From Corallium rubrum (lineage: Eukaryota; Cnidaria; Anthozoa; Scleralcyonacea; Coralliidae), in NCBI GenBank assembly GCA_964035015.1, contig OZ036004.1, positions 12,810,927 to 12,874,926 on the forward strand: DNA of 64,000 nucleotides, read 5' to 3'. Below are positions 1-64,000 of this stretch, piece after piece (position 1 is the first letter of the stretch; the number at the start of each line of letters is the position of its first letter). Made by a program: the position numbers and the translations under genes. The notes beneath the pieces were generated by a model that worked only from the letters and a program-made list of their open reading frames with translations, did not search any database and was not told the origin of the DNA.

Positions 1-735
1 GCACGTTACATATACGGGCACGTTACATATACGGGCATGTTACATATATGGGCATGTTACATATACGGGCACGTTACAATACAGGCACCAGGGGGGTGGT
101 AACCTAATGTTACATATACGGGCACCAGGGGGGTGGTGTCCTAATGTTACATATACCTCCTGGTGCTCGTATATGTAACATTAGGACACCATCCTCCTAG
201 TGCCTGTATATGTCACATTAGGTTACCACCCCCCTGGTGCCCGTATATGTAACATTACACACGTAAAAATCTCACAGCTTGTCAACAGGATGTGTTTGCA
301 ACAGGCTTGTAGCAAGGCTGTTAACAGGTTGCAACAGTGCTGTTCATTCAAAATGCTGCTGCAACATTGTTACCATCAGCCTGTTAAGAACTTGACGAAT
401 GCAGAACGGTAACAGGTTGTTGGAACAACTTGTCATCAGTCTGTTGGAGTCATCAGCCTTGTTACAAGTTGTCAACAACCTGTTACAGACATGTTAACAG
501 ACTGGGACAGCCAGTGCGAACACATCACGGTGACAGCCTGTTGAACAGCCTTGTAACAACTTGCTTGCAGGTCTGTAACAGCTTGCGCGTTTTTACGTGT
601 GTAGGACACCACTCTCCTAGTGCCCGTATATGTAACATTAGGACACCACCCTTCTAACTGCCCGTATATGTAACATGCCCGTATATGTAACGTGCCCGTA
701 TATGTAACGTGCCCCTATATGTAACGTCACGTTAC
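1..735. repeat. Tandem array of a ~37-bp unit, orientation flips near 157
   Basis: Units contain GTATATGTAACATTAGG followed by a CACC/CCTCCTAGTGCCC part. Copies left of about 157 read in the opposite direction to those at 160-257 and 602-735. The array is interrupted by the TA-flanked element at 258-601. The short repeated word GTTACATATACGGGC makes up the extreme left end, so the array probably extends beyond the window. No coding potential is seen. Confidence 0.8.
258..601. mobile_element. MITE with CACACGTAAAAA ends and word-rich interior (copy A)
   Basis: The ends are inverted copies of CACACGTAAAAA. They sit between TA dinucleotides at 256-257 and 602-603, inside an otherwise continuous tandem unit, so the insertion made a TA duplication as Tc1/mariner-type elements do. 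The interior is almost entirely variants of CTTGTTACAAG and CTGTTAACAG. No transposase is present. Related copies lie at 30015 and 30510-31000. Confidence 0.75.
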
Positions 736-985
736 CACCCCTGCTCAGTTCGTTGGGAAGCGCGAACGCAACGCGAAAACTCATTGTCAGAGTTACTGTA
801 TGATATTATTAAACGACTAGTTAGTTCTTTTTTCTGTGATTCTGGGAACAAATGTGATATTCTTGCACAATTATTAACTATATAACTGTCTGAATACAAA
901 TAAAAAATAATAATCAACATTATAAAAATCATATTTTGCAGTTGCCCCCCCCCCCCCCCCCCCCGCGCTATCTACGGCCCTGAAA
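736..985 (-). repeat. Interspersed repeat ending in poly-C and GGCCCTG
   Basis: The segment shares long stretches with 22883-23130 and 62300-62750: the motifs CGCGAACGCAACGCGAAAA and CTAGTTAGTTCTTT, then TCTGGGAACAAATG, a C-run of about 24, and TACGGCCCTG. It is a decayed member of a repeat family. No terminal duplication could be placed. Confidence 0.6.
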
Positions 986-1252
986 AAAAAACATGGAGAA
1001 AACAACAGACAGAACAATAGACAAAACAATAGACAAACAATAGAGAAAACAATTGGAAAAACAATGGACAAAACAATGGACAAAGCAATGGACAAAACAA
1101 TGAACAAAACAATGGGCAAAACATTAACAGACAAACTGACAATGGGCAAAACAATAGACAAGACAATGGACAAAACAACAGACAGAACAATAGACAAAAC
1201 AATAGACAAAACAATAGATAAAACAATAGACAAAACAATCGCAAAATAGTGA
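986..1252. repeat. Minisatellite of GACAAAACAAT(A/G) units
   Basis: Roughly 11-bp units vary around GACAAAACAATG and GACAAAACAATA. The array opens spurious frames on both strands. The same unit recurs at 6645-6700 and 8706-8872. Confidence 0.85.
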
Positions 1253-1433
1253 AATAAAAGTAGCGTGCTGCGTGGGCAGGGTTGAAACAACAGTCGAAAT
1301 ATAGTAAGGTTAGATATACTGTCGAAACAGACTAGAACGTATATAGTATAGTCTGACGTTTCAAGCGAAGGCCATTAAACGTCCGACGTTTATGACGAAG
1401 GGCCTTCACTCGACACGATAGACTACTAACTAT

Positions 1434-1588
1434 TGTTATAATGATTTAGCTTTTATTTAAAAGTATGCTTGCACGCCATCTCGTATTCTCAATCCCGAAC
1501 GTTCACACATGCTTTTCCACAATCCCGCGCCTTCTCCCCACTTCCGCTCTCAGACCACTTCATGTAGTCGCAATATACTGTCTCAACA
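1434..1588 (-). repeat. 3' LTR of the Ty3/gypsy element
   Basis: The copy matches the 5' LTR over all 155 bp with one mismatch. It is preceded in element orientation by the polypurine tract and followed by the CTAT target duplication. Confidence 0.95.
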
Positions 1589-1600
1589 CTCCTCCCTTCC
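1589..1600 (-). other. Polypurine tract
   Basis: On the element strand this is GGAAGGGAGGAG, 12 purines directly abutting the 3' LTR. It is the expected plus-strand primer for reverse transcription. Confidence 0.85.
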
Positions 1601-1635
1601 AGACTATATAAACTATCAACAGAACATGAATAATA

Positions 1636-4600
1636 TTAATTGTTTTCAAAAGTTAAGAGTTGGATCTCTGCCTGTTCATCCTCTAATGCTGTTCGAAGGT
1701 TAACTCGGCCAAATCCATAACGGTCGGGTGCTTGTCTTTCTCTTTGTGGACGAATTGCAGCAGGCTCTCCGACTAACTGAGGTCCAGGAATCTCATCACC
1801 GTCTATGTCAAATCTACTGTCCTCTGACGCAATTGAGTCAGTGTCTGCAACACCGACATTCGCATCATCTGAATCCGAACTCTCTTCGCTATAATTGAAC
1901 TGCAAGTGTTCAGGTCTCTCATAGTCCTTCTTTAGCCGCCGATGATTCACAATCTTTCTCTTTCCCCCTCCGAAAATAGACTTTATTTCGTATGATGTAT
2001 CTCCTATAAGCTTAACAACCTCATACGGACCTTGGAAGCGTTCCCCAACTAACTTCTTGGCAGACCCTTTGGGCCTTTTCGGATAGAAAATCCATACTTT
2101 CTCACCAAGCTGAAATTGCCTGAAACGAATATTTGCTTCTCGTCTGACGGATTCATCCTGACGTTTCTTGATAATCCGATTTCTCACTTTCGCGTGCAAC
2201 TGTTTGAGGGAAGACATTTTTTCGGAAAAGTCTTTCGTTTCTTTCCCCTGTGGCTTGCCCAGTTTCCCTGCACCAATCATGTCAGCTTTGTTTCTGCAGT
2301 TAAAGCCAAATATCACTGAAAATGGAGTCTCGCCCGTCGTGGTACTGCTGGTTGTCCTAATTGCGGACAGTGCAATAGGAAGTTTCTCATCCCAATCAGT
2401 TTGGTCTTCTGCCTCAATTTCCATGGCTAGACGCTCTGCGATGGTTCGATTCATGCGTTCCACTTGCCCATTGCATTGGGGGTTGTAGGGTGCGCTTCGA
2501 CTTCGTCTGATATCCAGGCGGGTGTGTAGCTCTCGTAACAGTTCAGATTCGAAGTTTCTGCCTTGGTCTGAATGTAACACTTCGGGAACACCATATCGAC
2601 AAACGATTTCTCGCAACAGCACCTCGGCGGTGGTCTTCGCAGTTTGATCGGGTACCGGAAAAGCTTCTACCCATTTACTGAGAGGATCTGTAAGAGAAAA
2701 TATGTATCGATTTCCACGCGGAGTCTTCGGTAACGGCCCGACAAAGTCCATATGCCAACATTGAAAAGGCTTCTGAGGAATGGGCAATTCACCAACTGGC
2801 GGTCGATCTGCCTTCTGTGTTCCCTTCCTTTGAAGACAAACATCACAGGAACGACACCAGTCTTTCACATCTCGTTTCCACTTGAACCAAAAAAATCGTG
2901 TGCCAACGTTGTACTGCGTTTTGGCCGCGCCAAAATGTCCCCATTGGTCATGAAGGAGTTGTAGTATACGTGGTACCTGCGACTGCGGGACCATCATTTG
3001 TACAATGTTCCGACCACGACGTTTGCTCTGCATGACAAGTACGTCGTTGATTACTTTTATGTTCTTGCCATGTGTCTTGATAAAACTGTTAATGTGACGC
3101 TTGATATTCTTCGGTTTCTTCCGATCAACAGCCCAACGATAAATCACACCAATATCAGCATCCTCCTTTTGTAATGCACACAGCTCTCTATCTGTCCATA
3201 CACCGTCTATAGTTACCGCATGAACAGGTGCACGACTTAATGCATCGGCAACTGTCATCAGCTTGCCAGGACGATGTTTAATCGTGAAGTCGTAAACATC
3301 AAGACAAACACGCCATCTCGCTAGTTTTCCTCTAGGCTCTTTCAGTTGCCGGAGATAGGTTAGTGGCTTGTGATCTGTGATGACGGTGAAATGTCTCCCT
3401 TCCAGGTACATGTTAAACTGATCTAAGCTCCAGACAACACCCAGGCACTCTTTCTCAGTTGCCGAATAATTCTTTTCAACAGCAGTAAGCGCTCGAGATG
3501 CATAAGCAATCACCCTCCGTCCTTGTGTAAGGATGGCACCCAGGCCAAGATCGCTGGCATCTGTTTCGACAGTAAATTCTTGCTGAAAGTCCGGATAGGC
3601 GAGAACTGGTGAGGAAGTTAGTCTTTGTTTCAGAACGCAAAATGCCTGTTCACAATCTGGACTCCACGAAAACTTTACATTTGCTCGGGTTAGTGCATGT
3701 AGAGGGGCAGCAATATCGGCAAAATGTTCGATAAAACGTCGATAGTACGACGCCAGTCCAACAAAGCGTCGAACTTCGAGGACGTTAGTAGGCCGCGGAA
3801 AGTGCTGGATGGCCTTAGTTTTCCCCTGGTCGGGCTTAATTCCTTCCGGGCTAACAACAAACCCCAAGTAATGGACTTCTGTACAGGCAAAGACACACTT
3901 TGAAGGATTCAATTTCAAACCAGCTGCTCGCAACTTGTCTAAAACGAGTTGAAGGTGCAGTAAGTGTTCCTCAAAGCTTCGAGAATAAATAATAATATCA
4001 TCCAAATAAATGAGAAGAATTTGCCAATTCAGTTCTCCTAATACGGACGTCATCAGCCTCTGGAACGTTGCTGGGGCCCCCTTAAGGCCAAAGGGCATGG
4101 TGTTGAATTCAAATAGACCTTTGTGACACGCAAAGGCAGTTTTAGCACGGTCGGACTCCTGAACAGGAACTTGCCAATAACCCTTGGCTAAATCTAAAGT
4201 GGTAAACAGTTTTGCTCCGCCTAGGGCATCTAAACTATCATCAATCCGAGGAATTGGGAATGAATCTCCAACTGTGCTTTCATTCAAACGTCGAAAATCT
4301 ACACAGAATCGAGTTGAACCATCTTTCTTTCGCACCATCACAAGTGGGCTTGACCAGGGGCTCTTGCTAGGTCTGATTACTCCCTTTGCCAGACCATCTT
4401 GCACAAAACTGTCTACATCTGCCAATTTGTGAAATGGGACCCTCCTTGGGGGTTGTGAAATTGGGTGAGCCCCTCCTGTTGGTATTTCATGCTCCACAAC
4501 ATCCGTCAGGCCAGTTTCGTCATCAATAGAAATAACATCCCCATTCTTCTGAATCACTTTATAAAGGCGATGTTTCTCGCTAGATGAAAGATCTGACTCA

Positions 4601-4839
4601 TTTGACTTTTCCCGAGCGAGCTTATCAACCTTTTGGGCCCTGTCCGCTTTATCTAACTTGCTGCATTTACCAGGATACTTTGAAAGTTCACTGATAACAG
4701 CAGTTTCTGCAAAGTTGGTTGAAAACTGTCCGAAAAATGTTCCTGCATTCACATGACAAGGGGTATTGGTTGGGTTTGTCACATGCATAAGAACACGCCG
4801 GTCTTCTCTTACGGTGTCAAATACTCTGCCACAACCCAA
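1636..4839 (-). CDS. pol: Pol: reverse transcriptase, RNase H, integrase
   Basis: A 1067-residue polyprotein. The start overlaps the protease tail. RT spans roughly residues 130-330 with catalytic YLDD near 278. RNase H begins near TDASDLGLGAIL (about 427). The integrase zinc-binding HHCC region is near 630-668 (HDQWGH, then CRSCDVC). The catalytic core has D near 698 (HMDFVGPL), D near 758 (HSDQG) and E near 794 (GQVERMN), a complete DDE set. A GPY/F-like module (GPYEVVKLIGDTSYEI) follows, with an acidic tail. The frame is unbroken, consistent with a young copy. Confidence 0.96.
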   Translation of the reverse strand: MGCGRVFDTVREDRRVLMHVTNPTNTPCHVNAGTFFGQFSTNFAETAVISELSKYPGKCSKLDKADRAQKVDKLAREKSNESDLSSSEKHRLYKVIQKNGDVISIDDETGLTDVVEHEIPTGGAHPISQPPRRVPFHKLADVDSFVQDGLAKGVIRPSKSPWSSPLVMVRKKDGSTRFCVDFRRLNESTVGDSFPIPRIDDSLDALGGAKLFTTLDLAKGYWQVPVQESDRAKTAFACHKGLFEFNTMPFGLKGAPATFQRLMTSVLGELNWQILLIYLDDIIIYSRSFEEHLLHLQLVLDKLRAAGLKLNPSKCVFACTEVHYLGFVVSPEGIKPDQGKTKAIQHFPRPTNVLEVRRFVGLASYYRRFIEHFADIAAPLHALTRANVKFSWSPDCEQAFCVLKQRLTSSPVLAYPDFQQEFTVETDASDLGLGAILTQGRRVIAYASRALTAVEKNYSATEKECLGVVWSLDQFNMYLEGRHFTVITDHKPLTYLRQLKEPRGKLARWRVCLDVYDFTIKHRPGKLMTVADALSRAPVHAVTIDGVWTDRELCALQKEDADIGVIYRWAVDRKKPKNIKRHINSFIKTHGKNIKVINDVLVMQSKRRGRNIVQMMVPQSQVPRILQLLHDQWGHFGAAKTQYNVGTRFFWFKWKRDVKDWCRSCDVCLQRKGTQKADRPPVGELPIPQKPFQCWHMDFVGPLPKTPRGNRYIFSLTDPLSKWVEAFPVPDQTAKTTAEVLLREIVCRYGVPEVLHSDQGRNFESELLRELHTRLDIRRSRSAPYNPQCNGQVERMNRTIAERLAMEIEAEDQTDWDEKLPIALSAIRTTSSTTTGETPFSVIFGFNCRNKADMIGAGKLGKPQGKETKDFSEKMSSLKQLHAKVRNRIIKKRQDESVRREANIRFRQFQLGEKVWIFYPKRPKGSAKKLVGERFQGPYEVVKLIGDTSYEIKSIFGGGKRKIVNHRRLKKDYERPEHLQFNYSEESSDSDDANVGVADTDSIASEDSRFDIDGDEIPGPQLVGEPAAIRPQRERQAPDRYGFGRVNLRTALEDEQAEIQLLTFENN

Positions 4840-5528
4840 ACCAAAGCGCTCAGACCCCTCCCCCCTGCCGACTCTATCAGACCCACTGTACCAGGTAATA
4901 TGTCCCCGTCCAACTTGCCTTCAATCACCTGCATTGATCTAGGAGGCACAGTCACTGCTGCTGATGCATGTATGCGACATACTCTAGGAGGGAAAGGCTT
5001 GGTACCACTGTCCTGGTCTGCTATATTATTTGTACCTGATACAAATACTTGAGAGCCTATTGACAAATGCATGTTTAATCGAGGCAACAGATCCATGCCA
5101 ATAATTGCAGGGTATGTTGACTGTTGAACTACAGTGAATCGATGTTGCTCAATGTGTTGATCGCCCACTTGACAATCCGTTACTAAATCATAAACTGTGC
5201 CCATCCCAGAACCATCTACTGTATGAGGGGAAAATTGGCAGCCCATCTTGGACCCTTGTGCTTGTTCTGCTAATGACTCTTGTAAAACACTTATTTGGGC
5301 TCCTGTGTCCACTAACCAAGTACAACGCTGACCCCCGATTTCACCCTCAATCTCTATGCTACTAAATGTTGAACCTCCACTACTTGTAGCTGAAACCAAA
5401 CGATTATAGTTCCCAGTCCCATAAGTGGCTGAAGAGGGCTGGATTTCCTCTCCAGCCACCCTTAGTTTCCCGACGGTGGTGGCAAAAAGGTTGTGCACTG
5501 GGCAGCTCGGTGCCCAGGTTTTTGGCAT
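4809..5528 (-). CDS. Aspartic protease region of Ty3/gypsy element
   Basis: This frame encodes the retroviral-type aspartic protease that matures Gag and Pol. The catalytic motif is LVDTGAQISVL, and a downstream AIIGMDLL segment matches the usual second conserved block. The ATG at 5528 lies inside gag, so the true product is probably a Gag-Pro fusion made by -1 shifting. The frame ends 31 bp into the pol frame, again displaced by -1. That second displacement could be programmed or a one-base mutation. Confidence 0.9.
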   Translation of the reverse strand: MPKTWAPSCPVHNLFATTVGKLRVAGEEIQPSSATYGTGNYNRLVSATSSGGSTFSSIEIEGEIGGQRCTWLVDTGAQISVLQESLAEQAQGSKMGCQFSPHTVDGSGMGTVYDLVTDCQVGDQHIEQHRFTVVQQSTYPAIIGMDLLPRLNMHLSIGSQVFVSGTNNIADQDSGTKPFPPRVCRIHASAAVTVPPRSMQVIEGKLDGDILPGTVGLIESAGGRGLSALVWVVAEYLTP

Positions 5529-6328
5529 CTATAGCATAGGCCAGAAAATGATTGTCGAGTTCCCAGGCCACCACGGTCAACAGTGAGACTCTTCGAACGA
5601 CAATCACGAGCATAGTGACCCACCTTACCACAGTGGTAACACTTGACTGACGACCTTGTCAAACTTTGACTTTGATTCTTGCTTTGCATGGCTGCAACTG
5701 ATGCAGTAAGCTGTTGCTGATTGGTAGATAATTCTGCCAATTTCTGCATGATCTCTGACTCAGGACTAGCATTGGATGGACCGCTACCCATTCCACTTGT
5801 TGAAACGGCAGAAACTGTTGAATCCGTTTGCTCAATTTTGGTGGCACGCTGCACCAGTTCAGCGAGAGTTGCAGTATCTGCCATCACCCAGGACAGCTTG
5901 CGTGCAATATCACCCTTCAACGCATTGCGAAAGTGAGCCAAAGCAAGGGAGTCGCAGGTGTTTTTATCTGTAACACCTGGAAAAGCTTTGCTAACAAGTT
6001 GGAGTATGGAATATTTGAGTTCCACTGCAGATTCCCCCGATTTTTGGCGGCGATCAGCGAGCTCTTTTTGCCAATCCGCTGCAGTTTTCTGCGATTGAAA
6101 CCGTTCGATTAATGCTTCTTTTGCATGAGCGAAAGTATCTCGTTGGTCAGTCGTTAAAACACTAAAGAATACTTTAGCCTCACCTTTCAACGATAAATGT
6201 AAACACGCCACTTTCTTGTCATCTTCTTCAATTCCCTTGGCGACGAAAAACGACTCGACTTGATTTAGGTGGCTCTCGACCGTAGGGCCATCCGTGTGAT
6301 CCCATAACGATGCTGTAATAGACGTCAT
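5462..6328 (-). CDS. gag: Gag polyprotein of Ty3/gypsy element
   Basis: A 288-residue structural protein that would form the cytoplasmic virus-like particle and bind element RNA. The N-terminal ~170 residues resemble retrotransposon Gag capsid regions. Two CCHC zinc knuckles sit near the C-terminus (CYHCGKVGHYARDC and CYRCQKPGHRAAQC). The start at 6328 is the first ATG about 145 bp inside the 5' LTR. The stop overlaps the protease frame by 67 bp, and protease is one step back (-1). No perfect X-XXY-YYZ slippery site was seen; a TTTTTG run lies in the overlap. Confidence 0.93.
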   Translation of the reverse strand: MTSITASLWDHTDGPTVESHLNQVESFFVAKGIEEDDKKVACLHLSLKGEAKVFFSVLTTDQRDTFAHAKEALIERFQSQKTAADWQKELADRRQKSGESAVELKYSILQLVSKAFPGVTDKNTCDSLALAHFRNALKGDIARKLSWVMADTATLAELVQRATKIEQTDSTVSAVSTSGMGSGPSNASPESEIMQKLAELSTNQQQLTASVAAMQSKNQSQSLTRSSVKCYHCGKVGHYARDCRSKSLTVDRGGLGTRQSFSGLCYRCQKPGHRAAQCTTFLPPPSGN

Positions 6329-6454
6329 TTTGTTTTCTTTTACTCAATCAGACAACACTTCGTATACGTATAACTTCTCTTCTCGATCACTGTTCAGGCC
6401 TCGAACTCGGCATTAAAACCAACAAAGTTAATAAAACAAATATATCCTTCAGAT

Positions 6455-6472
6455 ATCCCACCGCTGCCACCA
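6455..6472 (-). other. Primer-binding site, tRNA-Leu type
   Basis: The plus strand reads ATCCCACCGCTGCCACCA, which is the 3' end of animal tRNA-Leu plus CCA. The element strand is its complement and lies one base inside the 5' LTR, the normal place for minus-strand DNA priming. Confidence 0.88.
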
Positions 6473-6473
6473 A

Positions 6474-6628
6474 TGTTATAATGATTTAGCTTTTATTTAA
6501 AAGTATGCTTGCACGCCATCTCGTATTGTCAATCCCGAACGTTCACACATGCTTTTCCACAATCCCGCGCCTTCTCCCCACTTCCGCTCTCAGACCACTT
6601 CATGTAGTCGCAATATACTGTCTCAACA
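6474..6628 (-). repeat. 5' LTR of the Ty3/gypsy element
   Basis: This 155-bp copy is identical to the 3' LTR except for one base (GTATTG here, GTATTC there, plus-strand reading). It should contain the promoter and transcription start of the element. Confidence 0.95.
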
Positions 6629-6700
6629 CTATATTTCAATAGCCAAAATAGAAAAATCAATGGACAAAATAACAATGGTAAAAAATTGGACAAAACAATA
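6629..6700. repeat. Short minisatellite remnant
   Basis: Between the retrotransposon and the next element lies AT-rich DNA with GGACAAAACAAT-type units, the same unit as 986-1252. The retrotransposon and the following element both appear to have landed in or beside this array. Confidence 0.55.
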
Positions 6701-8705
6701 GAGAGTCCCCTATATATGGCTATACCCCTTCACAAAATGCGTTCACGTAAAAATGTTTTGTCTTTTCACGAGTCACGAAAAATCGCAAAAACTTTTTCAC
6801 GTTCACATAAAAATTGAGGCAATCACGATTCACGTAAAAATGCAAAAGAAATTCACGGATTAATATTCGCATTATCTGACCGATTAATAATATTTCGGAT
6901 TCTCGAAGTCTTTCTCTTCAATCTCAGCAGGATGCAGCAAGTTTGAAGGATTTCTTTCTGTCCGTGCAGTCCATTGTAAAGGTCTGTTTACACTGCGATC
7001 ATGCAAAATTGCGTCGCTTTTTATTATCTTTGTGTCAACACTTTGAAGCCTGAAGGTCTCCACTTGACGAGTACAATTGTCTGGAATACAATCAAACCAC
7101 TTTCAGGCTTAAATCAAATTCCAATATACCGTAGAGTAGGGGAATACTGACATGACGAGTAAAAACAAGAAAAACAGTAAAAATATAAGCTCTGAAATGA
7201 AAGTCAACAATACGCAACCAAAGTTGCCATGGTTTAGACAAATATAAAGAAAATACATAAGAATCCCTGGTTTAAAATTAAGAGTTTGTTTATAATCTCT
7301 CAATTTTCAGTAGGAAAAAACCTACAAAATGCGCGTTACCAGTAGCTTGTGCCCCCAGACCACACACGCCTCGTGTATATATGATATCAGGTGTAATTAC
7401 AGCTCTGGAAGCTTCTGGGGTTACTCTTCGTATCGCAAAATGTCAGATTTAGCATTTCCACAATTGAAACTTGAGTTAAAGCTATAATTTTGCTTTAATA
7501 TTATTACTAATTCTTGGCATGACAACCTTGAAATGTTTGAGATAAGTATAGGTTATTTTGAGGCCACGAGGGGATATGTGATTTATTCACCGAGGGCTAA
7601 CGTACTTAATTTTCACATCATAGTCAATCGAGATATGGTCTGGAAACTCAGCTAAAGTCTTTGGTCTATCTTTTTGTTCGCCTTTATGCATTTTTGTGCA
7701 CGGTGCACGGTCACTGAACACATTGTATTTTAGTATAATGAACGAATTGTCCAGTAGCAACGTTTCAGTTCAATCACTCAACCGTGCCATTTAAATATTA
7801 ATAAACCTTAAACAAAGGATGTGCACGGTGTAAGGTACGGTTCAACATAAAATCCCAGCTCATTATAGGCGCTTTGAAGTTTGCCGAGTTTCCAGACCAT
7901 ATCTCGATTGACTATGTTCACATGGAGGAAGTTGACAGGAGTTACAATAGAAAAGAAATATTGAGGGGAATATTAGAGGGGAATATTAATCTATTGTTTT
8001 GCCGGGGCTATTGAATATATTCCCCGAAAGAACAAAGGAAACCGAGGCATGTGAAAATTAAGAAAGAAAAATGAAGAAAAACCTGCATTTTCTGTACGAG
8101 TTTCGGACTCGAATTTTGCTTCAGTGTTCAGCAGATATGAGATATTTCGTCGTTCAATCCATTTTCATGGGTAGAAATAGCTCAGGTACAAGGCCGATAA
8201 CAACAATACGTACTAGCTTCTTCGTAAATTTTCTAGTTGTTTTTTGCAGCGGATTTTCAGCTTTTCATTGTGCACTTCATACGTTCAGTGAACAATGGCT
8301 ACCCCAGCGGCCGGAAATTTGGCTTCACCCAATCATTACTTAGAGTTTAATGTTCGCGCAATTCGCGATCGTCCAGTGTTAATCAAAAATCGGTGCATTA
8401 AATTTCACATTACATCAAGTACATGCAATTCCGGTTCAACCGCTCGAAGACAGACAAGGCAAACAACAGAAATTCCATAAATCCTACAAAAAGCTGTTCA
8501 CGCAAAACAGACGATTCACGAATCACGCTTAATTCTAGCTTTCATTCACGGGTCACGGTTAAATCAAAAGTTACTTTCACGTGCACGTAAAAAGATTTGA
8601 AACCTTATACGATCACGAATCACAGATTAAAAAAATCATCGATCACGTTTCACGGGTAAGTAAAATAACCCAATCACGCTTCACGCGAAAAGTAAGGGGA
8701 CCCTC
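6701..8705. mobile_element. 2-kb element with short inverted ends and subterminal TCACG words
   Basis: The ends are GAGAGTCCCC and GGGGACCCTC (inverted, one mismatch), each next to AATA (6697-6700 and 8706-8709). Because the flank is low-complexity the AATA duplication is only suggestive. About 200 bp at each end is filled with TCACG and TTCACG words in the same orientation at both ends. The interior has no recognisable transposase; short frames near 8071-8480 match nothing known to me. It is probably a non-autonomous DNA transposon. Confidence 0.5.
7596..8062. repeat. Nested inverted repeat inside the 2-kb element
   Basis: Arms of about 33 bp at 7617-7649 and 7886-7916 are reverse complements (core TCGAGATATGGTCTGGAAAC). 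A weaker outer pair (TTAATTTTCACAT / ATGTGAAAATTAA) lies near 7597 and 8050. This looks like a foldback element inserted in the host transposon. No target duplication was identified. Confidence 0.6.
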
Positions 8706-8872
8706 AATAAACAATAGACAAAACAATGACAAAACAATGGACAGAACAATGGACAAATTAACAATATATAAAACAATAGACAAAACAATAAACAGAACAA
8801 CAGACAAAACAACAAACAAAACAATAGACAAAACAACAAACAAAACAATAGACAAAACATTGGCAGAAAAAC
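8706..8872. repeat. Minisatellite of GACAAAACAAT(A/G) units
   Basis: A direct continuation of the 11-bp motif seen at 986-1252. The frames it opens on both strands are artefacts of the repeat. Confidence 0.85.
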
Positions 8873-9440
8873 GGGGTTAATTTATATGTATACAACAGAA
8901 TTTTAATTTGGCGGTTATGTACCAACGGACAGATGTTTAACCAACAGACACCTTCGAATAACAGGGGAAGTCCAGCACCGAATTTATGCACAGCGCTGCA
9001 GTGTGATGAATATATGTCAGAATAGTCACACTTGTTCAACGACCGGGAACAACCCACTTCGGGAACCGAGAGGGGGTCGGGGGGTGCGAGGGAAATTTTG
9101 GAGGTCAAAAATTACTTCTACTCTCTCTGACGCGTAAAACTTGTGATTTAAAACCTTTATACTTGGGTCAAAAGTGTCTTCAATGCAGGAAATGCCATTT
9201 TACCGACCCAAAGTTCAAAAATTTCCCGCGGGGTTATGCCCCCAGACCTTCGTAGATTTGTGTCGTCACTTAAACGACCCCCCCTTTCAAAAATCCTGGT
9301 TGCGCCCTTGACCAACAGAGACATAGCATAGATAAAAATTTTTAGTTTTTCTCTGTATTTCAACAAACATAATCATCTATTTACATAGTCCAGAAACAAA
9401 AAGAAGAAGAGACATTGGTGAGAACGGTCAGAATATTTTT
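8873..9440. other. No gene seen; part is a diverged interspersed repeat
   Basis: The part 9055-9310 carries G-runs and the phrases GGGGTCGGGGGGTGCGAGGGAAATTTT, shortened here to its features: a G-rich start, an AATTT block, and CCCCCTTTCAAAAATCCTGGTTG near 9280, described rather than spelled in full. It resembles the 61437-61575 repeat. The rest downstream of the myosin light chain stop holds its presumed 3' UTR; no clear AATAAA was found. Confidence 0.4.
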
Positions 9441-12400
9441 CTACACAGAGGTAATGGCTTGTACAAGATTTTCATAACTTATTTGACCATTATTGTCTTC
9501 ATGACCAGCCAGCAACAGATCTACTTCTTCATCCGTTAACCTGTCTCCAAGGTGTGTAAGCAACTGGCGAAGTTCAGCTGCGCTGATTGTCCCATTAGAA
9601 TTTCTATCGAATACCTTGAAACACTCCACAATAGAAGCTTTGACACCTAGAATCGAACAACAAATCGGTAAAAGATTAGCGAGACGCCATCACACATGCC
9701 TCAAGTGAATAATAGTTATCAGTATAGAAACTTATTAGTCTACAAAATATTGTGAATGCTGCATCCGATGGGCGCCACTTTACTCGATTGCTGAAATCTG
9801 ATTGGCTATTCTACTCGATATATATTCGTTGAAGGATAGTGACTAAGAAACTGAGTACCAGGCTCCGCGCGGTTAAGTAGTAAAAAACATGGAGGCACCC
9901 AGAAGTGGAGAATTTATTTTACGCTCGAGACAGAGCTCGAGATAGTTAAGGTGGATTTCCATTCAACTTTTTTTTGTCGAGCGAGCGACTTTTTGCGATC
10001 GCTTTCTTTGTTTCATGCCTTCTCGGGTGGAACGGAGCCGGTCCAGAGCCCATAAGACAAAAGAAAGCGATCGCAAATCGTCAATCGCGCGACAAAAGGC
10101 ACTGAATGGAAATCCGCCTTAAGACAACTATTATTCATACATGGCAACAATATCGTTCCCGGAAACGAGAGACTCTGGGATAATCCGTTTCACATCGATA
10201 TTTCATTGGCTGATGAACACAGTGAACTCTATATAACTCTTCTTCCGGATAACAAGAATCCTGTGATGGCGTGAACGGATTATCCCAGACAGCCGATCTG
10301 CACGTTGTACCTAATAAACTACTAGATATTATATACACATTGTATCCAGTAAGTTACTGGAAATTGTTTAATAAAGAGGTTATTAATGAAACCCTCCCCC
10401 GATCCCCCTAACCCTAATCTCAAAAATGTGAGTTTCCCGGGGGTAACCCTAACCCTAACCTGAAAAGTGTCGGGGGGGGGGGGGGGGGTTCTTCCTCCTG
10501 CCGAACCAGCCCCCCTAATAGTGTTGGTAATTTATGGTCAACAGTTCATGGCAAAGATTGTGGGATGCGCAGTGAATTTTAATCCGTTAATTGGCGCATC
10601 TTACAATTAAACAATTTCCAGTAACTTATTGGATACAATGTGTATATAATATCTAGTAGTTTATTAGGTACAACGTGCGGATCGGGTGTCCCAGAGCCTC
10701 TCGTTTCCCGCCCGCTGGGTAAGGGGAATGTGGGCTCTGGGAACGAGATTGGCATGGAAATTGATTTAGAGCGAATAGTCTCATTGGTTATTATAAATTC
10801 AATATGGTGGAAAATTTGATGCCACTTTTCAAAACAATTGAACGCATGTGTAGGAATTTTTGAGTTTCCGCAGTGTTCGATAGATAACCTTCTTCAATAA
10901 GTCATTAGCTCTCATGTAAGCTTCTCAAATCACGAATAATTCATGAGCTAATTAGCCAATCAAAGAAAAATATTTAAACATGTGCATGAGTTTTGAAACC
11001 CAGTAAAGGTCGCGCTAAGTGAATTTATAATTAAGAAATCAGATAATAAACGGCACAAACAAACGACCGTTTATTATCGCATGACACACCCACAAGTCAT
11101 TGTTCCAATAGAACCATTAAATCCTTTATTCAACTGATTAAAATGCAGATGAGTACGCATAGTGGGATAACTAGTTATCCCACTCGGATAACTAGTTATT
11201 CCATGCACTGTTTTGACTGCTTATCGCATGCTAATGAGTACTTTCCTTTCTAACTCTTGTTTCTTTTTCGGTAAGTTAAATAAAAACAAAATGATTTCAC
11301 TGCAAGAGAGTCATGAGATAAAGGCCATGTCCACACGTATGCGTTTTCATAGCGTTTTTATATTGTTCTTGGTCGTCAGGGGAGCAGAAAACAATGGTAA
11401 TATCCGAAACAATATGAAAACGCTAGGAAAAAGTATACGTGTGGATGGGGTCGGCCCCTCGTGGCTGTTAAGCTGCACTCAAGATGTTTATGTTAAATCC
11501 CATATCACACTCCTGACCATTAACCCATACTTACCACATATCTTAATTATAAATTTAACATGAGACTATGGCACAGAATAAAGACTATACAGAAGGGCCA
11601 CTCGGGTCGGAACCTTTGAAGTTTTTGTCTCCGCGCATGTCGCATTACGCATGTTGCTCAGCCAGTAAACTGCATGTTCTGGCCAATAAGCACGCTGAAC
11701 TGGCTGTCCTAGCCAGTAAACTGCATATTTTTTCATAAAAATACGAGGACACGTTGTACCGCTAAGTGGCCCTTCTGTATAGTCTTTATTCTGTGACTAT
11801 GGAGTACTAATATACACCATTGTCTAATCTAATATGCACCAAGTCCCTAGCAAATTCTACTACAGTGTATATCAAAAGAAACGGAACCCTTAGACCTCGT
11901 TTACACGATGCCGGTACAATTTGAAAACGGAACAAAATCATGCCGTTTAGGCCTTGCGTTTACACGATACCGCACAAAAATAACATGAAATGTTACATAC
12001 TGTATTTGCATACTGACATGATTTTGTTCCGTTTTCAAATTGTACCGGCATCGTGTAAACGGGGTCTTAGAAAGTGAATTAGTATTATGTTCAAACAACC
12101 TACTGTAGTAGTTTGAAAGCCCTAAACACTTCTGAGCCACGGATGCGTAAAAAACACGGTCTTATACACCCGAGAAATTAAAATAACTTGAAGTGCATGC
12201 ATGGTGAAAGTATTTAAAAGTTTTTCTCTCTTCCTGTTTAACTTATGTGCTGATTAATTTATAACGCAGCGCTTTTAGGGCTTTCAAACTACTACAATAG
12301 GTTGTTTGAAAAGAATACTAATTCATTTTCTAAGGGTTCCGTTTTTTTGATACACACTGTATAATAAGCTATTTCATAAACTCGTGTATCATATTTTGCC

Positions 12401-13997
12401 AGGGATTACAAACACTCGAGAACAACAAAAATCACTCGGCCTATTACCTCGTAATTTTCAATGTTCTCTCGTGTTTGTAAAACATTCGAAAACAATAAAA
12501 ATCACTTGGCCTGCAGCTTCGCGAGTTTCATTATTCTCCCATGTTTTACAAACACTTGAAAACATTGAAAATTACTCGGTTAACGTCCTCGTGATTCTCA
12601 TTGCCCTCTCGTGTTTGTAACTCCTGGTAACACACTCCCACTCGTTTATGAAATATTACTTCACACACTCAACACTAGCTCTAAAATTTGCATTGTATTA
12701 TAGTATGGGAGAGCTATAAACTGACATTCTTCACTGACTTCATTATATTTCAAGAGTTCTCTCAAATAAAACAAAGTTAATCTTCGCTTCGTATAGGCAC
12801 TTTCAACGTTGTTTAGTTGTTTTAATAAACATTAATTTATTCAATATATATATACGTCAGTTCCATCCACTGACTATGAAGAAATGGTTAAAGTGCCTAT
12901 GCAACGAAATTTCAGCCCAGCTTTTTATGATTGCATTTGAAAACATTTAAAATGACATAGTAACATCTTTCGTAGAATTTCGTTTCCTTGCTTCATTCTT
13001 GAGATATTCAGGTTTGTTTGATATGCGAATGTCATACTTATATGACATCACACTGCATAGTGACTTTGTAGAAAAGTATGATTTTCTTTGAGAGTACTTA
13101 TCGGAAGTATTTAATGAAAATTTTCACTGACATACAAGTAGCCATGACTGGTCACGAAACGTGTGTAGCTGTGTAAAATATTTGGACCATCCTAAAATTG
13201 ATGCTGTTTCAAAAAGTCATGCAGTGTGATGTCATAAGTATGACATTTGCATACCAAACGAACCTGAATATCTCAAGAATGAAGCAAGGAAACGAAATTC
13301 TACGAAAGATGTTACTTTGTCCTTTCAAGTGTTGTTTCAAATGCAATCATAAAAAACTGGGGTGAAATTTCGTTGCATATAGGCACTTTAAAAGTATCAA
13401 ATAAACTTCAAAAACTCAATAATTCATGAGGAAAACACAAAGGAAATCAGTACCATGTCCGTGGTTTTATACCTGATAAAACTTCTTGACGTCAGAAAGA
13501 ATACTAATGAACATAACATCCACTAGACCACTTTCATAATAGTAACTAATTTGAATATTATTTTATGTGCATCTTAATAAGCCTTTCTATAGCCTCGTTT
13601 GTGTCTGCAATTCAAAAGAATCTTTGCTTCATAACGAGGCTAGGAAGGCTTATTTAGATGCACACAAAAGAATATTTAAAGCAGTGACCATTATGAAAGT
13701 GGTCTATAACGAATCGTTTTTGACGCCATTCAAAACACTCGCAGTTTTATCAGATTTTTAAATCTGATAAAACATTCCTGCTCGTGTTTTAACTATTACT
13801 TCGTTTGCCATCATGCCTAGTTTATAATGCTTTCTTCGTAAATTTGTTTTGGCCTATACATGTACTATGTAATATATACACTCGGAGGAGTGTTTCATCA
13901 GGATATCCAAACACTGTGACGTTTGTTGAAAACCGAGGCAAACCACTGACACGGTACTGATTTCCTTTGTGTTTTCCTCATGAATTATTAATGAGTT

Positions 13998-14043
<46 letters not shown>

Positions 14044-16107
14044 GCCCAAATATATAAATGCCCAATATTATTTATAATATACCCAATTCTCTCCTGGCAT
14101 TACCACCTTATTATATATACAGAACTCGCGATCAAGCTCTCGGCAACGGCCTCCGTGGCTCAGTGGTCAGAGCATTGCACTAGAATCGCAAGGTCGTGGG
14201 TTCAATTCCTGCCGGAGGGCCTGTGTAGTTGCATTTTTCGCAACTGCTCCCGGTTTGGTCATAAAATGTATATATCCTACACTCGAATTTTCCTTCACCC
14301 TAAATCCTTAGAACATGCTATGTAATCGAGTGAAATGCCCAATATTATTTATAATATACCCAATTCTCTCCTGGCATTACCACCTTATTATATACAGAAC
14401 TCGCGATCAAGCTCTCGGCAACGGCCTCCGTGGCTCAGTGGTCAGAGCATTGCACTAGAATCGCAAGGTCGTGGGTTCAATTCCTGCCGGAGGGCCTGTG
14501 TAGTTGCATTTTTCGCAACTGCTCCCGGTTTGGTCATAAAATGTATATATCCTACACTCGAATTTTCCTTCACCCTAAATCCTTAGAACATGCTATGTAA
14601 TCGAGTGAAATGCCCAATATTATTTATATATATATATATAGCTCTATATATATAGTTTAGATTTCGAACATCAAAAAACCTTTGACGAAGGCACCAAAAT
14701 ATGTTTAACTTGATTATGTTGCTCTCAAACGTATTTTCTGATATGCATGGCATTCTGTTTACAGATTTAAAGATTCATGGAATTACAAGAGATTAAAGTT
14801 GAGAATCAAAGGACCGGAGAATTTATATTAGTTTATTTATTTTATGGCTTCCTATAAAAAAAACAGAGAAAATATAAAAAAAGCTAAACGTGTAAACTGC
14901 CACTTGAAAACGCGCATGTTTTATTTAACCACTATTTTGAAAATACTCGGAACGTTCGGGAACTCTCCATCGAACATTCGATATAGTTTACTAATAACAT
15001 AATGACATCACGATCACACTCTGAAACTCTCCCCAACCGTTTCTTCCTCCTCGTAAACAATATAGAGAGATCTTGTATGTTATGTATGTATGTCGGTTCA
15101 GGCATGAATTCTGTTTTTAATTACCTTCAAAAGAAAACTGGTTTTAGTATTTTCAAGTTTTCGTAAACAAACAATATCAATGTGTCGAAGTTTGACAGAA
15201 GCGAAGTATACAGCGCTTAATATTATAGGTCAGCTGAGAATGCTGACCTAAATTTAATCCAGGTCAACTCTTCTCGACAATTTTGGAGGCTCCCTCTTGC
15301 CTCCAACATGGCCGCCAAGACGTCAAGTGCAAACCAAGAATAGCTGTGTTTATGCGTAGCTAGTGTGAATGATAAAACTACAAGCTTCTTTGTTAATTTA
15401 ATCAATCAGTTTGGCACTTGTACAAACCGAAAGCGAATTTTAACGCCTTGGAAAGTATTTGTCATTTGATGTTGCTGTTGTGTTTTACCGGAAAGTTTAG
15501 GTATTAATTATTTCTCCAGAGAAGAACTAGATTGAACTCGGCAAAAAGTTGCCGGCCTCAGGGTTGGCAGCTCGGCATTACCGAATGGCGACCTCATTGT
15601 CGACGGCTGTTATATAATATAGACTTCACTTGATTCATGTGCAAAGTTAATTATAGATATACTTTACGTTTAACCATATATACGGCAGTAAACCTAAAAC
15701 ATGTTCCTAAGGACATGTATAAAATTCACAAAACCGGGTCAACGTAATGTTTAAACTATAGACTTGTAGTGTACACACAAAGACAAAATACTAAACGGAA
15801 GAATACATTTGACAACTACAAGTTGTAGCATATATACATGCACTATTTTTTAATTATAAATACCTGGTGTAAGTTTTCTGGTTTTCGTAGCTTGGAATAC
15901 AGGCCAGAATTCATCAAATGATATTCGTTTGTCCCTCTTCACCTTGAACTGCTGTTCCATCTTTCCCAGTTCGCTCTGAGTCGGGTTTGAACCTAACGCT
16001 CTGAGAACTTCGCCCACATCGTCAACGTGTATCTTCGAGTCTCCTATTCGGTCGTACAGAAGAAATACTTCCTTGCAGTCATCCGCACCAATTTCCTGAT
16101 TCGACAT
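9441..16107 (-). CDS. Essential (alkali-type) myosin light chain, two exons
   Basis: Exon 1 is 16107-15864, exon 2 is 9646-9441. The donor CCAG|GTATTT and acceptor TTCTAG|GTGTC join in phase 1 to give 149 residues, the usual length of essential light chains (about 150). The protein has an N-terminal EF-hand with a degenerate loop ([12 protein letters not shown]) and the [13 protein letters not shown] stretch typical of this family. A canonical-looking third loop follows ([12 protein letters not shown]), then [22 protein letters not shown]. It would bind the lever arm of myosin II. The 6.2-kb intron is filled with MITEs. Calmodulin is less likely because two loops are degenerate and the linker is short. 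Confidence 0.9.
9946..10122. mobile_element. TTAA-flanked MITE (piggyBac-like) in myosin light chain intron
   Basis: TTAA lies at 9946-9949 and 10119-10122. The inverted ends read GGTGGATTTCCATTCA and GGCGGATTTCCATTCA, and homology continues with TTTGCGATCGCTTTCTTT in both arms. No coding sequence. Confidence 0.75.
10148..10751. mobile_element. Foldback element with 19-bp CAGAGCC-type end, degenerate 9-bp duplication
   Basis: The right terminus in outward reading is CAATCTCGTTCCCAGAGCC and the left begins CAATATCGTTCCCGG. Inner arms at about 10260-10378 and 10606-10720 are near-perfect inverted copies. The flanks ACATGGCAA and GCATGGAAA match at 7 of 9 positions, a decayed 9-bp target duplication. 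The middle holds CCCTAACCCTAA stretches and a long G-run. The end is 17/19 identical to that of the 44497 element. Confidence 0.65.
11323..11452. mobile_element. Short MITE with CCACACGTA ends
   Basis: Inverted ends read GGCCATGTCCACACGTATGC and GACCCCATCCACACGTATAC, and continue through AAAACGC/GCGTTTT into the middle. No coding sequence and no confident target duplication. Confidence 0.65.
11572..11795. mobile_element. MITE with ACTATGG duplication (hAT-like size)
   Basis: Perfect inverted ends of about 30 bp start CACAGAATAAAGACTATACA. ACTATGG precedes (11565-11571) and follows (11796-11802) the element, a 7-bp duplication, or 8 bp if the shared G is counted. A small internal repeat of GCCAGTAAACTGCAT is present. 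Confidence 0.78.
11863..12359. mobile_element. TA-flanked Tc1/mariner-like MITE carrying a nested insertion
   Basis: The ends are CAGTGTATATCAAAAGAAAC and CAGTGTGTATCAAAAAAACG (inverted), between TA dinucleotides. The arms are about 95 bp each once the nested element in the left arm (11893-12066) is removed. The intact right arm serves as the empty-site reference for that insertion. Confidence 0.78.
11893..12066. mobile_element. Nested MITE with TTA duplication (PIF/Harbinger-like)
   Basis: The termini are GACCTCGTTTACACGATGCC and GACCCCGTTTACACGATGCC, inverted, with about 48 bp of arm homology. TTA occurs on both sides (11890-11892, 12067-12069). The matching arm of the host element at about 12332 shows the same site unoccupied, which confirms the boundaries. 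Confidence 0.8.
12370..12652. mobile_element. Foldback element with ATTTCATAAACGAGTG-type ends
   Basis: The outer ends are ATTTCATAAACTCGTGT and its near inverse at 12636-12652. The interior is four alternating-direction copies of an ACAAACACTCGAGAACA...AATCACTCGG word block. A 78-residue frame through it is an artefact. Confidence 0.6.
12888..13391. mobile_element. TTAA-flanked foldback element, ~190-bp arms
   Basis: TTAA lies at 12888-12891 and 13388-13391. The ends read AGTGCCTATGCAACGAAATT and AGTGCCTATATGCAACGAAA inward. Arms run through ATGATTGCATTTGAAA, CTTCATTCTTGAGATATTCA and GTCATACTTATATGACATCA. Non-coding, piggyBac-like by its duplication. Confidence 0.78.
13421..13985. repeat. 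Foldback element with nested arms
   Basis: The outer arms (TTCATGAGGAAAACACAAAG and its inverse) lie at 13423 and 13960. An inner pair centred near 13615 carries GACCACTTTCATAATAG and AATAAGCCTTTCTATAGCCT. A partial third copy of the outer arm occurs near 17132. Non-coding. Confidence 0.65.
14148..14221 (+). tRNA. tRNA-like sequence (probable SINE head), copy 1
   Basis: The 74-nt sequence has a GGCCTCC/GGAGGGC acceptor pair with one mismatch, a GCTC/GAGC D-stem, an anticodon stem TTGC/GCAA and a T-arm with TTCAATT. The loop places AGA as anticodon. A serine tRNA would need a long variable arm, which is absent, so this is more likely a tRNA-derived SINE or pseudogene than a working tRNA. Confidence 0.5.
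14423..14496 (+). tRNA. tRNA-like sequence (probable SINE head), copy 2
   Basis: An exact tandem copy of the 14148 sequence, with the same acceptor mismatch and the same apparent AGA anticodon. The identity reflects the local duplication rather than selection. Confidence 0.5.
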
Positions 16108-16880
16108 TCTCCTCTTTGATTCTCGAAAGACGTGCTCGACTGTAAACTGCTTTACGCTTTATACTCTGTTTCACATGCACGACTCGTTCATAAATGATTC
16201 ATTAGACGTCACCTGTTGGCTGTCAGACTTGCTTTTGCATTTCGTATTAGATAAGAAAAGCCAAAAGTAAACACTCAGTCTTGTATAGCATATTTTTAAA
16301 TATCTAACCTAAACGTTCTACAAGGATTAGATGCGTCACAAAGTTATTTGGTTGCTTTATAAAGAGATTCTCGAATTGGTCTTTGTTGTTTCTCGCATTA
16401 AACACTCCCCTAAAGTTTCCCAAGTTTTGTATTTAAATACAAACCGGTAACAACCGTGCAATTCAAATTAGCCTCCAGAGCTATTGATGGCTGAGTATTG
16501 TTTGCAGGTGGGATTTCATGCATGAATGAGCTTTTAATAGCTTTTGTATACAGTACACATCGGTCAACACCCGTGAGGCATAGTTTTTAGTGAGACTATA
16601 CAAGCGATGCAAAAAGCCAGAAGAAGGGAAGAGAGAGAATGAAAATGAAATCTATTTCCCACGTGAGAAAATCTGTGACACGTGAGGACAGAGCTCTTTG
16701 CTTTTGAGCAAACCGAATAGAGATTAATTAAGAGTTTTTTTCTGATTCTTGTCAGAGATTAGTTAAATATACAACTGAGCACAGGCGCATGCTAATGATA
16801 GAAAATGGTTGCCAAGGGAAATGACTTCTTGGTAGTTTCTTATATAGAGCTTTTGAATGTTCAGATGATGTTTTATTTTG

Positions 16881-17097
<217 letters not shown>

Positions 17098-17261
17098 AAC
17101 ACAGTATATACATATACAGTGTATATATATAATTCATGAGGAAAACACAAAGAAAAATCATGACCGTATCGTGATTTTATATGTGATAAAGAAACCTCCT
17201 GATTTACATAAACTTTAGCTTAGATTTTCTCGGCTTAGACAACGTTATTTTTCAAACTAAA

Positions 17262-17861
17262 GGCCATGTCAGACGAGGCAATTTTCCTTGCAACTTGCAA
17301 CGCGATGGCGCTATATTTATTGCAAGTTGCAAGAAAGATTTCCTCGTGTGACGCCCCATACTTGCAACTAGTCTCGCAACGAAAAATTGCGTTGCGAGTA
17401 GCAGAGAAAGTACCCTGCGAGTCAGAGCCCCTTTCCGACCTACGCAAGCTTCGGGGGAAAGTGGGCTCTGCCAACAAACTTGATATTTCTTTTTGAGCAT
17501 GCGTGAACGGTTGCCAAGATACTATTTTGGGCCCAGGCTCTAACGCGTTACTTGCTATTTTCGTGCTAACGTGTATTCATAAACTAGAACTTGTTTGACC
17601 AGTTTAAAACCTGACTGTCTCGCCCCAAACTTGGGGCGAAGATCGAGTTTGTTGGCGGAGTCCACTTTCCCCCGAAGCCTGCGTAGGTCGGAAAGGGGCT
17701 CTGACTCGCAGGGTACAGAGAAAGTAGAAGCAGCTTCTACTTTTCGCAACGCTACGAGACAAGTTGCAGCGTGTAACACCCCCACTGTAACTTGCAATAC
17801 TTTTTTTCGACAAACATTGCGTTGCAAGCTACGGAAAATTGCCTCGTGTGACATGGGTCGT
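17262..17861. mobile_element. Foldback element rich in TTGCAAGTTGCAA words
   Basis: The ends read CCATGTCAGACGAGGCAATT and CCATGTCACACGAGGCAATT (inverted). The interior on both sides of the nested element repeats TTGCAACTTGCAA-like words. It is interrupted by the 9-bp-duplication element at 17410-17715. The word style matches 36051-36458. Confidence 0.7.
17410..17715. mobile_element. Nested element with perfect 9-bp duplication CAGAGAAAG
   Basis: CAGAGAAAG lies at 17401-17409 and 17716-17724. The inverted terminus is TACCCTGCGAGTCAGAGCC, and homology runs about 75 bp inward (TTCCGACCTACGCA, CTTCGGGGGAAAG). It is inserted in the TTGCAA-word element. The 9-bp duplication and CAGAGCC at positions 13-19 tie it to the 10148, 44497, 48093 and 49846 elements. 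Confidence 0.8.
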
Positions 17862-17959
17862 TTTTGAAGCTATTTTAAACATTTGCAGTACGTGTTTTAT
17901 CAGATAAGACACCTCATGTTTTAAATCTGATAAGACACTGCATGGTGCTCATGTTTTCA

Positions 17960-18707
17960 ATATATATATATATTGAAAACATATATATATATATATATAT
18001 ATTGAAAACATATATTTAACAATTAGATTATGAGCTCGAAATTTCTATGAGTGAATAGTTGACGAGAGCGGATGTTTTAGTAGAAACTAACTTGTGTACC
18101 TTAGTTCTTCCAAATTATTTCAAAAAACAAATGATAACCATTGTTTCTGTGCGAAAACCAAGGCAAAATCATCTTTCACTCCTCGTGTCCTCCATGTTGT
18201 TTTACTGCATGGCCGCGCGAGTACTGGTGCTCAATTTGCTACTCGCCATCTATTGACGAATAGATATCGAGTAGAGTAGCCAATCAGATTGCAGCATTTG
18301 CAATAGAATACTAGTAAGTTTCTACTAAATATATATATATATTTAACAATTAGATTATGAGCTCGAAATTTCTATGAGTGAATAGTTGACGAGAGCGGAG
18401 CTCGAGTCAACTATCATCTCATAGAAATTGAGAGCGAATAATCTAATTGTTTTAGTAGAAACTAACTTGTGTACCTTAGTTCTTCCAAATTATTTCAAAA
18501 AACGAAGCATAACCATTGTTTCTGTGCGAAAACCAAGGCAAAACAATCTTTCACTCCTCGTGTCCTCCATGTTGTTTTACTGCATGGCCGCGCGAGTACT
18601 GGTACTCAATTTGCTACTCGCTATCTATTGACGAATAGATATCGAGTAGAGTAGCCAATCAGATTGCAGCATTTGCAATAGAATACTAGTAAGTTTCTAC
18701 TAAATAT

Positions 18708-18770
<63 letters not shown>
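17960..18770. repeat. Tandem duplication (~320-370 bp unit) with AT tracts
   Basis: Two copies (about 18019-18330 and 18341-18700) share the phrase GTTTTAGTAGAAACTAACTT through TCTACTAAATATATA. The second copy holds an extra hairpin (GAGCTCGAAATTTCTATGAG and its inverse near 18415) that is missing from the first. AT-dinucleotide runs bound both. Confidence 0.8.
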
Positions 18771-19443
18771 GTATACACATTTAAATAAACTGTATTTTTA
18801 TAACCAAACGGTGATTATTTCCGTATTTGCCATTGGTATTTATATATCATGTGTATACATAAACATCAAAATATACTTTTTTAACAAACAATATCTTCCA
18901 TTCTACAGCATTAAAACAACAACAACAGCAACAATAACAACAAAAACAACAACCCATCAAAATACAACAACGGACCATAATGTTAGCTACTGCACCTTGC
19001 TAGCTATAATCGCAAGCTGAAAACTTAAACTGCTCAACTAAAGCTATATACTTCGTCTAGAACTATACTCACCTTGTGGTGTTCCTTCAATTAAACTCTA
19101 ATCATGAACCATCAGTCAAGATTGTTGCCTTGGAAAAACCACGCAGAAATCGATTTCTAGCGAGAAATGTTATTGCCCAGGCAACAGATAGCTTCAAACA
19201 GAACCATAACATAAAATAATTTTGAAAATATTTTAATACTAACGCTTTATGAAAATATTTTGGTACTAATACGAGTTCCTTAATGAATTCAAGCTGTTTT
19301 GATACCGTGGTAAAAAACGAGGTGATATAGCTTCTCAAACGAACGAGTATTTATATAGAACGAAATTCCAAGTTAAAGTCATGTTTAGTTTTGAAAGTTC
19401 TTTACCACGGCATCAAGACTGGTTATGACCCACTTTGAGATAT

Positions 19444-19660
19444 TTTAAGTCCAGTCCAAAGTCCAGTCCAAAGTCCAGTCCATAGTCCAGTCAAATGTTC
19501 CGTCCATAGTTCAGTCTAAATCTAGTCCAAGTCAGGTCCAATGTCCAGTTCATAGTCCAGCCCAAAGTCCAATAAAGTCCAGTCCATAGTCCGGTTCAAA
19601 GTCCAGTCCACAGTGTAGTTCAAACTTCAGTTAGTCCAATTAAAGTCCGGTTCAGTTACA
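19444..19660. repeat. Minisatellite of AAAGTCCAGTCC units
   Basis: About 18 imperfect 10-12 bp units around AGTCCAGTCCA. Confidence 0.85.
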
Positions 19661-19800
19661 AAATGCCAATCAAGGCAGAAATATTATAGAAATACTATAA
19701 TCAGTTCGTTATATTATACACGAGTCAAGTCTTATAATTCCATAAACAAATATTCATCTTATATACCTCATAATACAAGAGATATTCACACATCAATTTC

Positions 19801-22634
<2,834 letters not shown>

Positions 22635-22882
22635 TGCAGCATTTTATCAAGCACTTGTGGCGCAAGAGAGCTGTATATTTGTGTTTGCTGAGTTTGTGAA
22701 AAGTTTACATTTCGGTTAATTAAATTCAACCAAGCTTGATTTCATAATCATAACAAACTATTGCTAACAGTTTGTGAAGCTGTCACTCGTTTGAACAGAT
22801 GATCCAAGTAATACAACAACAAATTTTGACCATATTGTTTTATAGTTGTCTTATAAAACCGTTTCGTATGTTTAAAAATAAG

Positions 22883-23170
22883 GGCCGTAAATAGGGGGAG
22901 GGGGGCAGCAGGGGCAACTGACCCCCCCCCCCCTCCCCCCGAGAAAAGCCAAAATATGAATTTTATGTCACTAAGAAATAACTAGTCGTTTAATTATTAT
23001 CATAACTCTGACAAGGAATTTTCGCGTTGTGTTCGCGCTTTATCCCGTTAGAATAACTATTATTTTACAGTCACTTGCTACTCACTTTCACCAAAATGTT
23101 CGGAAGTTCGTTCCGATTTCCGAAGTTCGTTGGGAAGTTCAAAGCTCGTTTTAAACTAAGTAGCCGGTGT
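22883..23170 (+). repeat. Interspersed repeat starting GGGCCGTA
   Basis: The segment starts GGGCCGTAAATAGGGGGAGG with a C-run, then AACTAGTCGTTTAATTATTA, CGCGTTGTGTTCGCGCT and TTCACCAAAATGTTCGGAAG. These blocks match 736-985 and 62150-62755 in the same order. Confidence 0.65.
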
Positions 23171-23289
23171 AATGTTTTTAAAATAGAGTACTTTAACAGA
23201 TTAAAGTATTAAAGTAGATTAATAGAAATTTGAGAGTTGTGAGAGCGATAGGAATATAAATAAAGTTGTAAAGTGCACATATTGTCGAT

Positions 23290-24290
23290 TGTTACATTAC
23301 CAGCGTTTACTGGAGGTTTTTGGAGATGGTGATTTCGATCTATGGCTTCGCAAGTTCGAAGTCTGTGCTGTGCCGTCGCAAACGGGTGGAAAGACGACGA
23401 CAAATTGAAGAGGCTACCGACTCTCCTAACTGGCAAAGCGTTCGTTGTGTTTGAACGTTTACCGGCTGCCAAGAAAGAAGACTTCAAGGTACTTATTAAA
23501 ACATTGAACGATTCGTTCGGGGGAAGCGATACAGGAAGATATGTGGCGATGACAGAATTCCGCAGTCGCAAAAGAAAGCCAGCCGAAGATTTGGATGTTT
23601 ACGCGTTTGCCTTAGAAAGCGCGTTGCGTCGCGCAATGCCCGATGTAGGAGAGGGACACCGCAATGCTCTGTTGCGCCAACAGTTCATCGAAGGAGTACA
23701 GGAAAATCTGCGGATCCAACTTCTACAAAGGCCGGCGGCGTCTTATGAAGAAACCATAACCGTGGCGAAGCAACTTGATATGGCTTCTTCGTTGTGTCAG
23801 TCATCGACTTCGATCCCTGCTTCAACGCGGCGATTAACGAGCCAAGCAACAACAGAAAAGAAGCACTGATTTCTACACTGGTGGAGAAAACCGAGAGCCT
23901 TACCGCAAGAGTCAATGAACTCTCAACACAGAGCTTTGCAGTCCACGCGATAAACTCGCGCCAATCGTCGCTTCGACCCAGGGGAGCATGCTTTTCTTGT
24001 GGTCAGTTTAATCATCGGGCAGCAGAATGTCCGACGCGGCAAACGCAAGATGCGTGCTACGTGTGTGGCCGACGTGGTCACTTCGCGAGAGATTGCTACG
24101 ACCGATTCCAAAACCAAAGCAAGCCAGCGGGAAACGGACGAGGGCTGACCCGCTGAATGGCCAAGGGTCAGCCCATCCTAGCGAGGTCGTCGATATCTCA
24201 ACAGTGTGTCACCAATGATGTGGGGGGACATGTGATTAAGCGTTTGATCGATACGGGGGCGACGGTTAGTTTGATTAGTTACACTTCATA
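23290..24290 (+). pseudogene. Degenerate LTR-retrotransposon gag-protease fragment
   Basis: A frame at 23342-23869 has a retrotransposon Gag core (LKRLPTLLTGKAFVVFERL, then QQFIEGVQENLRIQLLQRP). It is overlapped by a second frame to 24156 with two CCHC knuckles (CFSCGQFNHRAAEC and CYVCGRRGHFARDC). The beginning of the core (GDFDLWLRKFEVC) is in another frame near 23325, so there is at least one frameshift. A protease start (LIDTGATVSLI) at 24242-24276 is cut off before RT. No LTRs were found. It is distinct from the 1.4-kb-region element. Confidence 0.8.
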
Positions 24291-24562
24291 CACTTCATAT
24301 AGGGGTAGATTTTACCCCTAGACAATTTTACCCCCTATAAATATCTACCCCTTGTTGTGAGGTGTTGAGCAAGGTAAAAAAATTGCTCTAGCAAATTACC
24401 CCCTTAAAAGGGGTAATTCTGAGCATAGACAATCCAACAAAAGGAAGAATTGCTCTTCTTTCTGGGGTAATTATTACTCCTTCATCATTTACCCCTCAAA
24501 AAATAGCACTTTCTCCCCCCAAATGGGGTAAATTTTACCCCCTGAAATTTGCAGTATAGCCC
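24291..24562. repeat. Region built of TTTACCCC / GGGGTAAA words
   Basis: About 270 bp with at least ten copies of TACCCC or GGGGTA in both directions and several AATTGCTC words. The left end abuts the truncated protease. The style matches other word-rich elements here, but clear terminal repeats were not found. Confidence 0.55.
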
Positions 24563-24586
24563 TGAGAATGAGTTTACTATAGTCGC

Positions 24587-24884
24587 TTAAAGGTGCTGTC
24601 CACTCCGTTCTGCGCATGTACGAAACTAATGTTTACTTCTTCGTTTATAAAATTTTTTACTGGTACCTTATTGAAGATTGTAAGCTTTTCTTGCTTCCTC
24701 TTCATTACTTGTACCCAAAACAAAACATTTTCAGAAGAAATAGAAGAAATCCGAGGAGATATCCTCACCGAATCGCTTGGTTTTCTGCCATGTCGCTTCT
24801 AACGGTTTACATTGAGCTGAGTACTTCATGTAATTATCTACGAATGTCATGTTTGACGCAGAGCGGAGTGGACAGCAACTTTAA
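24587..24884. mobile_element. TTAA-flanked MITE
   Basis: TTAA lies at both ends, with inverted termini AGGTGCTGTCCACTCCGTTC and AGTTGCTGTCCACTCCGCTC. The interior is AT-rich and non-coding. It is piggyBac-like by duplication. Confidence 0.78.
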
Positions 24885-25087
24885 TATTGTAATGTCACGC
24901 GTATGGGGGACTTGTGGCTTGACGAAACATAATCAGGCACATTGACACATCCAACCCATGCTGCAGACTTAGCGCTACACGGTTGGGTGCACGCAACCTG
25001 TAGACGCAAAAATGCAAATAGATTCTGCACATAATTGCCAGTTGTTTGCTGTACAAGCTGTGTTAGTTAGTAATACTCAGAAAACTC

Positions 25088-25166
25088 TGAGCTCTATGCG
25101 GGACTCGAACCCACAACCTTCTAAATGCTAGCCAGACGCTCTGACCATTGAGCCACTAGAACTCAG
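25088..25166 (-). tRNA. tRNA-like module of SINE copy 1 (AGC loop)
   Basis: Minus-strand copy of the GAGTTCT...AGAACTC module with A-box-like TGGCTCAATGGT and B-box GGGTTCGAGTCCC. One arm base is changed. It is not expected to be a functional tRNA. Confidence 0.5.
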
Positions 25167-25321
25167 ATAGCGGAGCAAGGTTAATTAAGATAATTATACC
25201 TTAGACTGTGCCCAGTCCTTCAGGAACGAGTCTTAACCGCTCGGCTACAAGTTACAGTTCCTGGAGGACTGGGCACAGTCTAAGGTATATAATTACCTTA
25301 ATTAACCTTGCTCCGCCATCT

Positions 25322-25397
25322 GAGTTCCAGTGGCTCAATGGTTAGAGCGCCTGGCTAGCATTCAGAAGGTTGTGGGTTCGAGTCCCGCTTAGAACTC
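25322..25397 (+). tRNA. tRNA-like module of SINE copy 2 (AGC loop)
   Basis: Acceptor-like GAGTTCC/AGAACTC, GCTC/GAGC D-stem, loop CTAGCAT with AGC in the anticodon place, and a GGTTCGAGTCCC B box. Four bases instead of two separate the acceptor and D stems, which argues for a SINE head. Confidence 0.5.
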
Positions 25398-25632
25398 AGA
25401 GTTTTTCTGAGTATTACTAACTGACACAGCTTGTACAGCAAACAACTGACAATTATTACTAACATCAAGCTGCAATTCTGAAACTAACTAACAGTGTTTA
25501 ACTGGAAACTGATTGTTACAACGCGACTTGCAGACCAACAAGCACTTGTAACCGAGCGGTTAAGACTCGTTCCTGGAGGACTGGGCACAGTCTAAGGTAT
25601 AATTACCTTAATTAACCTTGCTCCCGCTATCT

Positions 25633-25708
25633 GAGTTCTAGTGGCTCAATGGTTAGAGCGTCTGGCTAGCATTCAGAAGGTCGTGGGTTCGAGTCCCGCT
25701 TAGAACTC
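25633..25708 (+). tRNA. tRNA-like module of SINE copy 3 (AGC loop)
   Basis: Perfect seven-base acceptor pairing GAGTTCT/AGAACTC, an anticodon stem TCTGG/TCAGA and Ala(AGC)-like loop. Best-preserved of the three, but still with the extra bases before the D stem. Confidence 0.52.
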
Positions 25709-25921
25709 AGAGTTTTTCTGAGTATTACTAACTAACACAGCTTGTACAGCAAACAACTGACAATTATTAGATTCTACACAATTGTGTCTTTTCTTTTCCT
25801 TGTCAGTAACAACGCTATCAAAACTATATCGTAAAAGTTTGTTACATGTGGTGCTTTAATTATGTAAATTCAATACAGCCAAATAAGCAAAAAATGATAG
25901 TTTGCAATGTCCCATTGCATG

Positions 25922-34371
<8,450 letters not shown>

Positions 34372-36050
34372 GATTCTAAGTTGGCATCAAACGCCATCCG
34401 TCCACGGCGCACGTCTCTCAATTTCCTTTGTGACGCAAGCGCCTAATTGGTCAAACCTGTTTTTCGCGTCTGTATAAATAATTGTGGGCGCGCGTTTCTG
34501 GCATGCCGCTAGCCTGCACGTTCCGTTTCCTAAAGCCCTGTTCACTGGCAATTTTTGCTATAACTTTTCTCATCGTGGCGCATGCGATTGAGTGTAATAT
34601 ATTCGTAAGTCAATAATTTATAGGATGCGCCAAAAAGATAAAAATCGCACCAGAACTCGCCGGTGTAAACGAGCTTTAATATGAACGAGTTTTCTGATTG
34701 GTAATAAGTATAACCAATCACATTGTGAGTTGACAATTCGTTCTCATGCTCGTTACTAATCGGGGTTAAGGTTTTTGATTGGATTAGGTTATCGAAACCA
34801 ATCAGAAAGCCTTTTAGTATAGATAGGCACTGACCCTTTGAATGAGGCGAGAAGCAAAAGAACCGCCTGCCAAACTATTCTTAAAAGTGTACAAACATCA
34901 TCCCCGAGCCGGGCGTAGGGCCGAAGGCCCGGAGCCCGGTGAGGGTGCTAATCTCGACATGCGTGGAGTCCACTTTACACGCGTGTAGAAAAAGCAAGGG
35001 AGACAAAATCTGGAAATAGTTTGTATATGTATATACGTCGTAGGGTGTCATGCGGTAAAAATAATTGGACATTGGTGACTAGCTTTGAAGCAAACTTTAT
35101 ATAATTTCCATATTTTGCGAAACAGAATGGTTTCAAATGGTTTCGTTTTAAACGGAAAGAAGCAGAACAACGAATAAAAGCAGGATACAAACAGGCGGTT
35201 TAATATATCTTGAAGAGAAACCAGAAAACCTGAAAAAACCAAACGCCGTATGGAAAACAAAAACTCGATCTGAAATCTGAATTGTAGTGTTTGTGGTCAC
35301 AGACTCACAGGTCACTCAGTGTTCTCAAAATAATTCTAAAGTTGACGGTAGGGCATTTGTATTTATTTATTTTGCTGATTTTAATCATGCAGCATTTATT
35401 CATTAATATATTCCGTAAACGCCAAGAACGGCAAGACGTTTAAATAGAACCCTTTTAGACACTCGTCAGTTACTGTAAACTTTATAATCTAGCAACTATC
35501 ATTATCATATAAAGTTTTATACCTTGTCCCTTTAATATGTTGTTTTCACGTTTTTGCCCATTAAGCAGTATACAGCTTCACGTTTTCGTGCTTTCCCTTT
35601 GCTACTGTGGACGTGATGTTTTTCATTGACTTAATTGCAAGCACTTATCAGTTATCATAAATACTCATAGGCTTTGTCCATTTTCTTTTGTCCTGTATTA
35701 TACAGACTGAAAGGTTGTCTGTTTTATCTCCTATTATAAATGTAGTTTTTTTGCTGTTAACTGTTAATCTTGCCTTTGCAAAACATAAATGGCTAAAAAC
35801 AATATATTTTTACAACCAGAGTTTAATATGAAATCTGTAAGTTTTCCTTTGATATGTTCAACTTTCTTTTAGTCATCCTAATCATAAATTCTGTAATTAT
35901 CCTGAGGATTATCATTTGTTTTTGCTGTATATCAGGAGTGCTTAGCTTATTTTAATTGGAAGGTGAGGTGGGTGGGGTGTATTTAAAAAACGGCATATAA
36001 AAGCAGGCGAGGGGTTGTTGTATTTATGTATTTCTAGTTAGTATGATTTA
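34372..36050. other. Upstream region of the transporter gene; no gene seen
   Basis: Holds the presumed promoter and 5' UTR of the SLC16-like gene. Around 34899-34945 is a GC-rich palindromic phrase (GGGCGTAGGGCCGAAGGCCC) also found inverted at 60313-60343. The rest is AT-rich with no convincing frame. Confidence 0.4.
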
Positions 36051-36458
36051 AGCTACTGTTACACTTAAAAAAGTCGCAAGTTGCCTAGAGGGGTGTTACA
36101 CGCAAACACATTTTCCTCGAATATGTCATCACGTTGATCCGCCATGTTTTTTTGTTCCAGGAGCGTTTGGCCCCAGTCTCGAGTGCGCGCGGTATCCAGA
36201 AATTTTTACACCTGATTGGCTAGCTTTGAAAAGAATTGTGTTGCAAGTTGCAGGAAGGATGTTACACGGTTCAGCAACTTACGAACTTTGTTGCAAGTTG
36301 CAGCAAAAAGTAGAACCCATCCAACTTTTCTTGCAACTCGCAACACGGCAAAAATAACCATATCGCAAGTTGCCATGGGGTGTGCGATTTTTTTGCAGCT
36401 TGTAACATTCAGTGATTTGTTGCAAGTTGCAAGAAAAATCGCATGGTGTAACAGCACC
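36051..36458. mobile_element. Foldback element rich in TTGCAAGTTGCAA words
   Basis: Termini AGCTACTGTTACAC and AGGTGCTGTTACAC (inverted). The interior repeats GCAAGTTGCAAG and its complement many times. Same word lexicon as 17262-17861 but with different ends. Confidence 0.65.
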
Positions 36459-36668
36459 TAATTAAGGGTAGGGTAAACATACAGCGGTTTTGTTGAAATA
36501 TGAAATTTTAAAGTTTCGGGTTTTTTTGGGTTTTTTTTTGCTGTACAAGCTGTCGTAAGTTGTTAATTCAGTCGGCGATCATCACAGACCAGTGAATTCT
36601 ATAGGAAGACTGGAACGCTAACTCCATAAACAGGCCCTATGATTGGATGAAGCCAAAAATCTTCAAAT

Positions 36669-37118
36669 GTTAGTTTTTCTGAGTTTTGAGCTGAAATACT
36701 TAACGCTGAACGTTGGGCTGTATATGAAACTGAAGCTATTGAAAAGTGCTATGTGGTATAGAAACTTCAAGACTTTAGCTAAAAGGGAATATTTAAAAAA
36801 TATAAAAACAACTGCCATTTTGTTTGCCGAACTTTACAAAATATCAATTGGGCTGCGTTACGAACTGGAGCTATTGAAAAATGCTATTTGGTACAGAAAC
36901 TTCAAGAGTTTAGCTAAAAGGGAAATAATTAAAAAATATAAACTGCCATTTTGTAACGTTCGGCAAACAAAATGGCAGATTTTTTTCTATTTTTTAAATA
37001 TTTCCCGTTTAGCTAAACTCTTGAAGTTTCTATACCAAATAGCATTTTTCAATAGCTTCAGTTTCATATACAGCCCAACGTTCGGCGTTAAGTATTTCAG
37101 CTCAAAACTCAGAAAAAC
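36669..37118. repeat. Long inverted repeat, ~165-bp arms
   Basis: The left arm (TTTTTCTGAGTTTTGAGCTG onward) is mirrored by the right arm ending 37118. A direct partial copy of the left arm lies between them (around 36860-36940). The 178-residue frame across it is a product of the symmetry and is not listed as a gene. Confidence 0.8.
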
Positions 37119-37235
37119 CACAACAAGTTTCTTAGTGTTATTTCCCAACGAAATATGGCCGAACATCTACCACATTTGAAAAAGTTTAACATAACGAGGA
37201 AACTTATGCTATATATACATCAAATTGAAGCCAGT

Positions 37236-37390
37236 GCTCATAGGCGTACGGGGCCAATCTCAATTCGGGGGGCTGAGGCTATTTGCCCGAAAATTTTCTT
37301 TGTCACCCGAATGGGGGGGGGGGGGGGGCGGCTGAGGCTATTTGCCCGAAAATTTTCTTTGTCACCCGAATTTTCAAAATGAATCAATCA
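37236..37390. repeat. Interspersed repeat with duplicated GCCCGAAAATTTTCTTTG block
   Basis: Two direct copies of a ~55-bp block (GAGGCTATTTGCCCGAAAAT and GTCACCCGAAT) separated by a G-run. It starts CATAGGCGTACGGGGCC. A related, inverted end (ATCGTACGCCTATGG) lies at about 42662-42676. Confidence 0.65.
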
Positions 37391-37628
37391 TTAACTAAAA
37401 CGAGTTTTCCACAAAGTTGTGACGATTATTTATTTTTAATTATTTACAATTACAAAACAATATAAATTTGCAATATGTTATGCAAAAAACAACGTAATGT
37501 TCCCCTCAATGGGAATCGGAAGCTATCAAGTCTTTCAGAAGCAGTCTGAGAGTCTCAGAGTCTTTTCTCCCATACCATTACAAATATATATATACAATCT
37601 CTCGCAGATCTTGTTTATCGCATGCAAG

Positions 37629-40129
37629 TTAAAAGAAATAGGCATTGCGACCTTTCCGTTTGCCAAAAATGTCTATCATTCTTTCTATGTCTTCTTTCAT
37701 CACACGATTTGCGTACTCCCTTTCAATGTTTATCAGTGCTATGTTGCCAAGCCTCTTTTCGCCCATGGTACTCCGAAGGTACGTCTTCAATCTTCGCAGC
37801 CCGCTGAATGACCTTTCGGCGGAACACGATGTTGCCGGAATCACTGCTAAAATGGTAGCGGCTTTCGTGAACTCAGGCACCATTTCACACAATTCGTTTT
37901 TGTAAAGCAGATCTATGACATTTGAAGCTGTTAGTACACGATCGCAAGAGGCGTCAGCGTTACTTTGTTTGAATTGGTTAAAAAGTCTCTGATCGACTTC
38001 TATTAGATCTTTGTCGAGATCATAGAAGTTACCAACGAGTTCGTAATCTGACTCTGATGGTTTTTCGCTCAGAACAACTGCACCCAAAGCACAGAGCACG
38101 TCTTGGTCATTTCCTTGAAAACGAGTATCCAGCTCTGCCAAAACCTGGTCAAGAGATTTGTAAAAGGTATTGACTCTATAGTGCTGCATAGGTGTCATCG
38201 CTTCGGTGTTCGATGTTGCTGACTCGCCAACGAGATATTGTACACGGCGAGAAGGTTTTTTCCGTGGTACACGTGCATCACGAAAGTTGACAAATTTAGT
38301 ATTCTGGGTCCAGCTTTTAATGTCACTGCTAATTTGATCGGCTCGTTTCCAAATCAGTTCGTAGCTTTCCTCGGTACGGCATTCTCTCAATGTCTTCATG
38401 GTAAGTGTCGCGTTTCGTCGAGCGTTAATAACATCAACGTTCTTACCCTGTAAATAAGTGCTCAGAGCACTGGTGTTTGACAAGATGACTTTCAGTATAC
38501 ATAGTCCCAGAACAAACTCAAAATCGCAGATGGCATTTAGCAGGGCTCTGCTATCGGAATAAGTTTTAGGGTCTTTGTCGTTGGCCAGTTTAATTAGGGC
38601 TTTCACAATTCGCTCGATCTGTTCAGTTACAGCCTTGACCGCTTCCCATCGACAAGACCAACGCGTTACACTTAGGGATTTAAGTGTCAACATCAAATGA
38701 TCGCGTTCGACTTCAATATCACCGAACATGGCGTGCCGTTTCGAACTTGCCTCAAGGAGATTGTACAGACTCTGAATAGTCCCGAGTGCATTACGCAGTG
38801 GTTCGACTTCTGACATCGTGTCGTGCAACGCTAGGTTAAGTAAATGTCCGTAACAATGCACATATATCGCACGTGGAGAACTGTCCTTCATCCGCGCGGC
38901 TACTCCCTTTTCTTTGCCACTCATGTTAGCTGCACCGTCAAAACATTCGCCAACTATATTGATCAAGTCCAGGTTGAGATCGGAGATCGCCTTCGTTATC
39001 AGATCGTATAGCGTTTTGCCATCGGTTGTTTTCGTTTCGTAAAAGCCGACGAAAGCTTCTTTTTTAACTCCATCGGCGATAAAACTAAGGCATATGGAGA
39101 CTTGCTCATGACGACTGATGTCGGATGTTTCGTCCACGATCACACCAAACGGCCCACTAGCGATGCAATCCTGCTGAATTCTTTCTAGTATAAGATCAGC
39201 TAATATTTGAAGAATTTCGTTTTGAATCTCTGGCGCAGTCCATTGAATCTCTTTCGCAGTCCAAATTTCTTCTAACTGAAATGCATCCGATGAGACTGAA
39301 TTTGTATCAAATTGTGATATAGTCGTGTTGTCCGTGTTGTCTTCACATTTTGACGTGTCTACAAGTTTTCCTTGTTCCGATGTATCCCGAACACTCTCAG
39401 ATGAATTCACCACACTTTTCACAGAATCGTTTGGAGTCGGATCTAGTTTAGGTCGTTTGGCTACGCCTACGGGTTCATTGTCATCTTTCCTGGTGAAGTT
39501 CAGTTGGGTTTGAGAAGGGGATATGACTGTAGTAAATTTCACATTAGGGACTTTAAGATTCAGACGACGGACTACGGCTACGGTAGAAAGTTTAACAGTG
39601 ATATTAAATGGTGGTGTATTTATACATTCAAATTTTAAGATACACAATCGCGCGGACTCGTTTTGTTCTTAAATTCTTGAAGAAAAACACTTGTTCAATC
39701 TATGTTAATCGCGAGAGTAAGGTTAAGCTTTCCCAAGGCTTCTGTAGTGATTCAGGTTCCGCGTTGTCTTTACAACGTAAAAATGCTTTTTCTACGTTGT
39801 CAACAGAGTCACGACGGCGTAAAGATTACTCTTGGGACCGTCATTTGCAAAAGCTCTTTGTATTTGACATAAAATTCTATTGTGCAAACACGTTGCCGTA
39901 GTCGTAGTCGTTGTGTTTTCTTAAAGTCCCTATTTTTTCCGAGGTGTTGACTTTTGGCATGGCGGTCTTTGTAATCGGAGTCAATGACTTTACTGCATTC
40001 AGAACAACTGACGCGAAGACGGTAAGCGTGATTCTGACTCTTCTGAGACTGTTTAGACCGTTTGCCATCCATAAATCTATTAGGTGATGAGCGGACTGAG
40101 ACTAGTGTCCTGTGTCTTGTTACGAACAC
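37629..40129 (-). pseudogene. hAT-family transposase interrupted by a MITE
   Basis: The main frame (39544-37629 plus read-through of the MITE) has the hAT catalytic regions: GVIVDETSD, IVGECFDGAANMSG, SVTRWSCRW, and a C-terminal dimerisation domain (PATSCSAERSFSGLRRLK, NIALINIEREYAN). The upstream frame 40129-39933 on the same strand carries a CxxC-HxxxxH zinc-finger-like segment (CSECSKVIDSDYKDRH). The two are separated by the TA-flanked MITE 39547-39930, and removal of that MITE plus one TA joins them in frame. The TTF zinc finger and the early DUF4371-type region expected in full-length relatives seem deleted. The element is therefore inactive unless spliced. Confidence 0.85.
39547..39930. 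mobile_element. TA-flanked MITE inside the hAT transposase gene
   Basis: Inverted ends GGGACTTTAAGATTCAGACG and GGGACTTTAAGAAAACACAA, with about 38 bp of arm similarity, lie between TA dinucleotides at 39545-39546 and 39931-39932. It splits the zinc-finger-like N-terminal part from the rest of the transposase. Confidence 0.75.
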
Positions 40130-40199
40130 CGTAAAAAGAATCTTAGTCGAGGCAATTAAATTTTTTTAATGTACTTATTATAAAGTATAAACCACACGA

Positions 40200-41897
40200 T
40201 AGATCCACTCTGCACACGAGCTCCTACATGTAAAAAAACTTTAATTGATTCATATAAAAGTCACAAAAAGCCGTTATTTGCTTGCTTTATAGATTTTCGG
40301 AAGGCCTATGATAGTGTATGGAGAGAAGGCTTATTTTTCAAACTCATTCGATACGGCTGCAGCCGGAATTTTGTGCGTGTTTTACTTAGTATGTACTCCT
40401 CTGTTACGTCGGCTGTCAAGTTGAGTTCAGGGGTTACCCCTTTCTTTCCATCTAGCATTGGAGTCAAACAGGGGTGCAACCTTAGCCCAACTTTATTTAA
40501 TGTTTTTATAAATGATATTCCGGAGTTATTTAACTCACAAGATTGTGATCCGGAGTCTGGGTTACAGGAGAGTCTTTATAAGTTGGAGAGTTATGTTAAA
40601 AGGTGGAGACTAAGCATCAATCTAAAAAAATCTAAGGTTTTAGTTTTTGGTAATAAATCTCAAAGGCGTCTATATATTACTTCAAATTGGCATTTTGGGG
40701 GAGACATGATAGAATGTGTTGATGAGTACTGCTATTTAGGAATTACTTTTCACTACGCTGGGAGTTTTAAACTTGCACGAAAGTTGTTGCATTATAAGGC
40801 GTTGCGTGCATATCATAGTATATTTAGAAACTTCTCTAATGTGGATAGTGTCTCGATTAAGGTTCTCTTAAAATTATTCTCAACCCTTGTATCTCCGATT
40901 CTATTATATTGCTGCGAGGTATGGGGAGTATATGTTTTGGGAAGAATAACCAATATTGATATGTTCAAGAAGAAATTATTCAGTGTGATCACAGATATTG
41001 ATAAGCTACATTTAAAATTTTGTAAGCGAATTTTAGGAGTTCATTCAAAGTCTACTAATTTAGCGGTCCTTGCCGAACTAGGTAGAATGCCGGTGATTGT
41101 ACGAATTTTGACTTTGGTTATTAAATTCTGGTTAAGAGTGAGTAGTTCAACCTATAGGAATCAATTAGTAGGAAAGGCAGCTCGTGTATGCATTCAGTCA
41201 TGTTCTCAGAATGCTAAATTCACTGATTTCTTGTTGAATATGTGTGATATCGGGTCTTTGGAGAATACTGTGGTTATGTCTAAAAATGATATTAATAATC
41301 TATCTAAATATATAAAAAATGAATTATGTAAAAGATATAATACTATATGGAAAGATCAGACTCAACAATGTAGTAAATTGCGTATCTTAAACCTTGTGAA
41401 ACCACATTTGGAATTTGAAAGTTATTTATCTCGAGTCAAAAATGTAAAGCATCGTCAAGCGGTTACAAGGTTTAGGGTATCCGCACATAAGTTTCCAAGT
41501 GAAGTTGGGCGATATACAAATATCGCATACAATTTACGATTATGTCCCATTTGTAAGTCAAAGGATGTAGGTGACGAATATCATTATTTCTCAAATTGTA
41601 ATAATGATAAATTAGTAAATCTTCGAGAAAATTTCATAAACGAGATATCAAATATTAATGGTAGCTTTAAATTGTTGAGTAAAAACGATCTATTTCATTA
41701 TTGTATGGCTATGCATGATGAATGCATATCAGAATGTACAGCCAAATATGTATATAGTTTAACCAAGATTTTCAATGACTCTACTGTAGGTAATTAGTTT
41801 CTTGGGTGAATAACTTTTTTTTGTATTAACATTTGTATTAGTATCCTATGTACCAATAATGGTGTGATGGAAATAAAGATTATTATTATTATTATGT
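40200..41897 (+). pseudogene. 5'-truncated LINE ORF2 fragment (Jockey/CR1-like) lacking YxDD
   Basis: An open frame to 41797 covers RT blocks ACFIDFRKAYDSVW and GVKQGCNLSPTLFNVFINDI, then jumps from DCDPESG directly to LQESLYKLESYVKRWRLSIN. The stretch that should contain the catalytic YADD is deleted. The C-terminal part is typical of non-LTR elements (FCKRILGVHSKSTNLAVLAE, then CPICKSKDVGDEYHYFSNC). A 3' UTR ends in ATAAAG and TTATTATTATTA near 41880. It is inactive as an RT. Confidence 0.88.
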
Positions 41898-42262
41898 AAA
41901 ACGCTCCTCAATACAATAACTTTACCACACGTTCTATTTATTATAAACAACAACTCTAATCTTAGCAAAAACAACAAGCAACAATGTTGTGAAAGTGAGC
42001 GAGCCGCACTTATATAGTGTTTCATCTCAAGCTATTTTAGGTAATTGTATAATGTCTATAATCAGAAATTACTTGATATACTATTTATAGTTCAAGCTTA
42101 TGCAAGCGTGAAGCTTACCGCTTACGCAAGCGTGACAACGCACAAGCAGTCTAATGTGAGTAATGTAGCATATCAAATATCAATAATCTAAAATCTAGAA
42201 TGTTCTGGCGTGTCGGTCTCACAAGACTCACATCACATTGTAAAATGTTATTGCGCGAGGTC

Positions 42263-42513
42263 TTACTACCATTTGCGATCAACCGTTAGGCGTGAGCGTT
42301 TAAACGCGTATGTTTACGTTTCAAACGTGCAAGTTTCATAGGAAAATTTTGACACTTCAACAATAGGCTAATCAATCATTTGTCAAAAAATGGGCGGATG
42401 ATCATGCAACTATTGTTGAAGTGTCAACATTTTCCTGTGAAACTTGCACGTTTGAAACGTAAACATACGCGTTTAAACGCTCACGCCTAACGGTTGATCG
42501 CAAATGGTAGTAA
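42263..42513. mobile_element. Foldback MITE with ~104-bp near-perfect arms
   Basis: The arm TTACTACCATTTGCGATCAA to ACACTTCAACAATAG is mirrored at 42410-42513 with very few mismatches, leaving a ~44-bp loop. Flanks show no clear duplication. Confidence 0.8.
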
Positions 42514-42979
42514 GTATTATAGTATTCAAAACGTAAACCGCGAGCGATTTCATTTTACAAGTATACAATTATATTTCTATGATATATATATGGTCTCATT
42601 CAGTCATTCTCTTATGTTTCTGCCCGAAAAACCTTAATATATTGCCCGAAAAATGGCTGGTTCACCGAATCTAATCGTACGCCTATGGATATCTCATCCA
42701 GAAAGACCGACGAAACAAAAGCAATTTTCAATCGTATTCAACTTTAATGCTGTATACATATACTGAACGGTCTTTTAGGCGTTTTAAAAATAGGTACGCA
42801 ATGCGTACATGCGGATACTGGTTTTTATTGTATCTGCGCAACGCGCAGATATATTGCTATCGTGTTGTGTGTGTGTATGTATGTATGTGTGTTAGCTTTT
42901 TTGGGTAACCACTGACCTGTAGTGTGTGCTGTGGTGTAACAATATTTCGTCCGCCATATCACGAAGTCCTCCGAAGCGA

Positions 42980-44000
42980 CAAAGTTTTGGATTAAAATAC
43001 TACGATTTTCAGGGTTCTATTCTATACGATTTTTTCAAATTCACATATCTTGTACATAATTTAACGTTCTATCTAACTCTACGAATTTTGTGAATGGCAC
43101 AAACCTACAGACGATTCGGGAATACTTTAAATTGATTCCGTCTGACCGTACACCAAGTGATAGCATAATAATGCAATTTGATATTTGCGCTCATCTCAGT
43201 TCAAATAGATTTTTCTCCGTTTGCTATTCTATACGATTTGTTCTAATTCACATACGTTGTACAGAATTTTACGCTCTATCTAACCGTACAAGTTTCCCAA
43301 ATGGCACAAATCTACAGACGATTCAGGGATTTACTTTAAATATGACTGCGTTTGACCGTATGTCAAGTAAATAGCGTTAATAATGCAATTTGATATTTGA
43401 TATTTGCGCTCACGTCAGTTCAAATAGCCTTTTCTCCGTTGTTATTCTATACCATGTTTTCTAATTCACACATGTTGTACAGAATTTAACGCTCTATATA
43501 ACTGTTGAAGTTTCGTGAATGGCACAAACCTACAGACGATTCAGGGGTATACTTTAAAAACGCGGTATCCGCGGGCGGCTCAACTGCAATGAAGATATAT
43601 CCCAATACCGCTGTTAGCCTTTAAATTCTATATTTCCGACAACGTTTTTGACTAAAACACTATGACTTTTCAGGGTTCTATTTATGTTGTAGAGTATTTA
43701 ACGCTCTATCTAACTGTAGAAGACAGTTTCGTGAATGGCACAAACCTACAGACGATTCAGGGATACTTTTAATATGATTGCGTTTGACCCGATAATTGAC
43801 ATTTGATATTTGGCGCTCATCTCAGTTCAAATAGATTTTTCTCCGTTACTATTCTACGATTTTTTTAAATTCACATTTGTTGTACAGAATTAACGCTCTA
43901 TCTAACGGTATAAGTTTCCAAAATGGCACAAACCTGCGGTGTCCGGCTCAACAGCTGTATTGGGATATATCTTCAGTTAGCCATTAAATTCTATATTTCC
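42980..44000. repeat. Satellite-like array, period ~210 bp
   Basis: The phrase GGCACAAACCTACAGACGAT (or close variants) recurs at about 43095, 43303, 43517, 43737 and 43926, each preceded by a TCTATCTAACNGTA block and followed by TTTGATATTTGCGCTCA. Four to five diverged units. Confidence 0.8.
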
Positions 44001-44339
44001 GACAAAGCTTTGCACTAAAACACTTCGGAGACAGGGGGGATATTGCTGATAAAACTGGTAAGTATTTTTAACGTGACTTATAGTAAACTTTTGACTGTGA
44101 TATACCACAGTTTTTCTGAGTCATGATAAAAAATTATTTTGGTCAGAGAATTGAAAGTGTACTTTCTCTGATCTTTAATTATCTTATAAGATCTCGATAA
44201 AATCTTATAAGATCTACGTGTAAAAATCTTATAAGATTTTTCTTAAGATCTTACAAGATTTTCCAAGATCTTACAAGATCTTGACAAGTGATTCTCACAG
44301 TGGTGGGTTTGGCGCAGATACATGTACGCATAGCGGACC

Positions 44340-44496
44340 TTTTGTTTGGCCTACAGATAATGATTGAACAACGTAAATTGTTCGCCAAAATATACTGAAA
44401 ATGCTTGATAACCTTGTGACATATCAGCATACGCTCTCACGTATCATCTAGAATCGACAATAATTATTAATGTTTAAATGCCTTTAATAACTTAAC
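44340..44496. repeat. Duplicated ~150-bp segment (pair of 46440-46592)
   Basis: The stretch GCCTACAGATAATGATTGAA through TTTAATAACTTAAC is almost identical to 46440-46592. Here it is interrupted at TAACTTAAC by the 44497 element; at 46592 it continues into AAGATAAAT, giving an empty-site reference. Confidence 0.85.
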
Positions 44497-45208
44497 CATT
44501 CTCGTCCCCAGAGCCTCTCCCGTGCTGGCGCGCTGGAAAGGCTCTGGGAGAATCCAAACAGGAACACCAAGATTCTTTGGTGTTCTTTCAAAAGCGCGTG
44601 CGTTTAAGTTCGCGGTTTGGGACTTGGACACAAGATCATGAACAGTTGTGATTGTGGTACATTCCGTTCGAAGAAGGTATTTGTCAAGCGTGGCTCATCG
44701 CCGTGTTTACTCGGCGGGACAGAAGACATTAAAATTTTAATACCAGTTCGCTTCAGAGCTTGCCGCCTGGCAATAGAGCCACGTCGAAATTTCTTCGTAT
44801 TTACGGCCCCTTTTGGTGAAGGTAGTTCTCTTTAATTTGTTGCACCGTTCGTTTATATTTGACTTGTATATTTCATTGAGATTCTTAATATGTACCATGC
44901 ACGAACAGCCTGCACTGCAGTGTTCGGTCGATCGTCTATCTGTTTCAAATTGCTATCTGTCTTCTGTGTTTGATTTAATCAAACAGGTTGATTGCTTTGA
45001 TAAACGTTCGATTAAATTGTTCGGATTAGAATTATGATTAGAATTGTGCTTCGTTGTCAGTTTTCGTGTTTTAAATACTGTTTATTTATAAACAAGCCCG
45101 TTATATATAGGCCTTTGAATTTGAACAACCAATCAGATCGCGATGATATATGGATTCCCAGAGCCTTTCCAGCGCGCCAGCACGGGAGAGGCTCTGGGGA
45201 CGAGAATG
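44497..45208. mobile_element. 712-bp element, 9-bp duplication TAACTTAAC, long inverted ends
   Basis: TAACTTAAC lies at 44488-44496 and 45209-45217, and the related segment at 46580 shows the site without insertion. The ends are CATTCTCGTCCCCAGAGCC with about 57 bp of nearly perfect arm (on to TGCTGGCGCGCTGGAAAGGC). Two 72-74 residue frames inside match nothing I recognise. Likely a non-autonomous relative of the kinase-bearing transposon at 49846. Confidence 0.85.
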
Positions 45209-45299
45209 TAACTTAACAAGATAAATGCTTAATTCTAGCCCTTACTTAAACTCCAACCCAATCCGTAACCCAAGCCCTGCCCCAACCCTAATCTTAACT

Positions 45300-46220
45300 G
45301 TAATCTTAAAATGACAATTTTAGGTAAATTGGGAAAAACGGGAAACCCGGTCGCTAATCGCATTGTTAAAAGAATGTGATAATATATCGCTTTCGTTCCA
45401 ATCTATTCTTTACTGTCTACATTAGACTCTGGTAACACATGAATTGATTTGTCTCAACAATGATCAACGCGCTTTTTGAATAAGTACTTTATACGCCTAC
45501 ATGTAACTCAAGCAGTACCAAATACAGTTGATTTCTGCGTATATGCAGACAATCAGATGGCCGAGGGCCTAACATGTCAACAGTACACTTGAAACATTAG
45601 TTAAAAGGCTATTCATATTTCATAAAGATCCTGGTTCGAACCCAAACAAGCACTCGCTCTGTCTTTTCGTCCATGAAAAGCTTCTCGTTTTAGCGAGAAA
45701 GTTGAAGTGCGTTACGAAATAATTATAATAACACTTTGCATGTATGGTTTTATTATGCGATGCTGAATTACTGAACACGAAAAAGTATTGCGTGTAAACG
45801 AGCATTGACCGCGCGCTTGCTTTAGCATATTAAGATAACAGTGAATACATTACATATAATATCATAACCTAAAAGCTATGAAATGCATACTATCTGGTAT
45901 ATAGGTATATGGTTTAGAAAGCAGTCACTGATTTGCAAAAATTGACAAAATCGTTTAAACTTTACTGTATATCAACAGACCAGTAGACCACTATCAGCTA
46001 TCAACTCGTCGTGGATATTTTCTTGGCGTCTTGTGATTGTGTGTGCAAAAGCGAAACTCGACTTCCAATCTTCCATTGGTTGTTCTGGTACACGCTCGTA
46101 AACCCTTCGGACATACGAATAAGACTTCTGAAGTATGCCTATTAGCGTTTCGCATTGATCACGTGATTGACGAAAACATTCGGATGGTTTGGCAACCAGT
46201 ATCCGCAAAAACGCACGTTA
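45300..46220. repeat. Diverged repeat family, copy 1
   Basis: In order it shares with 48540-49800, 54975-55970 and 56390-56650 the blocks TAGGTAAATNGGNAAAAACNGGAAAC, described loosely, then CGCTAATCGCATTGTTAAA, GAAACATTNAATAGTTAAAAG, TCTTTCGTCCATGGAAAGCTT-like text and a CACGTTCGTAAACCC block near the right. No coding frame. Confidence 0.65.
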
Positions 46221-46439
46221 AGTGGATTTACATAATAGTTTTATTTATTGTTCAACCTGCTGTTTGTTCTTTTTGTAAGCTTGGCGACAAGCAGCTTTTG
46301 GCACAGCATAACCTATGTTGACTTGATTTATTTTTGCGACGTCATTACAACTTGTTTTCCCCTGGACATGTTAACTGTTCAGTTTTGTGAACAGGAAAAA
46401 AAATAAGTACGCAATGCGTACATGCGGATACTGGTTTTT

Positions 46440-46592
46440 ACTTGGCCTACAGATAATAAGTGAACAACGTAAATTGTTCGCCAAAATATACTGAAAATGC
46501 TTGATAACCTTGTGACATATCAGCATATGCTCTCACGTATCATCTAGAATCGACAATAATTATTAATGTTTAAATGCCTTTAATAACTTAAC
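46440..46592. repeat. Duplicated ~150-bp segment, unoccupied copy
   Basis: Partner of 44340-44496; continues without interruption through TAACTTAACAAGATAAAT. Confidence 0.85.
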
Positions 46593-46647
46593 AAGATAAA
46601 TACTGGATACTGGTATTTATTTGGCTTGAGAGTCTAAGATAACTAAT

Positions 46648-47029
46648 GGGCCTTTTCACCAATAGCGGCGCCATCTTGAATTCTCAATGCATTGTGGTCT
46701 ATCCAGGGTAATAAGCTCAATTAAAAGGGTGATTTTAACACTTTCATGGCAACAATGTCTAGATATGATCGTTGTCATATTGGTAAAAGCAATAATTCTC
46801 GTACATATAAGGATACATTTGTTATGAATCTATCCTTACACGTCCGAGAATTGTTGCAAAATGACAATTATTATATTTAGATATTGTTGCCACGAAAGTA
46901 TTTATAAAGAAAAAATTACCGCATTGTGTCTCAACACTACGCAATAAACCTTTTAATGGAGCTTGCTACCCTGGCTAGACCATAATACATTGCGAATTCA
47001 AGATGGCGCCGCTATTGGTGAAAAGGTCT
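46648..47029. mobile_element. MITE with ~63-bp inverted ends
   Basis: Ends read GGCCTTTTCACCAATAGCGG and GACCTTTTCACCAATAGCGG (inverted), continuing CGCCATCTTGAATT. The interior includes mirrored CGAGAATTNTTGC and TGTTGCCA parts. Non-coding. Confidence 0.78.
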
Positions 47030-47279
47030 ACTGTGGATTGTAATTTCAATTTCATGCAAACATACCAAAATATACTGAAAATAATAGAGAATCTTGTGAC
47101 ATATATAAGAGCCCAGAACAAAACTCGAGGTAGTTGTAATATTCAAAATATTTATTTAGACGTAATGTTTTGTTGTATTACTAATTACAACATGTTCAGA
47201 AGCTAAATTACTATTTCATTGAATCTAAATACTTAAATTTTCCTTAAATTCAATTACCTATCTTACCGATCTATTATTA

Positions 47280-47310
47280 TTATTATTATTATTTATTATT
47301 ATTATTATTA
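47280..47310. repeat. (ATT)n microsatellite
   Basis: About ten ATT units with one interruption. Confidence 0.9.
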
Positions 47311-47520
47311 CTCGGGCTACCAGGTTTCGGTGGCGTTTCTGTATTATTTTTCTGGTCGACAATTTGCAATTATTGCATCATCCCGATATGCTTTGCGAAA
47401 CCACGTGGTGTGCTATCGATCTGGTATTGCTCCGTCTTGAAGCTTTTAGAAGATCACAAGTGACTTTAGAACACTGTTATTAATCAGTCATGTGGCTGAA
47501 AATTGTGCTCACTACGCTTA

Positions 47521-47749
47521 AGCCGTAATCAAACAAGAACGCAAGTCATCGCAAGTTGGAAGTCACTCTATCGGCTCAGCCAGCCTCTCTGAATAATTTC
47601 CCGAAAATATAATGTACCGTGACAAAGTTAAAACTTTGTTTAAAACACTCATGAAACCTTTATTTTGTTAATTTGGGTGTTCGAACGACCGCTACAGAAA
47701 TTTGTGACTGCCAACTTGCGATGACTTGCGTTCTCGTTTGATTACGGCT
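47521..47749. mobile_element. TTA-flanked MITE (PIF/Harbinger-like)
   Basis: TTA at 47518-47520 and 47750-47752. The inverted ends AGCCGTAATCAAACAAGAAC and AGCCGTAATCAAACGAGAAC continue through GCAAGTCATCGCAAGTTGG. Non-coding. Confidence 0.8.
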
Positions 47750-48092
47750 TTACTACAACTGCAGATCTTGATGGCGATAAATCTACACTAAACGGTGCTG
47801 AGCTATTTACAGTATATTTCGATCTGGGTTAATATCCCGCTGTCTCGATCAAGACAAACTGATTATAAACGATTTATATGATTTATTTAATTTTAATACT
47901 GAAAAGTATTACTCATGCTCACAATCTGATAACTTGCCGACCTTTGAAAACTATCTGCAAGATGAGCGAGACATAAACAACGTTGAAAACAGAATTGACA
48001 ACTTGCAAAGTCCCTATAATCGCATTAAAAAATATGATATTTATATCGCTTTAATTTTTCGCTCGAGTGTAATTAACGTGATCGTGCAACAC

Positions 48093-48214
48093 CACTCTCC
48101 TCCGCAGAGGCTTTTCTTTGGCTACTTTTAGCTATATTTACCACTGAATTATTAGTAATGGATAACTAGGGATAGTGGAGAGTAGCCAAAGAAAAGCCTC
48201 TGCGGAAGAGACTG
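48093..48214. mobile_element. 122-bp MITE with perfect 9-bp duplication GTGCAACAC
   Basis: GTGCAACAC lies at 48084-48092 and 48215-48223. The ends CACTCTCCTCCGCAGAGGC and CAGTCTCTTCCGCAGAGGC are inverted, with arms continuing TTTTCTTTGGCTACT. The terminal 19 bp nearly matches the kinase transposon ends, so this is probably a deletion derivative or a MITE mobilised by it. Confidence 0.85.
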
Positions 48215-48479
48215 GTGCAACACGTATTTTCGATAAGCATTAGATAGCGCCGGCACAAAGCACAGCCTGAAAATTTCTGCTTGTGAATTATAGTTAAACA
48301 TCTCGGCCCAGCGCTTATCATGTTAACACTTCAAACATTAATTCAAAGGCTATTCAGGTTTCAGAAATATTGATTCGAACGGTTTAACACTCTTGTCTGA
48401 GCAAAAACGCTAAAAAATTGACTGCACCGTTCTGCCTTCTTTTTCCCTTCAACATGTGCTCTTAGTTACGTAGAAATAA

Positions 48480-49655
48480 CAATAATCGTTAATTTCTAAC
48501 GATTAACCCTAATCTCTAACCCCTAACACTAAAATGTTTGAATTCAGGTTTAGGTAAATCGGCAAAAACAGGAAACGTGGACGCTAATCGCATTGTTAAA
48601 GAATATGATATTTTTATGTTTTATATTGTCTATGTTTTAGACTCTCGTAACACATGCATTGATGCGTCCCAATAAATGAATGTTCAACGCGTTTTTTGAA
48701 CAAGTATTGAATATGTCTACATGTGACATAAACAGTGCCAAGCACGATAACACATCTTGGCCGAGCGCCTAACACGTAAACACTTGAAACATTTAATAGT
48801 TAAAAGGCCATTCAGATTTCAGAAAGATCTTTAATCCGAAGCCAAATATTAAAGCGCTCACACTGTTTCTTCGTCCTTGGAAAGCTTGTCGTTTAGGCGA
48901 CAAAGTCGAAGCGCGGTCCGGAATTAGCATAGTAACACCTTGTGTGGTTTTATTACGTGATGCTGTATTGAACACGAGAAAGTATTGCATGTAAATATGC
49001 AGTCACCGCGCGCTTGTATTTATAGTATAAAACAACAGTACATACATACATTAAAATAGCTAAAACATCTTGGTCGAGCGCTTAACACGTAAACACTTGA
49101 AACATTTATTAGTTAAAAGGGCATTCAGATTTCAGAAAGATCTTTAATCCGAAGCCAAACAAGCGCTCACACTGTTTCTTCGTCCTTGGAAAGCTTGTCG
49201 TTTAAGCGACAAAGTCGAAACGCGTTCCGGAATTATTAGAGTATAAACACTTTGTATACGAGAAAGTATTGCATATAAATATGTATTCACCACGCGGTCC
49301 GCGCGCCTGTATTTATAGTATCAAACAACAGTATATACATACATAAAAATGTATTAAAATGCTGAAATACATATTGTTTCGAAACCAGACAATCCACAAA
49401 AATTCTCAAAACCGTTCAAATTTATACCGACAGACCATGCAGTAGCCCACTGTCAGCTGTCGACTTGTCATCATATTTCTTGGCGTCTTGTGATAGCGCA
49501 TAAATATATTCATTACCTGAAACAAAACTCAACTTTCTATCTCCCATTCGTTGCTCTGATACACGTTCGTAAAACCCTTCGGACATATAAGTATGCTGAT
49601 TCGGACTATTGCTATTGGTCTTTTGCGTTGATCGCGTGATTGACGAAAACATTCT

Positions 49656-49734
<79 letters not shown>

Positions 49735-49845
49735 ACGCACACACACACAACCGCGCTCATGACATAGCGGATTATGGTTTAGCAACCAGTATCCACAAAA
49801 ATGAAACGCGGTCCCTATAATCGCATTAAAATATGATACTCATAT
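48480..49845. repeat. Diverged repeat family, copy 2 (internally duplicated)
   Basis: The block GAAACATTTAATAGTTAAAAG to CTTGTCGTTTAGGCGAC occurs twice (48785-48905 and 49095-49215). A (CA)n tract lies at 49657-49748. The kinase transposon is inserted at the TCATATCGCTTTAAT part of this family; the other half resumes at 54948. Confidence 0.7.
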
Positions 49846-49921
49846 CTCTCTCCTCCGCAGAGGCGCTGGCATGCGGGCGAGGAAGACGCGCGAGGAATGA
49901 TGGGAAGAGGGAAAGAAAAGT

Positions 49922-50915
49922 AGCCTCTGCCAGATAATGTTGTCAATATGGCGCCCAAATTCCGTGATGGACTAGGCACCAGACTCGGAATTTCAATATA
50001 TAATCAAATTTAACTTACGGAAAAGTTGGAAATCCATAAATTGTGAATAAAAGACACATTTAAATTGCTGGCAGACAATTCTCAACTCGAGAATGTTAAT
50101 ATTGTTACACAAGGACAGGATTTTCCAGTTTTGAATTATGCAATTAAACATGTAAACAAATGCTAGCCGAGAAAGTTTATATCAAAAGACACTGAACTGT
50201 TGTAAACATAGATCTTACCTATGATAAGTTGCACGTATATACGTAGTGCATGTGGGACGTTTGCGAGCTTGGTGTAATGTAGAAAGTTAGCGCTGCATGT
50301 TCGTTGGCTTTGTTTATCAACGATTCAACGTTCGATATTAAAACGTTTGTCAGTCTGGCAGCGTTTCGAATTTTTTTATTCGTTCCGCAGGTGACTTCTA
50401 TAGAAGAATTCAGAACTAATAACATCCAGAGCAACATTCTAGACTTAGATCTTGAAGAAAACGTACTTCGTGCAAACTATCGTCGCTATCTCCCATGACC
50501 AGAGAACCGCCGATTTGTTACTTTATTGAAATCTCTTCGTATTCAGTTCGTCTGCCGACTTGAAATTCGATGTTAAAAAATCCTTCTCCGGCGTACTTGC
50601 ACTTATTGCAAAGCATTCTATATCTTCTTCTGCATTATGGTTATCGTAAAGAGAATAAAGAAGTCTAAATTAATTGAAATATAGTTTACATCTAAATTGA
50701 TTTAAAATGGCAGACACGTAAATAACAGCAAAAATCAAATAAATTCATGTAATCGCACTATTTCTTCACGAAAATCGTCATGCTAACCTTTGATACTTAG
50801 ATCTTGAACGGAGTGCTGAATTTCCCCCAAATCGTTGGGTTTTTATGCCATTTAGTAGCACTTACCGCAGAACCGCAAATCCTGCCACAGAACCGCACAT
50901 TATCTGGCAGAGGCT
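49922..50915 (+). other. ~1-kb segment inside the left arm, bounded by a 17-bp inverted repeat
   Basis: Bounded by GCCTCTGCCAGATAATG and its exact inverse. Absent from the right arm. It holds a short open frame from an ATG near 49949 (MAPKFRDGLGTRLGISIYNQ), a frame LENVNIVTQGQDFPVLNYAI near 50090, and a frame after an acceptor-like TTCCGCAG at about 50390 (VTSIEEFRTNNIQSNILDLD, stop at 50498). These might be exons of a small gene, a captured host fragment, or chance. The part around 50220-50290 is similar to 29855-29920. No target duplication was seen. Confidence 0.45.
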
Positions 50916-50922
50916 TCTCGCC

Positions 50923-51272
50923 TATGGTGGCCGAGAACTGCCAGTATATTTTTCTATATTTTTTTATAAAAGAAAATGAAATAAAAACAAATTAAAAGCA
51001 AAAAGCATATCAAATACGAAATGAAACACTTTCTAAATGTAATTGCTGAATAAAAAGATATGTCAATTAAAAATTAAAAGCAAAAGCAAACCCAAATTAA
51101 AATGAAATGTAAAACTAAATACAAACTAAAAGTAAACGTTAAAAATTTATCGGACCAGCGCTGCCACTACCATCATGCATTGCACGCTTAGTATAGCCCG
51201 AGGACAACTGGCTACACGCATTATTAATCTCGCATTATTAATCTCGCATTATTAATCTCGCGCGCAGTCACC
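50923..51272 (+). repeat. Left inner inverted arm of the kinase transposon
   Basis: Runs from TATGGTGGCCGAGAACTGCC to CGCAGTCAC. It includes a (A/T)-rich middle with AAATTAAAAGCAAA words and three 14-bp copies of CTCGCATTATTAAT near the inner end (the right arm has two). The transposase ATG lies about 80 bp beyond, so the arm probably supplies its promoter. Confidence 0.88.
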
Positions 51273-51350
51273 ATGCTGGAAACTACGCAAAATTAATATT
51301 ATTCAATTCATAATTGTAAAATACTTTATCAGTTTTATATCAGTTTAATC

Positions 51351-53058
51351 ATGACGGATAACAGGTGTGAGAGTTGGTCAAGCGATTTTGTTTTAAAGGA
51401 AGCCATGGAAAAGTATGTTAGGCAAGGATTGAAACGGACAGAAATGTTAGATTTTTTGCAAAAAGAATTTCCACAGTACCCATGGAGTGTTCGTTCGTTA
51501 GACAGACGCTTACGACACTTCGAGATTTTTTACAACAGTCCCTGTGTCACCATCGAAACTGTGGAAGATGCTGTTCGGAAGGAACTGAAAGGCCCAGGAA
51601 AACTTTTAGGTTACCGGAGTATGCATAAGAAGATCAGGCAAGAACACAACTTAAACGTCACCCGAGATCAAGTGTATGCCGTGATGTGCCATCTTGATCC
51701 TGAAGGTCTAGAAAGCAGAGGAGGTGTCGGCGCCAAGAAAATCCGGAGAAAGAAAGGGAATTTTACTTCTAAAGGACCAAATTGGGTACACTCATTAGAC
51801 GGACACGATAAGCTGATGGGTTATCAGAACTCAACATTTCCACTGGCGATCTATGGTTGCATTGATACTGCCAGCAGAAAACTGTTGTGGCTTAGAATCT
51901 GGGTGACCAATAGTGACCCAAAACGCATTGGACGGTGGTATTTGGAGTACCTGTACGAAACACGGAAAATGCCGGCTATGTTAAGACTGGACAAAGGAAC
52001 GGAGACCGGAGTTATGGCTACGATGCATGCTTTTCTGCGACGTAATCACGAAGACGATATGGATCCAGTGGATACAGTACTCTATGGCCCTTCAACTTCA
52101 AATCAAGTAAGTGGATATTTTGATCGTCACTTATTTAATGGAATGTACTGATCCAATTAGCCCTGTCATTTTTTTGTCAACCAGATTGAAAGATGGTGGA
52201 GAGAGCTGCACGAACGCATGGAAAAGTTTTTTAAAGTAAAATTGAATTGGTTGAAAGATCAAGGTCACTACAACCCTCATAATTACAATGACAGGTTTGT
52301 GAATTTTAACAAATTTTTCGTTTAACTTTATAGATTGCGTTCTTGAAATAACTGAGTCTCTTACTCTCTTCACACACTGTCATAAAAACATCTGCTTACC
52401 GTCTATACCACACATGCAATCTTCTGATTAAAAAAACATAAATTTGTACAAAATAATATTAAAGGTAAGATCGGGAGAATTTTGTGGATATATGCATGCA
52501 ACCGCTATAACATTTTTTTTCGCGTCTTATTTTAATTTTGTAGAATGCTCCTAGCGTATATTATGGTTCCTATGCTGCAGAAAGAACTCGATACTTTTAA
52601 AGATACTGTGTGGAATACACACCGAATTCGTGCCCAAAAGGAAACTATGCTACCTGACGGAATTCCCAATCATATATACGATTTTCCAGAACAGTATGAC
52701 CTAGAAGAATGTGGTACGTATATGCACATCCATGATTGATTCCCATTATGAATTATTAAAAATAATGAAGTTGGGAAGCGTCAGGCTAACACGGACACTG
52801 TTTAGTATAAAAAGACAAACGTTTTGATATCTTAATTTTTTTTCTTATTTTAATGACTATTTTAAATTGTCTTCAGGTTTACCAATAACCGAAATGCAAC
52901 TACAAGAAGCTGCAGTTCAGTCAGGAGTCCTCGAAATAGATGACGATTTCTTATCGCAAGAATTTAGAGAAAGATGCGAACTTGTTATGCCAAATGTAAC
53001 CGATATTAAACCGGAAGACTGCAAAGAGGCATTCATTTATTTAAAAAGAAACTTTTAG
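51351..53058 (+). CDS. Integrase-like DDE transposase, four exons, 405 aa
   Basis: Exons 51351-52106, 52185-52294, 52544-52713 and 52877-53058. Donors are CAA|GTAAGT, CAG|GTTTGT and TGTG|GTACGT; acceptors are AACCAG, TTTGTAG and CTTCAG; all joins are in frame. Residues 15-60 look like a helix-turn-helix (GLKRTEMLDFL...VRSLDRRLRHF). The catalytic set is D150 (WVHSLDGHDKL), D214 (LRLDKGTET) and E254 (NQIERWWRELHE), spacing close to retroviral-type integrases. It belongs with the metazoan 'integrase core domain' proteins common in cnidarians and fish. It would cut and join the element ends. The glutamate is encoded immediately after the first intron, so splicing is required for activity. Confidence 0.85.
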
Positions 53059-53205
53059 TTATATTGAACACAACAAAAATAATTTTTAATCATAGTAAAC
53101 TAAAATAAGTTGTTATTAAGTAGTTATACTTATTGAGTAGAATAAAATCTCTCAGTGTTAACTGTGATCAGTTTGCATATAATAAGTATTCGAGTATTAA
53201 TATGT
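53059..53205. terminator. Shared convergent 3' region of transposase and kinase genes
   Basis: Only 147 bp separate the two stops. A plus-strand AATAAA lies near 53141 inside this gap, close to the kinase stop. A minus-strand AATAAA (TTTATT on plus, near 53036) lies inside the last transposase exon. The two transcripts would overlap at their 3' ends. Polyadenylation use is inferred from the hexamers only. Confidence 0.5.
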
Positions 53206-54438
53206 CTATAATTTACCTAAACCTAACATCACGCAAAAGTCGTTACATTTGTGATGTTGCACGAAGTTGTTGATTGCGGTGGTGGTTAAGTTGCCAGTGG
53301 CAAATAAGAATTCCTCACCCGCCATCAAATCTTTTGAAGCGATCTCTGGATCAAAAAGACAAGTTCCACTGCCTTGCATATCAACAATCATCAGCTCTTT
53401 GTTTGAACGCTCATAAGAATAATGAGCAAGGCTCTCTGCCTTCTGCCTCACGTCAGAATCTACGCCACACAACATGCCCGTGTTGTTGAGGTACTTGAAA
53501 AACTCGCCTTCGACATACTCTTCTACAGTGACAATTTTGTCTCCTTCCATTTTCCCCAAGTATATCTTTTTATACTCCAACGTTTCGCCATACTGTTCTA
53601 AATTTCCTTCCCGTGTCAAATCATTTTTCAACTTGGCTGCTAGGTTTTTGGACAGCATATGCATTTGCACAACCTTGCGTGTATGTTGTTCGGTTGTTTG
53701 GTTTGTGTCGACGATGGTGTCAACAGCCGTCTTTAAATATTTTTTGACCACCCAGATTCGGTCCTCAAAACCCGAAGTCTTACTTTTAGCTTTAAATGCT
53801 GCGCGAAAACCTCCTTGCGCAAAAGATTCTTTTTCAATAGAGAATTCGACAGACACTGCCAATCGCGACCACACCAGCTTGTCAACGTTGAAGGCAAACA
53901 GCTCTATAACCTCGGTCTCCTTATCGTTGATAACTTTCCCGATTTTTAGCATATCCAGAACCGACAAACTTTTTGGGATGACTTTACTCGGACTTGGGAC
54001 TCTTTTTATCGGATCAGATCGAGCGTTTGGAGCAGATTTCTTCTTGCGTGGTGGCTGATATTCAAATATATCGCGGTCATCTGTGTGCGACGTTGTATGT
54101 TCGACCCGTAGCCCCGGAATAAACCTGATATGGATCACGCGCAAATCTGGTATATGATCCAAAGATTTGCAGGAAGGACCTTGTTCACCAGCCAAAACAT
54201 CGCAAATCATATTTTTTTCTAATCGCGAAGCAAAATATTGTTGGCATGCCATCTTCAAGTTTTCGAACGTCAGCTCGTCGTACTCGAATGGCACGAACTC
54301 TCTCGGACCGACACGCAAATATTTTTGCGCTTTCCCTGCCACTTCAGAGCTAAGGCGCTGGACAACTAACTCTTCTTTCTCAAGAATGGTGTTCTTAGGA
54401 CCGCTTTTTCCTCCTTTGTGTGTTCTTTTACCCTTCAT
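53206..54438 (-). CDS. Alpha-type protein kinase encoded within the transposon
   Basis: An intronless, unbroken 410-residue protein. Residues 1-125 are an unrecognised N-terminal region; PPRKKK near 129-134 may be a nuclear signal. The alpha-kinase domain spans about 185-410: glycine-containing loop FAQGGFRAAFKA (206-217), ATP lysine in WVVKKYL (232/233), hinge-like VEEYVEGEF (305-313), catalytic VDMQGSG (352-358) and LFDPEI (362-367). The zinc-binding HKCNDFC (396-402) pairs with a histidine in LAHYSYERS. Alpha-kinases (elongation factor 2 kinase, myosin heavy chain kinase, TRPM6/7, ALPK families) phosphorylate Ser/Thr. The substrate here is unknown; transposase or host DNA-repair proteins are possibilities only. 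Start is the first ATG, about 50 bp inside the right arm. Confidence 0.9.
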   Translation of the reverse strand: MKGKRTHKGGKSGPKNTILEKEELVVQRLSSEVAGKAQKYLRVGPREFVPFEYDELTFENLKMACQQYFASRLEKNMICDVLAGEQGPSCKSLDHIPDLRVIHIRFIPGLRVEHTTSHTDDRDIFEYQPPRKKKSAPNARSDPIKRVPSPSKVIPKSLSVLDMLKIGKVINDKETEVIELFAFNVDKLVWSRLAVSVEFSIEKESFAQGGFRAAFKAKSKTSGFEDRIWVVKKYLKTAVDTIVDTNQTTEQHTRKVVQMHMLSKNLAAKLKNDLTREGNLEQYGETLEYKKIYLGKMEGDKIVTVEEYVEGEFFKYLNNTGMLCGVDSDVRQKAESLAHYSYERSNKELMIVDMQGSGTCLFDPEIASKDLMAGEEFLFATGNLTTTAINNFVQHHKCNDFCVMLGLGKL

Positions 54439-54488
54439 TTCGGTTTTGAATTTTTTTCACGACTCGCCTGCTTCCGAGGTCATTGGTA

Positions 54489-54824
54489 CCGTGACTGCGA
54501 AATTAATAATGCGAGATTAATAATGCGTGCAGCCAGTTGTCCTCGGGCTATACTAAGCGTGCAATGCAGGGTAGTGGCAGCGGCAGCGCTGGTCCGATAA
54601 ATTTTTAACGCTTACTTTTAGTTTGTATTTAGTTTTACATTTCATTTTAATTTGGGTTTGCTTTTGCTTTTAATTTTTAATTGACATATCTTTTTATTCA
54701 GCAATTACATTTAGAAAGTGTTTCATTTCGTATTTGATATGCTTTTTGCTTTTAATTTGTTTTTATTTCATTTTCTTTTATAAAAAAATATAGAAAAATA
54801 TACTGGCAGTTCTCGGCCACCATA
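54489..54824 (-). repeat. Right inner inverted arm of the kinase transposon
   Basis: Near-perfect inverse of 50923-51272. The kinase ATG (54438) lies about 50 bp inside, so both genes start at equivalent places relative to the same arm sequence. Confidence 0.88.
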
Positions 54825-54947
54825 CTATTCGCCTCTTCTCGCCGCTTTTTCCACCTTCCCGACGTTCCCCGCGCGCTTTACGATAGCCCGCGCGCCTGCG
54901 ACAATTGCCTGCAACTACCAGAATAGAAGCCTCTGCGGAGGAGAGAG

Positions 54948-55839
54948 ATACTCATATCGCTTTAATTTCGCTTGAGTGTAATGTTAGGTAAATCGCCAAA
55001 AACAGGAAACGCGGACGCTAATCGCATTGTTAAAGAATATGATATTTTTATGCTTTATGTGTCTATGTTTTAGACTCTGGTAACATATGCATTCATGCGT
55101 CTCAATAAATCGATGTTCAACGCGTTTTTTGAATGGGTATTGCATACGTCTACATGTAACATAAATAATGCCAAGCACGGTGGATTTCTGCGTGTAAACC
55201 TATAGCTAAAACGTCTTGGTCGAGCGCTTATAAACACATAAACACTTGAAACATTTAATAGTTAAAAGGGCATTCAGATTTCAGAAAGATCTTTAATCCG
55301 AAGCCAAACAAGCGCTCACACTGTTTCTTCGTCCTTGGAAAGCTTGTCGTTTAGGCGACGAAGTCGAAATGCGTTCCGGAATTATAGTAACACCTTGTAT
55401 GGTTTTATTAGGTGATGCTGTATTGAACACGAGAAAGTATGGCATGTAAATGTGCAGTCACGGCGCGCTTGTATTTGTAGTATAAAACAACAGTACATAC
55501 ATACATACACATACATACATGCATGCATAAAAATGTATTAAAATGCTGAAATACATATTGTTTCGAAACCAGACTATCCGCAAAAATTCTCAAAAACGTT
55601 CAAATTTATACGGACAGACCAGTAGCCCACTGTGAGCTGTCGACTTGTCATCATATTTCTTGGCGTCTTGTGATTGCGTGCAAATGTTCATTACCTGAAA
55701 CAAAACTCAACATTTATCTCCCATTCGTTGTTCGTGTTCACGTTCGTAAACCCTTCTGACATATAAATAAGACTTCTGAAGTATGCTGATTCGGACTATT
55801 GCTATTGGTCTGCGTTGATCACGTGATTGACGAAAACAT

Positions 55840-55919
<80 letters not shown>

Positions 55920-55985
55920 ACAACCGCGCTCATGACATAGCGGATTATGGTTTAGCAACCAGTATCCGCAAAAAGGGTCCTACCC
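54948..55985. repeat. Diverged repeat family, copy 3
   Basis: Resumes the host sequence interrupted by the transposon (ATACTCATATCGCTTTAATT) and contains the family blocks at about 54986, 55240-55375 and 55615-55800. A (CT)n-(CA)n tract lies at 55841-55921. Confidence 0.7.
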
Positions 55986-56199
55986 CGGAAATTTTTGAAA
56001 TCTAGAACCTCGGAAACACCATTTTCAGCAATTTGAGCGAACTTTTTCATCTAATTCTAAAGCGAGTATAAAATATATAGTGTTTGGTACTTTGGACGAT
56101 TTTCTGATTTTCTTCTTCGTTGTTTTGGTTTCCAGTGCGGGCCTCCCCCCAAATCGCGGGGCCCGTAGCATTCGCTACATCTGCTACTTCAAACATTAA

Positions 56200-56660
56200 T
56201 TAAAAGGCTATTCAGGTTTCCGAAATATTGATTGTCTGAGCAAAAACGCTATAAATTGACTGCACCCTTCTGCCTTCTTTTTCCCTTCAACATGTACTCT
56301 TAGTTACATATATAGAAATAACAATAATCGTTAATTTCTAACGATTAACCCTAATCTCTATTCCTAACCCCTAACACTAAAATGTTTGAATTCACGTTTA
56401 GGTAAATCGATAAAAACAGGAAACGTGGACGCTAATCGCATATGCATTGTTAAAGAATATGATATTTTTATATTTTATATGTCTATGTTTTAGACTTTGG
56501 TAACACATGCATCTCAATAAATGAATGTTCAACGCGTTTTTTGAATAAGTATTGAATACGTCTACATGTAAAATAAACAGTGCCAAGCGCGATGGATTTC
56601 TGCGTGTAAACTTATAGCTAAAACATCTTGGCCGAGCGCCTAACACGTAAACACGATTTC
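56200..56660. repeat. Diverged repeat family, copy 4 (partial)
   Basis: Contains the AACGATTAACCCTAATCTC block and the CGCTAATCGCATATGCATTG variant, then ends near CGCCTAACACGTAAACACG. Same family as 45300, 48480 and 54948. Confidence 0.65.
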
Positions 56661-57880
56661 CACATTTCGCAATTTTCGTGGAAGTACGTCCTGCGACAGG
56701 GATCTGGGAACAAAAGCTGTTGTAAGCTTCATCTTTCGTTTATATGATGCCGATTCGACGATTATGGCTTTGGAAGTAATTTAAAAGCTCTGAACGTTGA
56801 TTGCACTCCTATACTAAAGGTAAGGTATTTCACTTACAACAAAGAAACTTAACCGCTATCAAATACAGCTTAAAATCGTGCGTGCGTGCGTGGCGAATGA
56901 TCAATCTGCAAAGTGATGATGCCAGTCGCTGTGCAAAATCGGTTACTTCGTGTAATAATGAAGCAGGTGGTTGACATAAAGTTTTAGAAATTTCAACCGT
57001 AACGTTGGTGCACTACAGTCCAAATATAAAGCACATTTCTCAGGACACCGAGAGATACATTTAACAGATAATAAACGCAGAGTAAGAAGAGCTTCCGGTA
57101 TTGGTGGTTTGTATCAGTAGAGTTTTTACACACTATCAGTGGCATAATAATCTCAGGCAATTCAAATATACATAATGCACAATAGTTGTTAGATTCTAGT
57201 ATATACTGTAAACAATTAATCTAACAAGGTTCGCTGTTGCGATACTTTCGGTTCGTATTGCTACGAAACGAAAGTGGACCAACGGAAGACAATTCAAATG
57301 ATGTTAATTGGAGCTCGGTATTCGTCTATATATAGAATGAATCAATGTTTGAATACTGGTATAAAATGTATAGTTCAGAATATGTCATAATAACATTGCA
57401 CAACCGTGATTGCACCGAACGAAGATGAGTCTTTTACGATATCCGATTTCTCAGAATAAGAACAATTATTCACGGGAAAGGTGTGATCTAGATCAGAGTG
57501 TTGATGTAGTTGTTATAATCAGTGAATAAACGACAACAATTTACATAACTTGGAAATCGGAATTCACCTCACATCAATATGACTAGCTTCTCTGTAACAT
57601 GAAAAGTGAACCCTAACATTCAACGACTTGGATAATGCAAGCCGAAGCATATACTATACCTACAATTTATATATATACGGTATAAGCAATATATAGTCTT
57701 GACTAAATTACATATGCGTTTGGCCATTAGATCACATACTGAGTTCCATGGTTCTCTGTCGTCAGGTAAGCACCGTTAGAACGAACAGACTCACAGTTTC
57801 GAACCGTTTATCGTGAAAACTACGATTGTACAGCAGAATTTGATTATATCCGGCTAAGACGGCATCCGAGACATGATGGG
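56661..57880. other. No gene or repeat recognised
   Basis: About 1.2 kb of AT-rich sequence without long frames, clear inverted repeats or tRNA-like folds. A fragment of similarity to other parts of the window was not noticed. Confidence 0.4.
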
Positions 57881-57884
57881 TTTA

Positions 57885-58070
57885 AATTCATTCCTGTCCT
57901 CTGGGGCTTCCCCAGAGGTGAATCAAATCGTCTGGCGTTAGCCAGAAAAAAAATACCAAAGACTGATTCGGACAGGAAAGAGTGAGAGAGAGATACTGTA
58001 GTTTATACCTCATTCCTGTCCTGGCGTTAGTCAGAAAAAAACAGGAAAAGGACAAGGAAGAGTTAATCAC
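57885..58070. mobile_element. Short CTCTTTCCTGTCCGA-type palindromic elements
   Basis: Two adjacent diverged copies of a ~95-bp unit with ATTCCTGTCC and GGACAGGAA ends and a CTGGCGTTAGCCAGA core. The same unit occurs as two copies at 61069-61275. Confidence 0.6.
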
Positions 58071-58162
58071 GGGGTTTAATATGTTGTCGAAGCCTCGCAC
58101 CAGGGGGTGAAGACTTTTAGCTCTAGCTGTACACATATATTGTCTTACAAGCATTTTTATCA

Positions 58163-59912
58163 TTCCTTAACAGTGTTGATTATATGATACGTGTGCGAGC
58201 TAATGATCAATCTTATTAGTCTTTACATCTGTAATATTTAGCTACGCTAAGTTACAAATGATTTTACCATAAGAAAAATATTGAAAAGGAGATAAGACGG
58301 CAGCCAACAACGGGAAAGTGAAATTACTATAACAGTGACAGCATATATTAAAAACAGGGAAACTCGAACAGCATCGCTACTAAATGTTTGTGATTATCAT
58401 TCCTAAACCGAGGGGCAATTAAATCACTCGCTAAAAAGTGTACGAGACTTTCGGACTTTCAAAAGTCCGGGTATTTAATCGTTGGACTTTCGGACTTTTG
58501 TGATATTTTTGCGGACTTTTGCGGACTTTTTGTGAAAATATTCCCATTGTTTTTCATGTTCTGGTCAGGTAGTATTATAATTTATTTTTATTTTAATTAT
58601 AATTTATTTCAATTTTAAAATAAATCCTTCTGGAGAAGTCAAATACGTTTTTGTTGTGGTAGGGAGTCCAAATATGGGAATCCACTGACTTGTGCTGGTG
58701 ATTGTGATTAATGTCATGGGTTAGGGTTTGATTTTATGGAATGGTTTTAAGTATTGGGGTGGGGGGTTAGTGTTATAATTTATTTTTAATTTCTAAAGTA
58801 AATCTCTTCTGAAGAGGTGAATTCTGTTTCTGTTGTAGTAAGGAGTCCAGAATTAGGGATGCTCTGACTTGTGTTTCCTTGAGATTGGAGTACGTAGATC
58901 GACGCTGATGTCTAGTAGAATTTAGCACCGGTGGCGATGAGGCGAGCCCCAATGATATATGAGTTTGTTGAGTGATTCGTAAAGATTTGTGAGAGTTTCC
59001 GTATCAAAGGGAGAAAATTTTGGAGAGCAATTGCATAACCCGGGTGCGGAAAAAGAGAAATGCCACGGACAAGATAAATGCCTAAGTCCGCTATCTCGAC
59101 CGAGTCCCTGTTCTGAAAAAAACATCCGAGTTTTGAAAAAAACAAGGAGCCATGTTATCGTCAGGTTCCAAGCATGGCTGAGAAGGCACGTTTCTAACCC
59201 ACTAGCAGGTCCTGGAACGACGTACCCGCACATAATAAAAAGAGGAGGGCCGCGAAGGAAGGCCCAAAGATGGTGGATATAGAATGGCGCGAAAACGCGA
59301 GAATCCATATTTCCACATGGTCAGACCAAGCAACCTCGTTGTCATGTATATAAAATACTTCAGGATGAAATTACATGAAGTACATAACGAATTTGTAGGA
59401 GAAAGTGCAGATTTCCTTCGGATTTTTTTTGGATTTTGATCAATTCAGTAAGATTTTGTGATTTTTAATAGATTTTGAAAGGATTTTTATGGATTTTCAT
59501 GGATTTTCAGAACTTTTTGCGGATTTTTGGATTTTTAAGGATTTTCTAAATTCCGCTGGACTTTTTGGACTTTTTGCGGACTTTTCGTCAAAGTGTACGA
59601 AATTTTTGGAGTGATTTGCCCCTCGTCCTAAACAGTGTTGATTATATGATACGTTTGCGAGCTAATGATCAATCTTATTAGTCTTTACATCTGTATTATT
59701 TATATGTTTTACAGACGAAAAATTGTTCCTTTTGCCAAATTTTTTAATATAAACAAGCTACGCTAAGTTACAAATGATTTTACCATAAGAAAAATATTGA
59801 AAAGGAGTGAAGACGGCAGCCAACAACGGGCAAGCGAAATTACTATAACAGTGACAGCGTATATTAAAAACAGGGAAACTCGAACAGCATCGCTACTAAA
59901 TGTTTGTGATTT
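58163..59912. repeat. Tandem duplication (~245-280 bp unit) split by a 1.2-kb element
   Basis: The unit from CAGTGTTGATTATATGATAC to ATCGCTACTAAATGTTTGTG is present at about 58170-58400 and again at 59633-59912. The element 58409-59625 lies exactly at the junction of the two units. Confidence 0.85.
58409..59625. mobile_element. 1217-bp element with 8-bp duplication TCCTAAAC (hAT-like)
   Basis: TCCTAAAC lies at 58401-58408 and 59626-59633. The ends CGAGGGGCAATTAAATCACT and CGAGGGGCAAATCACTCC are inverted. Subterminal regions are full of GGACTTTT words on the left and GGATTTTT/GGACTTTT words on the right. An internal stretch at 58900-59310 has overlapping open frames on both strands (97 and 128 residues) that I do not recognise. 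Confidence 0.75.
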
Positions 59913-60239
59913 ATTGCTGAAAGCGGCCGCTCTATATTTTTACCGTGAGCTTAACCTTTTCGGCCTTTTTCTTCGTTATTTTTTTTTTCGCTGTTGCTTT
60001 TTCCTTCTTTCGAGGTTTTCTAAAACTAAGGATGTTGTTCTGCTTTTCATATACGTCAACGTTGATGTGTTTCTGTCCTTTTGAACGGGATATACGTATC
60101 CCAAAAAAGCCTTTTCTGAAGTCTTTTTGTCAGGAACAAATTGTGTTGTTTCTTTTGTCAAGACTCACGAATAGATTTTATTGTTCTCAGTGCCCCACAA
60201 TCCTTACCGCGCAAGTGAACGTACTATGCATATAGAAAC

Positions 60240-60860
60240 AAACAAATAAATAAATATTCAGATCACAGAAATTTGTTCAGATATCACCCTTCCACGTGTG
60301 TAAAATGACTGCACCGGGCCTTCGGCCCTACGCCCGGGCTCGGGGATTAATAGCGATATCTAATTTATTTTTGTGGTATAAATTCTGACGAATTGAGAGC
60401 GCTTTACCGAAATGACCTTGCAAACCTTAGTGAAGACCTTAAGTTATGTTCAAAACTTTTAAAGTGCCTATCCCTACCTGTGGGGAAAGAAACAGTGTTT
60501 ATGCATAAATGCAAGAAATAACGAGAAAGACGTGTATAAATTCTATTGTAAAAACTCTTTCTCTCCAAAAGCTCATTCCTTTTTTTGACGCCACTAATTC
60601 CAGTAAGTAGTTACCAAGTTTGACAGCGAAAAAGTTTATATAGTAAAAATGAAATTTTAATTTGGAAGGACAAGATATATTGCAATTTCGCTCAATTTAT
60701 ATGAGAATGTTTTCAGGCGAGTCAATTGCGACTGGGGATTCACAACACAGCTAGAAAGTTGTAAAAACCACAGAATAACAGAGAAATAAATATAATTTGA
60801 TGTATTATAAAGAGCTGCTGTCCTCCAACTAGCCGTTATTACTCATTTGTATCGAATAAA
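60240..60860. other. No gene seen; contains one shared GC-rich palindrome
   Basis: At 60313-60343 is GGGCCTTCGGCCCTACGCCC, the inverse of the phrase at 34900. Otherwise AT-rich with nothing recognisable. Confidence 0.4.
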
Positions 60861-60869
60861 CATCAACAT

Positions 60870-61060
60870 CGTTCAACATTATTGAAAGCGTGTTGAAAGA
60901 AAATTTGAACATGTTCAAATTTCGTTCAACATCATTCAACACCATTCAACAACGTTCAACATCATTCAACAGGGGTCGTCAAACGCTTTCAGCATGTTGA
61001 ATCAAGGCTGAATTCAACAATGTTGAACGATGCTGAATTAAATGTTAAAAGCGTTTGGCC
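60870..61060. repeat. Region built of GTTCAACAT words
   Basis: About 20 copies of TTCAACA or TGTTGAA in both orientations over about 190 bp, bordered by AAAGCGT on both sides. Another member of the word-rich class; ends not defined. Confidence 0.6.
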
Positions 61061-61068
61061 GGGCCTTA

Positions 61069-61278
61069 AAACTCTTTCCTGTCCGAATTGATTTTTAGTA
61101 TCTTATTCTGGCTAACGCCAGACGATTTTATGCGCCTCTGAGAAAGTCCTCGGACAGGAAGAGTCATAAACTCTCTCTCTAACTCTTTCCTGTCCAAATT
61201 GGTCTTTAGTATTTATTCTGGCTAACGCCACACGATTTTATGCACCTCTGGGGAAGCCCTCGGACAGGAATGAGTTAA
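61069..61278. mobile_element. Two tandem ~95-bp palindromic elements
   Basis: Each runs from ACTCTTTCCTGTCCGA to TCGGACAGGAA(T)GAGT, with a TTATTCTGGCTAACGCCA core. Separated by a CTCTCTCTAA linker. Related to 57885-58070. Confidence 0.7.
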
Positions 61279-61436
61279 GAATCAAAATAAATATTCGAAA
61301 CGGTACGGTTAGGTGGGACAGAGCATTTCTATCGCGAAAATTATCCCTCTCAACTCTCAAGCCAGGATCCCGGTTAGGCGGGGCGCGACAAAAACGTCCT
61401 GGCAAACACATTCTTCATATAAACGACATAGTATAA

Positions 61437-61580
61437 ACAGGGCCGTAGGCAGGATTTTTTAGTCAGGGAGGCAGTAAGACTACCAAATTTGTAGGGGGGT
61501 CCGGGGGTATGGTCCCCCGGAAAATTTTTGAAAATTGAGTCTCTGAAATGGCATTTCCCGCGATCTGACATCATATTTGC
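61437..61580 (+). repeat. Interspersed repeat starting CAGGGCCGTAGGCAGG
   Basis: Begins ACAGGGCCGTAGGCAGGATT, then a GGGGGTCCGGGGGTATGGTC stretch, AAAATTTTTGAAAATTGAGT and ATGGCATTTCCCGCGATCTG. Related in layout to 9055-9310 and 55975-56030. Confidence 0.6.
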
Positions 61581-61589
61581 GCAAAATTT

Positions 61590-62040
61590 TATTTTTATTT
61601 TACAAGATTTGCCAGACAATACACACGTACAATTAACAAATATAAAGGAAATAAATAGTGATATAAATTAAATACAAAGGCAGGGACTGACCACAGAGAT
61701 AAATCTCGAATAACGGGGTCCCAATAAATAAATAAATAAATAATTAAATAAATAAATAAATAAATAAATAAAATCGATCTAACAACACAATCTCATGGAT
61801 AGACTGTGTAGCGAACGAGTTGTGTGGCACTTAACACATACAGATTTAAATGTTTTCGGGTTTTCCGGATCATAGATATCATCAGTAAGATCTAGATAGT
61901 ATTTGTACAAAGCAGTTTTGAATGATGCTATAGATCTAGTAGTGTCTCCAATGGAACCAGGGAGAGTGTTCCAGACACTGGGAGCTCTAATATAATAGCT
62001 GTTCTGAAAACTTACTGTTCTAAATTTTGGTAGATTTAGT
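61590..62040 (-). pseudogene. 5'-truncated LINE 3' end (last 84 codons plus 3' UTR)
   Basis: The minus frame 62033-61779 reads LPKFRTVSFQNSYYIRAPSV, then WNTLPGSIGDTTRSIASFKT and ALYKYYLDLTDD to a stop. This is the characteristic C-terminus of CR1/L2-type non-LTR retrotransposon proteins (a 'WNTLP...IASFK' motif). The 3' UTR includes an (ATTT)n tract (61723-61772) and TGTCTGGCAAATCTTGTAAA near the end. It is a dead-on-arrival truncation and a different family from the 40.2-kb LINE. Confidence 0.78.
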
Positions 62041-62149
62041 ACGATTTAGTAATTTTGAACATTTTAAAACATTTTTTAAGACACATTCTCTCACTTTTAC
62101 GAAAGATTTTGTCTAAAACTACAGTATCACATATTTACAAAGACAACTA

Positions 62150-62755
62150 CAGTCATTTGCAACTCACTTGTCACTTTTCACCAAAATGTTCAGTAGTTCG
62201 TTACGAAGTTCGTTTGTAAGTTTAAAGTTCGTTTTGAACTACGCAATTGATTGCCGGCTACTAGGAACCAAGAAGGTAAGAATTCAGTCAAATGCGTAGT
62301 TTAAAACGGGCTTTGAACTTCTCAACGAACTTGCGAACGTCGGAACGAACTTCCGAACATTTTGGTGAAAGTGAGTAGCAAGTGACTGTAAAATAGTTAC
62401 TTTAACGGGATAAAGCGCGAACACAACGCGAAAATTCATTGTCAGAGTTATGATATTAATAGACCTTTCCGCATGAAGTGGATGGATCACGTGATCTTTC
62501 TTTTTGACAAATATGATTGACTAATGTCCAATGTTTGTCCAAGGTTTTGGATATCTGAAGTTTTGCCAGAGCCAATCAAATCTCTCAGCGTGTTATCCAC
62601 GCACTTCATGCGGAAATACTAGTTAGTTCTTTATTCTGTGACTCTGGGAACAAATGTATAGTATGACATTATTAAAATCATATTTTGGATTTTCTCTGGG
62701 GGGCAGTTGCCCCTGCTGCCCCCCCCCCCTCGCTATTACGGCCCTGGAGATAAAT
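62150..62755. repeat. Interspersed repeat with palindromic GAACTTC region
   Basis: An inverted pair around 62285 (TTCACCAAAATGTTC / GAACATTTTGGTGAA with AACTTCGNAACGAACTT words) is followed by the family body seen at 736-985 and 22883-23170, ending in GGGGCAGTTGCCCCTGCTGC and TACGGCCCTGG. It is interrupted by the nested MITE 62464-62618. Confidence 0.7.
62464..62618. mobile_element. Nested MITE with TTTCCGCATGAAGTG ends
   Basis: Inverted ends TTTCCGCATGAAGTGGATGG and TTTCCGCATGAAGTGCGTGG. It sits inside the repeat family body between GATATTA and CTAGTTAG, which are continuous in the copy near 800. Target duplication not certain (TA possible). Confidence 0.75.
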
Positions 62756-62905
62756 AAAGGGAAAATGTAGTAGCGATGCGAATGCGATCCCGCTTAACAT
62801 CCCGTCCCGGCAAACGTCCCCTCCCGCCTTCTATGTAAACAGCTCCCAAGCCTAAAAAGATTAAATTGAAATTCCGCGTTGGAATTTTATCTGTTAATTG
62901 TTTTT

Positions 62906-63439
62906 TTAAAGAGTATTGGCAATAAAAATTAAGTTTATCTCATTTGAAAGAACTCGTCAAATGGTATAAGAAGACCTTTTATAATTTTTCCGTATCTGTT
63001 TTGGTTTTGGAAATATTTTGACTAAACACAGCGTGTTGTCCGCCATCTTGGAATTATTTTCGACATGCAAAATTATGCATGTGACGACATAACCAGGGTA
63101 AAGTGAAATTTTTATCTTGCCAACCTTATGAGCTAGAAACTCGATTTTTTGTTACGCTATTTCCATTTAAAATTGACCCACAACATTTAAAAAGCCTTCC
63201 GTGGAAATTTGGTCACCCAAGGAGTAGTTTCATCAGGTTTACACTCTGCTTGTGTCGTCACCAATTTCCTAGTTAACTAGACCCAATATTACAACAAGAT
63301 GGCGGACAGCACGCTGTCTTTGGTCGAAATATTTCCAAAACCTAAACAAGTACGGAAAAATTGTAAAAGGTCTTCTTATACCATTTGAAGAGTTCTTTCA
63401 AATGAGACAAACTTATTTTTTATTGCCAATACCCTTTAA
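62906..63439. mobile_element. TTAA-flanked foldback element, ~140-bp arms
   Basis: TTAA at 62906-62909 and 63436-63439. The ends AGAGTATTGGCAATAAAAAT and AGGGTATTGGCAATAAAAAA are inverted, with arms continuing through TCAAATGGTATAAGAAGACC and GTCCGCCATCTTG. Non-coding. Confidence 0.8.
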
Positions 63440-63484
63440 GTCTAACAGATTTATTGGATTTATTGGGATATTCTTTTTTTGCAG

Positions 63485-63850
63485 ATAGTATGGCATCTTT
63501 ATATAGCGAACTTGGAGGTAATGAAAATTTATTCCAATATTTAGTATAATTTAGTTGTTTAGACTTACCAACTTGATAGGCGACAATGTTTTAAGATCCT
63601 AGCTCATATGGAAAATCAGTTTGTTGCGACGTTACGACCTTGCAAGAATTCCATGCCATTCTGCATGCAAGCAATATCTTTCACACACGTGGAATAAGAA
63701 TATCTTCGCATACGGCACAGAACATTTTCTACATGAAATACCTGATCGACAAAGGAAATACCAGTGTTAGTTCAAAATTTTATTCGGAAGCAGACAAAGT
63801 GCTAAAGAGAGGTGCCCAGTGCCCTAGCGCTTGCATTCAAAAGCATCCAA
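63485..63850 (+). CDS. Possible exons of an unrecognised gene at the window edge
   Basis: After a strong acceptor-like pyrimidine tract (TTCTTTTTTTGCAG) is a short frame beginning ATGGCATCTTTATATAGCGA (MASLYSELGG) with a donor-like GGAG|GTAATG at 63523. A second open stretch at about 63625-63850 reads DVTTLQEFHAILHASNIFHT and continues RGIRISSHTAQNIFYMKYLI before running into the MITE at 63851. The two do not join in frame with the splice sites I could see. It could be the start of a gene continuing to the right, or a fragment. I do not recognise the protein. Confidence 0.3.
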
Positions 63851-63998
63851 TTAAGAAATGGCTCATGGTTTAGCGTGTTCCAATGGATGCACGCGGGAAA
63901 TTGGGAGGGCACGAAAAAATCGTAAGAGTTGGTCGAGGCGTAGCCGAGTGCATCCATAACTCGATGGAGCACACTAAACCATGGTCCATTTCTTTTAT
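63851..63998. mobile_element. Foldback MITE with AAGAAATGG...ATGGTTTAG ends
   Basis: Inverted arms (AAGAAATGGCTCATGGTTTA and AAGAAATGGACCATGGTTTA) and a loop with GAGGCGTAGCCGAGTGCATC. The loop phrase also occurs in the 29476-29634 element. Confidence 0.72.
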
Positions 63999-64000
63999 AA

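What the first reader, a model, noticed from the sequence alone, without database searches (positions are those of the whole stretch)
49846..54947. A DNA transposon that carries its own intact alpha-kinase gene
Seen: a 5.1-kb element with perfect 19-bp outer ends, ~340-bp inner inverted arms and a 10-bp flanking duplication. It encloses two unbroken convergent genes, a DDE integrase-like transposase and a 410-residue alpha-kinase with the DxQG, DPEI and HxCxxxC motifs. Known: alpha-kinases are a small atypical kinase family of host genes (eEF2K, TRPM6/7, ALPK types). Inference: the kinase is a transposon component, because it lies wholly between the arms and starts the same distance inside its arm as the transposase does. 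It could regulate transposase activity, host repair or translation. I do not recall a described transposon class with this cargo, but I could not search.
Basis: partly seen in the sequence, partly recalled or inferred. Interest (0 to 1): 0.92.

Follow-up and report, generated by a model that had tools for sequence, protein, structure and literature searches.

The report
IS3EU-type transposon with alpha-kinase gene
A cut-and-paste jumping gene in this animal-like genome carries, beside its transposase, a conserved protein-kinase gene; many related copies keep the same pair, so the kinase looks like a working part of the transposon rather than accidental cargo.

Summary
The kinase is a real transposon component, but the element was drawn wrongly. 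The unit is the inner 3.9-kb part (50923-54824), TATGGTGGCC...GGCCACCATA. In the same genome 6 of 6 other close copies read end there, with perfect 6-bp duplications. The outer 19-bp ends and 10-bp duplication belong to an unrelated 1.2-kb repeat (33 other listed matches cover at least 90% of its left part); 5 of 6 sister copies read across the site show it empty.

Ends, duplication length and gene order match the IS3EU superfamily. One paper (PMC12730594) says in passing that fungal IS3EU elements carry an alpha-kinase opposite the transposase, so the architecture is known. New, as far as my paper searches saw, is its scale in an animal-type genome: 93 kinase loci, 63 with a convergent transposase within 4 kb (random: mean 1, maximum 4); the same end motif around kinases 44-59% alike; kinase and transposase diverging together (rho 0.74); purifying selection between families; active-site residues in at least 141 of 144 sequences; a well-supported branch between these and eight host-type alpha-kinases. 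A distant transposase group mostly lacks the kinase (6 of 54 near one).

Most likely the kinase is a trans-acting regulator of transposition; its substrate is unknown.

The parts
50923..54824 (.). the transposon proper: 3902-bp IS3EU-like element, TATGGTGGCC...GGCCACCATA
   Evidence: 6 of 6 other close copies read end at the same bases, each with a perfect 6-bp duplication
50923..51248 (+). left inverted arm
54496..54824 (-). right inverted arm, 97% identical to the left over 329 bp
51351..52106 (+). transposase exon 1 (start codon; HTH-like part; D172 and D214 of the DDE triad)
52185..52294 (+). transposase exon 2 (E254 of the DDE triad)
   Evidence: GT-AG model; kept in 5 of 5 copies
52544..52713 (+). 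transposase exon 3
52877..53058 (+). transposase exon 4 and stop codon
53206..54438 (-). alpha-kinase gene, 410 aa, single open frame, convergent with the transposase
   Evidence: PF02816 E 4.7e-36; ORF
54103..54378 (-). N-terminal block of the kinase protein (residues 21-112), unnamed, slightly more conserved than the kinase domain
   Evidence: no Pfam match for the window's own piece, best PDB match E 0.38
53233..53820 (-). alpha-kinase catalytic domain (residues 207-402)
   Evidence: profile of the family matches PDB 1ia9 at 1.3e-27
49846..50922 (+). left part of the outer, unrelated 1.2-kb repeat
   Evidence: 33 other listed matches cover at least 90% of it, 89-98% identity
54825..54947 (+). 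right part of the same outer repeat
   Evidence: continuous with the left part in 5 of 6 sister copies read
50914..50922 (+). left copy of the imperfect 9-bp duplication (CTTCTCGCC) at the nested insertion
   Evidence: empty-site comparison
54825..54833 (+). right copy of that duplication (CTATTCGCC, 7 of 9 alike)
49836..49845 (+). target duplication ATACTCATAT of the outer repeat, left
54948..54957 (+). target duplication ATACTCATAT of the outer repeat, right

Best explanation
The finding is a two-gene cut-and-paste DNA transposon of the IS3EU type, 50923-54824. Shown by comparison: it has moved as a 3.9-kb unit with TA..TA ends and 6-bp duplications, and its alpha-kinase is a recurrent, selected component of a whole lineage of such elements. 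Inferred: the spliced DDE transposase cuts and pastes the element, preferring targets like SANNTS; the kinase, probably an active enzyme with an extra conserved N-terminal block, acts in trans as an accessory regulator. It would phosphorylate the transposase or, somewhat more likely, a host chromatin, repair or silencing factor, and so help the element to move or escape silencing.
For: Boundaries: 6 of 6 other close copies share both ends and carry identical 6-bp duplications; of 12 diverged elements examined the opposite end was found in 11, with a perfect 6-bp duplication in 10. Kinase-side motif TATGGTGGC in 27 of 30 kinase loci. Both genes intact in 5 of 7 close copies. Coupling: 63 of 93 kinase loci have a convergent transposase within 4 kb, against a random mean of 0.96 and maximum of 4 in 300 runs; within 12 kb 70 convergent, 3 otherwise arranged, 20 none. 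Of the 22 diverged loci held as sequence, 18 show a convergent transposase piece within 1.5 kb and the other 4 at 2.5-8.4 kb. Transposases of at least 60% identity near an alpha-kinase: 58 of 66; 48-59%: 27 of 30. Divergence correlates, rho 0.74, 71 pairs. Selection: in 6 between-family pairs pS is 0.67-0.89, pN 0.16-0.34. Active site: K232 143, E306 144, D353 144, Q355 143, D363 141 of 144. Tree: the 8 host-type kinases fall on one side of a branch with support 99/95.
Against: No function was tested: activity, substrate and effect are inference. Arms of this family also occur without a kinase at C30 and C263. The window copy lacks a clean 6-bp duplication (9 bp, 7 of 9 alike). Within families 3 of 15 pairs have dN/dS of 0.62, 1.17 and 1.37 (6 to 13 changes each), and 4 pairs have no synonymous change. 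A distant transposase group mostly does without the kinase, so it is no general need of such transposases. Two host rows of the tree have long branches, which the tool flags. No expression data were available.
Confidence: 0.86

Rival explanations
1. One-off capture: the kinase is host-gene cargo picked up by one element and of no use to it.
For: Other fungal DNA transposons do pick up passenger genes such as TET/JBP (PMC12730594).
Against: The same pair in the same orientation occurs around kinases 44-59% alike, with the same end motif; purifying selection between families; the 8 host-type kinases tested lie across a long branch.
Confidence: 0.04
2. The first reader's 5.1-kb composite (outer ends, 10-bp duplication) is the mobile unit.
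For: Perfect outer ends and duplication around the whole stretch.
Against: The outer 19-mer is absent (up to 4 mismatches) from the six other copies and the roughly 600 bp read on each side; the outer repeat has 33 other near-full matches to its left part, and 5 of 6 read across the site are empty.
Confidence: 0.02
3. The kinase acts mainly on its own transposase (an on/off switch by phosphorylation) and not on host factors.
For: Tight linkage and coupled divergence of the two genes.
Against: Linkage is equally expected for a host-directed factor; no phosphosite was tested.
Confidence: 0.3
4. The kinase works outside transposition, giving the element a selfish advantage in the host cell, for example by changing translation or stress signalling as eEF2K does.
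For: Alpha-kinases include eEF2K; the profile matches it.
Against: The profile scores higher against PDB 1ia9 and myosin heavy chain kinase A than against eEF2K; nothing here points to translation.
Confidence: 0.15

Closest known systems
IS3EU / GingerRoot superfamily, fungal TET-carrying families with transposase and alpha-kinase (PMC12730594; PMC10045372)
   Same: TA..TA ends (TATGG..CCATA fits TAYGG..CCRTA), 6-bp duplications, integrase-like transposase, alpha-kinase in opposite orientation.
   Different: Those fungal families carry a TET/JBP gene between the two; here no further gene recurring across families was seen by eye in the 1.5 kb beside the kinase. The named relatives are invertebrate animals. 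Homology of the fungal and these kinases was not tested.
Alpha-kinases: PDB 1ia9 (TRPM7 by recall), myosin heavy chain kinase A, eEF2K, ALPK1
   Same: Catalytic domain and HxCxxxC motif.
   Different: The profile's N-terminal part matched none of them; borne by a transposon; separated in the tree from the host-type kinases of this genome.
Intons (fungal elements said to derive from IS3EU ancestors; meeting report PMC3520738, passage only)
   Same: IS3EU descent with added genes.
   Different: [quoted passage not shown] this element has two.
Styx of Zymoseptoria (PMC10853768, passages only)
   Same: IS3EU-related transposase with further genes; searched there with a 6-bp duplication.
   Different: Its other genes are described with GATA, CCHC and DUF3577 domains, not an alpha-kinase.

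Membership tests
IS3EU superfamily | TA..TA termini (TAYGG..CCRTA in the fungal families) | tested here: met
   Window and 6 of 6 close copies; both ends in 11 of 12 diverged elements, the far end of one not found within 750 bp
IS3EU superfamily | usually 6-bp target site duplication | tested here: met
   6 of 7 close copies and 10 of 12 diverged elements; the window copy has an imperfect 9-bp one, L027 a 7-bp one read by eye
IS3EU superfamily | DDE integrase-like transposase core | tested here: met
   rva_4 E 1.8e-19 for the relative P0121, but below the cut-off for the window's exon 1 alone; D172, D214, E254 by position
IS3EU superfamily | no HHCC zinc finger upstream of the core | not tested
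   only the absence of a Pfam zinc-finger match
IS3EU superfamily | groups with Repbase IS3EU transposases in a tree | not testable with these tools
   Repbase sequences not held
IS3EU with alpha-kinase (fungal report) | alpha-kinase gene opposite to the transposase | tested here: met
IS3EU with alpha-kinase (fungal report) | kinase homologous to the fungal IS3EU kinases beyond the shared domain | not tested
   no fungal IS3EU sequence at hand
Alpha-kinase family PF02816 | domain match and catalytic plus zinc residues | tested here: met
   E 4.7e-36; K232, D353, Q355, D363 in 141-144 and H396, C398, C402 in 136-138 of 144; the roles of these residues are recalled
Alpha-kinase family PF02816 | kinase activity | not testable with these tools
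   needs an enzyme assay
MULE-like or other 9-10-bp-duplication element (the outer unit) | classification of the outer 1.2-kb repeat | not tested
   only its copies and empty site were examined

The most novel reading that the evidence does not exclude
A large lineage of animal-type cut-and-paste transposons carries an obligate, dedicated signalling enzyme: an alpha-kinase with a unique, even more conserved N-terminal block that has co-evolved with the transposase over a long time and controls transposition or host silencing by phosphorylation.
Probability: 0.6. Interest if true: 0.8.

Novelty: new member of a known kind. Interest (0 to 1): 0.62.

Why it matters
Cut-and-paste transposons encode few proteins (one to two conserved ones, says PMC3520738, passage). 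A protein kinase kept under selection beside the transposase in many diverged families suggests that phosphorylation is built into the element's life cycle. Five intact copies and a kinase-poor transposase group in the same genome make that testable. It also warns that animal proteins annotated as TRPM6-like, myosin heavy chain kinase-like or eEF2K may be transposon genes.

Tried and rejected
Considered and rejected: the 5.1-kb composite as a unit; single capture of a host kinase; a further conserved gene between kinase and transposase, as TET/JBP in fungi (ORFs of 90 or more codons within 1.5 kb, judged by eye; apart from the transposase some recur among near-identical copies such as L018, L019, L021 and L026, none across families; they were not run against Pfam).

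Led nowhere: viral contigs and bacterial/archaeal genome contigs gave no relative of the kinase profile; the N-terminal block matched nothing convincing in PDB (best E 0.38) or Pfam (three families, one member each, best 0.002); no paper with the five phrases tried for transposon-encoded kinases. Structure prediction was never accepted by the queue, so there is no fold. The search for the N-terminal block alone in the own genome did not complete.

Limits of counts: one search scored 102 of 234 candidates, 150 of 666 (list cut), 150 of 161, 40 of 1196; protein searches list 120 of 325, 120 of 553, 120 of 338. The 93 loci come from merging same-strand matches within 3 kb, so the split copy on C13 counts twice. 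The converse counts use and the further rows picked by eye. The random control takes the largest listed coordinate as contig length. Dropped rows: the selection set left out L006, L011 and L014 (fragments); the tree also L008, L013 and L029 (27 rows became 24, plus 12 foreign and 8 host-type rows); one search left out L013 and L029 and proteins under 380 aa. The 12 foreign kinases in the tree were labelled TE by homology, without seeing their context. The target pattern was chosen after seeing the sites, and leaves out the window copy and L027.
Full report
What was checked. The raw observation holds in most details: 19-bp outer ends, 10-bp duplication, inner arms, a 410-codon alpha-kinase and a convergent integrase-like transposase. 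The transposase, however, is spliced. The 266-codon ORF ends before the catalytic Glu; joining four exons by GT-AG sites gives 405 residues with D172, D214 and E254. A 407-residue predicted protein of Dendronephthya aligns with it over 99% at 68% identity.

Where the element ends. The window's own assembly is held (474 Mb, 312 contigs). Six other copies of the family, 95-100% alike in the kinase or its pieces, were read with about 600 bp of flank. All six begin TATGGTGGC and end CCACCATA, where the inner arms end, and all six are flanked by perfect 6-bp duplications: CACCTC, CATCTC, GAGCTG, CACGTC, CACCTC, GAACTC. None has the outer 19-mer in the fetched stretch, allowing four mismatches. Five of the seven copies, the window's included, have both genes intact; one has lost part of the transposase and broken the kinase frame, one has its kinase split by some 8 kb. 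Two more places hold arms of the family without a kinase: C30 (one arm, neither gene in the 5 kb read) and C263, whose transposase match is partial with a stop.

What the outer ends are. The 1077 bp left of the transposon were searched in the genome: apart from the window's own, 33 of the 46 other listed matches cover at least 90% of it, at 89-98% identity (40 of 1196 candidates scored). Six were read across the insertion point; five continue into the sequence that lies right of the transposon in the window (one of them with a shorter junction), and one diverges. The transposon therefore jumped into an existing 1.2-kb repeat. The duplication there is CTTCTCGCC against CTATTCGCC, nine bases with two differences, not a clean 6-bp one. 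A 122-bp repeat at 48093-48214 has similar outer ends and a 9-bp duplication.

Is the kinase a component? One search lists 108 kinase matches, 93 loci after merging pieces. Within 4 kb 63 of 93 have a transposase match that is downstream and convergent, 1 has one in another arrangement and 29 none; random placements on the same contigs gave a mean of 0.96 and a maximum of 4 (300 runs). Within 12 kb the numbers are 70, 3 and 20. Of the 22 diverged loci held as sequence (L007-L030 without L011 and L014), 18 have a convergent transposase piece within 1.5 kb and the other four at 2.5-8.4 kb. Conversely, transposase matches of at least 60% identity lie within 12 kb of an alpha-kinase in 58 of 66 cases and those of 48-59% in 27 of 30; six of the eight exceptions of the first group cover only part of the exon. 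The more distant matches (34-44% identity, many with single long frames) have a kinase within 12 kb in 6 of 54 cases.

Ends of the diverged families. In 27 of 30 kinase loci the motif TATGGTGGC lies upstream of the kinase within the fetched 1.5 kb. For 12 diverged elements (kinase 44-54% alike) the far end was sought: it was found in 11, and 10 have a perfect 6-bp duplication; an eleventh reads as 7 bp by eye. The 16 six-base targets prefer the form NANNTN (13 of 16; frequency 0.095 in the window, p 2e-11) with G or C at the edges (29 of 32) (pattern chosen after seeing the sites).

Selection and descent. NG86 counts for 21 pairs are. In the 6 between-family pairs synonymous sites are near or at saturation (pS 0.67-0.89) while pN is 0.16-0.34; the one pair with a computable ratio gives 0.12. 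Of the 15 within-family pairs, 8 have ratios of 0.05-0.27, 3 have 0.62, 1.17 and 1.37 (6 to 13 changes each), and 4 have no synonymous change (0 to 2 others). Kinase and transposase identities to the window copy correlate (rho 0.74, 71 pairs; 0.64 for the 64 pairs below 90%). In a tree of 44 rows (40 different) the 8 alpha-kinase domains of the same genome without a transposase near fall on one side of a branch with support 99/95, the 36 transposon-type rows on the other. Two host-type rows have long branches, which the tool flags, and the root is unknown. Relatives from Saccoglossus, Actinia, Paramuricea, Dendronephthya and Exaiptasia fall inside the transposon-type group; their genomic context was not seen.

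The protein. The catalytic residues are kept in 141-144 and the zinc-type residues in 136-138 of 144 sequences (roles recalled). The profile's best solved relatives are 1ia9 (transient receptor potential-related protein, TRPM7 by recall; 1.3e-27), then myosin heavy chain kinase A, eEF2K and, lower, ALPK1. Residues 21-112 form a further conserved block (mean commonest-residue fraction 0.67 against 0.61 for the kinase domain) that matches no Pfam family convincingly and nothing solid in PDB.

How it probably works. Shown by comparison: the unit, the pairing, the selection. Inferred: the transposase mobilises the element; the kinase acts in trans to favour movement or persistence. I favour a host factor somewhat over the transposase as substrate, without direct evidence.

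What is known. Complete IS3EU families have TA..TA ends and usually 6-bp duplications (PMC10045372, passages; that text does not contain the word kinase). Fungal IS3EU families with TET/JBP end TAYGG..CCRTA and carry a transposase and an alpha-kinase in opposite orientation (PMC12730594, passages and section 4.1). In the listings I saw no other paper on an alpha-kinase in a transposon. These searches have gaps: one search listed 20 of 96 papers, two papers were not opened, of the 35 papers naming IS3EU I saw passages of five, and the library lacks most subscription journals and Repbase. So the kind is known, if barely described; this is a new member, with much more evidence for the kinase as a fixed part.

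Host. 

Noticed in passing
48093-48214: 122-bp inverted-repeat element with ends like the outer 19-mer and a 9-bp flanking duplication GTGCAACAC, apparently a small relative of the outer repeat.
   Followed up: partly
49846-50922 and 54825-54947: High-copy 1.2-kb repeat (33 other near-full matches to its left part) with a further inner inverted repeat at 49919-49940 / 50897-50918; its superfamily is not settled.
   Followed up: partly
52107-52184: Intron 1 sits just before the codon of the catalytic Glu; if retained, it would give a 266-residue protein without that residue, which could act as a repressor. Many exon matches of the 60-73% families end at the same residue.
   Followed up: no
genome G000, rows of 34-44% identity: Distant integrase-like transposase matches, many with single open frames of about 390-450 codons, mostly without a kinase near: a natural control.
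   Followed up: partly
target sites: Insertion targets resemble SANNTS (such as CACGTG, CACCTG, CACCTC), close to an E-box.
   Followed up: partly
relatives P0023, P0029, P0055, P0079, P0095, P0102: Public names such as TRPM6-like, myosin heavy chain kinase D-like, vwkA-like and eEF2K are given to relatives of this transposon kinase.
   Followed up: no
1636-6343, 37629-39668, 40184-41797: Gypsy-type gag-pol, hAT-type transposase and a reverse transcriptase ORF in the same window (names from domains).
   Followed up: no
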